Below are positions 1 through 64,000 of a DNA stretch of 64,000 bases, in pieces. Below the pieces are notes generated by a model. The model saw only the letters and a list, made by a program, of their open reading frames with translations. It did not search any database and was not told the DNA's origin. A program made the position numbers and the translations under genes. This DNA is from an uncultured Bacteroidales bacterium (GTDB taxonomy: Bacteria > Bacteroidota > Bacteroidia > Bacteroidales > UBA932). The DNA is taken from the NCBI GenBank assembly GCA_944326245.1, contig CALVDF010000010.1, forward strand, positions 1 through 64,000. The letters run 5' to 3'. Every line of letters starts with the position of its first letter. The first letter of the stretch is position 1.

Positions 1-600
1 AGAGGCACTTCTGGACGGGACTGCCGTTCCAGGGTGCTGCCACAACGCCCACAAAGTGCCGAATAGTGGGCGGTTGGACAGAGCAAAGAGCGTGGTAGTG
101 GAGGTGGAGTAAAAGGACGCAGTTGGTACTTTCCAAGGGCCGAATTACACGGCGCCTGGATGTAATTGGGGCAAAAAATCAATAGATGACATTGACAGTC
201 ATACAAGATATTCGTTGCGTTCATCCTGAGGGGGCTCTTGAAGAAATCGAAAAGGGACAACGCGACCCGCCGGGAATCGCATGCTGCGCCCTCTTGCTGC
301 GCCTTTCTTTTTGGGGACATCCAGAAGGGAAGATCCATGAAGGGCAGGTCCAGGAAGAGTTGGTCCGGGAAGGCGGGAAGGGAAGATCCAGAAGGGAAGA
401 TCCATGAAGGGAATGGTCCGGGAAGAGTTGGAGCGTGAAGGATTTTGATGGGGTGATGCAGGTCCTCAAGCATGGCCGGGTGCGGAATGCCGGTCGGTGA
501 AGTACCGTACTTGTAAAAAGTAAAGGAGGGCAACCCTTTGGGCCATAGAAACGAATGGCTTCGGGGTCACCCTCTCCTATCTATTCCTCCTCCTCTACCT
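1..600. other. Non-coding flank, no gene recognised
   Basis: I see no convincing gene here. A minus-strand frame is open from an ATG at 224 to the left edge and encodes a Cys- and Pro-rich stretch with a CGRCG motif, but without its downstream part it cannot be assigned. Other frames are short, Arg/Pro-rich and mutually overlapping, as expected of random translation. The first 180 bases could be the end of a structured RNA or of a gene lying further left; I tried RNase P RNA and tmRNA and found no match. The rest is a purine-rich repeat patch (321-431) and the pnp terminator. Confidence 0.5.
321..431. repeat. Short purine-rich direct repeats
   Basis: A 24-base unit at 321-344 recurs exactly at 388-411. 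Its core AAGGGAAGATCC occurs three times (325-336, 378-389, 392-403), the last two only 14 bases apart. GGAAGAGTTGG (353-363, 421-431) and GGTCCGGGAAG (362-372, 415-425) also repeat, but in swapped order. The strand is strongly purine-biased. This looks like slippage-derived low-complexity DNA. It is not a CRISPR array: the units are irregular and there are no constant spacers. Confidence 0.7.
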
Positions 601-642
601 AAAAAAGAAGCCGGATAAAGTTCAGACTTTTCTCCGGCTTCT
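601..642 (-). terminator. Rho-independent terminator of pnp
   Basis: A 10-bp perfect inverted repeat (606-615 with 633-642, AGAAGCCGGA) is followed on the minus strand by a T run (601-606 on the plus strand is all A). It lies 30 bases past the pnp stop. Confidence 0.9.
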
Positions 643-671
643 CGCTATATGCAGAGGTTTATTGTCTCCTC

Positions 672-2906
672 TTATTGTCTCTTGTTGCCGCCTTTGGCAT
701 CGCGGTCACGACGCGGCCCCTTGTCCCTACGGTCAGGACGGGAGCCGCCGTTACCGTTGAGACGGGGCTTGCGCTCATGCTCTACCCATCCTTCGGGAGC
801 AGGAAGCAATGCCCTACGGGAGAGCCTCATCTTTCCTGTCTTCTGATCGATCTCGAGCAACTTCACATCTACCTCATCTCCAACCTGAAGGACATCCTCC
901 ACCTTGTCTACCTTCTTATAGTCAAGCTCCGAGATGTGCAGAAGGCCTTCCTTACCGGGCAGAATCTCCACGAAAGCTCCGAATTCCAGGATAGAAACTA
1001 CCTTCCCGTGGTATACCTCTCCTACCTCAGGCACGGTAGTGATAGCCTTGATACGTGCCAGAGCAGCATCCATCGATTCCTTGTTCTCTCCGAAGATGTC
1101 GATGATACCCTTGTCACCTTCCTCAGTGATGGTAATGGTAGTACCTGTTGTCTTCTGGATATCCTGGATAACCTTTCCGCCTGTACCGATGACAGCTCCG
1201 ATAAACTCGGATGGAATGGTAATCTGGACGATTCTGGGAACGTTAGGACGGTAGTCGGCACGTGGTTCGGATATGGTCTTCATCATCTCGCCCATGATGT
1301 AGGCACGTCCCTCCTTGGCCTGGGCCAAAGCCTGTTCCAGAACCTCGTAAGGAAGTCCGTCTACCTTGATATCCATCTGGGTAGCAGTGATACCGTCCCT
1401 GGTTCCGGTAACCTTGAAGTCCATATCGCCAAGATGGTCCTCATCACCGAGGATATCCGAAAGGACCACGAATTTGCCGGTCTTCTCATCAGAGATCAGT
1501 CCCATTGCAATACCTGCGACAGGTTTCTTGATCTTGACACCGCAATCCATCAGAGCAAGTGTTCCGGCACATACTGTAGCCATTGAAGAAGAACCGTTGG
1601 ATTCCAGAATATCCGAAACGACACGTACTGCGTAGGGATTCTCCTCCCCTACCGGCACTACAGGTTTCAGAGCCCTCCATGCCAGATTGCCGTGTCCTAT
1701 TTCCCTGCGGCCTACTCCCCTCTGGGGCTTGGCCTCGCCTGTTGCGAAAGGAGGGAAATTGTAGTGCAGCACGAACTGCTGTGTATCCTGAACCAGAACC
1801 TCATCCAGTTCCTTCATGTCCATCTTCGTACCCAGGGTCACTGTCGACAATGACTGAGTCTCACCGCGGGTAAATATGGCCGAGCCGTGTGCTCCGGGCA
1901 GATAGCCCACTTCACACCATATAGGCCTGATCTGGGTAGTGGAACGTCCGTCGAGACGTACACCCTCGTCTATGATCATGCGACGCATTGCCTCCTTTTC
2001 GACTGCACCGTAATAGCGGTTGACCATCATGGTCTTCTCCTCTCTCTCCTCCTCAGGTATGGTCTCCATGAACTCCTCCTTGAGGGCATCGAATGCATCT
2101 TCCCTCTCGTGTTTTGCCAGACCGCTCTTTGCGATTGCGTAGCACTTGTCATAGCAATAGTCATGGACAGCCTTGCGGAGATCCTCGTCGTTCACCTCAT
2201 GGCAGTATGTCCTCTTCTCGACCTTGCCGACCTCCTCCATCAGTTCCTTCTGCGCACGGCACTGTCCCTTGATGGCCTCATGGGCACATTTGATGGCATC
2301 GAGCATCTCGGCCTCGCTTACCTCGTTCATCTCGCCCTCGACCATCATGATGTTCTCCTCGGTTGCCGCAACGATCAGATCCATATCCGCATTCTTTACG
2401 ATATCGAATGTAGGGTTGATCACAAACTTGCCGTCGATCCTGGCTACCCTGACCTCGGATATGGGACCGTGCCAAGGGATATCACTTACGGCAAGAGCCG
2501 CCGATGCAGCCAGACCTGCGTACGAATCAGGCATGTTCTGCTTGTCAGCAGAAATGAGGATTACATTGACAAACACCTCGGCATGGAAATCATCCGGGAA
2601 AAGCGGACGGAGAGCCCTGTCCACCAGACGTGCTACCAGAATCTCTGAATCAGAGGCACGTCCTTCCCTCTTGAGGAATCCTCCGGGATAACGTCCGGCA
2701 GCGGCATATTTTTCCTTGTACTCCACAGACAGAGGCATGAAATCCACATCCTCCTTTGCGTCTTTGGCACATGTAACTGTGGCCAGCAGCATCGTCCCGC
2801 CGACCTTTACTACGACCGAGCCGTCAGCCTGCTTGGCCAGTTTACCGGTCTCGATCTCAACAATGGTTCCATCACCCATTGTGATGGTTTTCTTAACTAT
2901 ATTCAT
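672..2906 (-). CDS. pnp: Polyribonucleotide nucleotidyltransferase (PNPase)
   Basis: Phosphorolytic 3'-5' exoribonuclease of mRNA turnover, cytoplasmic. The protein shows the usual order: two RNase PH-like domains, a KH domain with a GTGG loop ([10 protein letters not shown]), an S1 domain ([17 protein letters not shown]) and a basic Arg/Lys/Gly tail typical of Bacteroidetes PNPases. The frame is open back to an ATG at 2948, but that codon follows directly on the T run of the rpsO terminator. The internal ATG at 2906 gives MNIVKKTI, which matches where relatives begin, so I chose it (744 aa). It lies downstream of rpsO, the classical rpsO-pnp arrangement, with a terminator between the two. 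Confidence 0.95.
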
Positions 2907-2950
2907 ATTCTTCTGATTGATGTCTGCCTTATGCGAGTCATCTGTCATCC

Positions 2951-2997
2951 AAGAAAAAGGGGCTGCCGTATCTGTCTTGACAACCCCGTTTCTTTCA
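2951..2997 (-). terminator. Terminator/attenuator between rpsO and pnp
   Basis: On the minus strand a GAAACGGGGTTGTC arm pairs with GGCAGCCCC and is followed by TTTTTCTT. It ends just before the far-upstream ATG of pnp, so pnp expression probably depends on read-through or on a promoter I do not recognise. Confidence 0.75.
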
Positions 2998-3011
2998 TGA
3001 TGCCAAAGCTG

Positions 3012-3293
3012 TTACTTACGTAAGTTGAGTGCTTTGACGATCTCCCTGTATCTCTCAATATCCTTGGCCTTCAGGTAATCGAGGAGGCGACGCCTCTTAC
3101 CTACAAGACGGAGAAGGGCACGCTGTGTGCCGAAATCCTTCTTGTTGTTGCGAAGGTGTTCTGTCAGATGAGCGATACGGTAGGAAAATAGAGCAATCTG
3201 ACTCTCTGCCGAGCCGGTGTCCGTATTAGACTTCCCGTATTTAGCGAAAATCTCCTGCTTCTTGTCTGCTGCAAGATACTCTGCCATAAACAT
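3012..3293 (-). CDS. rpsO: 30S ribosomal protein S15
   Basis: Small-subunit protein S15, which binds the central domain of 16S rRNA early in assembly. The 93-residue product carries the family hallmarks: NTDTGSAESQIA near residue 23, LTEHL, and the C-terminal GKRRRLLDYLK segment. It is slightly longer than the common 89 residues because the frame begins MFMAEY; an ATG two codons in (3287) is an equally good start. It is the first gene of the rpsO-pnp pair. A Bacteroidetes-type -7 box lies about 50 bases upstream. Confidence 0.97.
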   Translation of the reverse strand: MFMAEYLAADKKQEIFAKYGKSNTDTGSAESQIALFSYRIAHLTEHLRNNKKDFGTQRALLRLVGKRRRLLDYLKAKDIERYREIVKALNLRK

Positions 3294-3343
3294 TTAGTTT
3301 TAAAATTACGTTAAAATGTCATTTGTCCCCAAAATCGGGGTTG

Positions 3344-3351
3344 CAAAGATA
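3344..3351 (-). promoter_or_regulatory. Predicted -7 box of rpsO
   Basis: The minus strand reads TATCTTTG, an exact TAnnTTTG match, about 50 bases before the rpsO start. I see no good TTTG partner at the expected distance. Confidence 0.6.
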
Positions 3352-3373
3352 GGCAATTAAAATCAATTTACAC

Positions 3374-3381
3374 TACTTTTG
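3374..3381 (+). promoter_or_regulatory. Predicted -7 box of the YgjP-like gene
   Basis: TACTTTTG matches TAnnTTTG and lies 26 bases before the ATG at 3408. It faces away from the rpsO box, so the two genes share a compact divergent promoter region. Confidence 0.6.
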
Positions 3382-3407
3382 CAGACAAATTTATTCTAAA
3401 TTTCAAC

Positions 3408-4013
3408 ATGATGCAGGAAGCGGGCAAACTCAGGACAATCCAGGTCCCCGGTATAGGGGAAGTGCTGCTGGTCAAGCGGAAAGGGGCAAGAGGACTGCGG
3501 ATAAGCGTATCGCCCAGGCGAGGAGTATCGGTATCCGTGCCATGGCTGCTCCCTTACAGTATTGCCGAGAAGTTCCTGCTTTCCAAACGGCAGTGGATAA
3601 TGGCGGCCATAGAGCGCCAGGCAAGACTGCTGCAAAAGGCTGAGGGCAGCGGAAAGACAGCCTCCGTTCCGGAAGACCCTGCCGAACTGGAGCGGATGCG
3701 GGAAGCCGCCAGGAAAATACTGGTTCCCAAGCTGGAGGCAGCGACAGTCAAATACGGATTCACCTTCATAGGGAGAGTTGCAATAAAAAACAATGTCTCC
3801 AACTGGGGTTCATGCTCTTCCAAAGGCAACATCAACCTCAACATGCGCCTCATCCTGCTGCCGGAGCACTTGCAGGACTATGTCATACTGCACGAACTCT
3901 GCCACCTCAGGCATCCGGACCACAGCCCCAGGTTCCATGCCCTGCTGGACTCCATACTGAAAGGAAAGGAGCGGCAACTCGTATCCGAGCTCCGCACCTG
4001 GCGTATCCTGTAA
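3408..4013 (+). CDS. YgjP-like metallopeptidase domain protein (M48 clan, DUF45)
   Basis: Predicted zinc metallopeptidase of the YgjP/WLM-like group; the substrate of this family is not settled. The 201-residue protein has a WGSCSSKGNINLN segment typical of the family, then an HELCH zinc motif (HExxH) and a downstream third-ligand region, HSPRFHALLD. There is no signal peptide or membrane segment, so it is likely cytosolic. The start at 3408 (MMQEAGK) follows a -7 box at 3374 and leaves a leader of about 20 bases. It is transcribed away from rpsO and toward thiE, without obvious functional ties to either. Confidence 0.85.
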   Translation: MMQEAGKLRTIQVPGIGEVLLVKRKGARGLRISVSPRRGVSVSVPWLLPYSIAEKFLLSKRQWIMAAIERQARLLQKAEGSGKTASVPEDPAELERMREAARKILVPKLEAATVKYGFTFIGRVAIKNNVSNWGSCSSKGNINLNMRLILLPEHLQDYVILHELCHLRHPDHSPRFHALLDSILKGKERQLVSELRTWRIL

Positions 4014-4091
4014 TACGTTTAAGGACAGGCTATCCGCAACAGGAGGGCACAGGACCTGCACCCGCACTCCGCCGCATACAGGGGGCAGCTC

Positions 4092-4122
4092 TTGCCCTGA
4101 AGCAAATTTAAAGGTATATTTG
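4092..4122 (+). promoter_or_regulatory. Predicted promoter of thiE
   Basis: TTG at 4092-4094, 20 bases, then TATATTTG at 4115-4122, matching the Bacteroidetes -33/-7 pattern. The thiE ATG lies 21 bases downstream. No thi-box lies between promoter and gene, so this copy appears outside riboswitch control. Confidence 0.75.
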
Positions 4123-4143
4123 CCGGCATAAAAAAAGAGCAGA

Positions 4144-6739
<2,596 letters not shown>

Positions 6740-6757
6740 ATCCAAAAACATAACAAG

Positions 6758-7531
6758 ATGATAGAGACAAAAGTATCCAGAGGTATCATAAGTACCTATT
6801 TCGACAAACTTCAGGACTGCCTCGAGCTGGACGCCGCAATAGTCGGCGGAGGTCCCTCGGGCATAGTTGCCGCCTACTATATGGCAAAGGCCGGGCTCAA
6901 GGTCGCACAGTTTGACCGCAAACTGGCTCCCGGCGGAGGCATGTGGGGAGGAGCCATGATGTTCAACCAGATCGTCATCCAGGAAGAAGCCATGCACATC
7001 GTGCGTGATTTCGGAATCAACCATACTCCATTCGAAGACGGCCTCTACGTGATGGACTCGGTGGAAAGCACCTCTTCCCTGCTCTACCATGCCGTCCACG
7101 CAGGAGCGCGCATATTCAACTGCTACTCGGTAGAGGACGTCATATTCAAGGACAATAAGGTAAGCGGAGTGGTGGTCAACTGGACTCCGGTACTGCGCGA
7201 AGGCCTCCATGTAGACCCTCTCAACATCCTCGCGAAAGTCGTAGTGGACGGAACCGGCCATGACAGCGAGATAGCTGCGACCGTAGCCCGCAAGAACGGC
7301 ATCCGCCTGGCAACAGAGACCGGCGGTGTCATAGGAGAACGCTCCCTGGACGTTACTTCAGGCGAGCAGGAAGTAGTAAACGGCACCAAGGAGATATATC
7401 CCGGACTGTACGTCTGCGGCATGGCTGCATCGGCAGTGTCCGGTACCCCGCGCATGGGTCCCATCTTCGGCGGAATGCTCCTGTCCGGCAAGAAAGTTGC
7501 AGACGAGATCATAGCACGCCTCAAAAAATAA
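6758..7531 (+). CDS. thi4: Thi4-family thiazole synthase, sulfide-dependent (His) type
   Basis: Makes the ADP-thiazole carboxylate precursor of thiamine from NAD and glycine. The 257-residue protein has the FAD/NAD Rossmann motif VGGGPSG (residues 29-35), the Gly-rich GGGMWGG loop (59-65), and a C-terminal SGTPRMGP segment. At the position where yeast and plant Thi4 carry the sulfur-donating Cys it has His151 in GLHVDP, the residue found in archaeal enzymes that use free sulfide catalytically. It sits directly after thiC under the same riboswitch. No thiG, thiH, thiS or thiF is in the window. Such genes are often annotated ribose-1,5-bisphosphate isomerase or ribulose-1,5-biphosphate synthetase; the thi context argues against that here. 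Confidence 0.88.
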   Translation: MIETKVSRGIISTYFDKLQDCLELDAAIVGGGPSGIVAAYYMAKAGLKVAQFDRKLAPGGGMWGGAMMFNQIVIQEEAMHIVRDFGINHTPFEDGLYVMDSVESTSSLLYHAVHAGARIFNCYSVEDVIFKDNKVSGVVVNWTPVLREGLHVDPLNILAKVVVDGTGHDSEIAATVARKNGIRLATETGGVIGERSLDVTSGEQEVVNGTKEIYPGLYVCGMAASAVSGTPRMGPIFGGMLLSGKKVADEIIARLKK

Positions 7532-7550
7532 CTTCATAACCCTTCAATAA

Positions 7551-7597
7551 AGAGACACGGGGACGTAGCCAAAAGCTCCATCCCCGTGTTTCTTTTT
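7551..7597. terminator. Bidirectional terminator between thi4 and the second thiE-like gene
   Basis: A GACACGGGGA arm (7554-7563) pairs with TCCCCGTGTT (7581-7590). A T run follows on the plus strand (7591-7597) and A-rich sequence precedes it, so it can serve both convergent operons. Confidence 0.85.
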
Positions 7598-7607
7598 CCA
7601 GGCACAC

Positions 7608-8201
7608 TCACCTGAGCAGACTTTCCAGACGCCGGACCAATGCTACGGCATCACCGTCTTCACTATACTGCCCCCATACGGAACCGAGCACAGCAGCTCC
7701 ACCGAAACCGGCCTCACGGACCAGTCCTATATTGTCAGGCGAGACACCGCCAAGGGCAAACACCTTGTCGTCCACGATACCTTTCATCGCGGCATCCTTC
7801 AGTTCCCCCATGGAAAACCGGGAACCGTAACCCTTCTTGGAAATGCTGTCAAATACAGGACTCAAAAACATATAGTCAAAACGGCCCTTGCCGTAAGAAA
7901 CTTCCGACAGGGAATGGCACGAACAGCTGACCAAACCTTCGTATCTTTCAGGAGGTCCGGGATTACGGCTATTGACATGTACTCCGCCTACCCCGTACTG
8001 TACGGCAAGCCCATGACAATCGTGCAGGGATATGGCGTTCCTGTATCTTTCAGGAATGCCTGCCAGCAACCGCCGCATGTCGTTCTCGTCTGCACCCGGC
8101 TTGCGCAGATGCACTCTCCATGCCCCCGCATCCAGAAGAGATGCTACCGCATCAGCCTCACCGGGAAGAAAGCAGGGCTCTGTAATTACAATTATCCTCA
8201 T
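7608..8201 (-). CDS. ThiE/TenI-like protein
   Basis: A second member of the thiamine phosphate synthase/TenI fold, 197 aa. It keeps HLRKPG, the SPVFDSISKKGYG loop and a GGV phosphate loop, but the aspartate-rich Mg/pyrophosphate region of true ThiE is altered: HDCHG and GVHVNSRN replace the NDR and GVHLGxxD pattern. It could be a thiazole tautomerase (TenI-like), a specialised ThiE, or a salvage enzyme. Its ATG overlaps the thiD stop by 4 bases, so the two are translationally coupled, which supports a thiamine role. Confidence 0.75.
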   Translation of the reverse strand: MRIIVITEPCFLPGEADAVASLLDAGAWRVHLRKPGADENDMRRLLAGIPERYRNAISLHDCHGLAVQYGVGGVHVNSRNPGPPERYEGLVSCSCHSLSEVSYGKGRFDYMFLSPVFDSISKKGYGSRFSMGELKDAAMKGIVDDKVFALGGVSPDNIGLVREAGFGGAAVLGSVWGQYSEDGDAVALVRRLESLLR

Positions 8202-9010
8202 CTGTAAAAATGCCTCAGAGGGCCATGGCCGTGACCGATGCGGAGCGATGCCGCTGCGACAATGGCGTTGTGGACATATCCCACAGCCGACTGCACAGCC
8301 TCACGCAAAGGCAGGCCACTGCCTAGAAATGTAGCGATAGCGGATGACAACGTACATCCCGTTCCGTGAAGATTGGCAGTCAGCACACGTTCGGAAGTAA
8401 TGTGTACCAGACCGTCCATATCGCACAGCACATCCGTGGATTCGGACACAACCTGGCCTGAAGTGCCGGACAGGTCCCCGCCCTTGACCAGGAATGCGCA
8501 TCCGTAGCGGTCCCGAAGCATAGCCGCGGCACGGTCCATATCGTCGACAGACGCTATTCTGAAACCGGCAAGACGGGATGCCTCGTCAATGTTGGGAGTC
8601 ACCAGATGTGATTTCGGAAAAATCCTGGAACACAGAGTGTCTACAGCCTCCGGCAATGTAAGTGAATCCTTGCTGGTAGAAACCATGACCGGATCGGTAA
8701 CCACATAAAGGACAGGATGGGCGGCAAGCCTGGAGGCGATGGCCTCCACTATCTGGGAAGTTCCGGTCATTCCTATCTTCACGGCATCCACCGCCAAGTC
8801 GGACATAACAGCATCCATCTGTGCGGCGACAAGCTCAGGCTTCATATATTCCACATACCGTACACCTGTAGTGCTCTGCACCGTAACCGCGGTCACCGCT
8901 GCCGCAGCATATCCGCCGCAGGCCGATATGGCTTTGATATCAGCCTGTATTCCGGCCCCTCCAGAAGGATCGGAACCGGCAACCGAGAGTATTATGGGGT
9001 AATCTTTCAT
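8198..9010 (-). CDS. thiD: Hydroxymethylpyrimidine/phosphomethylpyrimidine kinase
   Basis: Phosphorylates HMP and HMP-P to the diphosphate used by ThiE. The 270-residue ribokinase-fold protein begins with SVAGSDPSGGAGIQADIK (substrate and P-loop region), has TDPVM in mid-protein, and ends with the anion-hole motif LHGTGCTLSSAIA, whose Cys is characteristic of ThiD. It is followed by the ThiE/TenI-like gene with a 4-base overlap. Its promoter's -7 box ends only 4 bases before the ATG, predicting a leaderless or nearly leaderless mRNA. No thi-box is visible, so it seems independent of the TPP switch. Confidence 0.95.
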   Translation of the reverse strand: MKDYPIILSVAGSDPSGGAGIQADIKAISACGGYAAAAVTAVTVQSTTGVRYVEYMKPELVAAQMDAVMSDLAVDAVKIGMTGTSQIVEAIASRLAAHPVLYVVTDPVMVSTSKDSLTLPEAVDTLCSRIFPKSHLVTPNIDEASRLAGFRIASVDDMDRAAAMLRDRYGCAFLVKGGDLSGTSGQVVSESTDVLCDMDGLVHITSERVLTANLHGTGCTLSSAIATFLGSGLPLREAVQSAVGYVHNAIVAAASLRIGHGHGPLRHFYR

Positions 9011-9014
9011 GTCT

Positions 9015-9046
9015 CAAATATAATAAAAGAGGGCGGCTGAAGCAAA
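9015..9046 (-). promoter_or_regulatory. Promoter of thiD, inside the glyA terminator
   Basis: The minus strand reads TTTG (9043-9046), 20 bases, TATATTTG (9015-9022), a perfect consensus. The -33 TTTG lies in the loop of the glyA terminator hairpin, and the -7 box is 4 bases from the thiD ATG. Confidence 0.8.
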
Positions 9047-9063
9047 TCAGTCACCCTCCTTTT
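9026..9063 (-). terminator. Terminator of glyA
   Basis: On the minus strand GAGGGTGACTGA folds back on TTCAGCCGCCCTC and is followed by TTTTATT. It lies about 20 bases past the glyA stop and overlaps the thiD promoter. Confidence 0.75.
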
Positions 9064-9084
9064 ACGGTTTTGATCACCTTACTG

Positions 9085-10365
9085 CTACCAGACGTTCAGC
9101 GGACGGCCGGCAACGAGAGTATGGGCAGCGTTCTTTACCTTCTCGATAACTGCCTCATTCTCAACATCGCTGAGAACCTCGTCAATAAGTTCGACAATAG
9201 TCTCCATATCCTTTTCTACCAGACCTCTGGAGGTGATGGCGGGAGTACCTACGCGGATACCGGATGTAGTGAAAGGAGTACGGCTGTCGAAAGGAACCAT
9301 GTTCTTGTTGACAGTGATATCGGCACGCACGAGGGTCTTCTCGGCCACCTTTCCTGTCAGATCAGGGAACTTGGTGCGGAGGTCGATCAGCATCAGGTGG
9401 TTGTCGGTACCGCCGGATACGATCTTGTAACCTCTGTCGATGAATGCCTGAGCCATTGCCGCAGCATTCTTCTTCACCTGCATCTGATACTCCTTGAACT
9501 CAGGCTGCAGTGCCTCGTAGAAAGCCACTGCCTTGGCACCGATGCAATGCTCCAGAGGACCGCCCTGGATACCGGGGAAAACGGCTGAATTGATCAGCTG
9601 GGACATCATCTTGATCTGGCCCTTCGGGGTCTTGAGTCCCCAAGGGTTCTCGAAGTCCTTACCGATAATGATGGCACCTCCACGGGGTCCGCGGAGAGTC
9701 TTGTGAGTGGTAGTGGTGACAATATGGGCATACTTTACAGGGTTGTCCAGCAGACCTGCTGCGATAAGTCCTGCAGGATGAGCCATATCTACCATGAAGA
9801 TAGCGCCTACCTTGTCTGCTATCTCGCGCATCCTCTTCCAGTCCCACTCACGGGAATATGCGGAGGCTCCGCCGACAATCAGCTTGGGCCTGCACTCAAT
9901 AGCTGTCTTCTCCATCTCATCATAGTCCACACGGCCTGTCTCCTCATTGAGCTTGTACGCAACGGGATGATAGTTGATACCTGACATGTTGACCGGAGAA
10001 CCGTGGGTAAGGTGTCCGCCATGGGCAAGGTCAAGTCCCATGAAAGTATCACCGGGCTTGAGGCATGCCATGAAAACAGCCATATTGGCCTGCGCGCCTG
10101 AATGAGGCTGCACATTGGCAAACTCGGCACCATAAAGCTCTTTGAGACGGTCGATGGCCAGCTGCTCCACCTGGTCCACTACCTCGCAGCCGCCGTAATA
10201 GCGGGCTCCGGGATACCCCTCAGCATACTTGTTGGTCAGGCAGGAACCGAGTGCGGCCAGAACATTGTCGCTGACAAAGTTTTCAGAAGCGATGAGCTCT
10301 ATGCCGTGAAGCTGCCTGCTCTCCTCCTTCTTGATTAGTTCTGATATTTGAAGATCCTGTTTCAT
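9085..10365 (-). CDS. glyA: Serine hydroxymethyltransferase
   Basis: PLP enzyme interconverting serine and glycine with transfer of a one-carbon unit to tetrahydrofolate. The 426-residue protein is full length: [10 protein letters not shown] and [16 protein letters not shown] near the N-terminus, DMAHPAGL before the PLP site, and the lysine motif [15 protein letters not shown] around residue 225. Single gene with its own consensus promoter and terminator. It supplies glycine, a substrate of the neighbouring Thi4; the adjacency may be coincidence. Confidence 0.98.
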
Positions 10366-10402
10366 ATTATGAATTTAAGATATTGCCTATCCTATATACT
10401 TG

Positions 10403-10434
10403 CAAAAGTATACAGAATTTTCTCCACTAGCAAA
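10403..10434 (-). promoter_or_regulatory. Promoter of glyA
   Basis: The minus strand reads TTTG (10431-10434), 20 bases, TACTTTTG (10403-10410), about 38 bases before the glyA ATG. It begins only 6 bases past the stop of the upstream barrel gene, and no terminator separates the two. Confidence 0.8.
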
Positions 10435-10440
10435 AGTTTT

Positions 10441-12027
10441 TTACAGTGCCACAATCAGTGAAAGATTAATGCCTGTATATGCCGGAGTTATACGGCATAC
10501 ACCGCCTGAACAGAGGTAGCCTTCCTTGAAACGTCCAAAGTTCAGAGCAGCCCTTACCTTTGAGTATGAATAGCTTACGCTTCCGTTGATATAGTGGGTC
10601 TTCGTATCACCGTAGTTCCACATGTCCTGCACAGACACACTCCATCTGGGGGCAAAACTGTATTCCAGCAAAGCTGCTGCCCAGTTCTTGTGATCCTGCT
10701 TGGTGAACAGGTGCTGAAGCTCAAGCCTGAGGGAATTCTTCCTGTCGAACTTGTAGGTCATGTCGGCCACCACTGTATGGGACTTCCATATGGATGACGG
10801 ATCATCAGATGAAGGAGCGTGGTTGTAAGTCTGCCATGTATAGAAAAGTATCAGCTTGAAATCGCTGCCGAACCACCTCTCGACATCCACTGTAAGATCC
10901 CTGAACAGCAGCTTGTTGTTCACTTCGCCTGTAACATAGTTAGTGATATCACCGTAGTAAGTAGAGAAGTTGGCATGTACCTTCATGCCTTTCTTGCCGC
11001 CCATGACCGAACCTCTGCGGAAGTTGTAGTAAAGGTCCGCCTGACCGCCCATCTCATCGGACTGTGTCGTGTACGGATTAAGTGTCGCCAGTGAATATGT
11101 ATGCTGCTGAGTAAGTGCGGGCACATAGTTGATATAGGTACATATGTCATTGCTGTTACGCGAGCCTTGCAGGAAAGGATTGTGCAGCTTGCGGAATGTT
11201 ACAAGACCTCCGAACCCATAACCGGTATAGCCAAAATCAACTTGAATGGCCTGACTCCTGGTTGTATCCATCATATTGTACATTCCCGGATCACTTCTGC
11301 GGCTCATATACTCCCCGCTCAGACGAAAACCGCCATAGCCTAAGGCCGTACGTACAGAATAACCTGGTGTATGAGCTTTTACTGAAGGATTGGAAGACTG
11401 GCCTACAGGCTCATACTTATCCAATACGCTTCCTTCAATTGTCCAATCGAAGTTCTCCCACTGCGCTGCACGGGAAACCGACAACGATACATCTACCCCG
11501 GACACGAAATTGGAAGTATACTCTCTTATGTCACGGATACGTCCATATATTCCTCTGATTGTAAGAAAATCTCCGAATGTATAGCCGACTTTCACTCCCT
11601 GTATTGCACTGTTGATTCCAAGCGTTCTGTCTTCATATGTACGGAAAAGCAGACCGTTTCCGAACTGTTCGTATATACTGCCAAGGCGTATGTCCCATCC
11701 GCCGGCATTATACCCTGCGTAGATATCATATCTGGTAAACATCTCCGCCTGCAACCCCATTCCGGAAAAATATCCCAACAGGGGAGGATAATAACCTTCC
11801 AGCTGCATTCCGGCATAGAAACCCTTCCAGGAATAATCCATCTTCAGATAGTTGTTGGATCCCATCCTGCCGTCGGGCGCTATGGCCCCAGCCTTCTCGT
11901 CGTTGAAATAGTAGGTAGTATTTGTCTCCAGGCCCGCAGAAAAGTTACCCTTGTCCTCATTCTGGGCAAAGGCAACTATTCCCATAAGGGCCAGAAGAGC
12001 TACCGCCAAAGTACATCTTCTGAGCAT
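10441..12027 (-). CDS. Outer-membrane beta-barrel protein, DUF6029-like
   Basis: Predicted outer-membrane protein of 528 aa with an N-terminal signal peptide (hydrophobic core then AFAQ). The rest is rich in alternating aromatic and glycine strands such as YYPPLLGYFSGMG and GYGGFRLSGEYM, ending in a final hydrophobic strand, as in a large beta-barrel. From memory it resembles the Bacteroidetes family DUF6029, whose function is unknown. It is the last gene of a thiol-redox operon (DsbD, Omp28-like, TlpA-like), with 3 bases between it and the TlpA-like gene. A role in handling or exporting substrates of that redox system is inference only. Confidence 0.7.
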   Translation of the reverse strand: MLRRCTLAVALLALMGIVAFAQNEDKGNFSAGLETNTTYYFNDEKAGAIAPDGRMGSNNYLKMDYSWKGFYAGMQLEGYYPPLLGYFSGMGLQAEMFTRYDIYAGYNAGGWDIRLGSIYEQFGNGLLFRTYEDRTLGINSAIQGVKVGYTFGDFLTIRGIYGRIRDIREYTSNFVSGVDVSLSVSRAAQWENFDWTIEGSVLDKYEPVGQSSNPSVKAHTPGYSVRTALGYGGFRLSGEYMSRRSDPGMYNMMDTTRSQAIQVDFGYTGYGFGGLVTFRKLHNPFLQGSRNSNDICTYINYVPALTQQHTYSLATLNPYTTQSDEMGGQADLYYNFRRGSVMGGKKGMKVHANFSTYYGDITNYVTGEVNNKLLFRDLTVDVERWFGSDFKLILFYTWQTYNHAPSSDDPSSIWKSHTVVADMTYKFDRKNSLRLELQHLFTKQDHKNWAAALLEYSFAPRWSVSVQDMWNYGDTKTHYINGSVSYSYSKVRAALNFGRFKEGYLCSGGVCRITPAYTGINLSLIVAL

Positions 12028-12030
12028 AAA

Positions 12031-12516
12031 TTACTGCAACTTTAGTATTTGATCAAAAAGTTCCTCTTCACTTCCAGGGGTATAACCTGTATGGGTATAT
12101 ACCACATTGCCGTTTTTGTCCAGGACAAACACTGTAGGCTGGGTCTGCACGTTCATGGCACGCTTGAGATCCCCGTTCTCGTCCAAAAGGATGGTAAAAT
12201 CTGTCCAGCCACGACCATTGACCATAGGCTTTACTTTTGCACTCGAGCGGGAATCATCCGTGGACACTGCAACAACCTTGAACTGAGCCTCCTCAATCCA
12301 GTCAGGATAAGCATCATTCACAGCTCCAAGCTCTTGTAGGCAAGGCTTGCATGTGGTATACCAAAAAGAAAGGATAACTGGTACACCTTCATCAAGAATA
12401 GACAGGGAACTAACAGGATTGCCGTCTATATCTTTAATTTCCACTGCAGGTAAAGCTTTCTGTGCCCACGATACAAATGAAATCAGACTTAGGGCAAGTA
12501 TTAATATATGTTTCAT
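12031..12516 (-). CDS. TlpA-like periplasmic thioredoxin
   Basis: Secreted thiol oxidoreductase of 161 aa. It has a signal peptide ending near VSWAQ, then a thioredoxin fold with the redox motif TTCKPCLQ (CKPC, about residues 56-59) and the cis-proline loop TQPTVFVLD. It lies between an Omp28-like lipoprotein and the outer-membrane barrel, downstream of dsbD, which would supply electrons from the cytoplasm. Partners are probably cell-envelope proteins with reducible disulfides; cytochrome maturation is another family role, but no ccm/ccs genes are nearby. Confidence 0.88.
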   Translation of the reverse strand: MKHILILALSLISFVSWAQKALPAVEIKDIDGNPVSSLSILDEGVPVILSFWYTTCKPCLQELGAVNDAYPDWIEEAQFKVVAVSTDDSRSSAKVKPMVNGRGWTDFTILLDENGDLKRAMNVQTQPTVFVLDKNGNVVYTHTGYTPGSEEELFDQILKLQ

Positions 12517-12526
12517 CCTCTATACT

Positions 12527-13948
12527 CTATTTTTCGTACTCAAATACTATGAATGAATTCACCGGTATGTCTACAACGTTGTCAACGATTGTTCCGAAGT
12601 CATGACCGCTGATTATAGGGCTGGAGTATGAACCAGGCCTGTAAACAACCACCAGAACATGAAGGTTGTCGTTATTCTCCACGTAAGAAGGTATTGCACA
12701 AGTATATGTAAGCTCAGTAACATTATTGGCGCTCAACGATACAGGCTCACCCCACATCTCTGTCATCTCTTCCCTGATTATGTCATTGTTCTCGTAATCG
12801 CTTCCACCTGCACAACCGGGGAAAGTAAGCTTGTCTTCAAGGAGGAACACACTTACCTTATACTCGGCTGATTCTGTAGATGCAATACCGACAAGCACTT
12901 CAACATTGTTTCCATTGATACTTACTGATCCTGCAACTCCAGTATGGGCCGGAAGTTCCTCTACGGCCTCGTTGCTAAGACTTACGAATGTGCTGGCGTA
13001 AGCAGCGCCTTCAATCAAGCTATAATTGTTCCATATCATGGTCGGAATAAAACCTTGTATGATTCCGTCATAATACAATTCCTCATAATATGTATCGCCT
13101 CCTTCCCACTCAGCAAGACCACCACCCTTGGATTTGGACATATATGTACCTATTTCTATACGGTTGGGAACCTCCTCCATCGCCTCATGGATGTATTCAC
13201 TTGCAGAGTAACAAGGTCCGCACCATGTTGCCGAGAATTTCGCAAGATATGACCTTCTGTAGAACTGACGCGTAAAATCTGCGACAAGCTCACCCATCTG
13301 AGATACGGTAAAATAGGACGAAATATCGCCGGCACCTCTTACTTCAATAATGCCATCACGGATTTCTCCGTCATTGGCAGCAACTGAGACATTTACTGTA
13401 TAAGTTTTAAACTTTGAATATGTAGTATTGTCTGACAGCAGAACAGAATCTTTGGCAATCTCTCCGACAGTTATCCAGTCCACTGCAGAAACTACCTCGA
13501 CATCTACATTACTATTGAATACGAATGAAATCTCAGACTCACTACTGGGAACAGCCACAGACTCTGACGCAAGCACCATACCGGGGGTAACATCCTGCAC
13601 CACATAATATTCGGTCGGGGTATCGCCTTCATTGATACGGAACGAAGCCACCTTCTCTGTCAATTCAGGATTAGCTTCAAGAACAGTGATGGTAAATGTA
13701 GCCTGACCTGCCACACCGGAGAGTGGCTGCACTGTAAACCATGTATTGGCGTTGCTGACTTTCCAGTCTGATTTCATGTCCAGAGTTACTTCAACGACAG
13801 CGTTGGCCTCGTTTGGAAGCATGATGGTAGAACCTGTGATGGCGGGCTTGTCCGGTCCATCCGGACCCGGTTCTACGCAGGAAGATACGGCAACTGTCAT
13901 GCCCAGGAGGCATACAGAAGCAAAAATCAGTTCTTTAATCTTTCTCAT
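12527..13948 (-). CDS. Omp28-like lipoprotein with BACON and thioredoxin-like domains
   Basis: Surface or periplasmic lipoprotein of 473 aa. The lipobox VSSC at about residue 24 follows a hydrophobic signal. A BACON-type beta-sandwich region (SDWKVSNANTWF) is followed by a second similar module and then a thioredoxin-like domain with ATWCGPCYSASEY (WCGPC). The C-terminal part resembles Omp28-related proteins of Bacteroidetes. Lying between dsbD and a TlpA-like gene, it is a likely client or relay of the DsbD electron pathway at the outer membrane. Whether its WCGPC is a reductase or an oxidase cannot be told from sequence. Confidence 0.8.
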   Translation of the reverse strand: MRKIKELIFASVCLLGMTVAVSSCVEPGPDGPDKPAITGSTIMLPNEANAVVEVTLDMKSDWKVSNANTWFTVQPLSGVAGQATFTITVLEANPELTEKVASFRINEGDTPTEYYVVQDVTPGMVLASESVAVPSSESEISFVFNSNVDVEVVSAVDWITVGEIAKDSVLLSDNTTYSKFKTYTVNVSVAANDGEIRDGIIEVRGAGDISSYFTVSQMGELVADFTRQFYRRSYLAKFSATWCGPCYSASEYIHEAMEEVPNRIEIGTYMSKSKGGGLAEWEGGDTYYEELYYDGIIQGFIPTMIWNNYSLIEGAAYASTFVSLSNEAVEELPAHTGVAGSVSINGNNVEVLVGIASTESAEYKVSVFLLEDKLTFPGCAGGSDYENNDIIREEMTEMWGEPVSLSANNVTELTYTCAIPSYVENNDNLHVLVVVYRPGSYSSPIISGHDFGTIVDNVVDIPVNSFIVFEYEK

Positions 13949-13977
13949 GATAAATTGATTTTAGAATTTGTTTTGGA

Positions 13978-15963
13978 TTATTCGTTATTGTTGTAATTTT
14001 CAAGACCGCCTTTCAGAAAACGGACAAATGCATCTATGTCCAGATTGTAGCTTCTTGGCTCAGCCAGCAGCTGACCGCCACGTCCTTCCAGCACATAGCA
14101 CGGCTGGGCATTGACACCGTAGTCGGTATATGCTATGTGTGAATTGATCTTGCCGATGGACTTGAGGGTCCTGTCTCCGGCCACTATCCAGTCGCTTTCG
14201 TCTGCCTCCTTCTTGTCGTCGCAATAGAGGGCCACTATGACATAGTCGTTGCTCAGTATGTCCAGAACCTGAGGGTCGGACCACACGCGGTTCTCCATCT
14301 CACGGCAGTTGACGCATCCGTGCCCCGTAAAATCGATGAACAGGGGCTTGCCTACCTTCTCCGCATACTCCTTCGCTTCGTTCAGCTCGAAAAAGCCCTG
14401 AAGTCCATGAGGCAGATGCAGGAAATCACTGTACTTGGGAGCCTTGTCCATACCGGTCTGCGATACCGCCGATTCGCCGGCACCGGTACTGCGTACAGTT
14501 GCTGTCGTCCCGCCGAGAATGAAATCCTGTGTAGTCATCGGAGGCAGATAACCGGAGAGTGCCTTCAAAGGAGCGCCCCACATTCCGGGAATCATATACA
14601 CTACGAAAGAAAATACCGCGATGACCAGCGTGAGACGTCCCACTCCTATGTGCTTAACCTCATCATCATGGGCAAACCTGATCTTGCCGAGAAGATAGAA
14701 TCCCATCAAGGTAAATACCACAATCCATATTGCCAGATAGACCTCCCTGTCCAGCAGCCCCCAGTGATAAGTCTGGTCTGCAACTGACAGGAACTTGAAG
14801 CCGAATGCGACCTCTACGAAAGCGATAACCACTTTCACACTGTTGAGCCATCCTCCGCTCTTGGGGAGCTTCTTGAGTATTGACGGGAAAAGTGCAAATA
14901 TGGTGAACGGCAACGCAAATGCAACGGAAAATGCAAGCATGGTGACGATAGGCTCCCAGAACTCTCCCTGAGTAGACTTGATAAGCACTCCGCCGACTAT
15001 AGGACCGGTACAGGAGAACGACACCAGAACAAGTGTAAGGGCCAGGAAAAATATACCGCCGAAACCTTTGGTATCAGCCTTGGAATCCGACTTGTTTACG
15101 AGCTTGGAAGGCATGGTGATTTCAAAGGCGCCGAAGAACGAGGCTGCAAATATCATGAACACAATGAAAAATATGATATTGGGCAACCAGTGCGTAGACA
15201 GCCAGTTGAAGATGTCCGCAGTAACGGCGTCACCTCCAACGATCCTGGTTATGAAAATTATGGCTGCAATCGGAAGAGTATAGAGTGCAACAATGAAAAG
15301 ACCGTACATGCCGGCACGCATACGTCCGCGCGCAGGACCTCCCTCACCTTTGAGGAAATATGAGACAGTCATAGGAATCATCGGGAAAACACACGGTGTA
15401 AGCAGAGCCACGAATCCCCAGATTACAGCCTCTATAATCAGAGCCCAAATACTTTTGCCTCCATCTCCCTTGCCTTCAACCGAAGCAGACGACACGGTAA
15501 CGTCATTGTCGGGAATACCTATAACGAACTCCTGGTCAGCCAGCGGCATGCAGTTGTTCTCGTCACAAGTCATCCACTCTACATACACATTCACTACCGC
15601 ATCTTTTTTCCTGAGACGGACATCCTGGTAGAAAGTAACACTATCCTCGAAGTAGCCTACCTCCATCATGTATATGTCATCGTAGTACTTGTACGGTTCC
15701 CTTGATATCTTCATTTCCCCTTCTTTAAGGGCCCTTTTCTGATCGGCGATGTTGAACTCCACAATAGTTGCATTCGGCCCGAAATCAGTCCTGAGCGTAT
15801 CATAGATGTGCCACGTCGAATCTATGGCTGCCGTTACCGATACCCTGTAGAGATCCTTCCCGATCTGCCTTACATCTGTCTTCCAATGCGCATGCTGCTC
15901 CTGGGCCTGAACAGCAAGCACAGACAGCAAAACTGAAAGGAATAATGTCAAAATCCTTTTCAT
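13978..15963 (-). CDS. dsbD: Thiol:disulfide interchange protein DsbD
   Basis: Membrane protein passing electrons from cytoplasmic thioredoxin to the periplasm. All three redox modules are visible in the 661-residue product. After a signal peptide (LAVQAQ) there is an N-terminal domain with a CDENNC pair. The CcdA-like membrane domain, about eight helices, carries its two cysteines in LLTPCVFPM and FSCTGPIVG. The C-terminal thioredoxin domain carries GHGCVNCREM. It is first in an operon with two secreted thioredoxin-fold proteins and an outer-membrane barrel. A promoter lies 60-90 bases upstream. Confidence 0.95.
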   Translation of the reverse strand: MKRILTLFLSVLLSVLAVQAQEQHAHWKTDVRQIGKDLYRVSVTAAIDSTWHIYDTLRTDFGPNATIVEFNIADQKRALKEGEMKISREPYKYYDDIYMMEVGYFEDSVTFYQDVRLRKKDAVVNVYVEWMTCDENNCMPLADQEFVIGIPDNDVTVSSASVEGKGDGGKSIWALIIEAVIWGFVALLTPCVFPMIPMTVSYFLKGEGGPARGRMRAGMYGLFIVALYTLPIAAIIFITRIVGGDAVTADIFNWLSTHWLPNIIFFIVFMIFAASFFGAFEITMPSKLVNKSDSKADTKGFGGIFFLALTLVLVSFSCTGPIVGGVLIKSTQGEFWEPIVTMLAFSVAFALPFTIFALFPSILKKLPKSGGWLNSVKVVIAFVEVAFGFKFLSVADQTYHWGLLDREVYLAIWIVVFTLMGFYLLGKIRFAHDDEVKHIGVGRLTLVIAVFSFVVYMIPGMWGAPLKALSGYLPPMTTQDFILGGTTATVRSTGAGESAVSQTGMDKAPKYSDFLHLPHGLQGFFELNEAKEYAEKVGKPLFIDFTGHGCVNCREMENRVWSDPQVLDILSNDYVIVALYCDDKKEADESDWIVAGDRTLKSIGKINSHIAYTDYGVNAQPCYVLEGRGGQLLAEPRSYNLDIDAFVRFLKGGLENYNNNE

Positions 15964-16021
15964 TTTACACTTTTTCTTTATTTTTACTTTCGGTTTATAA
16001 GTATTATTACATTTAAATTTT

Positions 16022-16054
16022 CAAATGTAAGCATTTTGTCCCGAATTTTGCAAG
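16022..16054 (-). promoter_or_regulatory. Promoter of the dsbD operon
   Basis: The minus strand reads CTTG (16051-16054), 21 bases, TACATTTG (16022-16029), predicting a leader of about 50 bases before dsbD. Confidence 0.65.
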
Positions 16055-16070
16055 ATATTTTGAATATATT

Positions 16071-16119
16071 TAAAAAAATATACAACAGGCCGGCAAATCC
16101 GTACCCGGATCTGCCGGCC
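16071..16119 (-). terminator. Terminator of the BACON lipoprotein gene
   Basis: A long hairpin pairs 16088-16101 with 16106-16119 (GGCCGGCA...TGCCGGCC, one mismatch, 4-base loop). A T run lies 9-10 bases beyond on the minus strand (16072-16078). Confidence 0.75.
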
Positions 16120-16149
16120 CGCACCAAAATCTGCACGTTTCCGTGACCT

Positions 16150-18438
16150 CTATCTGCGCAGGAGAACCCTGTCTTCAGAAGATGTCATATGAAGATTCAT
16201 TGTCAGAGCGGCAGACAAATTCCGTCCACTCTGAATTATATCCTCTATCGGAGAGACTCCGTCTCTTTCCGGTGTAAATTTCTGCCTGCAGGAAGGGCCG
16301 TAGTTGCCGTCAGCATCCACGGCTATACCTATAAGTATGTATTCCTTGTCCCAGTCAAGTATCCACTGTGCACTTTCCCTGTCAACCTGACCGAGTCCCT
16401 TGTCAACAAGGTTGTAGATGACATCCTCCTCGCTGAATACTGCCGGATCTTCACTTCCGTCAGTGTATGAGAATACCGAATAGTAATAATGCGCAGCCGA
16501 GCCAGATACCGTTGCCTTGACGTCCGCATATGCTTTGCCGCGGAATGCGGCATACTTGCCCTGGTCGTAATTGTAGAGTTCGTCCCCGTCATAATACTTG
16601 AGTCCGAGTTCCACTGCTGCATCTGAGACTATGGCCTCCGGAGTAGTGAATTCCTCGAACACAAAGTCTGTAGCATACTCACCGTCAGTCATGTCTATTG
16701 CGACTGCCATCACTTTATACCGGCTGTCCGGCGTAAGTGTCGTCCAGCCGTAAGAGTCATTGCCCCTGACCACTGTATACTGCCAATATTCCAGGGCGCT
16801 GGATACATATCCCATCTCTATCTGATATTCGATATTCTCCTGGAACATCTGGCGTATTTCTTCCTCTGTCATGGCTGCCTCGAAAAGATCCCAGTGATAC
16901 GACACACTTTGGTCCGAAGGAACCACGGTAATGTCCACGCTCCTGGATTTGAGATTGTTTATCTCGAATTCGAATGTACACTGCGAGGGGTCACCGGCAG
17001 AGGATGTCTTGAAATCCACCCTGCTCAGGCCTGTCGTCCAGGCCCCCCCGTCAAATCCGAATGCAATGGCGACATATTCCGTATCAGGATTCAGACCTTC
17101 AAAAATCCTTTCCCTGTCGCCGGTTACCACTTCGGATGCCACGTCATAATAATCCACAATCGCCCACATCAGATATTCGTCATCCCAACCGGCAATAGTC
17201 GCAGCAGGCTGAATGCCTACCCAATAGGGGTCGTCGTTTGTAACAGAAGTGACAAATTTCGCCGATGTGGAAGTAATGTCCGTAACCTCCAGTGTGATTG
17301 TATTGTCAGACTCCAGACCCGGTGCCTGAAATGCCTCCCAGGCTATCTCGGATGTAATGTTGCAATCCTCGTCCCATGCAAATACTCCGATCCAGTAATT
17401 TGACCTGGGCTCCAGTTCTTCTTCGAATTCAAGCCTTCCTTTAACAGAGTAAAGATCATATATCATGTCCGGTGTATAACCCGAGTACTTCCAGTAATTG
17501 AGAAGATACTCCAGATATCCTTCCACTGCATCAGGCATAGCAGCCCCATACAGGTCGTACTCCATCTGGCCGAGAATCAGGTAATAATACTTCACTTCGG
17601 TATCCGAAGGGCTGATGACAATATCTGCCATGGCACCCTTTCCCGTACCGGTATACTTTGTCTCAACAGTTATGTCAAAAGAGACCTCCACACTTTCTAC
17701 GGCCCTGGTGCGTGCCGATGCCCTTGCTATGGGCGTAAGCAGCTCTGAACCGTCCGCCGATACACCGAACACGAAAACGCAATATTCAGTATCAGCCTCC
17801 AGATCGCTGAAAGTATCGTCATACACTCCGGTAATGAGGAATGACGCCAGATAATCCTCAAGGGTTGTGCCATACATATCGGCCATCGACTTGTAATAAT
17901 TCATGGCATCCTCGAAAAGTACGTTGTCATCCTCGAATCCGGCCATACTCTCCATATCTGAAGACAGCACCAGATAAGTCATCGTTCCGTCCGACGGAGT
18001 CACCGACACGTGCATGGAATAGGTGGTAAGACTGTCTATATCTATCTTGAAATAGCTGTTGCCCATCTCGTCCTTTCCTGCCTGCAGAATAGTAAATTCC
18101 AGCGACTGACCTTCATACTCAAGACTTACAGCGGCAGTTCTGGAAGCCTCGTCAGGATTCTCGGCTACCGCAAACGTCACCTCTCCGTATGTACCGGTAA
18201 AGAAATCACTGATCCACTCCGCCTCGGTTTCCGTTATCACTTCCCCGGTTGCCGTAGGGTTATTGATCTCATACTGTATTTTGAAGTTGCCCCCTTCCCA
18301 TGGAACTGCGATATTCCCTTCCGTTACCGCGACAAGCTCCGGCTGCTTGGTCGTCTCTTCCGGCTTCTCGCATGACGTAACGGCCAATGCGAGCGACAGT
18401 ATTGCCAGCACTGTCGAAAATTGGATTTTTTTAATCAT
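16150..18438 (-). CDS. Large BACON lipoprotein with tandem FN3-like repeats
   Basis: Cell-surface lipoprotein of about 762 aa; function unknown. The lipobox AVTSC follows a signal starting MIKKIQF. A BACON-like domain (IAVPWEGGNFKIQYE) comes next, then four or five related modules of about 110 residues. Each opens with a PSD motif (TPSDGTMTY, SPSDTEVKYYY, VPSDQSVSYHW), contains a short Tyr-rich helix, and closes with a strand such as DTEYCVFVFGV or DTEYVAIAFG. The frame is open to 18498, but a predicted promoter occupies that stretch, so the start is the ATG at 18438, or 18450. It may bind glycans or protein; the neighbouring TPR/AraC regulator is a candidate controller. Confidence 0.75.
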   Translation of the reverse strand: MIKKIQFSTVLAILSLALAVTSCEKPEETTKQPELVAVTEGNIAVPWEGGNFKIQYEINNPTATGEVITETEAEWISDFFTGTYGEVTFAVAENPDEASRTAAVSLEYEGQSLEFTILQAGKDEMGNSYFKIDIDSLTTYSMHVSVTPSDGTMTYLVLSSDMESMAGFEDDNVLFEDAMNYYKSMADMYGTTLEDYLASFLITGVYDDTFSDLEADTEYCVFVFGVSADGSELLTPIARASARTRAVESVEVSFDITVETKYTGTGKGAMADIVISPSDTEVKYYYLILGQMEYDLYGAAMPDAVEGYLEYLLNYWKYSGYTPDMIYDLYSVKGRLEFEEELEPRSNYWIGVFAWDEDCNITSEIAWEAFQAPGLESDNTITLEVTDITSTSAKFVTSVTNDDPYWVGIQPAATIAGWDDEYLMWAIVDYYDVASEVVTGDRERIFEGLNPDTEYVAIAFGFDGGAWTTGLSRVDFKTSSAGDPSQCTFEFEINNLKSRSVDITVVPSDQSVSYHWDLFEAAMTEEEIRQMFQENIEYQIEMGYVSSALEYWQYTVVRGNDSYGWTTLTPDSRYKVMAVAIDMTDGEYATDFVFEEFTTPEAIVSDAAVELGLKYYDGDELYNYDQGKYAAFRGKAYADVKATVSGSAAHYYYSVFSYTDGSEDPAVFSEEDVIYNLVDKGLGQVDRESAQWILDWDKEYILIGIAVDADGNYGPSCRQKFTPERDGVSPIEDIIQSGRNLSAALTMNLHMTSSEDRVLLRR

Positions 18439-18469
18439 AGCGTGATACATTTTTGAATGAATTTTGATG

Positions 18470-18500
18470 CTAAAGTATGACAAGGAAGTATCACGCACAA
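18470..18500 (-). promoter_or_regulatory. Predicted promoter of the BACON lipoprotein gene
   Basis: The minus strand reads TTG (18498-18500), 20 bases, TACTTTAG (18470-18477), one base off TAnnTTTG. It overlaps the upstream ATG at 18498 and therefore argues for one of the later starts. Confidence 0.55.
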
Positions 18501-18527
18501 CACATTCTATAACGGCCGGATAAATTT

Positions 18528-20234
18528 TTACGAAGACACAATTTTTCCATCCTGCTCATTTACCGGCTTTTTTCTGCATGCCATCCGATAATTGCCGGGG
18601 GTACAGCCTATTTCATTGACAAAAGCTTTTGAGAACGCAGAAACCGAACTATAGCCCAGATCTTCGGCCAGCTGCTTGAAAATGACATTGCCGTCCGTTG
18701 CTATCCGTTTTGTAGCCTCCTCTATCCTGAGGGCATCTAGCCATTTGTAGAAAGAACATCCGGCAAAAGCATTGATTGCTTTTGAACAGTATGTGCGGTT
18801 TGAACCTACTTTGTCCGCGACGGCATCCAATGAAGCTCCCTTCTGCATATAATACTTTCCGTCGCGCATGACCTCCTCTATCTTCCTGAACAGTTCCTTT
18901 GAAGGGCTGGTCGTTGCAGCATGGAGCTTTTTCTCCTGCTCCAGCTTCTGTGTGTAATGCCTGTGCTGTTCCACCAGCCGGAGGTATGCAACCCGCTTAC
19001 GGTAATACAGGAGGAAAACAAAAAAGACAACCAGCAATGCCAACACCACAAAGGCAGCCAGTATATTCATCTTATGCCTGAGCCTCTGCTGTTCCAGCTC
19101 GTTCCTGAGTATTTCCTTTTCGAATTCCAGTTCCTGGAGTGAAAGTACGGCCTGATTGAACTCGTATTGTTTCTCCAGGGCTATGCTGTCCTGATAATCA
19201 AACCATTGCCTGTAATACTTCAAGGCATTCCCCTTGTCTCCTGTCTTCCAGAAACAGTCTGCCATCCGTCCGAGCAGGTCCTGCCGGAATTCCATACTCC
19301 CGGTATTCTCGGATATTTCCAACCCTCTGCGGTATTTTTCGTGCGCCCTGTCGTACTGGTCTGTCCTCATCAGGAAATTTCCATACTCCAGAAAGATCTG
19401 CGACATAGTACCGTGATCGGTATACTTTGAATAGGTTACCGCCTCCCTGTAAAGGTTATCCGCAGAAGTACTGTCGTCCATGGCCTCTGCTATCTGCGCA
19501 TACAGGACCTTGATGGGAGAGTACAGGGAATACAGATCATTTTCCCTCGCAATTGTCCATGCCCTGTCCAGACACAAGCTGGCCTCATTGATTTTCCCGA
19601 GAATAAAAAGCATCTGGGACATATTTATCCTGGCGGCACTTTCCACATAACAGTCTTCCATTCCCTGTGATGTCGCCAGGTTCAGTGCCCTTTCGGCATA
19701 CAGATAGCCTTCAGGATTACGCTGCATGTAGAAGATGTTGGCAATATTGAGCAGCATTACAGCCTGATTGCTTATGTTCCCGGACATCTCAGCCCAACGC
19801 AGTCCGTCCAGATAATAGTTCAGGGCAAGAGTATAATCCAATCCCGCGCGCAGGCTGTAACATCCGTACACATTATTGTAGACAACATTGAGAAGAGGGG
19901 ATTCACAATGCCCCATATATCTCCTTGCGACATCAAGATAGGACTTGACCGAATCAGTATTGTCTGCGAACATCCACGACTGCGCGGCAAAGACACATGC
20001 CGACAGGAGTTTCAGTGTATCCCCTTCGGCCAAAGCCTCCCTCATCATCGGACCTGCGAGGGAAATCACCGAGTCATTATTGCCTGATGTCGTAAAATCA
20101 CTGAACAGACTGGCCACGGAATCGACATACCTGTCTTCGCATGACGGGTCATGATGCAGCCCCGCCATATTTCCGGAGCAGGACAACAACAGGAGAACAC
20201 CAAACAGATAACATCTTCTTCCCATAAGTCTCAT
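18528..20234 (-). CDS. Membrane-spanning TPR regulator with AraC-type DNA-binding domain
   Basis: One-component sensor-regulator, 568 aa. An N-terminal hydrophobic signal with LLLSC (possible lipobox) leads to roughly 350 residues of TPR-like helical repeats predicted to be periplasmic. A single transmembrane helix follows at about residues 388-411, then a short coiled linker and an AraC-family helix-turn-helix domain (SLDAVADKVGSNRTYCSKAI, then LAEDLGYSSVSAFSKAF). This layout is known in Bacteroidetes. The ligand and targets are unknown; the BACON lipoprotein gene immediately downstream, with its own promoter, is the obvious candidate. A combined lipid anchor and transmembrane helix would be odd; the N-terminus may simply be a cleaved signal. 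Confidence 0.85.
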   Translation of the reverse strand: MRLMGRRCYLFGVLLLLSCSGNMAGLHHDPSCEDRYVDSVASLFSDFTTSGNNDSVISLAGPMMREALAEGDTLKLLSACVFAAQSWMFADNTDSVKSYLDVARRYMGHCESPLLNVVYNNVYGCYSLRAGLDYTLALNYYLDGLRWAEMSGNISNQAVMLLNIANIFYMQRNPEGYLYAERALNLATSQGMEDCYVESAARINMSQMLFILGKINEASLCLDRAWTIARENDLYSLYSPIKVLYAQIAEAMDDSTSADNLYREAVTYSKYTDHGTMSQIFLEYGNFLMRTDQYDRAHEKYRRGLEISENTGSMEFRQDLLGRMADCFWKTGDKGNALKYYRQWFDYQDSIALEKQYEFNQAVLSLQELEFEKEILRNELEQQRLRHKMNILAAFVVLALLVVFFVFLLYYRKRVAYLRLVEQHRHYTQKLEQEKKLHAATTSPSKELFRKIEEVMRDGKYYMQKGASLDAVADKVGSNRTYCSKAINAFAGCSFYKWLDALRIEEATKRIATDGNVIFKQLAEDLGYSSVSAFSKAFVNEIGCTPGNYRMACRKKPVNEQDGKIVSS

Positions 20235-20265
20235 CTGAGATATGCAAAATCCGGGTCAAAATTAA

Positions 20266-20273
20266 TATTTTTG
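20266..20273 (+). promoter_or_regulatory. Predicted -7 box of the SpoU methyltransferase gene
   Basis: TATTTTTG fits TAnnTTTG and lies 18 bases before the ATG at 20292. No clear -33 TTTG is seen. Confidence 0.5.
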
Positions 20274-20291
20274 CACCATAATTATCAGAAC

Positions 20292-20834
20292 ATGTTTAGG
20301 AAACTGCTGAACAGCGAACTCGGGCGTCCATGCCTTGAACAGTATATACATCTGGATAAAAGTCCGATAACCGTGGTGCTGGACAATGTCCGCAGCCGTC
20401 ACAACATCGGTTCCGCATTCCGTACTTCCGATGCCTTCAGGGCAGAAAGGATCATTCTCTGCGGAATCAGCTCCACACCACCCTCCCCTGAAATCCACAA
20501 ATCGGCCCTCGGGGCAGAATTTTCAGTTGAATGGTCTTACCGTGAAAGTACGGTGGAAGCAATAAAGGAACTCAAGGCAGCCGGATATACAGTCATCGGG
20601 GTAGAACAGACAGAAAACTCCATATCATCAGACGCGTTCCTCAACGGGGACATGAAACTGGAAAAGGATAAAAAATATGCCGTGATCTTCGGAAACGAAG
20701 TTCACGGCATATCTCAGGATGCTGTAGACCTGTGCGACATAACCCTGGAAATTCCGCAATGGGGGACCAAACATTCACTGAACGTATCGGTCGCAATCGG
20801 AATAGTCCTGTATACCCTGACCCCAAGGGGTTAG
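20292..20834 (+). CDS. SpoU/TrmH-family RNA 2'-O-methyltransferase
   Basis: SPOUT methyltransferase acting on tRNA or rRNA ribose, about 180 aa. The three family motifs are present: LDNVRSRHNIGSAFRTSDAF (motif 1), YAVIFGNEVHGIS (motif 2) and IPQWGTKHSLNVSVAIGIV (motif 3, SAM-binding knot). The frame is open further upstream to 20151, but that part overlaps the divergent TPR/AraC gene and lacks domain character, so the start is the ATG at 20292. It has only the catalytic domain, like TrmL/TrmH; the RNA target is not deducible. Its 3' end overlaps the convergent TPR gene by 4 bases. Confidence 0.9.
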   Translation: MFRKLLNSELGRPCLEQYIHLDKSPITVVLDNVRSRHNIGSAFRTSDAFRAERIILCGISSTPPSPEIHKSALGAEFSVEWSYRESTVEAIKELKAAGYTVIGVEQTENSISSDAFLNGDMKLEKDKKYAVIFGNEVHGISQDAVDLCDITLEIPQWGTKHSLNVSVAIGIVLYTLTPRG

Positions 20835-21112
20835 GGATTCATAAGATCCACGTTGACAAAATGAAGTATGTCGTAGATTGACTCTATGGCAGCCGCTGCG
20901 GGTCCCTCAGGCTCAATAAGCTTGGCCCGGTTGTATGCATTGATTGCATCTCCCCACAGCTCATGCCTGCGGTAAATGCCTCCAAGCAGGAACCATGCCC
21001 TGGCATTCTCAGGTTCCCCCTCCAACAGCCGCTCCAGTTCATCCCTGGCATCGTTCAGATGCCCGGATGCCACCAGTTTCTCTATCTCGGTAATGGTAGT
21101 CATGATTTCCAT
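20831..21112 (-). CDS. Small TPR protein
   Basis: A protein of about 93 aa with at least two tetratricopeptide repeats (ARAWFLLGGIYRRHELWGDA and the helices on either side). No enzyme motif or signal peptide. The best start is the ATG at 21112, one base past the rnfA stop, rather than the ATG at 21127 inside rnfA. Last gene of the rnf operon. TPR proteins usually hold protein partners, so an assembly or scaffold role for Rnf is possible but unproven. Confidence 0.8.
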   Translation of the reverse strand: MEIMTTITEIEKLVASGHLNDARDELERLLEGEPENARAWFLLGGIYRRHELWGDAINAYNRAKLIEPEGPAAAAIESIYDILHFVNVDLMNP

Positions 21113-21113
21113 T

Positions 21114-21713
21114 CTAAACAAGTCCACTGAAACCCATGAAAGCCATGGCCAGAATTCCGGCCGTTATCAGGGCTATCGGAGTTCCCCTGAAAGCCTTCGG
21201 CACGGATACCAGCTCCAGCTGCTCACGGATACCGGCAAAAAGTATCATAGCCACACCGAAGCCCAAGGCACTCGCAGCCGCATATACGACACTTTCGCCA
21301 AGGTTGAGAAGATGGGCCTCTCCACCGAAGGTAAATTCTTTGGTTACCACGCTTATGGCTACGCCAAGCACGGTACAGTTGGTGGTTATCAACGGAAGGA
21401 AGATGCCCAATGCCTGGTACAGTGACGGGGATATCTTTTTGAGAATGATCTCAACCATCTGGACCAGTGCCGCTATGACCAGAATGAAGACAATCGTCTT
21501 CATGAATTCTATTCCCAGAGGTACCAGCACATAATAATGCAGAAGATAAGTGACAAGAGTGGCAAGGGTTATGACAAATACCACTGCAGCCGACATGCCG
21601 GTAGCAGTCCCTACCTTGTTGGATACACCCAGGAAAGGGCAGATGCCCAGAAACTGGGCCAGTACGATATTGTTGACGAATACCGCCGATATGATTATTA
21701 TCAGATATTCCAT
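21114..21713 (-). CDS. rnfA: Rnf complex subunit A
   Basis: Integral membrane subunit of the ion-pumping ferredoxin:NAD oxidoreductase. 199 aa with six predicted helices, beginning [29 protein letters not shown], where the conserved Cys is thought to help bind a membrane iron-sulfur centre, and a matching TTNCTVLGV segment in mid-protein (the two half-repeats of this family). Follows rnfE by 12 bases. Confidence 0.96.
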
Positions 21714-21725
21714 AACTTCCGTATT

Positions 21726-22313
21726 TTAAGCCTTTTTGTCAGTGAGTTTTCTGAACAGCACCATAAGGTATCCCAGCACAAGGAATCCTCCGGGAGCCAG
21801 AACAAAAGCCAGCATGCCGTCACTTTCAGAAAGTTTCATGCCGAAGAACGACAGGCTGCCCAGCAGTTCGCGTACCATGCCTATGACTGTAAGGGCAAGT
21901 GTAAATCCCAGACCTATACCTATTCCGTCCAAAGCCGAGTCCGCAGGAGTGTTCTTGTTGGCGAAGGCTTCCGCACGGCCCAGAATTATGCAGTTCACCA
22001 CAATGAGAGGGATGAACAGACCGAGTGCCGCATACAGGTCCGGTACGTATGCCTGCATAAGCAGTTCGAGAACAGTTACGAAAGATGCTATTATCACTAT
22101 GTAGGCCGGAATCCTGACTTTATCCGGAATCATCTTGGCCAACAGCGAGATGAATACATTGGACAGAATCAGTACAAAGGTAGTGGCCAGTCCCATTCCC
22201 ATACCGTTGACAGCGGATGTAGTGGTACCGATGGTGGGGCACATGCCCAGCACCAGAATAAAGGTAGGATTGTCCTTTACTATTCCGTTGGCTATAATTC
22301 TCAGTTTACTCAT
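21726..22313 (-). CDS. rnfE: Rnf complex subunit E
   Basis: Membrane subunit homologous to RnfA (about 195 aa, six helices). It has the paired motifs LGMCPTIGTTTSA and VVNCIILGRAEAF, each with the conserved Cys. The start is the ATG at 22313 (MSKLRIIANG); a TTG three codons earlier lies next to the rnfG stop and is less likely. Confidence 0.96.
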   Translation of the reverse strand: MSKLRIIANGIVKDNPTFILVLGMCPTIGTTTSAVNGMGMGLATTFVLILSNVFISLLAKMIPDKVRIPAYIVIIASFVTVLELLMQAYVPDLYAALGLFIPLIVVNCIILGRAEAFANKNTPADSALDGIGIGLGFTLALTVIGMVRELLGSLSFFGMKLSESDGMLAFVLAPGGFLVLGYLMVLFRKLTDKKA

Positions 22314-22322
22314 ATTCAGCAA

Positions 22323-22898
22323 TTATTTTGATGAGTTGACAATTTGCCCGAATACCCGGTAAGCCCTGTCTACCGCATCACAGTATGCTCTGGAAGTTAT
22401 GGTAGACGCGGTTATGGCATCCACGTCCCCTCCGTCCTTGGTTACTGCCAGACGGTAGGATGCCGGATTCTTGCCTACAAACTGGGACGAGAACGTCGGG
22501 TCTGTCATCTTGGCCCCCAAGCCAGGTGTCTCGGAGTGGGAAATCACGGAAGTACCTACGATGTTGCCGTCCATGTCAAAACCTACCATGACATTGATTC
22601 TGCCGCTGAACCCCTTTGATGTAAAAGACTCCACGGCATATCCGACCGTTTTGCCGTCCTTTTTGGCAGGATACACCGTTACGGCATCACCGTCCAGGTC
22701 AACGGTGAGCTTTTCGGCAGACGGCTCATTGTCAAACTCAGGAGTTACAAGTGAAATGGCATTGTTGGTCTTCTTGACCACTTCCTGGTTGATCTTGTCC
22801 AGGGTAAGGACGTATACTCCTCCGAGCAGGGCTGAGCATACCAGACATACCAGGAAAAGGCAGAGGGCCATGCTGCGGAGAGTGGATTCTTTACGCAT
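22323..22898 (-). CDS. rnfG: Rnf complex subunit G (FMN-binding)
   Basis: Periplasm-facing flavoprotein subunit, 191 aa, with one N-terminal transmembrane helix and an FMN-binding domain. The attachment site reads DAITASTITSRA, so the threonine expected to carry covalent FMN (added by ApbE) is present, although the usual SGAT is TAST. Its start overlaps the end of rnfD by 8 bases. Confidence 0.95.
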   Translation of the reverse strand: MRKESTLRSMALCLFLVCLVCSALLGGVYVLTLDKINQEVVKKTNNAISLVTPEFDNEPSAEKLTVDLDGDAVTVYPAKKDGKTVGYAVESFTSKGFSGRINVMVGFDMDGNIVGTSVISHSETPGLGAKMTDPTFSSQFVGKNPASYRLAVTKDGGDVDAITASTITSRAYCDAVDRAYRVFGQIVNSSK

Positions 22899-23895
22899 GT
22901 TTAGCCTCCTTCCCGAACCTTGCGGGCTTTATGTATTTGTTTAGCAGTGGTACTATGGAGTTCATTATAAGTATGGCGAACGAGACTCCTTCAGGATATG
23001 ACCCGAAATAGCGGATAAGTACCGTGAGCAGGCCTATCCCTACGCCATATATTACCATTCCTTTGGAAGACATGGGCGAAGTCACGTAATCGGTAGCCAT
23101 GAAGATGGAACCGAGCAGAAGCCCTCCGGTCAGGATATTGAACACAGGATCAGTGTACTGCGATGGATCTGCGAGCCAGAATATACCGGACACTACGGCG
23201 ACTGTCAGTATGATGGAAACAGGAATGTGCGGACGGATGACCCTACGGGCCAGCAGATAGACAAATCCTATTATCAGAGCCAGCGCCGAAGCCTCGCCTG
23301 CCGAACCGCCTGCCCTGGCAAACAACATCTGACCGTATGTCAGATCCGGGTTCGCGGCCATGATCTGGTCAACTGTCAGCCCCTGGGCAAGTCCCTCCTT
23401 GACAAGGGCCAGCGGTGTAGCACCGGAAACGGCATCCACACCGGGGCGGAAAATGGATTGCGGGACGGTCCAGTCCGTCATGATCACCGGAAATGACACG
23501 AGCAGGAAGACACGTCCGACCAGGGCGGGGTTGAAAATATTGTGTCCAAGGCCTCCGAACGTCATCTTGGCGATGCCGATTGCTGCAACCGAGCCTATGA
23601 CGGCAATCCACCATGGAGCTGTCGGAGGAAGATTGAGTGCCAGCAACACACCTGTTACGACTGCCGACAGATCCGAGACGGTAGGCTGCCGGCGAAGCAG
23701 GTATTTCTGGACGACATACTCCAGAGCCACACAGACAAGCACCGACACCAGCAGAAGCCGGATGGCACTCAGGCCGAAGAAATATACGGCCACAAGCATT
23801 GACGGAGCCAGGGCAATGATAACATCCAGCATTATCTTCCTGGTGCTCTCATTGCCATGTACGTGCGGTGCGGGAGAAACTATCAGCTTTCTCAT
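22891..23895 (-). CDS. rnfD: Rnf complex subunit D
   Basis: Polytopic membrane subunit (334 aa, related to NqrB) carrying a second covalently bound FMN. The attachment motif DAVSGATPLA is intact. It follows rnfC by 21 bases, the largest gap in this operon. Confidence 0.96.
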   Translation of the reverse strand: MRKLIVSPAPHVHGNESTRKIMLDVIIALAPSMLVAVYFFGLSAIRLLLVSVLVCVALEYVVQKYLLRRQPTVSDLSAVVTGVLLALNLPPTAPWWIAVIGSVAAIGIAKMTFGGLGHNIFNPALVGRVFLLVSFPVIMTDWTVPQSIFRPGVDAVSGATPLALVKEGLAQGLTVDQIMAANPDLTYGQMLFARAGGSAGEASALALIIGFVYLLARRVIRPHIPVSIILTVAVVSGIFWLADPSQYTDPVFNILTGGLLLGSIFMATDYVTSPMSSKGMVIYGVGIGLLTVLIRYFGSYPEGVSFAILIMNSIVPLLNKYIKPARFGKEAKHA

Positions 23896-23916
23896 ATATC
23901 TAAAATGTTTAATCGG

Positions 23917-25254
23917 TTACTTTTTGGGACGGCTGCGCATTATCTTCATGACATCTGCCTTGCCGGTCCTGATATAGTCCAGCAGAGGTATGTATGCAGG
24001 ACATGTAAACATGCAGCATCCGCACTCTATGCAGTCATATACTTTGTTTGCCTCAAGCTCTTCCATCCTGCCTGCACGGGAGAGCTTGTTGAGCAGGTAC
24101 GGCTCCAGTCCCATGGGACAGGCCTGTACACACTTGCCGCAACGGATACATTCTCCCTCCGCACGGCGCCTGGTCTGATCCTCGGTTAGAAGAAGAAGCG
24201 AAGAAGTGCTCTTTACGGTAGCCGCCGCCATGTTGGAGACAGCCTTGCCCATCATGGGACCTCCGCTTATGATCTTGGCGGCAGTGTCCGGCACCCCGCC
24301 CACATAATCCAGAATACGGTCAAACGTGGTTCCGGTGCGTACCAGGAAATTGTGCTGCACGGACAGGCATTCTCCGGTGACAGTCATCACTCCCTCGAAC
24401 AACGGCTTGTTCTTCTGCACTGCCTCGTATACTGCAAAGGATGTACCCACGTTCTGAACCACAACTCCTGTATCTATAGGCAGTCCCATAGAGGGGACCT
24501 TACGCCCGGTAACTGCATCTATAAGCTGCTTTTCACCTCCCTGAGGGTATTTTTTCTTCAGAGGTACGACTTCTATCTCTGAATACGAGGATTCCGTAAG
24601 TCTACGCATGGCCTCTATGGCCGCCGGCTTGTTGTCCTCTATTCCGATATAGCCCTTGACAACTCCAAGAGCCTTCATCATGATCCTGGCTCCGAGCAGA
24701 ACTTCTTCAGTATGCTCCACCATCAGACGGTAGTCTGAAGTGAGATACGGCTCGCATTCGGCCCCGTTGATGATAAGGAATTCGGCCTTCTTGCCGGGAG
24801 GCGGGGACAGCTTGACATGCGTAGGGAAGGAAGCACCTCCCAGACCCACTACTCCGCAATCGGCTATCCTCTTTATTATCTCCGCAGGAGACAGCGATAT
24901 TTCCCTTACTATATCCGCAGTACGGTCTATCGATTCCTCCCACTCGTCCCCTTCCACATCGATGACAATATGCATGGCCGGATTGCCGGCCAGATCGGCA
25001 TATGGCCCTACGGATGCTACGGTACCGCTCACAGGACTGTGGATATTGGCCGATATGAAACCGGCCGAAGCCCCGATGAGCTGTCCTGTCTTCACCTTGT
25101 CCCCTTTCTGCACCAGAGGCTTTGCCGGTGCCCCCAGATGCTGGGACATGGAAATGTACATCCTCTCAGGCAGAGGGAATGTCTCTATCTCTGAGTCGGC
25201 TGATATCTTGCAGTCATTCGGGTGGACACCACCCATTGAAAATGTACGTCTCAT
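23917..25254 (-). CDS. rnfC: Rnf complex subunit C (NADH/ferredoxin-binding)
   Basis: Peripheral subunit holding the NADH and flavin site and two [4Fe-4S] clusters; 445 aa. It has an N-terminal barrel-sandwich region (PLVQKGDKVKTGQLIG), the nucleotide-binding GGASFPTHVK and INGAECEPY motifs, and the ferredoxin motifs CIRCGKCVQACPMG and CIECGCCMFTCPAY near the C-terminus. Confidence 0.97.
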   Translation of the reverse strand: MRRTFSMGGVHPNDCKISADSEIETFPLPERMYISMSQHLGAPAKPLVQKGDKVKTGQLIGASAGFISANIHSPVSGTVASVGPYADLAGNPAMHIVIDVEGDEWEESIDRTADIVREISLSPAEIIKRIADCGVVGLGGASFPTHVKLSPPPGKKAEFLIINGAECEPYLTSDYRLMVEHTEEVLLGARIMMKALGVVKGYIGIEDNKPAAIEAMRRLTESSYSEIEVVPLKKKYPQGGEKQLIDAVTGRKVPSMGLPIDTGVVVQNVGTSFAVYEAVQKNKPLFEGVMTVTGECLSVQHNFLVRTGTTFDRILDYVGGVPDTAAKIISGGPMMGKAVSNMAAATVKSTSSLLLLTEDQTRRRAEGECIRCGKCVQACPMGLEPYLLNKLSRAGRMEELEANKVYDCIECGCCMFTCPAYIPLLDYIRTGKADVMKIMRSRPKK

Positions 25255-25258
25255 GCTG

Positions 25259-26140
25259 TTATTCTTTATGGTTTTCTACTGCTTCCGCAACTGGTGCCGA
25301 GACAGGGGCGGCCGCCGGTTTCTCAGGGAAGTTGACGGCATGGATGGCACCCGTAGGACACTCGGCCACACATTTGCGGCACAGCTTGCATTTGTTGAAA
25401 TCGATATAGGCCAGATTGTTCTCGACGGTAATGGCTCCGAAAGGACATGCCTTCGCACATTTGCCGCATCCGATGCAGGCGGCGGTACATGCCTTGCGGG
25501 CAATACCCCCCTTGTCCTGATTCATGCACGATACATAGACCCTGCGGTTTTTCGGGCCCTTGTTGCGAAGCTCGATTATACCTTTGGGGCAAGCCTTCAC
25601 ACAGGCTCCGCATGCCGTACATTTGTCTTCAGACACCTCAGGGATGAGAGTCTCCGGATTAACCTTGATGGCATCGAAACGGCACGCCTTTTCGCAGTCG
25701 CCTCCACCGAGGCATCCATAGCGGCATGCTGTATCACCGCTGTACAGCGAACCCATGATGCGACAAGAGACCGAGCCGTCGTATTCGCTGGTCCTCACCC
25801 TGTTTGCACAGGTACCGTTGCACCTTACCACAGCCACCATAGGAGCCTTTTCCTCTGCGGCCACTCCCAGATGAGCCGCGACTTTCTGCATGACGGCGTT
25901 GCCTCCCACCGGACAGAATTTCCCTTCAAGGGACCTGGACTTTACACAAGCCTCGGCAAAGGCACGGCAGCCTGCAAATCCGCAGCCGCCGCAATTGGCA
26001 CCGGGCATGGTGGCCTCGACCACATCGATGAGTGGATCCTCCACCACCTTGAACTTCTTGGCAACCAGAAACAGGACTATGGCCAGAAGCAATCCAAGAA
26101 CACTAAGCGTGACGACAGTAAAAATAAATGTTGTACCCAT
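25259..26140 (-). CDS. rnfB: Rnf complex subunit B (ferredoxin)
   Basis: Electron-entry subunit, 293 aa: an N-terminal membrane anchor, the CGGCGFAGC cluster motif, then several 4Fe-4S motifs (CTACGACVKACPKG, CIGCGKCAKACPFG, CKLCRKCVAECPTG). The Ala/Pro-rich C-terminus looks unstructured. First of the six rnf genes; rseC precedes it by 6 bases, the usual Bacteroidetes order B-C-D-G-E-A. Confidence 0.97.
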   Translation of the reverse strand: MGTTFIFTVVTLSVLGLLLAIVLFLVAKKFKVVEDPLIDVVEATMPGANCGGCGFAGCRAFAEACVKSRSLEGKFCPVGGNAVMQKVAAHLGVAAEEKAPMVAVVRCNGTCANRVRTSEYDGSVSCRIMGSLYSGDTACRYGCLGGGDCEKACRFDAIKVNPETLIPEVSEDKCTACGACVKACPKGIIELRNKGPKNRRVYVSCMNQDKGGIARKACTAACIGCGKCAKACPFGAITVENNLAYIDFNKCKLCRKCVAECPTGAIHAVNFPEKPAAAPVSAPVAEAVENHKE

Positions 26141-26146
26141 CTGTTG

Positions 26147-26581
26147 TTAATTGTTTATCTTTTCTACTGTAAAAACGAAACCGCTGTTGAGCCTGTCCCT
26201 GAACTGAGCCAGCACCAGGTAATAAAGGGCGACGAAACCCAATGCTCCAAGTCCCGCCACAAGCTCATTCTCAAAAAACATTGGCAAAGTTAATAATAAA
26301 ACCAATAAAATGAACAACGGAATAAGATATGCAATAAAAACTGCCTTGAATCCCTGTCCCTGACGGATAATGACATTGACGCTGTCTCCCGGCACGATAC
26401 TGCCGTCATCATCCCTGCGTACGGTTATCACACGGCTTTCGCCGGCAGAAGCCCCGCAGACAGATTTTGCATGACAGGCGGCACAGGCTGTCTGCGCCAG
26501 TATCTCTACCTTGGTCTGTACAGGACCGACGGATATCACCCGTCCCTCATGCCTGATTACCGATGGCTGTTGACTTTTCAT
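26147..26581 (-). CDS. rseC: RseC/MucC-family protein
   Basis: Membrane protein of 144 aa with the family's N-terminal Cys motif (CAACHAKSVCG) and two transmembrane helices. In proteobacteria RseC affects sigma-E signalling and SoxR reduction; in Bacteroidetes it is regularly encoded before rnfB, suggesting an accessory role for Rnf. Its start overlaps the stop of the DUF3108 gene by 4 bases. Confidence 0.88.
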   Translation of the reverse strand: MKSQQPSVIRHEGRVISVGPVQTKVEILAQTACAACHAKSVCGASAGESRVITVRRDDDGSIVPGDSVNVIIRQGQGFKAVFIAYLIPLFILLVLLLTLPMFFENELVAGLGALGFVALYYLVLAQFRDRLNSGFVFTVEKINN

Positions 26582-27444
26582 TTTTTCTTGTTTTTTACTA
26601 CTTTACATTCCTCCAGAGGATAACGCAGTCCCTCCCACCGGGAGATTCTGCCGCACACCGATCCGACTATTACAGGAGCTTCGAAGAACAGAGGCACCCT
26701 GTTCATGTCGTCCGACACCCATATCAGCATCTCCTGTTTCCCGGTGAAGACTTCCCCTGCCACCACCTTCGCTGCAAACTTCATGGTCCTGAAGACACCC
26801 AGCCCGGGTATGCGCTTGTTCTCCCTGCCTATGTACCGGAAATATATATCGAATATTTCCTCGTCGACCGCAAAGGAAACCGGATTGTTCACACCCTGTT
26901 CCAATGCCTCCAGATCCATGTTGCGGGCATTGTAGAAAAGGGTAAGGATATCAAATGTGCACCTGTGTCCCGGCAACAGCGTGTCTATGGTCCTGTCTGT
27001 CTTGACCACTTTCGCTTCTATGGCGTGGGTGCTGTCATCCCAACTGTAGTAATTGCGGATGGTATATTTGCCCTCATGGATGTCGCGGTGGAAGTACACA
27101 GGCTGTACACTGTCCTCATAGAACACCGACTCGTACCTGTCCCGCACGGGGAAAAACGCATCCCAGAACCGGTAAGTGCTGCCTGAAGCCACAGGATGCA
27201 GCAGACGGCGGCCGTCACGATCCCCACCGTCGGTCAGACATACTTCGGCCTCCCCCACATCCGTACGTATACCCAGGCACCGGTAGTGAATGATATAGGA
27301 AAGGCGTTCCCCCTGCCGGAAAGCATGCTCTACGGCAAGATCCGGATGCACCGGAAAGCACTGGGCCCCAAGCGGCCGGCTCCATACAGCGAGCAGGAGC
27401 AGCACCACAGAGGGCAGGACCATATTTCTAGAAATCCTGATCAA
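26578..27444 (-). CDS. DUF3108-domain secreted protein
   Basis: A 288-residue protein with a signal peptide (VVLLLLAVWSRPLGAQ) and the DUF3108 pattern: FRQGERLSYIIHY at the start of the mature part, then beta-strand repeats with the DGGDRDG and IFDIYFRYIGRE segments. Probably periplasmic; the family's function is unknown. Its 5' end overlaps the dnaB 3' end by 17 bases, so it is co-transcribed with replication and Rnf genes. Confidence 0.8.
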   Translation of the reverse strand: MIRISRNMVLPSVVLLLLAVWSRPLGAQCFPVHPDLAVEHAFRQGERLSYIIHYRCLGIRTDVGEAEVCLTDGGDRDGRRLLHPVASGSTYRFWDAFFPVRDRYESVFYEDSVQPVYFHRDIHEGKYTIRNYYSWDDSTHAIEAKVVKTDRTIDTLLPGHRCTFDILTLFYNARNMDLEALEQGVNNPVSFAVDEEIFDIYFRYIGRENKRIPGLGVFRTMKFAAKVVAGEVFTGKQEMLIWVSDDMNRVPLFFEAPVIVGSVCGRISRWEGLRYPLEECKVVKNKKK

Positions 27445-28903
27445 ACTCCGAATTGTTCATGCTTGATTCCACACCCTGATACTCTTCAATGTCATCCTGG
27501 GGCGGGAGGAATCCCCCGTCATTGGCATCCACGAACCTGGCTTCGTTTTTACGGAAAATCATGGGCACTACATCAGTAGAACCGTTACGGTGCTTGGCTA
27601 TGATGATCTGGGCCTGCCCTGGAACAGCCCCTTCTTCCTCGGTACCGTAGTAGTCCGGACGATGGATGAACATCACTATATCTGCATCCTGCTCGATGGC
27701 TCCTGACTCCCTGAGGTCGCTGAGTTGCGGGATCTTGTTGCCGCCACGCTTCTCCACATCTCGGCTGAGCTGCGAAAGAGCTATTACAGGTATGGACATT
27801 TCCTTTGCTATAGCCTTGAGTGAACGGGAGATGTTGGACACTTCCTGCTCTCTCATGCCCCTCAGCTCCGGTGGTCCTGTCATCAGCTGCAGATAGTCTA
27901 TGATTATAAGCTTGACTCCGGCATTGCGGACAAGACGGCGGACTTTGGAGCGTAATTCGTAAATCGAGATGGAAGGAGTATCGTCGATGAACAGCGGTGC
28001 GGCTGCAAGATCCTTTATCCTCTCGTGAAGCTGCACCAGTTCATAGTCCTGCAACCTTTTGCCTCCTCTGATCTTCTCGGAAGACAGTCCTGTCTCGGAG
28101 ACAAGCAATCTCTTGACAAGCTGCTTGGAAGACATCTCAAGCGAGAAAAAAGCCACCGGGATATGATGGTCCACCGCCATATTCCTCGCCATGGTCAGCA
28201 CAAACGCAGTCTTGCCCATGGAAGGCCTGGCTGCAATGATGACCAGATCCGACTCCTGCCATCCCAGAGTGATCTTGTCTATCCCCGTAAAACCTGAAGG
28301 CACTCCGCTCAGGCCGTCAGTCCTGTCCTGATTGGCCTCTATCTCTGCAACGGTATCCTTCAGGACATCCTGCACGGGCAGGGTCTCCCGCTTCATGTTC
28401 CGCTCGGAGAGATCGAACAGCTTCTGCTGGGCATTGTTGAGCAGATCGTCCACAGGAATGCTGTCATCGAAGGAATCCCGCTGCACTTCGGCAGATATGG
28501 TTATAAGCTCTCTCTGGATATATTTCTGCAGCAGAATCTTCACGTGGTAGTCCACGTGTGCTGCCGCGCCCACCTTGGAGGACAGTAAGCTAAGGTAATA
28601 GGGGCCACCTGTCTCTTCCAGGTCTCCGGTACGCTTCAAAGCTTCCGCAACTGTATAGATGTCTACCGGCTCATGGTCCTTCGTCAGGGCCGATATGGCC
28701 GCAAATATCTTGCGGTGTGCCTCCTTGTAGAAACATCCGGCAGTCAGTGACTCCAGGACATCCGGCACGCAGTTGGGTTCTATCATCATGGCACCCAGCA
28801 CGGCTTCCTCGACATCCAGCGCCTGCGGCGGGACTTTGCCGGCTTCCAGGCCCAGAGCGTCCAGGGACACTTCGTTCTTCTTCTGTCTTACACTTTTTGC
28901 CAT
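27428..28903 (-). CDS. dnaB: Replicative DNA helicase
   Basis: Hexameric helicase that unwinds DNA at the replication fork and recruits primase. 491 aa with the helical N-terminal domain (PPQALDVEEAVLGAMM) and a RecA-like C-terminal domain: Walker A ARPSMGKTAF, Walker B LIIIDYLQLM, and the DLRESGAIEQDADIVMFIHR segment. No intein is seen. Three bases separate it from the aminotransferase gene upstream. Confidence 0.98.
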   Translation of the reverse strand: MAKSVRQKKNEVSLDALGLEAGKVPPQALDVEEAVLGAMMIEPNCVPDVLESLTAGCFYKEAHRKIFAAISALTKDHEPVDIYTVAEALKRTGDLEETGGPYYLSLLSSKVGAAAHVDYHVKILLQKYIQRELITISAEVQRDSFDDSIPVDDLLNNAQQKLFDLSERNMKRETLPVQDVLKDTVAEIEANQDRTDGLSGVPSGFTGIDKITLGWQESDLVIIAARPSMGKTAFVLTMARNMAVDHHIPVAFFSLEMSSKQLVKRLLVSETGLSSEKIRGGKRLQDYELVQLHERIKDLAAAPLFIDDTPSISIYELRSKVRRLVRNAGVKLIIIDYLQLMTGPPELRGMREQEVSNISRSLKAIAKEMSIPVIALSQLSRDVEKRGGNKIPQLSDLRESGAIEQDADIVMFIHRPDYYGTEEEGAVPGQAQIIIAKHRNGSTDVVPMIFRKNEARFVDANDGGFLPPQDDIEEYQGVESSMNNSEFDQDF

Positions 28904-28906
28904 ATC

Positions 28907-30085
28907 CTACAGTCTGTCCAATGCTTTAGTCACTATTCCGACGGCCTCTTCCACCTCCGCGTCACTTATCGACAGCGGGGGCGCTATTCTGAATGAGGTT
29001 GGATTGTAGAGGAAATAATCGCTTATCGCCCCCTCGTCCACCAGCAGGCCCAGCATTTTTTCCGCCAGCTCCGGCCTTCCGAGATCCACTGCCACAAGCA
29101 GCCCGCTGCGGCGTATCCCACACACAGCCGGATGACGGGACAAGGCCTCCCCGATACGTCTTCCCTTACGCTCTGCATCTGCGACCCATGGCTCCGACAG
29201 CAGCAGACGCAAGGATGCCAAAGCAGCCGCACAGCATACCGGATGCCCTCCGAAAGTGGTAATATGTCCCAATACCGGATCGCAGGTAAAAGCATCCAGC
29301 CTCTCTTTCGAAGAGACAACCCCTCCCAAAGGCATTCCGCCGCCCAGGGCCTTGGCCAGAACCAATATGTCGGGTACAACTCCATAACGTTCGAATGCAA
29401 ACATCCTTCCGGTGCGTCCGAAGCCCGTCTGCACCTCGTCGAACACAAGCATTGCCCCGACGCTGTCGCATCTGTTCCTCAGAGCCTCCAGAAATCCGGG
29501 TGCCGGCACTATCACTCCCGCCTCCCCCTGGACAGGTTCCACTATCACGCATGCCGTCTCCGGCGTGATCCGGGCCAGATCTTCAATACGGTTGAAACGC
29601 AGATGATCCACCTCAGGCAAAAGCGGACGGAAGGCATCCTGACGGTCAGGATCACTCATAAGACTCAGGGAGGTATGCGAAGATCCGTGATAGCAGTTGA
29701 TGAAAGATGCGACACGACGGCGTCCTGTAAGTCGTTTGGCCAGCTTCAGCGCAGCATCGACAGCTTCGGATCCGGAATTGACATAATAAATGCAATCCAG
29801 CGAAGGAGGCAGAATGGATGTGAGCAACGAAGCATGCAGGACCTGCGGAGCCTCTATCATTTCCCCGTACACCATCAGGTGAAAATAGTTCCCGGCCTGC
29901 TCACGGACAGCATCGACTATCTCCGGACGGCAATGTCCTACATTGCTCACGCATACGCCTGACACCAGATCCAGATACCGGCGGTCACCGCTATAGAGAA
30001 AGACACCATCCGCTCTGTCTATCTCAATAGCCAGTGGGGATGGTGAAGTCTGTCCTACGTGTCTGAAAAACGTACGGCTGATCAT
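28907..30085 (-). CDS. Class III PLP aminotransferase
   Basis: PLP-dependent aminotransferase of the acetylornithine/ornithine/4-aminobutyrate group, 392 aa. Visible features are YVNSGSEAVDAALKLAK (PLP phosphate site), YHGSSHTS, DEVQTGFGRTG and the lysine site LAKALGGGMPLGG. The substrate cannot be told from motifs, and no amino-acid pathway genes adjoin. It lies between a zinc-ribbon protein and dnaB in a tight operon. Confidence 0.88.
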   Translation of the reverse strand: MISRTFFRHVGQTSPSPLAIEIDRADGVFLYSGDRRYLDLVSGVCVSNVGHCRPEIVDAVREQAGNYFHLMVYGEMIEAPQVLHASLLTSILPPSLDCIYYVNSGSEAVDAALKLAKRLTGRRRVASFINCYHGSSHTSLSLMSDPDRQDAFRPLLPEVDHLRFNRIEDLARITPETACVIVEPVQGEAGVIVPAPGFLEALRNRCDSVGAMLVFDEVQTGFGRTGRMFAFERYGVVPDILVLAKALGGGMPLGGVVSSKERLDAFTCDPVLGHITTFGGHPVCCAAALASLRLLLSEPWVADAERKGRRIGEALSRHPAVCGIRRSGLLVAVDLGRPELAEKMLGLLVDEGAISDYFLYNPTSFRIAPPLSISDAEVEEAVGIVTKALDRL

Positions 30086-30089
30086 GGTA

Positions 30090-30920
30090 CTAGTCCTTCG
30101 GCTTATCTTCTTCGAAGTCAGGACTTACCAGGATACGGCCACAGTATTCGCACACGATTATCTTCTTGTTCTGCGCTATGTCGAGCTGCCTCTGGGGCGG
30201 AATCTTGTTGAAGCATCCGCCGCAGGCATCCCTTTTTACCGTAACTACTGCAAGTCCGTTATGTGCATTTGCCCTTACCTTTTCGTATGCGGCAAGCGTC
30301 CTCGCATCTATGGAGCTCTTGAGTTCCGCAATTTCCTTGGTAAGAGTCTCCTCTTCCTTGGCCGTCTCTTCAGTAATCGACTCGCACTCTTTCTTTTTTT
30401 CCTCCAGATCGGCCTCTTTCTGGGCAATGGAGTTCTGAGTGGCCGTTACAGCCGCCTTAAGCTCGGATATCTTCGCACTCTTCTCATTGATACGTTTGTT
30501 GGCCAGCTCAAGCTCCAGCTGCTGGTACTCGATCTCCCGCGAAATCGATACATACTCGCGGTTGTTCTTGACATTGGCCTGCTGTTCCTGGTATTTGGCG
30601 ATGGAGGCCTTGCTGTTCTCTGCCTCTATTTTCTTCTGAGCCACGAACTTTTCTGCATCGGAAATCTCCTCGCGAAGCTTGCCGACACGGGTCTTCAGAC
30701 CCTCTATCTCATCCTCCAGGTCGCGGATCTCGTCAGGGAGCTCACCCAGCAGCATATGGATCTGGTCTATCTTGGAATCCTTCTGCTGGATCATGTACAG
30801 GGTATGGAGCTTGTGCTCCATCCCGGCATCACTGTCATTGATGCTCTTGGAGAGCGACACGAATGTCTCCCGTCTGTCGATAGGGGTGTCTATCACATTC
30901 TTCTGTTTAGTTGTAGCCAT
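30090..30920 (-). CDS. Coiled-coil protein with C4 zinc ribbon
   Basis: A 276-residue protein: long coiled coil (about residues 45-215, Glu/Lys-rich heptads) followed by a C4 zinc ribbon (CGGCF ... CEYCGRIL). This matches a conserved bacterial family usually filed as C4-type zinc-ribbon domain protein, possibly nucleic-acid binding. It commonly sits next to nif3, as here, with 6 bases between. No enzymatic activity is evident. Confidence 0.88.
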   Translation of the reverse strand: MATTKQKNVIDTPIDRRETFVSLSKSINDSDAGMEHKLHTLYMIQQKDSKIDQIHMLLGELPDEIRDLEDEIEGLKTRVGKLREEISDAEKFVAQKKIEAENSKASIAKYQEQQANVKNNREYVSISREIEYQQLELELANKRINEKSAKISELKAAVTATQNSIAQKEADLEEKKKECESITEETAKEEETLTKEIAELKSSIDARTLAAYEKVRANAHNGLAVVTVKRDACGGCFNKIPPQRQLDIAQNKKIIVCEYCGRILVSPDFEEDKPKD

Positions 30921-30926
30921 ATTGTT

Positions 30927-31703
30927 CTAAAAATAATATACTGGGTTAATGATACTGTTACGCGCAGTACGGACGGCAAAGTTAGGAATTTTTTCCCTAA
31001 CAATGTCACTTATTACCTGTATTATCTCCACCTCGCTTTCAAAATGTCCTATATCCGCTATCATCATGCCGTCAGGGGCATAGAAATCATGGTAGGAAAT
31101 GTCGCCTGAGACATACACGTCGGCCCCTGCTGACAAAGCCCTTCCTATAAGTGAACGGCCGCTGCCGCCGCAAAGGGCTACTGTACGGACAGGTCCGTCC
31201 GTAATCCTGGAATGGCGGACGGCATTCAGCCGGAGGGACTTCTTGAGGTGATGAAGAAACGCCTGCGGCGTCATCGGCTCGGGCAACCTCCCTATGACAC
31301 CCAATCCGTTGCCGTCTGCATCACTGTCCAGAACCCTTATGTCTTCCAGTCCCATCCTTGAAGCAGTCGTACCGCTCACACCATGCAGAACCTTATCCAT
31401 ATTGGTATGGCAGGCATATACCGTAATACCGTGCCGGATGGCCTCGATGACCGTACGGCCGGTGAGGGTTGACCCGGATATTTTCCTTATACCGCCGAAG
31501 ATCAGAGGATGATGGGTGATCACCATATCGGCACCTGTTCCGGCTGCCTCACTGATCAGTTCTGGAGTACAGTCGAAACCCACCAGAGCCGAATGCACTT
31601 CGGAATCTCCGTCACCTATACAGAACCCGCTGTTGTCCCATGACTCCTGAAGAGCCAGCGGCGCCACCTTCTCGATGGCCGATGCTATCAACGATGCCTT
31701 CAT
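30927..31703 (-). CDS. Nif3-like dinuclear metal centre protein
   Basis: Conserved hexameric metal-binding protein of 258 aa; cellular role unclear (some members were reported as GTP cyclohydrolase I type 2). Metal-ligand motifs ITHHPLIF, VYACHTNMDK and the C-terminal GHFESE are present. It lacks the roughly 100-residue PII-like insertion of many relatives, so it is the short form. Its start overlaps the merR stop by 4 bases. Confidence 0.92.
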   Translation of the reverse strand: MKASLIASAIEKVAPLALQESWDNSGFCIGDGDSEVHSALVGFDCTPELISEAAGTGADMVITHHPLIFGGIRKISGSTLTGRTVIEAIRHGITVYACHTNMDKVLHGVSGTTASRMGLEDIRVLDSDADGNGLGVIGRLPEPMTPQAFLHHLKKSLRLNAVRHSRITDGPVRTVALCGGSGRSLIGRALSAGADVYVSGDISYHDFYAPDGMMIADIGHFESEVEIIQVISDIVREKIPNFAVRTARNSIINPVYYF

Positions 31704-32044
31704 CTGTCAAGACCTTTGGATATTTCCAGCAGTGACTCCCTTATGCCGCGCAGCCTCTCAATCACCTCCGTACGGTGATCCAGACCATCCCTGTTGTTTT
31801 TCATGCGGGCCGCCGCCCCGTCCAGTGTCATCTTCATATCCTTGACCAGATGATGGATGACCTTGAGATTTTCCACATCTGCCGGTGTGAACCGGCGGTT
31901 GCCCTTGCGGTTTCGCTCAGGCCTGACAAAATCCGAGAACGTGTCCGACCAGAAACGGACCAGCGAAGTACTCTCCCCAAGGATTGCAGCCACCTCGCCA
32001 ATGCTGTAATACAGCTTCTCCGGTTTGTATTCCTTGTACGGCAT
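31700..32044 (-). CDS. MerR-family transcriptional regulator
   Basis: A 114-residue protein with a MerR-type winged helix (YYSIGEVAAILGESTSLVRFW then RFTPADVENLKVIHHLV) and only a short C-terminal coiled coil, without a ligand- or metal-binding domain. It lies after two M23 peptidase genes; targets unknown. Confidence 0.9.
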   Translation of the reverse strand: MPYKEYKPEKLYYSIGEVAAILGESTSLVRFWSDTFSDFVRPERNRKGNRRFTPADVENLKVIHHLVKDMKMTLDGAAARMKNNRDGLDHRTEVIERLRGIRESLLEISKGLDR

Positions 32045-32057
32045 AATCTTTATTTTT

Positions 32058-33014
32058 TCAATCCAGTGATTGTCCTGTATTTACGGCATACACCAGCAAT
32101 TCTCCGAAGCGGTCCGCATCCAGCTCTCCGTTGAAATAATTCAACGGGTCCTGCTGGACCCCGTTCAGCAACACCTCGTAATGAAGATGCGGAGCAAATG
32201 AGGTCCCGCTGTTTCCTGTACGGCCGATAATGTCCCCTCGCTTCACCTTCTGTCCCTTACGGACCAGAAGATCCGACAGATGGGCATATACCGTCTCATA
32301 TCCGTTGCCGTGATCGATTACGATACTCGTTCCCTGAAGCTTCTGCGCCCTCTCCACGCTCTCTACCTGACCGTCGGCAGTAGCCCGCACCTCTATACCC
32401 ACCGGAGCCACGAGATCCAGACCTCCATGAAACACCACCTTCTTATAGAAAGGGTGCATCTTCCGTCCGAGCGAAGCTCCCACATTCCCGAGAGGAAAGT
32501 TCGCAATAGGCAGTATACAAGGTATGCCGCGGAGGAAATCAGGACCGGAAACCTCTATGGAATCGGCAATGGCACCCATAAGGCGTGAACAGCGTTCAAA
32601 ATCATGCCGGAGACGGGCTATGCCCATCGCGGTATGCGGTATCACAGCCTCACTGTATGCACTGTCATCTATAAAGTTCAAAGCGGAGGAATCCCTCAGG
32701 GTAAATTCAGGAAAGTCGGTATTGAACAGCTCGCGGTATATATTCTCATCCTTCTGGCCGAGCTCTCCCAATACATTTTCAAGCAGTCCCGTCTGACCGG
32801 CAAGTGAACTGTACTGCTCCTCAATAAGCCGGCTTTCGGATATCATTTTCTTTTCTTCATCCGAAGAGAAGAAAACTGTGAATACCACATAATACAACAA
32901 GACAAGGACAAGAGTGTAGGCCAGAAACTTGAGAACCCGCAGGGCATGATAGCCGAGCGAGTGTTTCTCCTCGATGTAGTCCAGCCGTTCCCTGTCATAC
33001 CTGAGCTTGCCCAT
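32058..33014 (-). CDS. M23 peptidase, membrane-anchored (second copy)
   Basis: Predicted peptidoglycan endopeptidase, or a regulator of one, 318 aa. One transmembrane helix near residues 30-50, a helical middle, then a C-terminal LytM/M23 domain: FHGGLDLVAP (HxxxD), AHLSDL and PHLHYEVLLNG (HxH). All metal ligands appear present, so it should be active. Paralogue of the preceding gene, 13 bases apart. Confidence 0.9.
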   Translation of the reverse strand: MGKLRYDRERLDYIEEKHSLGYHALRVLKFLAYTLVLVLLYYVVFTVFFSSDEEKKMISESRLIEEQYSSLAGQTGLLENVLGELGQKDENIYRELFNTDFPEFTLRDSSALNFIDDSAYSEAVIPHTAMGIARLRHDFERCSRLMGAIADSIEVSGPDFLRGIPCILPIANFPLGNVGASLGRKMHPFYKKVVFHGGLDLVAPVGIEVRATADGQVESVERAQKLQGTSIVIDHGNGYETVYAHLSDLLVRKGQKVKRGDIIGRTGNSGTSFAPHLHYEVLLNGVQQDPLNYFNGELDADRFGELLVYAVNTGQSLD

Positions 33015-33027
33015 TTACCGTCCCCCG

Positions 33028-34029
33028 TCAGCTCATAGGTGTCTCGTCCGAGGCATCTATTATGGCAGCATAGTCCTCAGGGAGAATATCCTTGTTATAG
33101 TAATTGACCGGATTGACATGTCGGCCCATATAGATGACCTCATAGTGGAGATGGGTTCCGGTAGATCTTCCGGTATTGCCCATTTCCGCTATCTGCTGCC
33201 CGCGTTTCACCTCCTGACCTTCGGCAACAAGCGCCTTGTCCAGATGTGCGTAGCGGGTCTTGTACCCGAATCCGTGGTCCACCAGGATGAAGCGTCCGTA
33301 GCCGCCTGCGTCAAAGCCCACCTGAGCCACGACTCCGTTGCCGGTGACATATACCGGTTCTCCTGTCTTGCCGGATTTGGGAGCCAGATCGACTCCCAGA
33401 TGACGTCCGTACCGGTCCTTAAGGATGGGATCGACACGCGTCCCGAAACCGGAAGCCTGACGGACATGGGTATAATTGACAGGAGGTATGGTGGGGGCAC
33501 ATACAGCCATCTCGTTGGCCTTTTCAGATACAAGCATTACCTGATCAAACGATTTGGACTGTATGTAGGCCTTCTTGAGAAGCACGTCTGAAAGCATCAC
33601 AGAAGAAGTCAGTTCCCCTGACAGATCCCGTTCGCGCATGTCTGCATAGCGGTCCACTCCGCCATAACCTGCATTGCGTATATCATCAGGTATGGTTTCC
33701 ATACCGAATACAGAGCGGTAAAGCGTATTGTCCCTGCGTTCCATATCGTCAAGGGTCACCGATGCAGCCTCCAGGCGCCTCTGCAGCAGATCCAGCTTGG
33801 AATGCCATTCCCTTGAGTCCCTCTCGACCAGAAGACGCTTGGGAGTCTTGAGCCCGAACACATCGGTAAGCAGAAACAGGGACAGAACAAACAGCGACAC
33901 ACTTGATGCTGCATACAGCAGCCCCGTCTTCACATATCGCCTCAGTGCAGAAGGCTGCTCCACCACTTCGTAATTCAGGGTATCGGGATTGAGTATATAT
34001 TCTTTCTCTTTAGTGGATTTTCTGCGCAT
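33028..34029 (-). CDS. M23 peptidase, membrane-anchored (first copy)
   Basis: Cell-wall peptidase of 333 aa: a membrane helix after an N-terminal basic segment, a coiled region, then the M23 domain with RHLGVDLAP (HxxxD) and THLHYEVIYMG (HxH). The frame stays open upstream to 34086, but homologous sequence begins at MRRKSTKEKE, so the ATG at 34029 is chosen. First gene of a 16-gene minus-strand run that ends at 20831; divergent from the sialidase gene. Confidence 0.9.
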   Translation of the reverse strand: MRRKSTKEKEYILNPDTLNYEVVEQPSALRRYVKTGLLYAASSVSLFVLSLFLLTDVFGLKTPKRLLVERDSREWHSKLDLLQRRLEAASVTLDDMERRDNTLYRSVFGMETIPDDIRNAGYGGVDRYADMRERDLSGELTSSVMLSDVLLKKAYIQSKSFDQVMLVSEKANEMAVCAPTIPPVNYTHVRQASGFGTRVDPILKDRYGRHLGVDLAPKSGKTGEPVYVTGNGVVAQVGFDAGGYGRFILVDHGFGYKTRYAHLDKALVAEGQEVKRGQQIAEMGNTGRSTGTHLHYEVIYMGRHVNPVNYYNKDILPEDYAAIIDASDETPMS

Positions 34030-34126
34030 AGTAATATTTTCCCAAACAATTTGCGAAAATACAAAAAATCCGGTTTTAAAAGACATTTTTCCTTATATTG
34101 CGGTAAATTTTCATAATCCCCGGAAC

Positions 34127-35188
34127 ATGAGCAGTATTTTTCTATCATCACTGGCAGTTGCAATAGTCTCCTTACAGACAATTTTCACGGTAGACCCGGC
34201 CGATACGTCCCGGACCGTATCATGCTACCGCATACCGGCGCTTGCTGTAACCCCTGGCGGCAGCCTGATAGCAGCCATCGACGAGCGCGTCCCTTCCTGC
34301 GGAGACCTGAAATGGAACCGGGACATCAACATCGTGATACGGCGCAGCACAGACGGAGGCATTACATGGAGTCCTGCCGTCAGAGTCGCCGATTTCCCGG
34401 ACGGGCAGTCAGCCTCGGACCCGTCCATGATCACTGATCCAGCGACAGGCAACGTATGGCTTTTCTACAATTTCATGGACCATGATGCGGCCCCTGGCAT
34501 ATACCGTTTCCATGTGATGAGCAGCGAAGACAACGGACTCACATGGTCTGAACCGACAGACATCACTTCACAAGTGGCACCTGACGATTGGGAAGAGGAT
34601 TTCATGTTCCTGACTTCAGGACAGGGAACCGTCACGAGGGACGGCAGGATGCTGCATACAATGGTCAATCTGGACAAGGGGCTGCATCTGATAGAAAGTA
34701 CGGACCACGGAGCCAGCTGGCATCTGCTGCCTGCCGCAATAACTCCGGCGGACGAATCAAAAATACTTGAACTCCCTGACGGGAGATGGATGATCTCCAG
34801 CAGGGTCAACGGACAGGGCTGCCGCCACATACACATCTCGGAGGACAATGGCCGCACCTGGACCGGCTTCCCTGAGCCGCAGCTTCCCGATCCGGGATGC
34901 AACGGTGCAATTGCGTTCTACCCGTTCTTCAACACGACGGACCCGGCCGGATGCCTGCTCTCCGTCAATGCCGCCGATCCGGACGACAGGGCCGACCTTA
35001 CCCTTCGTTACAGTCTCGACCAGGGCCTGACCTGGAGTGACGGACTTCTTCTCCATGAAGGAGACTGCGGATATTCCGACATAACTGTCCTTCCTTCAGG
35101 GCACATTGCCGTATTTTTCGAACACGGGGGATATTCTTCGAATTCCGTGATGATCCTCAACCCCTTTACCGGACAACAGGTTCAGTGA
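34127..35188 (+). CDS. Exo-alpha-sialidase (GH33), secreted
   Basis: Releases terminal sialic acid from host glycans. About 353 aa with a short signal peptide (MSSIFLSSLAVAIVSLQT). The active-site arginine motif YRIPAL is followed by four Asp boxes (STDGGITW, SEDNGLTW, SEDNGRTW, SLDQGLTW), giving a six-bladed propeller of normal size. The start is the ATG at 34127; the frame is open further upstream but lacks signal character and overlaps the divergent M23 gene. No nan catabolic genes are in the window. Its 3' end overlaps the convergent transporter by 23 bases. Confidence 0.9.
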   Translation: MSSIFLSSLAVAIVSLQTIFTVDPADTSRTVSCYRIPALAVTPGGSLIAAIDERVPSCGDLKWNRDINIVIRRSTDGGITWSPAVRVADFPDGQSASDPSMITDPATGNVWLFYNFMDHDAAPGIYRFHVMSSEDNGLTWSEPTDITSQVAPDDWEEDFMFLTSGQGTVTRDGRMLHTMVNLDKGLHLIESTDHGASWHLLPAAITPADESKILELPDGRWMISSRVNGQGCRHIHISEDNGRTWTGFPEPQLPDPGCNGAIAFYPFFNTTDPAGCLLSVNAADPDDRADLTLRYSLDQGLTWSDGLLLHEGDCGYSDITVLPSGHIAVFFEHGGYSSNSVMILNPFTGQQVQ

Positions 35189-36140
35189 CAGCACCTTTAT
35201 GGCTCTTGCGCCACAACTGCCATGAATTGAATATATTCTGCCACAGCACGTATGTGCCCGGGGCCAGGGATGACACCGGATTGAGGTAAGTATATGCCAT
35301 CCATATTGCCAGGACGGTATTTTTCTGCCCGAGAGCCTGCCCGGCCGTAATTTCATCCCCATGAGCCCTGCCGGTACGTTTGCCGAACCAGAACTGCACG
35401 GCACAGCTGAGCATGGCTGCCCCCGCAATCATACAGAGCACGTGTACAGGCGCTGTACTGTTGTGCAGGGAACGGACAGTCTGGCCGACCACAAGGGCGA
35501 GGGCAACCCCCCACAGATAAAAGGCAGCCGAAGAATGTCTCCTGAAAAAGGCATGTGCCTGCGGCCAGATGTATCTCAACAGCATGGCCAGCAGAAAAGG
35601 ACAGATAAGCAAGGTAAACACCTTGCTGAGAATCTTCAGAAAGGCATACAGGAACCCGAGGCCGGCATGGTCTTCCACGAGTGGAAAGACTACAGGTACG
35701 AAAAAGGCTGCCAGGATGTTGCACATCAGGGTATAGACTGTAATGCGTGCCGCACTGCCGCCAAGCTTGTCGGTCACCACTGCAGCAGCGGTAGCCGTAG
35801 GGCAGATAAGGCAAACCATCGCCCCTTCGAATATCTCATGGTATATCTCATTGAGCGGCAGGAATATCAGCACAACTGCCATCAGAAGAGAGGCCAGGAA
35901 CTGGAAGGCCAGCAGAATCCAGTGCCATCTGGAGATTTTGAGCAGCTGCGGATCCACCTTGCAGAACGTCAGGAACAGCTGGGCGAAAATCAGTGTAGGT
36001 GTCAATATGTCGACCATCGTCCATACAGCCGGCTTGAGGGGTGCCAAAAACCCCGCATAATGGAAAAGGAAATAGCACCCTGCCCCCACAGCCATAGCTA
36101 TAGGCAACGTCCAGTCCTTGATAAAGCCTGTCAGTGTCAT
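35166..36140 (-). CDS. Bile acid:sodium symporter family (BASS) transporter
   Basis: Inner-membrane transporter of 324 aa with about nine or ten predicted helices. The LICPTATAAAVVTDKLGG segment in mid-protein and YLNPVSSLAPGTYVLWQN near the C-terminus fit the BASS superfamily. The substrate (bile acid, pyruvate, pantoate and other organic anions are known in the family) is not deducible. Last gene of the alaS operon; its ATG overlaps the thiN stop by 4 bases. Confidence 0.82.
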   Translation of the reverse strand: MTLTGFIKDWTLPIAMAVGAGCYFLFHYAGFLAPLKPAVWTMVDILTPTLIFAQLFLTFCKVDPQLLKISRWHWILLAFQFLASLLMAVVLIFLPLNEIYHEIFEGAMVCLICPTATAAAVVTDKLGGSAARITVYTLMCNILAAFFVPVVFPLVEDHAGLGFLYAFLKILSKVFTLLICPFLLAMLLRYIWPQAHAFFRRHSSAAFYLWGVALALVVGQTVRSLHNSTAPVHVLCMIAGAAMLSCAVQFWFGKRTGRAHGDEITAGQALGQKNTVLAIWMAYTYLNPVSSLAPGTYVLWQNIFNSWQLWRKSHKGAVTEPVVR

Positions 36141-36841
36141 ATTTTCTGTATTTCAATAGGTCTGCCGATCCATCCTGGAATATACGCCAGCACCTTGGCA
36201 GGATGGTTCATCCTCAGTTCCACGGTTCCACTGCTGCAACGGTTCAGTGTCGCCTTCCACCACATGTCGAAGCTCACACCATCGGTGGGATACTCCAGCC
36301 CTGAGCTTGCAATCCGCAGGTCCGGATCAAAGGCGAACAGGGAGACAGGCTGCCCGGGAGCCAGTTCCATGCGGCTCGATCCTGACAACGGTACAAATAC
36401 CCCATAGTCAGTAACCATCGAGAGTGATCCTCCGGCACCGTACCGGCGCAGATACTCCGCGAAATCTGCCAGCAGCGATACATTGCCGATAGTGTGGTCC
36501 TCTCTCTTTCCGGTAGCGCCGAAAACAGTTATCGAAAATTCGGGAAGAACGCTTCCTCTGCCAATTCCAAGCATGGCACATATCCAACGGAAAGCCTTCG
36601 AAAGATCGTTGCTTTCCTGCTCCCCTACGGGGAACATCTGATCCGCAAGTTCCAGTCTGAGATCTTCGGACAGAGAATCCATGTCACCCACTACAAACTC
36701 AGGCTTGCGGAAACGCATGAAAGCGGACGCCGCCCCGTCGCAACATACGACGACATCACTGGAAAGCAGACGGTCCCGAACTTCATCATTCTCCGGGAAA
36801 TCCCCGTCGCACAGTATGGCATAGGACACAGCAGGCCTCAT
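36137..36841 (-). CDS. thiN: Thiamine pyrophosphokinase
   Basis: Converts thiamine to thiamine diphosphate with ATP, so it serves salvage or the last step of cofactor formation. About 234 aa: CDGAASAFMR, VVGDMDSLS, ESNDLSKAF and GATGKREDHTIGN match the family. The frame is open upstream to 36940, inside the preceding gene; the ATG at 36841 overlaps that gene's TGA (ATGA) and gives MRPAVSYAIL, the likely true start. It is separated from the other thiamine genes and has no thi-box. Confidence 0.92.
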   Translation of the reverse strand: MRPAVSYAILCDGDFPENDEVRDRLLSSDVVVCCDGAASAFMRFRKPEFVVGDMDSLSEDLRLELADQMFPVGEQESNDLSKAFRWICAMLGIGRGSVLPEFSITVFGATGKREDHTIGNVSLLADFAEYLRRYGAGGSLSMVTDYGVFVPLSGSSRMELAPGQPVSLFAFDPDLRIASSGLEYPTDGVSFDMWWKATLNRCSSGTVELRMNHPAKVLAYIPGWIGRPIEIQKI

Positions 36842-39288
36842 TTCGAAGCGCCCCTCCAGCCGGCGAGAAAACTTCTGACGTCCATCCGCTTCTTGGCTGG
36901 AGCCTGAATATCCAGCAGTGACAATATTCCTGACCCGCAACGCACCATGATGCAGGACCGGCCGTCAGTATACACTGTTCCGGCAGGGGAAGATACAAAA
37001 TCTTCCGGAGCCCCGGCAGCTACTGCCATATCATCGGCAACGACTGAAGCAGAATACACTTTCAGTTCCAGCTCCTTGCCTTCAAGCACCATCGAACAGT
37101 GCGCACCGGGCTTGGGCGACAGGCCACGCACGAGATTGTGCAGATGCTCTGCGTCCGAGTTCCAGTCCATGAGACCGGTCTCCCGGCTGAGCTTGGGAGC
37201 GACAGTCTGCTCCGGCCTCAATCCGGAAGCATCCTGGGGACTAGGCCTGGCAGAACCGTCCTGGATTGCATCTACAGTCTTGACTACCAGCTGTGAACCG
37301 ACATCCATGAGCCTTCCGTACAAAGCCCCGGAATCCTCTTCCGGCAGTATGTCAACGGATTCCTGGAATATTACGGATCCTGTATCCATGTGTTCGTCCA
37401 GCATGAATGTCGTGACCCCTGTCCTGGTCTCCCCGTTGATGATCGCCCAGTTGATGGGAGCGGCCCCGCGATAGGCAGGAAGCAGGGACGCATGCAGGTT
37501 AAATGTACCTTTGGGCGGCATTGACCATACAACGCGCGGAAGCATCCTGAACGCCACCACTACGAACACATCCGCATTCCATTTCCTCAATGCATCCAGG
37601 AAATCCGGATCCTTGAGCGACTCAGGCTGAAGCAGCGGAAGGCCCGCACTTTCTGCATATTCCTTGACCGGTGAGAATCCCACCTTCTGGCCGCGTCCTA
37701 TCTTCCGGTCAGACACCGTGACAGCCCCTACAACATTGTAACCTCCTTCAACCAAAGCACGGAGAGAGCCTACAGCGAATTCAGGAGTGCCCATGAATAC
37801 TATCCTCAACCTGCCGCCACGGCTTAACATTCCGTCAGTGCTGCCGGTTTCCTTATTTTTTCTCATTGCCATTTTTGCAAAAAATTTCTTTATAGGTATC
37901 AGGTATGTATCAAGATTGAATATGGACGAGTCCTTTGTGGATTTCCAGGTGAGGAACACGCCTATCGGCAACAGGACCATAGTGGATATGAATGCTCCCA
38001 GTTCCGGGGATATGGCCCCGTCCCTGGCCAGCTTCCTTCCTGATGTATCTACCACCCAGTAAAGCACGAAGAAGAGAGCGGACACAATCACAGGAGTACC
38101 CAGACCGCCTTTCCGGATGATAGCTCCGAGAGGGGCTCCGATGAAGAAAAAGATGAAGCATGCAAACGAAAGCGTAAACTTCCTCAACGACTCCAGATCG
38201 ATACGCCTCAGATAATATGTGTACTGCTGGGCCTCCCTGTCATAACTCTGGATGGTCTGGATAGCCTTCTGGACAGCCTTTTTGGCATCTTCCACCGCAT
38301 CCAGCTCATCCTGCGTGTCGCTCCAGTAGAGTGTATCCAGAGGGAAATTGTTCCGCAGACCTTTGTTCAAGGCTGTATCCAGCTGACGGGGCGTATTGAG
38401 GGATATGTTGTATATTACATTCTTGCGCTGGTCTGTAAGCGTTTCGTCATACAGTGCCCCCAGGGAATCGCGGTCATGCTGCAGTCCCTCCAGATTCTGC
38501 GCCATGATATTGTCACCGTAACGGTCCTCGTCAGACTTCTGGAATGCATAGTTCTCAAGTTTGATGACTATCTCCTGCATGTCGAATTCCACCTGCTGGA
38601 GCTTGTACGTCGTATCCCTGTACTTTCTGGTATTGTCCTCTTCATATGAGACACCGTTGTAGAGGGTAAAGATCAGGGACTTCTTGTCAGGCGTGGACCT
38701 TATCAGACCGGAATCGGCCACAGCCACGGAAACGTTGCCCTTGCCCTTGGTGTGGTTGTACACCATGACCCCGTACATCATGTCGCTTTTCTTGTTGCGG
38801 GAATCCACGCGTATGGAATAACCGTCAATTCCATTGTAGAATGTCCCGGTAGGAATCTTTATTTCGTCCTTGGTACGGGCGATGTCATACTGCAGATTGT
38901 AGATCTTGTTGTATGCCAGAGGAATAAGGTTGTTTGAGACAAAGAATGCCGCTACACTGATGGCAAAAGCCACAAATATCAGCGGCATGAGAATCCTCTG
39001 AAGCGATATTCCGGCTGCCTTCATTGCCAGCAGCTCGTTGTTCTCACCCAGATTGCCGAATGTCATGATGGAGGCCAGCAAGGTCGCCAATGGCATGGCC
39101 AAAGGCAGAATGGTCGCAGACCCCCATCCCAGAAACTCCATTATGACCCAGAAACTCAAACCTTTTCCCACCAGTTCGTCGATATACAGCCACAGGAACT
39201 GCATCACCAGTATGAACACGGTGATGAAGAACGTCATCACAAAAGGGCCGAAAAACGACTTCAGCAGAAAGAGGTCCAGTTTCTTCAT
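36838..39288 (-). CDS. Fusion: LptF/LptG-family permease + methionyl-tRNA formyltransferase
   Basis: One uninterrupted frame of 816 aa encodes two unrelated proteins. Residues 1 to about 480 are a YjgP/YjgQ (LptF/G) permease of the lipopolysaccharide transporter: helices at the N-terminus (LLKSFFGPFVMTFFITVF, ENNELLAMKAAGIS), a large periplasmic domain, and C-terminal helices (FFIGAPLGAIIRKGGLG). Residues about 487-816 are a complete Fmt: RIVFMGTPEFAVG, then FNLHASLLPAYRGAAPINWA with the catalytic Asn and His, and MDTGSVI. The linker is about 25 polar residues. An internal ATG at 37830 (residue 487) could start a free Fmt of 330 aa. Its first ATG overlaps the alaS stop by one base, and its stop overlaps the thiN start. 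Confidence 0.85.
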   Translation of the reverse strand: MKKLDLFLLKSFFGPFVMTFFITVFILVMQFLWLYIDELVGKGLSFWVIMEFLGWGSATILPLAMPLATLLASIMTFGNLGENNELLAMKAAGISLQRILMPLIFVAFAISVAAFFVSNNLIPLAYNKIYNLQYDIARTKDEIKIPTGTFYNGIDGYSIRVDSRNKKSDMMYGVMVYNHTKGKGNVSVAVADSGLIRSTPDKKSLIFTLYNGVSYEEDNTRKYRDTTYKLQQVEFDMQEIVIKLENYAFQKSDEDRYGDNIMAQNLEGLQHDRDSLGALYDETLTDQRKNVIYNISLNTPRQLDTALNKGLRNNFPLDTLYWSDTQDELDAVEDAKKAVQKAIQTIQSYDREAQQYTYYLRRIDLESLRKFTLSFACFIFFFIGAPLGAIIRKGGLGTPVIVSALFFVLYWVVDTSGRKLARDGAISPELGAFISTMVLLPIGVFLTWKSTKDSSIFNLDTYLIPIKKFFAKMAMRKNKETGSTDGMLSRGGRLRIVFMGTPEFAVGSLRALVEGGYNVVGAVTVSDRKIGRGQKVGFSPVKEYAESAGLPLLQPESLKDPDFLDALRKWNADVFVVVAFRMLPRVVWSMPPKGTFNLHASLLPAYRGAAPINWAIINGETRTGVTTFMLDEHMDTGSVIFQESVDILPEEDSGALYGRLMDVGSQLVVKTVDAIQDGSARPSPQDASGLRPEQTVAPKLSRETGLMDWNSDAEHLHNLVRGLSPKPGAHCSMVLEGKELELKVYSASVVADDMAVAAGAPEDFVSSPAGTVYTDGRSCIMVRCGSGILSLLDIQAPAKKRMDVRSFLAGWRGASK

Positions 39289-41915
39289 CAGGCCAATTTA
39301 TTGACAGACTCTACCATTGCTGTAAGAGCAGCCACCAGGCCGTCGGAATCCTTTCCTCCGGCTGTCGCCAGGAAGGGCTGTCCGCCTCCACCGCCCTTGA
39401 TATTGGTTGCCGCAGCCTTTACATCCTTGCCCGCATGAGCTCCTTCAGCTACCAGGTCATCGGTATACATCATCAGCAGCGACGGCTTGTTGTCCGGAGT
39501 CATGAATGCGGCAGCCATTGCCGAACGCGTATTCTCCTTGCGAAACTCGAACGCCACTTCCTTGACGATGTCCGGAGCGAACATACCGGTCAGGACAAAA
39601 AGGCGTATCCCTGACGGAGTGGTTTCCACCTTTTCCGACAATGTCTTCTTGAGGGCCGCAACCCTTTCGCGTGCGACCTCCTCCAGGGACTTGCGGAATC
39701 CGTCGTTCTCGGCAACAAGCTTTCTGATGGCAGTAATGACATCAGGCGTATTCTCGAAGAAGGAACGTACCGTGTTGATCTGGTCCTCGACACCGTCAAA
39801 CAAATCCTCTACATAACTGCCGGTCACAGCCTGGATCCTACGCACTCCTGCAGCCACTGCCGATTCTGAGACTATCTTCAGCATACCGATACGCCCGGTT
39901 GATGAAGTATGTGTTCCTCCGCACAGTTCTATAGAATCCCCGAAACGTATGGCGCGCACCTTGTCTCCGTACTTTTCACCGAAAAGCGCCATGGCGCCCA
40001 TGGCCTTGGCCTCAGCTATGGGTATGTCACGGTATTCCTGCCGAGGCTCATCCGCACGGATCAGACGGTTGACCATCCTTTCCACCTCCTTGAGCTTGCC
40101 GGCCGGTATCTTTTCATAATGCGAAAAGTCGAAACGGAAATAGGAAGGGCATACATACGACCCCTTCTGCTCTATATGTGTGCCGAGCACCTTGCGCAGG
40201 GCATAGTGAAGCAGGTGGGTCGCCGAATGGTTGTTGGCCGTATCCTGCCTTTTCTCCGCATCCACGACGGCATGGAATCCTGCCTCAGGCTCCGAAGGAA
40301 TGCGGTCGGCGATATGGATGCTGAGATTGTTTTCCTTGATTGTATTGAGTATTATTGTCTTCTCTCCGGAAGAGGGTACGATATATCCGCAGTCCCCGAC
40401 CTGTCCGCCACTCTCAGCATAGAAAGGAGTACGGTCGAACACGAGCTGGTATACTTCCTTGCCCTTGGTCTTCACAGTCCGGTATTTTACTATCTGGACA
40501 TCGGCCTCCAGCAGATCGTAACCCACAAAGGAATGTTCGTCCGTATCATTGAGAAGCACCCAGTCACCGGCCTCCACCGCCGCAGCGTTGCGGGCCCTCT
40601 CCTTCTGTTTGCCGAGCTCCTTCTCAAACCCGTCCAGATCTATGGTAAAACCGTGTTCCCTGGCTATCAGTTCGCTCAGGTCGATAGGGAAACCGTATGT
40701 GTCGTAAAGGGTAAACGCATCCTTTCCTGAGATGCACCTGGTATCGGAACTGCGTTCCATGATGGAATTGATCAGGCCGATACCCTTGGCCAGCGTACGC
40801 AGGAACGCTTCTTCTTCCTCGCGTATTACATTTTCTATAAGGGTCTGCTGTCTTGCCAGCTCGGGATAGGCGTCCCCCATGACATTGACAAGCACCGGTA
40901 CCAGACGGCACAGGAAAGGCTCATTGAGTCCCAGGAACGTATATCCATAGCGTACTGCACGGCGCAGGATACGGCGGATGACATAACCGGCCTTGACATT
41001 TGAAGGCAACTGTCCGTCTGCTATCGAAAATGCAATGGCCCTGATATGGTCAGCCACTACCCTCATGGCCACGTCCACATCCTCGGATTCCACTCCGTAC
41101 CTGTGCCCGGACAGCTCACCTATCCTGGCTATTATATCCTGGAACATGTCCCCGTCATAATTGCTCTTGTTGCCGTTTACTGCCATCACCAGACGTTCGA
41201 ATCCCATTCCAGTGTCTACATGATGATGTGCCAGCTGCTCAAGCGAGCCGTTGGCCTTGCGGTTGTACTGGATGAATACAAGGTTCCATATCTCTATCAC
41301 CAGTGGATCGCTCTTGTTGACCAGTTCCCTGCCCGGCACGGCCTTCCTCTGGTCCCCGTCCCTGAGATCTATGTGGATTTCACTGCAGGGACCGCACGGA
41401 CCCGTATCCCCCATTTCCCAGAAATTGTCCTTCTTGTTGCCGTACAGGATCCTGTCTTCAGGGAGATACTGTTTCCAGATATCCCTGGCCTCCTCGTCCG
41501 GTCCCAATCCGTCCGCCTCGCTTCCCTCGAATACTGTTGCATACAGGCGCTCCGGGTCCAGCTTGTAGACCTGTGTAAGCAACTCCCAGGCCCAGGCAAT
41601 CGCCTCTTTCTTGAAATAGTCGCCGAAACTCCAGTTACCCAGCATTTCGAACATGGTATGGTGGTAGGAGTCATGGCCCACCTCCTCAAGATCATTGTGC
41701 TTACCGCTTACTCTCAGACATTTCTGGCTGTCTGCCACTCGCGGATAAAGTATGGGTGAATTGCCGAGGAACCAGTCCTTGAACTGATTCATTCCGGCAT
41801 TTGTAAACATGAGCGTAGGATCCCCTTTGACCACCATGGGGGCAGAGGGAACGATCTTGTGACCCTTCGAAGCGAAGAAGTCCAGAAACTGTTTTCTAAT
41901 TTCTTTCGATGTCAT
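39288..41915 (-). CDS. alaS: Alanyl-tRNA synthetase
   Basis: Charges tRNA-Ala. About 875 aa: class II motifs in [18 protein letters not shown] and [17 protein letters not shown], an editing domain with HSATHLLH and CGGTH zinc/editing residues, and the C-terminal DHHA1 domain ending KGGGGGQP. The frame is open to 41945, but a perfect promoter's -7 box covers 41943-41950, so the ATG at 41915 is the start. First gene of an operon whose members all overlap at stop/start: alaS, permease-fmt, thiN, transporter. Confidence 0.98.
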
Positions 41916-41942
41916 ATTGTGTAACTGATCAGTACAAACGTG

Positions 41943-41974
41943 CAAATATACTCAAAACCACCATGCCGAACAAA
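41943..41974 (-). promoter_or_regulatory. Promoter of the alaS operon
   Basis: The minus strand reads TTTG (41971-41974), 20 bases, TATATTTG (41943-41950), a perfect consensus. The predicted leader to the alaS ATG is about 20 bases. Confidence 0.85.
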
Positions 41975-41992
41975 TCCTGCTGCCACACAGGC

Positions 41993-43093
41993 CTATTTGG
42001 GCGCAAGTCTGTAGAGGACAGCGGCAACAATAGCGTACAGCATATTGGGGAGCCACATCGCAAGCCATGGCGGAAGAGTATCCGTAATGACGAACATCTG
42101 GCTGAAGCGCAGGAACAGGATATATGAAAAACTTAGGGCAATGCCGACACCGAGATTCAGGCCTATTCCACCGCGCCGTTTCTTGGAGGACAGGGACACG
42201 CCTATAAGCGTAAGGATAAACGCAGAAAAAGGCATGACGAATCTGGTATGTTTCTCTATAAGGGAATACTTCACCATACTGTCCCCACGCATTCGCTGCA
42301 TGGCTATAAGATCGTCCAGCTCCTTGTATGTAAGGGTTTCCACGGTATTCTCCCTACGGTAGAAATCGTCCAGTGTAAGACTGATCACCGTATCCAGCTG
42401 ACGTCCGGACACCACTTTCTGCTGCGAAGTGCTGTAGTCACGCAGGGAATAGTTCTTGAGCCTCCATCCGCCAGTAGTGCTGTCCCATACGGCCGATTCG
42501 GCTGTAAGCTTGGAAGTCAGGTGACTGTCCCGGATACTCTCCAGGGTAAACTTGTAGGCCGTATTGGTCCATGTGCTGAAAGACTCCACATATACGAACT
42601 CTCCAGGGGATATCTGGTAGTGTATATTGCGGTTTGTATTGTAATACTTCTGCCCTTTGATGTACTTTTCCTCGAAAGCTATACGCTTTTCATTTGCTCT
42701 CGGGATGATGAACAGGTTGAGACTCAAACTCATCATCGCAATGAACAGTGCCGAGATGAAATACGGGTACATAAGCCTGCCGAAACTTACCCCCCCGGAC
42801 AGCATCGCAATGATCTCACTGTTGCCCGCCAGCTTGGACGTGAAGAATATCACGGTTATGAACACAAACAGCGGACTGAACATATTGACAAAGTACGGGA
42901 TGAAATTGAGATAGTAGTCGAAGACTATGGCCCTGAGAGTCGCCTCCTTGTCCACGAAGTCGTCTATCTTCTCACTTATATCGAATATGATGACTATGAT
43001 TATTATAAGCAGCAGGGCTACAAAGAAAGTCCCTATGAACTTCTTTATGATGTATCTGTCCAGTATCCTTATCCTGAATGTATTCAGTTTCAT
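41993..43093 (-). CDS. LptF/LptG-family permease (second copy)
   Basis: Inner-membrane subunit of the LPS-exporting ABC transporter, 366 aa, with the usual pattern of three N-terminal and three C-terminal helices around a periplasmic domain. Starts MKLNTFRIRILDRYIIKKF, typical of LptG-like proteins, with SEIIAMLSGGVSFGRL as the coupling region. With the fused copy at 36838-39288 it likely forms the LptFG pair. Follows tgt by 22 bases. Confidence 0.9.
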   Translation of the reverse strand: MKLNTFRIRILDRYIIKKFIGTFFVALLLIIIIVIIFDISEKIDDFVDKEATLRAIVFDYYLNFIPYFVNMFSPLFVFITVIFFTSKLAGNSEIIAMLSGGVSFGRLMYPYFISALFIAMMSLSLNLFIIPRANEKRIAFEEKYIKGQKYYNTNRNIHYQISPGEFVYVESFSTWTNTAYKFTLESIRDSHLTSKLTAESAVWDSTTGGWRLKNYSLRDYSTSQQKVVSGRQLDTVISLTLDDFYRRENTVETLTYKELDDLIAMQRMRGDSMVKYSLIEKHTRFVMPFSAFILTLIGVSLSSKKRRGGIGLNLGVGIALSFSYILFLRFSQMFVITDTLPPWLAMWLPNMLYAIVAAVLYRLAPK

Positions 43094-43115
43094 CGTCCGC
43101 TGCTGTTATCTGATT

Positions 43116-44246
43116 CTACAATCTGTTCTGAAGCCGCTTTACCGCAGCCTCCTTCCATGGCAGGAAATCGCCTGCCTCGATATGTTTTCTGGCCTGTGCC
43201 ACCACGTCCAGGTAAAATGCCAGGTTGTGCTCACTTGCTATCTGGGCAGCTAGCATCTCACCGGCCATGAACAGATGCCTCAGGTAGGCTTTGGTGTAGG
43301 CCGTATCTACAAAGGATGTGCCATCTGGATCGATAGGCGAAAAGTCCCGCTCCCATTTCCGGTTGCGCATATTCATCCGCCCTTCCCACGTAAACAGCAT
43401 TCCGTTGCGGCCGTTGCGGGTAGGCATTACACAGTCGAACATATCGATTCCACGGGCTATCCCTTCAAGCAGGTTCTCGGGCGTCCCTACTCCCATCAGA
43501 TAGCGGGGACGGTCCTTGGGCAGCACAGGATGAACCACTTCAATCATTTCATACATCACCTCCGTAGGCTCGCCTACAGACAGGCCTCCTATGGCATATC
43601 CGTCACGGTCAAACGAGGCCACATACTCCGCAGCTTCAGTCCTGAGGTCCGGGTATACGCATCCCTGCACTATAGGGAAAAATGCCTGCGAATACCCGTA
43701 CAGCGGTTCCGTCGCATCGAAACGGGCTATGCCCCTTTTAAGCCACTGCTTGGTAAGATCCAGGGACTTGCGGGCATAGCTGCGGTCGGCATCACCTGGA
43801 GTACACTCATCCAGGGCCATGATGATGTCAGCACCTATAATACGCTGGGTATCAACATTGTTTTCCGGTGTAAAACTGTGGGAAGAGCCATCTATATGCG
43901 AGCGGAAAGTACAACCCTCGGCCGTCAGCTTCCTGCTGTCGGCCAGGGAAAACACCTGAAAACCGCCGCTGTCCGTAAGTATCGGACGGTCCCAGCCGAT
44001 GAAGCTGTGAAGGCCTCCTGCAAGACGCAATGTTTCCAGGCCAGGACGCAGATACAGGTGGTAAGTATTTCCCAGGATTATCTGGGCACCGATATCCTCC
44101 CTGAGATCCCTATGGTACACGCCCTTTACCGATCCCACGGTACCTACAGGCATGAATATGGGGGTCTCTATAGTGCCGTGGTCCGTATGTATACGGCCTC
44201 TTCTGGCATTGGATGACGGATCCGTCTTTACAAGAGTAAACTTCAT
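43116..44246 (-). CDS. tgt: tRNA-guanine transglycosylase (queuosine pathway)
   Basis: Exchanges guanine-34 for preQ1 in GUN-anticodon tRNAs. 376 aa with LTDSGGFQVFSL, IVQGCVYPDLR, GGLSVGEP and the nucleophile region DCVMPTRNGRNG. The C-terminal zinc site, usually CxCxxC plus His, is degenerate: the segment reads PIDPDGTSFVDTAYTKAYLRHL with no cysteine. I recall the same in Bacteroides Tgt, so this is likely a lineage trait and not a defect. First gene of a tgt-permease pair. Confidence 0.95.
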   Translation of the reverse strand: MKFTLVKTDPSSNARRGRIHTDHGTIETPIFMPVGTVGSVKGVYHRDLREDIGAQIILGNTYHLYLRPGLETLRLAGGLHSFIGWDRPILTDSGGFQVFSLADSRKLTAEGCTFRSHIDGSSHSFTPENNVDTQRIIGADIIMALDECTPGDADRSYARKSLDLTKQWLKRGIARFDATEPLYGYSQAFFPIVQGCVYPDLRTEAAEYVASFDRDGYAIGGLSVGEPTEVMYEMIEVVHPVLPKDRPRYLMGVGTPENLLEGIARGIDMFDCVMPTRNGRNGMLFTWEGRMNMRNRKWERDFSPIDPDGTSFVDTAYTKAYLRHLFMAGEMLAAQIASEHNLAFYLDVVAQARKHIEAGDFLPWKEAAVKRLQNRL

Positions 44247-44261
44247 AACTACAGTATTGCA

Positions 44262-44310
44262 GAAAATTCAGCGGTACTTCCTGCCTCGCGTGCCGGAAGT
44301 ATCGCTGAAT
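44262..44310 (-). terminator. Terminator of the threonine dehydrogenase gene
   Basis: A 16-bp inverted repeat with one G-T mismatch (44266-44281 with 44295-44310) is followed on the minus strand by TTTT. It lies 24 bases past the stop. Confidence 0.85.
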
Positions 44311-44333
44311 CCATATTGAAGGATATAAGTCTC

Positions 44334-45287
44334 TTATTTCCCGAGTTTGGCAGCGATAGCTCTCAGCATATCATCTACCATTGCATCGAGATGCCACTGG
44401 GGATTCCAGCCCCACTCCTCACGTGCGCAGCTGTCATCCATCATGTTTGGCCATGAATCGGCGATGGCTGCCTTGACGGGGTCTACATTGTAGTCAAAGG
44501 TAGCGGAGGGTATGCGCTCTTTGATCTTGGCGAACAGCTCGCGGGGGCAGAAGCTCATGCATGTGATGTTGAAACTGTTGCGGTGTTTCAGCTTTGAAGG
44601 ATCGGCTTCCATGAGCTGTGTCACTGCATTGAGGGCATCAGGCATGTACAGCATGTCCATATAGCTGTCCTCAGGGATAGGGCAGGTGTAGTGTCCGGTC
44701 TTGAGTATCTCATAGAATACTTCCACTGCATAGTCCGTAGTACCGCCACCGGGAAGACATCCGTTGGATATGATGCCGGGGAAACGTACACTTCTGGCAT
44801 CCACTCCGAAACGGTGGAAATAATAATCCGAAAGAAGTTCTCCGGTCACCTTGCAGACACCGTACATGGTGTCAGGTCTCATGACTGTATCCTGAGGAGT
44901 CTTGTCATGAGGAGTACTTACTCCGAATGCACCTATGGAACTGGGAGTGAACACAGCTGTCTTGAATTCCTTGGCAAGGGTCAGGGAGTTGACCAGGGCA
45001 CCCATGTTGATCTTCCATGCCAGCTCCGGGTTCTTTTCTCCTGTAGCGGAGAGAAGTGCCACGAGGTTGAAGATAGCATCTATATTGTTATCCTTTACAG
45101 CCTGGCCGAAAGCATTGAAATCAAGAGCATCGAGTTTGATGGCTCTGGCATAGGTGCCGATTTTGGCGACAGCCTCATCCTTGAGGTCAGCACCGATTAC
45201 ATTGTCGTGACCATAGATTTTCTGCAGGTGTGGAACCAGCTCGGTGCCGATCTGTCCGCCGGCACCAATGACTAATATGCGTTTCAT
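44334..45287 (-). CDS. L-threonine 3-dehydrogenase, SDR type
   Basis: NAD-dependent enzyme oxidising threonine to 2-amino-3-ketobutyrate. 317 aa with GAGGQIG at the N-terminus (Rossmann), the catalytic YGVCK (YxxxK) near residue 145, and SSIGAFG; this matches the short-chain TDH family and not the zinc type. It could also be read as a generic UDP-sugar epimerase, but the C-terminal NITCMSFCPREL region favours TDH. No kbl is adjacent. Confidence 0.88.
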   Translation of the reverse strand: MKRILVIGAGGQIGTELVPHLQKIYGHDNVIGADLKDEAVAKIGTYARAIKLDALDFNAFGQAVKDNNIDAIFNLVALLSATGEKNPELAWKINMGALVNSLTLAKEFKTAVFTPSSIGAFGVSTPHDKTPQDTVMRPDTMYGVCKVTGELLSDYYFHRFGVDARSVRFPGIISNGCLPGGGTTDYAVEVFYEILKTGHYTCPIPEDSYMDMLYMPDALNAVTQLMEADPSKLKHRNSFNITCMSFCPRELFAKIKERIPSATFDYNVDPVKAAIADSWPNMMDDSCAREEWGWNPQWHLDAMVDDMLRAIAAKLGK

Positions 45288-45325
45288 ATTTATTGCTTTA
45301 ATGTTGCTTTAAATTAACTAAAATG

Positions 45326-45333
45326 CAAAAATA
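45326..45333 (-). promoter_or_regulatory. Predicted -7 box of the threonine dehydrogenase gene
   Basis: The minus strand reads TATTTTTG, about 39 bases before the ATG. The upstream partner is weak. Confidence 0.5.
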
Positions 45334-45364
45334 TAAAATCCCTTTCAAATACGTCATCATTTAT

Positions 45365-45372
45365 TAACTTTG
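45365..45372 (+). promoter_or_regulatory. Predicted -7 box of the LytS-like kinase gene
   Basis: TAACTTTG fits TAnnTTTG and lies 22 bases before the ATG at 45394. It overlaps a possible upstream TTG start at 45370, which can therefore be dismissed. Confidence 0.55.
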
Positions 45373-45393
45373 TTCCCTGTTTTGAATCCGGAC

Positions 45394-46392
45394 ATGAGAA
45401 AAACCAAACGCATTATCCTCATAATTCTGACCATTCTGGCTTACTCGGTATTCCTTGAGGTCTGTGTCCACCTGATTACATACAATCAGTTCCGCATCTA
45501 TGACAACTGGAAGCACGAGATCATCAACCATCTGGTCAACATTGTCCCTTTGTTCCTCACGTCATCGGCCTGCACTGCCATAGTCTTTTCATTGACGGAC
45601 AGAGGAATATTTGCCCGCAACTTCCTGCTGAAACTTACAGTGGACATAGTCCTGACGGCAGCCACGGTGGTCTGCACATATCTGCTGATCCTTTGGGCTA
45701 TAGGCGCCCTCATAAGCAGTGTGGAAGTCAACTACGCCAATATACTGGCAATATACATGATAACTCTGCTGATCATCGAAATGGTATATTGGATGCACTC
45801 GTCCAGACGTGCCTCGGAAAAGGCAGAGATGGAAAAACGCAGGGCACTTCAGTACCAGTACGATGCATTCAGGGCCCAGGTCAACCCGCATTTCCTGTTC
45901 AACTCGCTCAATATACTGATGGACATCATAGAGAGCGACAAGGACAAGGCCGGGGAATTTACCGAGGCTCTTTCCGACATCTACCGCTATGTCCTGTCCA
46001 CCCACCGGAAAGCAAGGGTACTGGTTTCGGAGGAGATGTCCTTCCTCGACTCATACATCCATATCCTCACCCTTAAATACAACAATTTCCTGACAGTTGA
46101 AATCAGCAATACCCTCAAGTCCCCACGCTACGTCCTGCCCTTCATGATGCAGCTGCTGCTTGAGAATGTAACCAAACACAACGTCATTTCTGACAGGCAT
46201 CCCATGACAGTCACAATCAGTGTGGAAGAAGACGGAATAACTGTCCGTAACCCTATCCTCCGCAAGAAGAATTCAACCGCCGGGACCGGCCTGGGCCTGA
46301 AATATATCCACGCCCAGTACGAGGCCGCCGGAAAACAAATAGGGGTCACGGATGACGGGGAGTACTTCACAGCTAAAATTCCTTACTTATGA
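45394..46392 (+). CDS. LytS/YehU-type sensor histidine kinase
   Basis: Membrane sensor kinase of about 332 aa: four predicted helices in the first 140 residues with short loops (no large extracellular domain), then the His_kinase motif QVNPHFLFNSLN carrying the phosphorylated His, the N-box LLENVTKHN and the G-box GTGLGLKYI. The signal is unknown. Its stop overlaps the start of the LytTR regulator by 4 bases, forming an obvious two-component pair. Confidence 0.93.
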   Translation: MRKTKRIILIILTILAYSVFLEVCVHLITYNQFRIYDNWKHEIINHLVNIVPLFLTSSACTAIVFSLTDRGIFARNFLLKLTVDIVLTAATVVCTYLLILWAIGALISSVEVNYANILAIYMITLLIIEMVYWMHSSRRASEKAEMEKRRALQYQYDAFRAQVNPHFLFNSLNILMDIIESDKDKAGEFTEALSDIYRYVLSTHRKARVLVSEEMSFLDSYIHILTLKYNNFLTVEISNTLKSPRYVLPFMMQLLLENVTKHNVISDRHPMTVTISVEEDGITVRNPILRKKNSTAGTGLGLKYIHAQYEAAGKQIGVTDDGEYFTAKIPYL

Positions 46393-47192
46393 TTAGATAC
46401 ATGATCGTAGAGGACGAGTATGTCCTCGGCTACCGCCTTGAACGCATGATTACAGCACTCAGGCCATCCTGGAAGATGGTCTGCCGTACAGCCGGAGTTG
46501 AAGAATCCATAGAAGCCATCAAGGAGCATGATGTGGACCTGATATTCATGGACATCGAACTCTCCGACGGCAACTGCTTCGAGATATTCGACACCATGGA
46601 AATCCGCCATCCCGTAATCTTCATAACTGCCTACGACGAATATGCCCTTCAGGCTTTCAAGGCCGACTGCGTGGAATATCTTCTCAAACCGGTCACTAAA
46701 AAGACCCTTAAGGATGCGCTGGACAAGCTTGACCGCCTTGCCAGCTTCCCCGGCAGCCTGCCTACACCTGATTACCGCCTGCTGAAAGAACACATCAGTC
46801 CCACATCCAAGGACGGAAGCACAATAAAGGACAGACTGCTGATTCCTGAAGGGGACGGATTTGTATTTGTCAGCCTGAAGGATGTGGCCTGGTTCATCAA
46901 AAACGGAAGGTATACGGACATCAAGACATTTCATGGCCGGAATTTCATGATTGACCGTTCACTGGACAATCTTGATAGCGAGATAGACCGTAAAATATTT
47001 TTCCGGACATCCCGCAACTGCATGATCAACATCAACGCCATCACCTCCATCCAGCGTTACGGAGCCGGACGGCTGCGGCTTATAACGGAACCTCCCGCCG
47101 ACCAGGAGGACATTATCGTCAGCCAGGCGCGGCGGGAGGAATTTTTATCTTGGATCGAAGGAGGTTCTACTACAGGGAAGGAAGAGTTTTGA
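46389..47192 (+). CDS. LytTR-family response regulator
   Basis: Response regulator of 267 aa. Its receiver domain keeps VEDE, the phosphorylated Asp in DLIFMDIEL, and the Lys in EYLLKPV. The C-terminal LytTR DNA-binding domain spans about residues 150-255 (WFIKNGRYTDIKT, RTSRNCMININAI). Partner of the kinase just upstream. Its 3' end overlaps the convergent lipoprotein gene by 23 bases. Targets unknown. Confidence 0.94.
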   Translation: MIRYMIVEDEYVLGYRLERMITALRPSWKMVCRTAGVEESIEAIKEHDVDLIFMDIELSDGNCFEIFDTMEIRHPVIFITAYDEYALQAFKADCVEYLLKPVTKKTLKDALDKLDRLASFPGSLPTPDYRLLKEHISPTSKDGSTIKDRLLIPEGDGFVFVSLKDVAWFIKNGRYTDIKTFHGRNFMIDRSLDNLDSEIDRKIFFRTSRNCMININAITSIQRYGAGRLRLITEPPADQEDIIVSQARREEFLSWIEGGSTTGKEEF

Positions 47193-49092
47193 TCATACTG
47201 CGAAGTTCTGCAGCATTGTCAACTGATGACTCTTCTGCTTCTACATCCGGAGCCATACGACGCTCTACATAGTTGGGCCTTGATTTCTCCGGAGCTCCAA
47301 GCAGCCATGTCCAGTCCATGAATGACAATTCACCTGTCCATTCGCCGTCCCAGATATGACCCATACCGTCCTCGAATGCAAACTTAAGGGTGTATGTTCC
47401 GTCACCATGGTTGGTCACTTCCAGTTCTCCGCCGACAGCAGGAGCAGCAACGCTCACATATCCGCCTTCATAGGCACCGGTATAGAATGTACCTTCAAGA
47501 GTATTCATACCAGTGGTGCTTCTGGTTCCAGGAATGAACTCACCAGGCTTGGGTGCTTCAGGGTTCTCTGCGACTGTATATGTACCTGAGCTGATGCCTG
47601 CATGATAATCCAGACTGTTGCAGACTATATCAAACTCGACATACTCTCCGGTTCCATCAGTGAGAACCTGATCAGGATTCTGCTCGAAAGGCCCCTCCAT
47701 TGACCAGTCAAAGTGTCCGCCACCGGTTCCGAATTCATCACCCCAATAAGAACCGAAACAATAATCTATTTCATCCATCTTCACGGTATAGTCATCAGTG
47801 AGTGTTGAGAAAGATTGTCCAGGAATATTGGGAACTACAAGTTCACCTACATAAGTACCTGTAATAGTATTGCCGAACACAGTCTTGAGATTTATCTCCA
47901 GTGTATAGATATCATTTTCATCCTTGGACACCTCTATGGTTCCTTCCTGGGCAAGAGCAACATTCACTACATAATTTTCGCTATCATATGCATATGTTCC
48001 AAAGCAGTAGAGAGTTGCCGGGTCTATGTATCCAGGGTACATGGTATATGCTTCCTGGGAATCACCAATCGTATAGGTTCCGGGCAAAATCTCACGGCTG
48101 TCATAAGGAGCATACAGTTCAATAAACAGCTGGACATACGGATTTGCAAAATCATCGTTTTCAGGTGTTCCGGCAAAATTCAGGCTGATAATCATCACTT
48201 CCCCATTGTCATCAACATAGCTTGGCTTTGCTGAAAGGTGTGTTCCGACAAGTTCAAGATCACGGGCAGAAAGACCAATTCCTTCAGCACTGTACAGGTC
48301 CGCTTTGGCAGGTCCCTCATAGTACACATGATGAATCTTGTCATCAATGGTAAGGACACCATCTATAACGGTATTGTCACCGTCCCTGGTCACATTGATT
48401 GTACAGTCAGTTATATAGGCCGTGGTCTCCCACGCTGTTCCATCGGCATTGACCTTACCGTAGAAACTTGTCAGTTCATCCAGTACATCAAAAGTATAAG
48501 TACCTTCAGGTATTGTGATGTTCGTCCAGTCCTCAGGCTCGCCCTCTGCCCGGAAATCCAGACGGTAAACAGTGCAGCCAGGCAGGAATGTTCCATACTC
48601 ATCCGTTCCGAGGTCAGTAAGGTAGATGGCATAATTTGCCTGAGGTTCTTCGCGGCCGTAGAAATAGCCACCGGAAAAATTTCCGGTTTCAATATTTACG
48701 TCATACTGGTATACCTGATGAAGCACAAGCTGATCTTCGAGCACTGTTCCTTCTTCACCATAAGTATATGTTACGTTCAGATTGGCATTGCGGTCTGCAC
48801 TCTCATAGTTGGGCGCTACGGTTACGATGATGGCACCCTCCTTTGATGAATAATCGGGATCAGAAACCCAATCTACATCAGAAGTAAGTTCCAGTACACC
48901 ATCCTCGGCAGGATTGACGAGTACATAGGGGATTTCATACTGTCCGCCGTCGGCTGTAGCCTGGATGGCATTTTCTGAAATCTCGAAAACAGGATCCGGT
49001 TGCTCGTCCTGGCCGGACGGTGTCTTGTCGCAGCTCACTGCGCCGACCAGCGCAAAAACTGCTGTCAAGGGGAGTAAATAAAATTTCTTCAT
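47170..49092 (-). CDS. BACON-type surface lipoprotein with repeated modules
   Basis: Predicted cell-surface lipoprotein of about 640 aa; function unknown. It begins MKKFYLLPLT with lipobox VSC, then a BACON-like domain (IQATADGGQYEIPY). At least three related beta-modules follow, each with a GTYT strand (PEGTYTFDV, PGTYTIGDS, SGTYTVAEN) and a closing GxxxGEL (GTYVGEL, GEWTGEL). The frame is open to 49206, but only the ATG at 49092 gives a signal peptide. The GSCFA gene lies upstream on the same strand. Confidence 0.75.
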   Translation of the reverse strand: MKKFYLLPLTAVFALVGAVSCDKTPSGQDEQPDPVFEISENAIQATADGGQYEIPYVLVNPAEDGVLELTSDVDWVSDPDYSSKEGAIIVTVAPNYESADRNANLNVTYTYGEEGTVLEDQLVLHQVYQYDVNIETGNFSGGYFYGREEPQANYAIYLTDLGTDEYGTFLPGCTVYRLDFRAEGEPEDWTNITIPEGTYTFDVLDELTSFYGKVNADGTAWETTAYITDCTINVTRDGDNTVIDGVLTIDDKIHHVYYEGPAKADLYSAEGIGLSARDLELVGTHLSAKPSYVDDNGEVMIISLNFAGTPENDDFANPYVQLFIELYAPYDSREILPGTYTIGDSQEAYTMYPGYIDPATLYCFGTYAYDSENYVVNVALAQEGTIEVSKDENDIYTLEINLKTVFGNTITGTYVGELVVPNIPGQSFSTLTDDYTVKMDEIDYCFGSYWGDEFGTGGGHFDWSMEGPFEQNPDQVLTDGTGEYVEFDIVCNSLDYHAGISSGTYTVAENPEAPKPGEFIPGTRSTTGMNTLEGTFYTGAYEGGYVSVAAPAVGGELEVTNHGDGTYTLKFAFEDGMGHIWDGEWTGELSFMDWTWLLGAPEKSRPNYVERRMAPDVEAEESSVDNAAELRSMIKTLPSL

Positions 49093-49189
49093 ATTTAAAT
49101 GTATTTTGGTTATTGCAAAATTTGCATTTAAAACAACTACCTCCAAATGATAGTGCATGAACTCAAAATTTTGCGTCTTCAAATACAAA

Positions 49190-50014
49190 TCACAGCCCGC
49201 GAGCAATCCCGTCAGAGAACTTTTCCCATACGATTTTCACTGCCGCCGCATTTGGATGAACTGTATCCTCCCCATACCAGGAATAGTCCCTAAGCTCATC
49301 CAGAACTATTTCATAAGCGGGAAAATACCTGGCATTGGGATGGTTCCCAACAAGAATATCCTCGGCAAGAAGAAGAGTCGACTTTGACAGCTGATTGCCG
49401 TGCAGCCCGTCTTTCAGATGACGGATTGGGGAAACCGTGAAAATGAACGTCTTGTCACTGAAACGCACCAGGATATCATCCCACAGTGCCACAATATCCT
49501 GCACTGAAAGACGTTCCCTACGGAACTCCCACGCCGGATGCTTATGGCAGTTGGAGACAATGATATCTCTGTCTATATGACGGAATACCCATGCTGTTCC
49601 GAACGTGATGATAACAGTTCCGGCCTTTCTGAAAACTGCCGACGAGCTGTCAAGTACGCCATTGGCATGCTCCAGAAATTCCTCCGGAGTACTGCGGGCA
49701 AAAGAGCCATGGTGCCAGAAGGAAACGAATCCGCCGCCTGGAGGCGCAATCTGGCGGTGATCAGGTGAAACCGCCCTTTTCGGGCGCCCCGCCCGGACAG
49801 GGTTTGTATCCCTGGGTACGACATCATCCGGTGTGAAATGCCTGCCGTCGGCAAGCCGCAGCAATGATGATGCGATGGATACCGGGTTATACAGCACTCC
49901 GAACGGGTTACAGCACACGTCATAGCCGTCCTCCGTCATCTTAAGTCCTATCTCCGAGGAAAAGCAGGAGCCGAGCGATACCACCGGGCTATCCTTCAAG
50001 TTGCAAACTGTCAT
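49190..50014 (-). CDS. GSCFA-domain protein
   Basis: A 274-residue protein with the family's name motif, LGSCFSSEIG, near the N-terminus, the NPFGVLYNP segment, and a C-terminal DTVHPN. This pattern (Ser in a GSCFS block and Asp-His near the end) is reminiscent of SGNH/GDSL hydrolases, so an esterase or acetyl-transfer role on glycans is plausible, but the family is uncharacterised as far as I know. No signal peptide is seen. Confidence 0.82.
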   Translation of the reverse strand: MTVCNLKDSPVVSLGSCFSSEIGLKMTEDGYDVCCNPFGVLYNPVSIASSLLRLADGRHFTPDDVVPRDTNPVRAGRPKRAVSPDHRQIAPPGGGFVSFWHHGSFARSTPEEFLEHANGVLDSSSAVFRKAGTVIITFGTAWVFRHIDRDIIVSNCHKHPAWEFRRERLSVQDIVALWDDILVRFSDKTFIFTVSPIRHLKDGLHGNQLSKSTLLLAEDILVGNHPNARYFPAYEIVLDELRDYSWYGEDTVHPNAAAVKIVWEKFSDGIARGL

Positions 50015-50038
50015 CGTCTTTCAGCACATATTGGAATG

Positions 50039-50072
50039 CAAAATTACATATATCTTAAAAAAAAGAGACAAA
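50039..50072 (-). promoter_or_regulatory. Predicted promoter of the GSCFA gene
   Basis: The minus strand reads TTTG (50069-50072), 22 bases, TAATTTTG (50039-50046), 25 bases before the ATG. The -33 lies in the T run of the upstream terminator. Confidence 0.5.
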
Positions 50073-50100
50073 AAAAGGGATGCCCCACGGGACATCCCTA
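50070..50100 (-). terminator. Terminator of the FN3 lipoprotein gene
   Basis: On the minus strand AGGGATGTCCC pairs with GGGGCATCCCT across a 2-base loop, followed by seven T. A textbook terminator. Confidence 0.92.
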
Positions 50101-50122
50101 AATCCAATATATGAGAAAACAA

Positions 50123-50974
50123 TTATCTTGCTACTACACCTGAAAGTGTCGCAGATGCAATTGAAGGTGCAGCTGCCGCTGAAGATGAGCCAGACTCAAC
50201 CTTCTCGCCAACTGTGCCTGCAGGCTGTACGGAATCCTGCCAGTTATACCACTTCTGGTCAGCGGGGCTCTGGAATCCGAAGAACATGCCGTTTGTAAGA
50301 GTTACGTCAGAAGCTGTAAACTCCCATACGCATGACTCTTCAGGCCACAGATATGTCTTTCCGTCTGAAGGATCCTCGTGATAAGCACACATAATGACAG
50401 TAACCGATCCGTGAGGATCGCCTACGTTTACTTCAGGTATGCCTCCAAGGCCAATTACAAGGGTATTCCCCTCACGTGTTGCGGTAATGTAGGCACCTTC
50501 TCCTGTCACATAGGGATTCCATACCTGATAAACACCTGATCCTTCATCATAAGTGATCTCATAATTAAGATCAGAACCACCGATATTGTAAACACCGGTA
50601 ATGTCAAGCTCACCATCACCGGGATCATCAGCTGCCTCAAGGGTAACCGAAATGCTGGCCCACTCGGAGTCGAGATACTTGACACCGTCACCGATAGCCT
50701 TTACCTTTACTTCATAGCTTCCTGCTTCAAGTTCAGTGAAATCTACGGAAAGATCTCCGGTAGAGGTCTCTGATCCGCCATTGAAAACATAAACATAAGA
50801 AGCAGCATTGCTTACTGCCGACCAGGTAACTGTGAATGATGAGTCGGTCTGGTTGGATACGGAGAGAGAAGGAGTAGCCAGCTTAACAGCCTCAGGCTCC
50901 TGCGGCTTCTTCTCGCAAGAGATGACAACTGATGCCATCATGGCGATCATAGCGCCAAAAAGAATTTTTTTCAT
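50123..50974 (-). CDS. FN3-containing lipoprotein
   Basis: Predicted lipoprotein of 283 aa: lipobox VISC at about residue 20, a fibronectin type III domain (LSVSNQTDSSFTVTWSAVSNAASYVYVF), an acidic Gly/Asp linker, a beta-rich domain of unknown type with several Trp, and an Ala/Ser-rich C-terminus. Single-gene unit with its own promoter and terminator. Function unknown; probably surface-exposed. Confidence 0.75.
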   Translation of the reverse strand: MKKILFGAMIAMMASVVISCEKKPQEPEAVKLATPSLSVSNQTDSSFTVTWSAVSNAASYVYVFNGGSETSTGDLSVDFTELEAGSYEVKVKAIGDGVKYLDSEWASISVTLEAADDPGDGELDITGVYNIGGSDLNYEITYDEGSGVYQVWNPYVTGEGAYITATREGNTLVIGLGGIPEVNVGDPHGSVTVIMCAYHEDPSDGKTYLWPEESCVWEFTASDVTLTNGMFFGFQSPADQKWYNWQDSVQPAGTVGEKVESGSSSAAAAPSIASATLSGVVAR

Positions 50975-51008
50975 TTGTTTTTAAAAATTAATAAAAGGTT
51001 TACTATAG

Positions 51009-51025
51009 ATGCGCTTCACGCGCAT
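51009..51025 (-). promoter_or_regulatory. Leader hairpin of the FN3 lipoprotein mRNA
   Basis: A perfect 6-bp GC-rich stem (ATGCGC/GCGCAT) with a 5-base loop lies about 35 bases before the lipoprotein ATG and inside its predicted leader. It has no T run, so it is not a terminator; it could stabilise the mRNA or bind a regulator. Confidence 0.4.
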
Positions 51026-51043
51026 ATCGTTGCATTTGTTTGG

Positions 51044-51051
51044 CAAATGTA
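51044..51051 (-). promoter_or_regulatory. Predicted -7 box of the FN3 lipoprotein gene
   Basis: The minus strand reads TACATTTG, directly after the T run of the rplQ terminator. The -33 partner is unclear. The predicted leader is about 60-65 bases. Confidence 0.5.
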
Positions 51052-51052
51052 A

Positions 51053-51087
51053 TAAAAAACGGGCCAAATATCACTTTGGTCCGTTTT
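51053..51087 (-). terminator. Terminator of the ribosomal protein operon (after rplQ)
   Basis: On the minus strand AACGGACCAAA pairs with ATTTGGCCCGTT, followed by TTTTTT, about 20 bases past the rplQ stop. This closes the transcription unit that begins at rplP. Confidence 0.88.
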
Positions 51088-51107
51088 CTTGATATGTTTC
51101 CTGACGT

Positions 51108-51596
51108 TTACTCTGCCTTCGGAGCCTCAGCTTCCTGAACAGGAGCTTCCGTTGCCTCCGCCTTGGGGGCGGCTTTCTTGCGGCTGCGGCGGGTAGATGT
51201 CTTCTTCTCAGCTGCCTTGGCAGTACCGAGGGCAGCCTCGTTGAAGTCAACCAGCTCTATAAACGCCATATCGGCTGCATCTCCCTGACGGAAACCTGTC
51301 TTGATGATACGGGTGTATCCTCCCGGACGGTCCGCAATCTTGGGAGCGACATTGCGGAAGAGCTCTGTAACTGCCTCTTTCTGCTTGAGGTATGCGAAGA
51401 CAGTACGGCGGGAGTGGGTGGAGTCGTCCTTGGATTTGGTGATCAGGGGCTCTACATACTCTCTAAGAGCTTTAGCCTTGGCTACGGTGGTCTCTATCCT
51501 CTTGTGGAGGATCAGCGAGCAGGCCATGTTGGCCATCAGCGACTTACGGTGACCGCTCTTGCGACCTAAATGATTGATTGTCCTATTGTGCCTCAT
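51108..51596 (-). CDS. rplQ: 50S ribosomal protein L17
   Basis: Large-subunit protein bL17, 162 aa. The core [19 protein letters not shown] through GYTRIIKT is canonical. It carries an extra C-terminal Lys/Ala/Glu-rich tail of about 40 residues, common in Bacteroidetes. Its start overlaps the rpoA end by 14 bases. Last gene of the cluster. Confidence 0.98.
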
Positions 51597-52614
51597 TGTT
51601 TTCTACGTCTGTTTTCTTCTTTTTAACTTCTATATTGTATTTGCTGACATCCATGCCGAAGTTGAGTTTCACACGGTCCATCAGCACATCTATCTCGTTC
51701 ATGGACTTCTTGCCGAAATTCCTGAAACGGATGAGCTCGGACCTCTGGTGCGATACCAGATCAGCGAAAGTCTCGATATCGGCTGCCTTCAGACAATTCA
51801 GAGCCCTTACGGACAATTCCATGTCTGAGAGTTTTGTCAGAAGCAGATGCCTCATGCGCAATGCCTCTTCGTCAAGTGCCTCGGGAGCGCTCTTCTCAGG
51901 AGGAGTCTCGAGTGATATCTTTTCATCGGAGAAGAGCATGAAGTGGTAGATCAGAATCTTTGCCGCCTCTGTCAGCGCATCCTTGGGGTGGATGGAACCA
52001 TCAGTGGTAATCTCAAGATTCAGCTTGTCGTAGTCAGTCTTCTGCTCGACACGATAGTCCTCCACAGAATAGTTCACATTCTTGATCGGAGTGAATATCG
52101 AATCGATAGGGATAGTACCGACAGGAGCAGACTCTACCTTGTTCTCGTCTGAAGGCACATATCCGCGGCCCTTGCCGATATGAAGCTCTACGACGAGCTT
52201 GACGGTAGGCTCCATTGAACAGATATGCAGCTCGGGGTTGAGAACGGAGAAGTTGCAGAGGTTTTTGGATATATCCTCTGCCGTAAACTCCTGTTTCCCG
52301 GTAATCGTGAAGTTGACTGTCTCAGCCTCTTCTTCCTTTACCTCTCTTTTGAAACGTACCTGTTTGAGATTCAAAATGATGTCTACTACACTCTCAATGA
52401 CTCCGGGGATGGTGTCAAACTCATGACTCACCCCTTCGATCCTTACGGATGTGATGGCAAATCCCTCCAACGAGGACAACAGGACTCTGCGCAGGGCATT
52501 GCCTATCGTTATCCCGTATCCGGGTTCCAGCGGGCGGAACTCGAACTTGCCGAATGTATCGGTAGATTCGAGCATTATTACTTTGTCCGGTTTCTGAAAT
52601 GCTAAAATTGCCAT
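51583..52614 (-). CDS. rpoA: RNA polymerase subunit alpha
   Basis: 343 aa. The N-terminal assembly domain shows [20 protein letters not shown]. The C-terminal domain, which contacts regulators and UP elements, shows [20 protein letters not shown] and the FGKKSMNEI helix-hairpin-helix. Usual position between rpsD and rplQ. Confidence 0.99.
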
Positions 52615-52625
52615 GACGTCACTTA

Positions 52626-53228
52626 TTATTTGGAGTACAGTTCGACGATCAGCTGCTCGTTGATATTCTCAGGTATCTCGGTTCTCTCAGGGAGATTGAG
52701 GAACTTGCCGGTAAGATCGGCACGGTTCCACTCGAGCCATGCATATTTGCATGTATCTGCTACACAGTTCTGGATGACCTCAAGGCTCTTTGACCTCTCG
52801 CGCACACCGACGGTCTCTCCCGGCTTTACGATAGTGGAGGGCACATTGCATACCTCACCGTTGATAACGATGTGGCAATGTGACACGAGCTGACGCGCTG
52901 CGGCACGTGTCGGAGCAATACCCATACGGTAAACTATGTTGTCCAGACGGGATTCAAGGAGCATCAGCAGATTTTCACCGGTACGTCCTTTCATCCTCTG
53001 AGCCTTTGCATAAGTGTTGCGGAACTGTCTTTCAAGGACACCATAGGTATATTTTACCTTCTGTTTCTCCTTGAGCTGGTTGCCGTACTCGGAGATCTTC
53101 TTGCGCTTTTTGGCCATTCCGTGCTGTCCGGGAGGATAGTTTTTCTTTTCGAAATACTTATCCGGACCGTAGATCGGTTCTCCGAACTTGCGGGCTATCT
53201 TGGTTGTAGGTCCTGTATATCTTGCCAT
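52626..53228 (-). CDS. rpsD: 30S ribosomal protein S4
   Basis: Primary 16S rRNA-binding protein, 200 aa, with the S4 RNA-binding domain ([31 protein letters not shown]) and a basic N-terminus. No zinc cysteines in the N-terminal arm. In other bacteria S4 represses its own operon translationally. Confidence 0.99.
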
Positions 53229-53267
53229 AATTCTAAACTTTTAATCAACTTGTTGTTCTATACCAAA

Positions 53268-53660
53268 TTATACTTTACGGCGTCCTTTGGGACGGCATCC
53301 ATTGTGAGGAAGCGGTGTCACGTCGACAATCTCGGTAACCTCAATACCGGCTCCATGGATGGTGCGGATCGCTGATTCGCGTCCCGCGCCGGGACCTTTG
53401 ACATATGCCTTGATCTTGCGTAAACCCAAGTCGTAAGCAACTTTTGCGGCGTCAGCTGCTGCTACCTGCGCGGCATAGGGAGTATTCTTCTTGGAACCGC
53501 GGAATCCCATCTTGCCGGCTGAAGACCAACTGATAACCTGACCCAGACTGTTGGTCAGGGTTACGATCACATTGTTGAAAGTCGAGGAGATGTGGGCCTC
53601 ACCATAGGCGTCTACCTTGACGACTCTCTTCTTATTGGTTGTTCCTGTTTTCTTTGCCAT
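53268..53660 (-). CDS. rpsK: 30S ribosomal protein S11
   Basis: Platform protein of the small subunit, 130 aa. [17 protein letters not shown], the [13 protein letters not shown] block and the C-terminal [16 protein letters not shown] are canonical. Part of the rpsM-rpsK-rpsD-rpoA block. Confidence 0.99.
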
Positions 53661-53673
53661 ATTCAGTTACTTG

Positions 53674-54051
53674 TTACTTGGTTGCTTTTTTCTTGTTGGC
53701 CACTGTCTTCTTCTTACCCTTGCGTGTGCGGGCATTGTTCTTGGTGCTCTGTCCGCGTACCGGGAGTCCGAGACGGTGACGGATTCCTCTGTAGCATCCG
53801 ATATCCATCAGACGCTTGATATTCATCTGAACGGATGAACGAAGTTCACCCTCGATTTTGTAGTGCTCAGCGATAGTGGACCTGATCGCTGCGATCTGGT
53901 CGTCGTTCCAGTCGCTCACCTTGGTGTCGAAGTCGATACCGCAATCGGTGAGAATCTTACGGGCGGAACTACGGCCGATACCGTAGATATAGGTAAGACC
54001 TATCTCTCCTCTTTTGTTTTTAGGTAAATCTACACCGGCTATACGTGCCAT
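53674..54051 (-). CDS. rpsM: 30S ribosomal protein S13
   Basis: Head protein at the subunit interface, 125 aa. Starts [26 protein letters not shown] and ends with the [20 protein letters not shown] tail that reaches the tRNA sites. Confidence 0.99.
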
Positions 54052-54088
54052 ACTATATTGCTTTTTTTATTTTTGTTTTACACATTTA

Positions 54089-54205
54089 TTAACCCTGGCG
54101 CATCTTGAACTTGGGATTCTTCTTGCAGATGATATAAAGGCGGCCTTTACGCCTTACTATTTTGCAATCCTCACTGCGCTTTTTGATGGATGCTTTAACT
54201 TTCAT
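54089..54205 (-). CDS. rpmJ: 50S ribosomal protein L36
   Basis: A 38-residue protein read directly from the sequence: [19 protein letters not shown], then [18 protein letters not shown]. The zinc ligands of the classical form are mostly gone (the first Cys is Ser and the His is Phe), so this is the zinc-free variant, as I recall for other Bacteroidetes. Sits between infA and rpsM in the standard order. Confidence 0.95.
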
Positions 54206-54217
54206 TGTCGTAAATTT

Positions 54218-54436
54218 TTATTTGTACCTGAAAGAAATTCTTCCTTTTGATAAATCATAAGGGGACATCTCTACTCTGACCTTGTCGCCAGGCAGGATAC
54301 GGATGTAGTGCATACGCATCTTGCCGGAGATATGGGCTATTATCACATGCCCGTTGTCCAGCTCCACGCGGAACATGGCGTTGGAGAGGGCCTCGATTAT
54401 AGTTCCATCCTTTTCTATAGCAGCTTGTTTGGGCAT
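54218..54436 (-). CDS. infA: Translation initiation factor IF-1
   Basis: 72 aa, single OB-fold: [20 protein letters not shown] and [17 protein letters not shown] are canonical. It blocks the A site during initiation. Between map and rpmJ. Confidence 0.98.
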
Positions 54437-54456
54437 AAGTACTTGTCTCTTACAAC

Positions 54457-55236
54457 TTAATATTGTCTTTTACCTTCTATAAAGTCGAAAGTAGATAGAA
54501 TATCGGCTTTCTCGTCCCCGACGGCGACTGTAAGCTCGAAATGGGCTGACTTCTTCTTGTCACAGGTGCTGACTGCCCATCCGTTCTCGTGGAGATAAAT
54601 CGCTTTACCTCCGGCATTGATCATAGGCTCGATGCAAATCGTCATACCCTTGACAAGTTTCTTGCCTGTACCTGCTTTGCCGTAGTTGGGAACTTCAGGA
54701 TGCTCGTGCATGTCCTTACCTATTCCGTGTCCGACCATCTCGCGTACGACAGAAAAACCGAAACTTTCGGTATATGACTGGATGGCATGGCCTATGTCCC
54801 CTATCCTGTTGCCTGCGACTGCCTTCTCTATGCCGCGATACAGAGACTCCTTGGTGACTCTCAGAAGAGTGGCTGTCTCCTCATCCACCTGCCCTACAGG
54901 GAAGGTGTAGGCAGAGTCACCGTAGTAGCCTTTGTATAGAGTTCCGCAGTCGACGGACACTATATCGCCCTCACGAAGCTTGTAATCGGACGGAAAACCG
55001 TGGACTACAACATCATTGACGGACACACAGAGCGTATAGGGGAAGCCGCCGTATCCCAAGAAGCCCGGCTCCGCACCGTTGTCACGGATAAATGTCTCGG
55101 CGATCTTGTCCAGCTGCATGGTGGTGACACCGGGAGCTACATGCTTGCCGACTTCCGCCAACGTCTTGGAGACGAGGATCGCATTCTCTCTGAGAATCTC
55201 GATTTCTTCTTCGGATTTTATTCTTATCATACTCAA
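54457..55236 (-). CDS. map: Methionine aminopeptidase, type I
   Basis: Removes N-terminal methionine from new proteins. 259 aa; the five metal ligands are visible as [31 protein letters not shown] and the C-terminal FELTVAVG region. It lies between secY and infA, a frequent place for map. It works after deformylation, downstream of the Fmt activity encoded at 36838-39288. Confidence 0.97.
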
Positions 55237-55251
55237 AGAACTTTTTGAGAA

Positions 55252-56571
55252 TTACATTCCCGAACGGCCCTTAAGACGTCCGGTCTTCATCAAACCGTCG
55301 TAGTGACGCATCAGCAGATACGACTCGATCTGCTGCAGTGTATCGAGCACTACGCCTACAAGGATAAGCAGCGAGGTTCCACCGTAAAACTGGGAGAACT
55401 GGTTGTTTATCCCGAACATCATCGCAAATGCCGGAAGTATCGCTACGATTGCCAGGAAAAACGATCCGGGCAGAGTGATACGCGACATGATTGCATCGAG
55501 GTAGTCGACAGTCTTCTTCCCGGGCTTCACTCCGGGTATGAATCCGCCGTTCTTCTTCATCTCCTCAGCCATCATGTTGGAATTGACCGTTACAGCGGTG
55601 TAGAAGTACGTGAACACCACAACAAGGAAGGCGAAAATGAGATTGTACCAGAATCCGGTATAGTCACTCAATGTGGCTGCAAGCCCCTGGGAAGCGTCAA
55701 AGCGCGAAAGGAGCAGCGGGAACATCATCAGGGCCTGTGCGAAAATAATCGGCATTACGCCGGCCGCGTTTATTTTCAGAGGTATGTACTGACGGACTCC
55801 ACCGTACTGACGGTTTCCTACAACCCTCTTTGCATACTGTACAGGCACTTTGCGCTGTCCCTGTACAAGAGCGATGGTGGCAATGAAGACAAGGAAGAGA
55901 ATCACAATCTCAATGAGGAGCATAAGGGGTCCTCCATTGGTCTGGTTGAATCTCTGCGCAGCCTCAGCGAAGAGTGCGAAGGGCAGACGTGCAATGATAC
56001 CGACCATAATGATCAGGGAAATACCGTTGCCGATACCCCTGTCGGTAATACGCTCGCCGAGCCACATCACAAACATCGTACCTGCCATCAGCACGATAGT
56101 TGCAAAGATGTTGAATCCGAAACCCTGTACTAAGAACGCATCTGCGGGCAATTGTGCGTGAAGGTTGGTAATATACGCAGGTCCTTGAAGCAGAAGGATT
56201 ACAATTGTCAGATAGCGTGTCCACTGGTTCATTTTTCTACGTCCGCTCTCCCCCTCTCTCTGCATTTTCTGGAAATAGGGGACCATCACACCCAGAAGCT
56301 GGATGACGATGGAAGCGGAGATGTACGGCATCACTCCAAGTGCGAAAATGGAAGCATTGCCGAAAGCGCCGCCGGAAAACATATCCAACAGACTGAGGAG
56401 GCCTGTGGATGCCTGGGCCTCCAGCTCCTGCAGTTTGGTAGGATCAATACCTGGAACCACAATGAAGCAACCCAGACGGTACACAAGCAAGAGGATAAAG
56501 GTATATCCCAACCTTTTCCTCAGCTCTTCAATCTTGAAGATATTCTTGATTGTCTGTATTAATCTTTTCAT
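55252..56571 (-). CDS. secY: Protein translocase subunit SecY
   Basis: Channel subunit of the Sec translocon, 439 aa, ten predicted transmembrane helices. GIGNGISLIIMVGI, the YYGGTSLLILVGVVLDT segment and cytosolic loops with GQRKVPVQYAKR are typical. Between rplO and map in the operon. Confidence 0.98.
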   Translation of the reverse strand: MKRLIQTIKNIFKIEELRKRLGYTFILLLVYRLGCFIVVPGIDPTKLQELEAQASTGLLSLLDMFSGGAFGNASIFALGVMPYISASIVIQLLGVMVPYFQKMQREGESGRRKMNQWTRYLTIVILLLQGPAYITNLHAQLPADAFLVQGFGFNIFATIVLMAGTMFVMWLGERITDRGIGNGISLIIMVGIIARLPFALFAEAAQRFNQTNGGPLMLLIEIVILFLVFIATIALVQGQRKVPVQYAKRVVGNRQYGGVRQYIPLKINAAGVMPIIFAQALMMFPLLLSRFDASQGLAATLSDYTGFWYNLIFAFLVVVFTYFYTAVTVNSNMMAEEMKKNGGFIPGVKPGKKTVDYLDAIMSRITLPGSFFLAIVAILPAFAMMFGINNQFSQFYGGTSLLILVGVVLDTLQQIESYLLMRHYDGLMKTGRLKGRSGM

Positions 56572-56586
56572 CGGCCGCTTAGCTTA

Positions 56587-57033
56587 TTAGAGAACTATTG
56601 CCTTACCCTCGAGAGCCTCGATCTTCTCCTTGGCAGACTTGGAGAATGCATCTGCGGTCACTTCGAGCTTGGCTTTGAGCTCGCCGTTTCCGAGGATCTT
56701 CACCTTGTCGTTCTTCGAAACCAGACCGGCTGAAACGAGAGTATCGAAATCTATAACTGTGATATTTCTCTTCTCACTGAGTAACTGAAGTGCGGAGAGG
56801 TTGACAGCCTTGTACTCCACCCTGGTGGGGTTCTTGAATCCGAATTTGGGCAGACGTCTCTGGATAGGCATCTGACCTCCCTCGAATCCGATCTTGTGAT
56901 GGTAACCTGAGCGGGATTTTGCACCGTTCATACCACGTGTAGACTGTCCGCCGTGACCTGAACCCTCGCCCCTGCCTACTCGCTTTTCATTCTTACGGGA
57001 GCCTGCTGCTGGTTGTAAATTATGTAGTTTCAT
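56587..57033 (-). CDS. rplO: 50S ribosomal protein L15
   Basis: 148 aa with the Gly/Arg-rich N-terminal extension (GRGEGSGHGGQSTRGMNG) and the FEGGQMPIQRRLPKFGF block. Confidence 0.98.
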   Translation of the reverse strand: MKLHNLQPAAGSRKNEKRVGRGEGSGHGGQSTRGMNGAKSRSGYHHKIGFEGGQMPIQRRLPKFGFKNPTRVEYKAVNLSALQLLSEKRNITVIDFDTLVSAGLVSKNDKVKILGNGELKAKLEVTADAFSKSAKEKIEALEGKAIVL

Positions 57034-57052
57034 CTTTCTTTACCTTAAGAAT

Positions 57053-57235
57053 TTAGTTAATCTCTTCTACTTTTACAAGATGGAGAACCTTCTGGATCAT
57101 ACCGTTGGTCACGGGAGTGAGCTCTATCTCCACCGACTGGTGCATACGGTGCAGGCCCAGAGACTCGAGATTGGCCCTCTGCCTCTTGGTTGAACCGTTT
57201 TTGCTCTTGATCTGAGTAACTTTAACTTTTGCCAT
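57053..57235 (-). CDS. rpmD: 50S ribosomal protein L30
   Basis: 60 aa; KVTQIKSKNGSTKRQRANLE and the LGLHRMHQSVEI block identify L30, the short bacterial form. Confidence 0.97.
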   Translation of the reverse strand: MAKVKVTQIKSKNGSTKRQRANLESLGLHRMHQSVEIELTPVTNGMIQKVLHLVKVEEIN

Positions 57236-57247
57236 TGTCTTGCCTCC

Positions 57248-57766
57248 TTATCCTTTAAATACTCTTTGCATGGGAATACCGCGGACACCTGCCACAGTAT
57301 AGGCATCGCGGAGCTCAGCGAGGGCAGCGATGGTGGCCTTAACCAGGTTGTGAGGGTTGGACGAACCTTTTGACTTGGCAAGCACGTCCTGAACGCCTAC
57401 CGACTCGAACACGGCACGCATCGCACCTCCGGCCTTCACACCGGTACCGGGAGCTGCCGGTTTCATGAATACCTTGGCACCGCCGAACTTGGCCTCCTGC
57501 TCGTGAGGAATGGTTCTCTTGTTCAGAGGTACTTTTACGAGGTTCTTCTTGGCGTCCTCAATACCTTTTGAGATAGCGGTGGTGACTTCATTGGCCTTTC
57601 CGAGACCATAGCCTACAACGCCCTTCTCGTCTCCCACAACCACGATGGCTGCGAAGCTGAAATGGCGTCCGCCCTTGGTTACCTTGGTAACCCTCTGTAC
57701 TGCTACCAATCTGTCCTTGAGCTCCAGATCGGTGGTTTTTACTTTCTTAACGTTGATATCTGCCAT
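57248..57766 (-). CDS. rpsE: 30S ribosomal protein S5
   Basis: 172 aa; the double-stranded RNA-binding-like N-domain ([21 protein letters not shown]) and C-domain ([20 protein letters not shown]) are intact. Important for decoding fidelity. Confidence 0.98.
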
Positions 57767-57772
57767 AGTCTC

Positions 57773-58135
57773 TTAGAATTTAAGACCGCCCTCGCGGGCT
57801 GCGTCGGCCAAACTTTTAACTCTTCCGTGATAGAGGTAGCCTCCGCGGTCGAATGAGACGGTGGAGATACCTTTCTCTACTGCACGCTCGGCGATGAGCT
57901 TGCCCACCAGTGCAGCCACTTCCGTGGCAGTCTTGCCTTTGACGGCCTCTGCAAGAGACTTGTCGTTGGATCCGGCGGACACAAGAGTGATACCCTTGGT
58001 GTCATCTATGACCTGAACGTAGATCTGCTTGTTGCTTCTGAATACGGACATCCTGGGTCTTTCGGGGGTACCGTTAACGACTTTACGGATACGGTAGCGT
58101 ATTCTCTGTCTTCTCTGTATTTTAGTCATTGACAT
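57773..58135 (-). CDS. rplR: 50S ribosomal protein L18
   Basis: 120 aa 5S rRNA-binding protein: [21 protein letters not shown] and the C-terminal [21 protein letters not shown]. The start could be the ATG at 58135 or two codons later (MTKIQ). Confidence 0.97.
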
Positions 58136-58151
58136 ATTCCTATCCTCCTAA

Positions 58152-58712
58152 TTATTTAGCGCCTGCGGACTTGCCTGCCTTGCGGCGTAGCTGTTCGCCT
58201 ACGAACTTGATACCTTTACCCTTGTAAGGCTCGGGAGCGCGCATAGAGCGGATCTTGGCGGCTACCTGGCCGAGAAGCTGCTTGTCACAGCTCTTGAGTA
58301 CGAGAACAGGATTCTGTCCTTTCTTCACGGGCTCAGCCTCGGCCTTGATCTCCGAGGGAAGCATGAAGTGGATGTCATGTGAGTATCCGAGAGCGAGCTC
58401 CAGGATCTGGCCCTTGACCTCGACGCGGTAACCGACACCGATCAGTTCCTGCTTGATGGTGAAACCTGTGGACACTCCTGTCACCATATTGTGAATGAGT
58501 GCACGGTAGAGTCCGTGCAGGGAACGGTGACGGGGCTGGTCCGTGGGACGGCTTACCGTGATTATATTCCCTTCAACGGATACTTTGATGTCAGGATCAA
58601 CTTTCTGACTCAGTTGTCCGAGCGGTCCTTTAACCAGTACCACATTGTCGGCGCCGACCGTTGCAGTCACGCCCTGCGGCAGGTGTACAGGCAATTTTCC
58701 AATTCTTGACAT
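58152..58712 (-). CDS. rplF: 50S ribosomal protein L6
   Basis: 186 aa; starts MSRIGKLPVHLPQGVT, has two homologous domains and the C-terminal PEPYKGKGIKFVGEQLRRKAGK motif that binds near the GTPase centre. Confidence 0.98.
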   Translation of the reverse strand: MSRIGKLPVHLPQGVTATVGADNVVLVKGPLGQLSQKVDPDIKVSVEGNIITVSRPTDQPRHRSLHGLYRALIHNMVTGVSTGFTIKQELIGVGYRVEVKGQILELALGYSHDIHFMLPSEIKAEAEPVKKGQNPVLVLKSCDKQLLGQVAAKIRSMRAPEPYKGKGIKFVGEQLRRKAGKSAGAK

Positions 58713-58733
58713 TGTTTTCTTACTTTTTTAACA

Positions 58734-59129
58734 TTAATAAACATAACACAGCACCTCGCCGCCGACATTCATGTCCTTGGCCTCCTTGTCGGTGATGATA
58801 CCCTTGGAAGTAGAGAGTATTGCTATACCCATGCCGTTGAGAACGCGGGGCATGTCCTCCACTCCTACATACTTCCTGAGACCAGGGGTGGATATCCTCT
58901 GGATCTTCTTGATAGCGGCCTGCTTTGTTGTAGGGTGATACTTCAGGGCTATCTTGATGGTATTGAAAGGAGTTCCCTCTACCAGCTTGTAGCTGAGGAC
59001 ATATCCTTTCTCATGGAGAATACGGGTAATCTCCATTTTCATCTTTGACGCGGGAATCTCTACGATCTTGTGCTTTGCGAGATACGCGTTTCTGACTCTC
59101 GTCAGGTAATCTGCTATTGGATCAGTCAT
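58734..59129 (-). CDS. rpsH: 30S ribosomal protein S8
   Basis: 131 aa; MTDPIADYLTRVRNA at the N-terminus and the C-terminal STSKGIITDKEAK block are canonical. In E. coli S8 represses the spc operon by binding its mRNA. The 83-base gap between rpsH and rpsN is unusually wide for this cluster and might hold such a site, but I see no clear mimic. Confidence 0.98.
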   Translation of the reverse strand: MTDPIADYLTRVRNAYLAKHKIVEIPASKMKMEITRILHEKGYVLSYKLVEGTPFNTIKIALKYHPTTKQAAIKKIQRISTPGLRKYVGVEDMPRVLNGMGIAILSTSKGIITDKEAKDMNVGGEVLCYVY

Positions 59130-59212
59130 TTTGTTTGTTTTGTTTTAGTGGTTCGACGCCTGTTGCAGCGCCCGATATCCAATGGTTTATAAATTGAATT
59201 GTATGATTTCTT

Positions 59213-59482
59213 CTACCAGGAAGCTTTTCTTACTCCGGGGATCAGACCCTTGCTGGCCATTTCGCGGAACTGAATACGGCTGATGCCGAACACGCGCATA
59301 TACCCTTTGGGACGTCCGGTGATGGAGCAGCGGTTGTGCTGACGGCAGGGACTCGAATTCTTGGGGAGTCTGTCGAGAGCGGCCCAGTCGCCGGCTTCCT
59401 TAAGAGCTTTACGTTTTTCTGCGTATTTAGCGCACATTCTCGCACGTTTCACTTCGCGAGCCTTCATTGATTCTTTTGCCAT
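59213..59482 (-). CDS. rpsN: 30S ribosomal protein S14, long zinc-free form
   Basis: 89 aa; [21 protein letters not shown] and [24 protein letters not shown]. The length and the lack of a CxxC...CxxC zinc site mark the long form. Confidence 0.98.
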
Positions 59483-59491
59483 ATCTTGTAT

Positions 59492-60097
59492 TTACGATTT
59501 TTTGTTCTTAAAAGGCAGTCCGAATTCACGGAGAAGAGCGTGTGCTTCCTCGTCCTTCTCTGTGGATGTCACAAAGGTAATCTCAAGTCCGAAAATCTTG
59601 GTAATCTTGTCGATGTCAATTTCGGGGAAGATGATCTGCTCCTTGATGCCAAGGGTATAGTTTCCACGGCCGTCGAACTTCTCGTTGATTCCGTTGAAGT
59701 CACGTATACGAGGCAGGGAGACTGCAATGAGCCTCTCCAGGAACTCATACATGCGGGCACCCCTGAGGGTAACCTTGACACCGATTGCAGTTCCGCGACG
59801 GAGTTTGAAGTTGGAAATATCCTTGCGTGAGTAGGTAGTCACTGCCTTCTGGCCTGCGATGGCTGTAAGCTCCTGCTGAGCCACCTCTACAAGCTTCTTG
59901 TCACCTGTAGCATCGCCGATACCCTGATTGAGGGTTATCTTCACGAGCTTGGGCACCTGCATTACTGTCGCGAAGCCAAATTCCTTCTGGAGCTTGCCGA
60001 TGATCTCCTCTTTGTATTTCTTCTGAAGATTGGGAACGTATCCTGCCAAGCTGACATGCTGTTCCTGCTTGGTCTCTTCTACTTTTTTCTTTGCCAT
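59492..60097 (-). CDS. rplE: 50S ribosomal protein L5
   Basis: 201 aa, 5S rRNA-associated central-protuberance protein. The [16 protein letters not shown] and [20 protein letters not shown] segments are canonical. It has a short charged N-terminal extension. Its ATG overlaps the end of rplX by one base. Confidence 0.98.
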
Positions 60098-60420
60098 TAT
60101 TTGATCTCCTCTCCTGATTTTTTAGCGTAACGGACCAACTTTCCATTCTCGCCCATACGGCGGCCGATCCTGGTCGGGCCTCCCTTAGCGGGATCCACTA
60201 CCTGGAGGTTGGAAATATGAATTCCGGCTTCCTGTTTGATAATACCGCCCTGGGGATGCTTGGCGTTGGGCTTGGTGTGCTTGCTCACCATATTGACACC
60301 CTCCACGATTGCGCGGTCCTTCTTGGTGATGATCTCGAGAACCTTTCCGGTCTTGCCCTTGTCATTGCCGGCGTTCACGTAGACCATGTCTCCTTTCTTG
60401 ATATGTAATTTCTTGTTCAT
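60097..60420 (-). CDS. rplX: 50S ribosomal protein L24
   Basis: 107 aa assembly initiator with the KOW motif ([21 protein letters not shown]) and the [20 protein letters not shown] segment. Confidence 0.98.
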
Positions 60421-60438
60421 GTCTGTACCTCCTATAAA

Positions 60439-60804
60439 TTATAGTACCTCAGGTGCAAGAGAGACTATCTTCATGTAGTTGTCGCGCAGCTCGCGGGCAA
60501 CGGGACCGAAGATACGGGTTCCGCGGACCTCGCCCTGGTTGTTCAAAAGCACGCAGGCATTGTCGTCAAAACGGATATATGAACCGTCGGCACGACGGAT
60601 TTCTTTCTTGGTGCGCACTACTACGGCCTTGGAGACCGATCCCTTCTTGGCGTCACCGCCGGGGATAGCGCTCTTGACAGCGACTACAATCTTGTCACCG
60701 ACACTGGCATAACGGCGGCGGGTACCTCCGAGCACACGTATGCACAGAACCTCCTTAGCACCGCTGTTGTCAGCTACCATTAAACGTGATTCCTGTTGTA
60801 TCAT
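60439..60804 (-). CDS. rplN: 50S ribosomal protein L14
   Basis: 121 aa; [19 protein letters not shown] and the C-terminal [22 protein letters not shown] are canonical. Confidence 0.99.
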
Positions 60805-60805
60805 T

Positions 60806-61060
60806 TTACTTCACTTTTTCTACGATTTCTACTAATCTCCAGCGTTTGGTCTTGCTCAAAGGACGTGTCTCCATGATGCGGACCGTATCGCCTTCGTCGC
60901 ATACATTCTTTTCGTCATGAGCGACGAACTTGGTGGTCTTGTTCACGAACTTGCCGTAAACAGGGTGCTTTTCCTTGATTCTTACAGCAACGACAATTGA
61001 CTTGTCCATCTTGTTGCTGACCACCACCCCGATTCTTTCCTTGCGTAAATTTCTTTCCAT
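60806..61060 (-). CDS. rpsQ: 30S ribosomal protein S17
   Basis: 84 aa OB-fold 16S rRNA-binding protein: [21 protein letters not shown] and [20 protein letters not shown]. Confidence 0.99.
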
Positions 61061-61066
61061 AACGGT

Positions 61067-61273
61067 TTACTCTTCTGCTTTAGCCTGTTTTTCCTTTTCA
61101 GTCAGGATGGTGAGCATACGGGCGATGTCCTTTCCTGCCTTTCTGATCTTTGAGGTATCCTCAATGGGGGAGACGGCATGGTTGACCTTCATCTGCGCCA
61201 GGTTCGCCTTCTCGGTTTCTATGCGCTCGCGCAGGTCCTTGATAGACATTTCTCTGATTTCCTTGGGTTTCAT
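61067..61273 (-). CDS. rpmC: 50S ribosomal protein L29
   Basis: 68 aa, two-helix protein near the exit tunnel: MKPKEIREMSIKDLRERIE and the IRKAGKDIARMLTIL segment. Confidence 0.97.
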   Translation of the reverse strand: MKPKEIREMSIKDLRERIETEKANLAQMKVNHAVSPIEDTSKIRKAGKDIARMLTILTEKEKQAKAEE

Positions 61274-61291
61274 TTCTTCTCCTCCGGTTTA

Positions 61292-61714
61292 TTACTGTTC
61301 AACATAATCTCTGCGGACCACAAACTTTGTGGTTACAGGCAATTTCTGGGCTCCGAGACGGAGAGCCTCCTTGGCTACTTCCATGGGCACACCCTCTGCT
61401 TCGATGAGCATACGGCCGGGAGTGATGGGAGCTACGAATCCCTCGGGATTACCTTTACCTTTACCCATACGGACCTCAGCCGGTTTCTTTGTGTAAGGTT
61501 TGTCAGGGAAAACGCGAATCCAAATCTTACCTTCACGTTTCATGTAACGCACTACAGCCTGACGGGCAGCCTCGATCTGCTGACCGGTGAGCCATGCCGA
61601 CTCAAGGGTCTTGATGCCGAAAGAGCCGAAAGAAAGCTCGGTGCCGCGATGGGCATTGCCTTTCATGCGGCCTTTCTGCTGCCTTCTGAACTTGGTTTTC
61701 TTTGGTTGTAACAT
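61292..61714 (-). CDS. rplP: 50S ribosomal protein L16
   Basis: 140 aa; [19 protein letters not shown], the [24 protein letters not shown] loop that contacts the peptidyl-transferase region, and the C-terminal [12 protein letters not shown] block. In most bacteria rpsC directly precedes rplP. Here the gene is first in its cluster and has its own consensus promoter about 70-100 bases upstream. Confidence 0.98.
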
Positions 61715-61782
61715 TGTCTATACTTTTTGTAAGTCTATTATTTCCAATCAAATAAATACAATTCTCCCATTAAACGGGGCTG

Positions 61783-61813
61783 CAAAGATATTACAAATTC
61801 CTGTAATGCCAAA
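61783..61813 (-). promoter_or_regulatory. Promoter of the rplP-rplQ operon
   Basis: The minus strand reads TTTG (61810-61813), 19 bases, TATCTTTG (61783-61790), a full Bacteroidetes consensus. It predicts a leader of about 60 bases that includes a small CCC/GGG hairpin. Confidence 0.85.
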
Positions 61814-61998
61814 CTTTTTTCAAGATTTTTTGGAAATATTTTTTCATATTTTCGACAAACGGATTTAAAGGTCAAAATACGGGTGCTCAACCGATTATAA
61901 AAATATAAACATTTTCCTCCATTGCATTTTGGACACACCTGCAGGATACGGCAGGCAGCACAGGAGGCCCGGTCGCCGAATACGTGATGCAACAACGG

Positions 61999-62035
61999 GA
62001 AAAAAGAAGCCGCTCCATCAGGGGCGGCTTCAAAA
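61999..62035 (-). terminator. Terminator of the outer-membrane barrel gene
   Basis: GAAGCCGC (62006-62013) pairs perfectly with GCGGCTTC (62024-62031), and a T run follows on the minus strand. Confidence 0.9.
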
Positions 62036-62061
62036 TCATACTACTAACAACAGTATATCAC

Positions 62062-62898
62062 CTAAAAGCGGAAAGCCAGTTTGAGACGCGGCATTGTCAG
62101 GATCTTGATGTCATGGTTTATTGCACGGTACGGAGTCATGCCCGAAGGATGAAGCTCCATGACGCTGCACTGGTACATGCCCGGGAAAACTTCAACACCA
62201 AGGACGAGACCGGGAGCCACAGAATAATCGATACCTGCTACGAATCCGCCCTGTACCGCCCACGACTGACCGGCCTGATAAGAAGGCGTCGTCAGCTCTA
62301 TGGGATCACCGTTTCCGTCAACTTCACCTGTGTAAGGCAGCATCGTCTCCAGACGGGCAAACTGATATCCGAACACGACTCCTACATAGGGAGAGATGCG
62401 CGGGTTGTCCGGCAGAAAGTAGAAATTGGTACCTATCTGGGTGTAGAACACATGATTGGTCCTGCCTACTACATAATCTGCATTGGGGATAGGCATATCC
62501 GGCACTGTAAAATCGCCCTCGATAAAGTCCCTTTTCGGTGTAAGGTTGATGTTCATCCCGAACATCACGTTGACATCGAAACGCTTGTGGACGAAATAAG
62601 AGTAACGGATACCGATGCTGTTGACAATACTGTTGCTATTCATACTGCCAAGATCGAGGAACACCAGCGGGTCTGCCCCGAAACCGATGTCCGTCTGGCC
62701 ACCCATCCCATAGTTACCGTAGGGCATCAGGTAGTTAAGGCCATAGGTCTCGTTGTAAAGCGAGAAGTTGGAGGAGCCGAGCAGCAGTGAAAACTGCATG
62801 TCTCCGGCTTTGGGGGCCTCTATGGCATAGGACTGTGCCTTGACCTGGGCAGACAGGGCCAGGATCGCCAGAATGGTTATGAATAGACTTTTTCTCAT
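62062..62898 (-). CDS. Outer-membrane beta-barrel protein
   Basis: A 278-residue protein with a signal peptide (LSAQVKAQ) and alternating aromatic strands that end in LKLAFRF, with the terminal Phe typical of barrel insertion signals. Probably an eight- to twelve-stranded barrel of unknown function. It follows a coiled-coil protein gene by 12 bases on the same strand, suggesting a joint envelope role. Confidence 0.78.
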   Translation of the reverse strand: MRKSLFITILAILALSAQVKAQSYAIEAPKAGDMQFSLLLGSSNFSLYNETYGLNYLMPYGNYGMGGQTDIGFGADPLVFLDLGSMNSNSIVNSIGIRYSYFVHKRFDVNVMFGMNINLTPKRDFIEGDFTVPDMPIPNADYVVGRTNHVFYTQIGTNFYFLPDNPRISPYVGVVFGYQFARLETMLPYTGEVDGNGDPIELTTPSYQAGQSWAVQGGFVAGIDYSVAPGLVLGVEVFPGMYQCSVMELHPSGMTPYRAINHDIKILTMPRLKLAFRF

Positions 62899-62910
62899 GA
62901 CAGGTGCTGT

Positions 62911-64000
62911 TTACGCTTCGGGATTACCGTCACCAAGGCCAAGGACATTGGTGATGTAGTCATTAAGAAGCTCATTGTAGAAGTTGAATTCATCGAGCAG
63001 CTTGTTGTAAGCCTCTTCTGCCTTTTCGAGCTCGCGCTCTGCATCCTCAAGAGCCTGCTGGAACGGATCATCAGAAGCCAAAAGACGATCCAGAATATCC
63101 TGAGCCTCCTGAAGATCTACTTCATACTGATCAACTACATACTCCAGGTATTCTACATATCCTGCCTGAATCTCTTCAAGATTCTCTTCAAGAGGATTGT
63201 AGACCACGCCGTTTATCTCTATCTCATAACCGCCGATAATTCCATCGAGAACGGAAACCGTAGTGTTGAGACGGCCTATCTTTGCTTCAATAACTGCCTT
63301 CTCGCTGTTGGTCATTCCAATGAGCTTGGATATCTCCACATCTATGCTGTCTATCACGGCGTTCTGCTCCAACATCTCATCTCTGATCTCAGCCAACTGG
63401 TTTGTGAGGGCATATATCTGTTCGTAGAGAGCCTTGTCGTTTTCAGTATCGTTGTCAACGACAGCCTCAAGCTCAGCAAGCATGGTTTCAAGATCTGCGA
63501 TGACATCTTCAAACTTGCTGTTGTTGGCTATCCATTGCTCTGCACTTTCAATCATGAACTGCCATAGATAGTTCTCCAACATACCACTGTATGCAAGATC
63601 ATAAAGATCTGAATATCCCAAATCATTGAGAAGCTTGGTTCTCTCGGCATCATTACCAATTTCAATCATGGAATAATACCCTACTTTAGGGAATTCTTCA
63701 GGGGTGAAATCAAAGACAAAGTACTTGCCATAGCCGACATAGTCCAAAGTCATCTCCATTTCGGAGAAATCAAGGCTGTACAATCCCTCAGATGATTTAT
63801 TCCACTGCTGAAGTATACACCAGTCGATCGTATCGGCACTGGCTGAGGTTTCATAAGTATAACGCAAATCTGCATAATAAGATGAATGATATGCGCTTGA
63901 TGAATTTCCATAAGCTTCAACCACAAAAGCATACTCAATGTGGTTCTCCGCATCCACCGCAGATGTCAGGTTGGCGTAGGTGATATTCTCCCATCCGGGA
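62911..64000 (-). CDS. Coiled-coil protein, 5' end beyond the window
   Basis: The frame is open to the right edge, so the true start lies outside. A GTG at 63957 is only an internal codon: upstream residues GWENITYANLTSA continue the same beta-rich style. The visible part begins with a beta domain rich in Ser/Tyr and continues as long acidic coiled coils (LETMLAELEAVV, ALEDAERELEKAEEAYNKLL) with little hydrophobic membrane character. Possibly a surface or periplasmic structural protein paired with the barrel downstream. I do not recognise the family. Confidence 0.65.
   Translation of the reverse strand, partial: PGWENITYANLTSAVDAENHIEYAFVVEAYGNSSSAYHSSYYADLRYTYETSASADTIDWCILQQWNKSSEGLYSLDFSEMEMTLDYVGYGKYFVFDFTPEEFPKVGYYSMIEIGNDAERTKLLNDLGYSDLYDLAYSGMLENYLWQFMIESAEQWIANNSKFEDVIADLETMLAELEAVVDNDTENDKALYEQIYALTNQLAEIRDEMLEQNAVIDSIDVEISKLIGMTNSEKAVIEAKIGRLNTTVSVLDGIIGGYEIEINGVVYNPLEENLEEIQAGYVEYLEYVVDQYEVDLQEAQDILDRLLASDDPFQQALEDAERELEKAEEAYNKLLDEFNFYNELLNDYITNVLGLGDGNPEA

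Follow-up and report, generated by a model that had tools for sequence, protein, structure and literature searches.

A DUF6029 outer-membrane barrel conserved with two thioredoxin-fold partners in Bacteroidota: a candidate thiol-disulfide relay across the outer membrane

What does an outer-membrane barrel do beside genes for thiol-disulfide exchange? The question is raised by a 64,000-nt stretch of Bacteroidota DNA (hereafter, the window), in which genes for a DsbD-like protein, a lipoprotein with Omp28, BACON and thioredoxin parts, a TlpA-like thioredoxin and a 528-aa barrel follow each other on the minus strand (Table 1). A preliminary description had placed the four genes under one promoter and read them as an envelope electron relay. 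Their adjacency was confirmed by the ORF coordinates, with gaps of 29 nt (dsbD to omp28), 10 nt (omp28 to tlpA) and 3 nt (tlpA to barrel). For the promoter, we scanned for TAnnTTTG, the Bacteroides-type -7 consensus. One copy lies upstream of dsbD and the minus strand has no further copy from 10441 to 15963, a placement weakly compatible with a single promoter because the whole window holds 37 such motifs against 25 expected.

Table 1 Features of the locus, in window coordinates
Feature	Position	Strand	Basis
DUF6029 outer-membrane beta-barrel, 24 predicted strands	10441..12027	-	Pfam, structure model
CSGGVC motif, Cys506-Cys511, hairpin between last two barrel strands	10495..10512	-	ORF comparison, model
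TlpA-like periplasmic thioredoxin, N-terminal signal peptide	12031..12516	-	Pfam, sequence reading
CKPC active site of TlpA, Cys56 and Cys59	12340..12351	-	Sequence reading
Omp28 family lipoprotein	12527..13948	-	Pfam, alignment, structure model
CGPC active site of Omp28 lipoprotein, Cys243 and Cys246	13211..13222	-	Alignment, 54/54
Lipobox cysteine Cys24 of Omp28 lipoprotein	13877..13879	-	Alignment, 54/54
DsbD-like inner-membrane reductant conductor	13978..15963	-	Pfam DsbD_TM and Thioredoxin_7
Possible -7 element of operon promoter, TAnnTTTG	16022..16029	-	Motif scan, weak

The three redox proteins were largely as first described. The conductor matched Pfam DsbD_TM (PF02683; 2.4e-17, 63.4 bits against a cut-off of 27.1) and Thioredoxin_7 (6.5e-11), and reading of its sequence recovered all six canonical redox cysteines (CDENNC, transmembrane TPCVFP and SFSCTGP, and CVNC) with two others in addition. 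We call it DsbD-like and place it outside NCBIfam subfamily NF001419 (DsbD), because it scores 100.9 bits there against a cut-off of 330. The second secreted thioredoxin claimed for the locus, with CKPC as its active site (TCKPCL in context), likewise held: the protein combines an AhpC-TSA/Redoxin domain (AhpC-TSA, 2.8e-19), a CXXC and, by eye, a signal peptide, and scores under the cut-offs of the NCBIfam subfamilies ResA, StoA and TlpA. CXXC was present in 72 of 72 and 78 of 78 TlpA ORFs in two sets.

The description of a thioredoxin-fold lipoprotein with WCGPC and BACON also proved accurate. The protein matched Pfam Omp28 (PF11551; 4.6e-16, 59.6 bits against a cut-off of 34.9) and, over two stretches, BACON (9.6e-11), and reaches 25.6 bits in subfamily NF033782, under the curated cut-off of 150. 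Behind the lipobox cysteine it comprises two BACON domains, a thioredoxin fold at about residues 227-330 and an Omp28 domain at about 334-465. Model and alignment place the CXXC (WCGPCY) at the first helix of the thioredoxin fold with a conserved proline opposite; lipobox cysteine, CXXC and this Pro302 are invariant in all 54 aligned Omp28 lipoproteins, and the CXXC recurs in 100 of 101 and 113 of 113 Omp28 ORFs (two sets). Omp28 proteins exist in two export types, lipoproteins and type IX cargo with a sorting domain, which may represent two routes to the surface. The mature start of the window protein, CVEPGPDGPD, weakly resembles the published surface-export signal of a polar residue followed by an acidic run (SDDDD in Bacteroides fragilis, with SDDFE as a further form; PMC5080379), and several relatives at named loci resemble it better (for example, CSSDSSDDSGG). 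We predict that the window Omp28 is a thioredoxin on the cell surface.

The barrel belongs to Pfam family DUF6029 (PF19494), matched over its full length (residues 7-527; 4.5e-173, 577 bits against a cut-off of 27). Its structure was modelled with pLDDT 88.9 and pTM 0.84. A search of PDB sequences with the DUF6029 profile gave chance matches only, and the fold matches obtained with VIA-align are generic, comprising ushers (Z 18.7) and Occ porins (Z about 17-18); no weight was given to a protein's absence from the VIA-align lists. The FimD/PapC ushers are the closest fold among the matches listed (3ohn, rmsd 4.5, 376 aligned), and they have 24 strands, the number predicted for the barrel. Identity is 10%, however; Pfam found no usher profile, plug or N- or C-terminal usher domain, DUF6029 alone covering the protein, and the neighbours are redox genes, not pilus genes. 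TonB-dependent transport was rejected for a barrel without a plug, no transporter plug or barrel profile matching at E<=1 in Pfam, as was a multiheme porin-cytochrome conduit of the Mtr type, the partner active sites containing no CXXCH heme motif. The preliminary description had missed the barrel's family, its cysteine pair at 506/511 and the position of DsbD outside the conserved core.

That core emerged when the co-occurrence check proposed in the preliminary description was run for the barrel, Omp28 and TlpA in 119 genomes from the window's family and 395 from across the phylum. In the family, DUF6029, Omp28 and TlpA (E<=1e-20) were each detected in 22 of the 119 genomes, the same 22 in every case, and all three were absent together from the genera g1, g10 and g22. 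Linkage alone cannot explain this pattern, because several of the Omp28 genes sit on other contigs. Across the phylum, 98 of 395 genomes encode a DUF6029 barrel (77 strong and 21 weak matches). Omp28 was matched in 76 of the 77 strong-barrel genomes (DUF6029 at E<=1e-15) versus 7 of 318 others (Fisher 6e-72, a value that ignores phylogeny and overstates the evidence because the genomes are related). Of the seven genomes that match Omp28 and have no strong barrel, three do so at E>1e-4, and in the one strong-barrel genome lacking an Omp28 match (G241) an Omp28-like ORF adjoins the barrel (locus L233). TlpA was matched in 72 genomes, all with DUF6029, and in 0 of the 297 others.

Gene neighbourhoods, called from stop-to-stop ORFs and profile searches, cover all but 7 of the 76 other genomes with a strong DUF6029 match, all but 11 of the 21 with a weak one, and every family match except one on a contig of 4 kb (G059). 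Of the 83 barrels surveyed, 69 have TlpA within 400 bp, two more within 3 kb and one as a fusion, while for 11 it is encoded elsewhere in the genome; broken operons thus retain the gene, and no barrel lacks a TlpA partner in its genome. TlpA directly precedes the barrel in 78 of the 80 named loci; the other two are interrupted by a contig end. A divergent group has other thioredoxin-fold proteins in place of Omp28, and these likewise come as a lipoprotein and a type IX-secreted type. Raw match counts from the profile of the 245-aa secreted proteins were not used, as this profile also catches type IX sorting domains. DsbD lies near just 12 of the 83 barrels and also occurs in relatives without a barrel. 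The four-gene operon including DsbD, adjacent in the window, was accordingly rejected as a conserved unit. By these comparisons, the conserved core is TlpA, DUF6029 and Omp28, maintained phylum-wide, and it is nearly certain that TlpA, the barrel and the surface-type thioredoxin-fold protein constitute one unit, which genomes retain or lose as a whole even where its genes are unlinked. Neither outcome named in the preliminary description as refuting its reading, poor conservation of the cluster or a barrel independent of any thioredoxin partner, was observed. DsbD would be a general supplier of reductant that feeds the system in the window's genus.

A second constant is the cysteine pair of the barrel. 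A CX4C motif, mostly CxGGxC, stands at the tip of the last hairpin in all 180 intact DUF6029 barrels examined (81 of 83, 80 of 80 and 19 of 20 ORFs, the three without it comprising one with a frame-broken end, one truncated and one falsely matched), and the 80 named loci had been gathered by motifs other than CX4C. The hairpin is modelled with moderate confidence (block 501-510, pLDDT 78) on the long-loop, predicted extracellular side, where the two most conserved barrel loops also lie (119-141 and 501-516, mean 0.70). Because this single pair is invariant, the barrel can take part in thiol chemistry; such a pair may also be a structural disulfide.

The best reading of the trio, which we hold to be about evenly poised between right and wrong, is a thiol-disulfide relay across the outer membrane; it is the relay chemistry, as opposed to the module itself, that we infer. 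TlpA would receive reducing equivalents from DsbD or a similar conductor and hand them to the hairpin cysteines by dithiol-disulfide exchange; the barrel would present them on its outer side, to be taken up by the CXXC of Omp28 proteins, which would go on to reduce disulfides of surface or external targets. As the hairpin is predicted to be extracellular and TlpA periplasmic, direct contact would need a conformational change or entry of TlpA into the lumen. Such entry is conceivable because the barrel has the size of the 24-stranded pilus ushers FimD/PapC, through which folded domains pass. A TlpA-barrel fusion (L089), whose barrel part has no signal peptide of its own and which is the single case in about 180 barrels, would fit TlpA in the lumen. 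More tentatively, DUF6029 might be an outer-membrane counterpart of DsbD, with electrons passing from TlpA, possibly lumen-docked, through the CX4C hairpin to surface thioredoxins. The electron relay with a surface thioredoxin envisaged in the preliminary description is the best-supported reading, with DsbD reduced from a member to a general supplier.

Among other explanations, the least unlikely, although one we doubt, is a redox-gated or thiol/metal porin that carries low-molecular-weight thiol/disulfide, copper or heme/iron species, TlpA and Omp28, one on each side, keeping the hairpin cysteines reduced or stripping the ligand. The width of the barrel, its conserved loops on the outer side and the redox partners flanking it on both sides would suit this role, as would hemin binding by HBP35, the closest fold to Omp28, whose mutant grows slowly without hemin; the HBP35 hemin site, however, lies outside the CXXC (accessible part of PMC2907840), Pfam revealed no TonB-box, plug or metal-binding domain in the barrel, and no recurrent metal or transporter gene was recognised near barrels among the neighbour clusters, which were counted without annotation.

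It is more doubtful that the barrel is a client whose C-terminal disulfide TlpA and Omp28 reduce, isomerise or form during assembly, its own job lying elsewhere. One invariant pair and reduction supplied by TlpA and DsbD would agree with this, and LptD is a precedent for disulfide-controlled outer-membrane assembly. Yet most genomes have one DUF6029 barrel against up to eight Omp28 matches (G278), many unlinked to it, and a surface-type, sometimes type IX-exported Omp28 would be oddly located for an assembly factor. Slam-like export of Omp28 by the barrel is very improbable. Slam exports surface lipoproteins, and the barrel adjoins a lipoprotein gene with near-perfect co-occurrence, but some Omp28 proteins bear a type IX sorting domain, the divergent group would need cargo of a different protein family, and for export an invariant CX4C and a dedicated TlpA would be superfluous. 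Client and exporter were the roles first suggested; given the invariant pair, the barrel is probably more than either, its passage of electrons being putative. Most improbable of all is a polysaccharide-export porin, a role raised in passing for this family in a study of OPX-linked barrels, where Wzi-type barrels resembled DUF6029 by HHpred (PMC9603273): the alginate porin AlgE aligns to our model (VIA-align, Z 15.2), but such similarity is common to many barrels, and the constant partners are thioredoxins.

The proposed relay resembles that of DsbD/CcdA, in which membrane-embedded cysteines pass reducing power from cytoplasm to periplasm to thioredoxin-fold acceptors (CcmG/TlpA and DsbC), TlpA being a usual acceptor, and a dsbD gene sits in the window operon. 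DsbD/CcdA, by contrast, are helical inner-membrane proteins, whereas the window system has an outer-membrane beta-barrel, one CX4C pair and a surface-type acceptor. We know of no described system that carries reducing power across the outer membrane. Open-licence literature, judged by its listing, yielded no relevant paper on this subject, and none linking Omp28 with TlpA, a surface lipoprotein with TlpA, or Omp28 with type IX secretion. Literature on 'Omp28' with thioredoxin mostly concerns Brucella Omp28, an unrelated protein of the same name.

Porphyromonas gingivalis offers relatives of both partners: PG2173 (PDB 2r2c) for Omp28 and, for TlpA, the thioredoxin-like protein of PDB 2m72, which we take to be PG_2175. 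We infer that PG_2174 is a DUF6029 protein. In the parts of the two sources available, PG2173 is termed an Omp28 lipoprotein (PMC9722745), PG_2174 appears among uncharacterised vesicle proteins (PMC4335976), and neither is given a function or partnership. HBP35 of the same species (PDB 5y1a) shares the thioredoxin plus beta-domain architecture of Omp28 (Z 22.6, rmsd 2.7, 223 aligned) at only 14% identity. It resides on the surface and shows thioredoxin activity in vitro, the role of that domain being termed unknown by its authors, and the accessible part of their paper describes no electron source (PMC2907840).

How surface thioredoxins such as HBP35 stay reduced found no answer in the parts of the HBP35 literature consulted. 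Should the relay prove wrong, the obligate trio and the invariant barrel dithiol would still call for explanation. If it is right, these Bacteroidota could reduce disulfides outside the cell, paid for in cytoplasmic reductant, and a dedicated barrel with redox cysteines would constitute a new class of outer-membrane protein, giving DUF6029 a testable role. Because the barrel is present in 98 of the 395 phylum genomes, the trio may have a broad influence on redox chemistry at the surface, on protein folding and on nutrient capture.

Four genes encoding DsbD, an Omp28-type lipoprotein, a TlpA-like thioredoxin and a predicted outer-membrane barrel lie head to tail on the minus strand of the window. 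Their adjacency, from which the preliminary description had read a single electron-relay operon, was borne out by ORFs and Pfam assignments, with spacers of 29 nt (dsbD–omp28), 10 nt (omp28–tlpA) and 3 nt (tlpA–barrel). The upstream lipoprotein ORF is listed with a GTG start that is probably too early, an internal ATG being the probable true start.

Genes of the operon and neighboring ORFs
Feature	Position	Strand	Assignment
dsbD	13978-15963	-	Pfam DsbD_TM/Thioredoxin_7
Omp28 lipoprotein gene	12527-13948	-	Pfam BACON/Omp28
tlpA	12031-12516	-	Pfam AhpC-TSA
Barrel gene	10441-12027	-	Pfam DUF6029, 4.5e-173
Lipoprotein ORF upstream of operon, 782 aa	16150-18498	-	BACON/fn3-like
Thiamine-like cluster nearby	6758-9010		Thi4-like, ThiE-like, ThiD-like ORFs (named by eye)
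glyA-like ORF after thiamine-like cluster	9085-10365		named by eye

We compared the neighborhoods of 83 barrels, comprising the window copy, 22 copies from 119 genomes of its family and 60 from 395 genomes of its phylum; profile matches placed DUF6029 in 22 and 98 of these genomes, respectively. TlpA was encoded within 400 bp of 69 barrels, sharing their strand in 64 cases; at 3 kb the count rises to 71, and one further barrel is fused to TlpA. All 11 others had a TlpA relative elsewhere in the genome (E 1e-24 to 1e-46; loci assigned to genomes by hand), so that the proposed tie to a thioredoxin partner, be it nearby, fused or distant, held for every one of the 83. Chance adjacency to an AhpC-TSA protein would be rare because the window's genome has 13 such matches in 2.49 Mb. 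Omp28 lay within 400 bp of 54 barrels and within 3 kb of 73, with matches elsewhere in the same genome for the other ten. The inclusion of DsbD in a conserved cluster did not survive, as dsbD lay within 3 kb of just 12/83 barrels and long relatives (E < 1e-200) also occur in the barrel-less genomes G001, G003, G010 and G022; the barrel-less G062 and G098 have short or partial relatives only. In one genome with three DUF6029 copies, Omp28 immediately precedes one barrel (locus L046, G118:C17), and a TlpA relative lies ~12.6 kb distant.

A scan of named genomes, using motifs other than the cysteine pair described below, gave 592 confirmed relatives. The best 80 of these, mostly Flavobacteriaceae (for example, Mesonia, Winogradskyella, Aequorivita, Flavobacterium and Myroides), had TlpA directly upstream of the barrel in 78 loci, the other two being cut off by the end of the contig. 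In 73 loci Omp28 lay no more than 3 kb away; dsbD was found within 4 kb in none of the 80.

Presence and absence followed the same pattern. DUF6029, Omp28 and TlpA (E ≤ 1e-20) matched in the identical 22 of 119 family genomes, including within mixed genera, where G062 and G098 (g1), G010 (g10) and G022 (g22) have none of the three. Across the phylum, Omp28 matched in 76 of the 77 genomes with strong DUF6029 hits (E ≤ 1e-15) and in seven of the remaining 318, three of them weakly. TlpA matched in 72 genomes, all among the 98 with DUF6029; at that cut-off the remaining 26, mostly from distant groups, gave no match. Omp28 matches numbered one to eight per genome, the barrel usually one.

The sole conserved barrel cysteines, Cys506 and Cys511 (C-x-G-G-x-C-R), occur in 81/83 barrels, the exceptions being frame-broken (L113) or truncated (L115), and in 80/80 of the best named loci. 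Among 20 additional loci from weaker DUF6029 matches, 19 have the pair, often as CTSGIC or C-x-N-G-x-C, and the exception (L227) is a false match. Judged from these alignments and gene counts, the trio of TlpA, barrel and Omp28 is shown to be obligate and the cysteines invariant. An AlphaFold2 model from 67 sequences was confident (pLDDT 88.9, pTM 0.84), with 24 long strands joined by turns of alternating length, the short ones averaging 4.0 and the long ones 14.1. The cysteine hairpin (503-507/510-514) joins the last two strands. Assuming both termini are periplasmic, the usual case, it is predicted to lie among the long, extracellular turns, as is loop 119-141, the other region of highest loop conservation. 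Fold matches were generic (FimD/PapC ushers, Z 18.7; Occ porins, Z 17-18). At L089, a single 667-aa frame consists of TlpA (WCVPC) followed directly by a barrel without its own signal peptide; TlpA and barrel are therefore able to function as a single protein, the TlpA part forming its periplasmic N-terminus.

Alignment of 54 Omp28 lipoproteins showed no variation at the lipid cysteine, the two CXXC cysteines or Pro302. By export signal, Omp28 proteins fall into lipoproteins and proteins bearing a type IX sorting domain. The window protein is modeled (mean pLDDT 67.6 overall, BACON part poorly predicted) as a thioredoxin fold at ~227-330 followed by a beta domain to 465. Its closest structural match is Porphyromonas gingivalis HBP35 (5y1a; Z 22.6, rmsd 2.7, 223 aligned), a surface-located protein that shows thioredoxin activity in vitro and whose thioredoxin-domain role is called unknown (PMC2907840); 2axo (Z 17.3) and the Omp28 domain 2r2c (Z 9.4, 99 aligned) follow. 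According to a 2026 preprint (PMC13404670), two Muribaculaceae surface thioredoxins are proposed to guard against oxidants or aid iron uptake. The window's genome encodes a second Omp28 lipoprotein (L049, G000:C7, 6482-7900, minus strand; 472 aa, WCQFC), which is not linked to a barrel and adjoins two other lipoprotein-like ORFs. Separately, a ~245-aa secreted protein with a type IX sorting tail and C-x(3-4)-C (for example, CFGDLCY, CWEQCY) recurs near barrels (including L079, L080, L081, L086, L096, L100, L125, L130 and L133): 40 ORFs in 38/84 loci, 36 with C-x(2-5)-C, and 36 ORFs in 35 of the best 80 named loci, 35 with that motif. It may be an additional partner or client at the surface.

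We consider a thiol-disulfide relay across the outer membrane to have about an even chance of being correct. Exchange would run from DsbD to TlpA, on to the barrel hairpin, from there to the Omp28 CXXC and finally to external disulfides. Its weakest step is how periplasmic TlpA would reach barrel cysteines at the outer end. Since lumens of usher size let folded domains through, TlpA might dock inside the barrel. We know of no outer-membrane barrel acting as a conduit in thiol exchange, and a search of open-licence papers found none. That the barrel is a redox porin, one version being a small thiol diffusing through it, seems unlikely, and that it is itself the client of the thioredoxins distinctly so. 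An exporter of Omp28 is very improbable, and nine divergent loci with other CXXC ORFs in place of Omp28 argue against it. A polysaccharide porin is hardly credible. Resemblance of Wzi-type polysaccharide barrels to DUF6029, a numbered Pfam family without assigned function, is mentioned in PMC9603273, the only open-licence paper found under that family name.

The nine divergent loci are L219-L226 and L228. All encode TlpA and a barrel, whose motif reads CTSGIC at eight loci and CNAGIC at the ninth. Omp28 is found near none, and each has one or two other CXXC ORFs near the barrel, their sites being of CPHC type or similar to it. All three of these analyzed with Pfam were redoxins; at L219, one (3309-4169) has a type IX sorting tail (Por_Secre_tail, 2e-9), and 4148-4690 appears by eye to encode a lipoprotein. 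What persists is thus not Omp28 itself but the combination of TlpA with a CX4C barrel and some thioredoxin-fold protein of surface type, and the replacement of Omp28 by other redoxins argues for a common redox chemistry.
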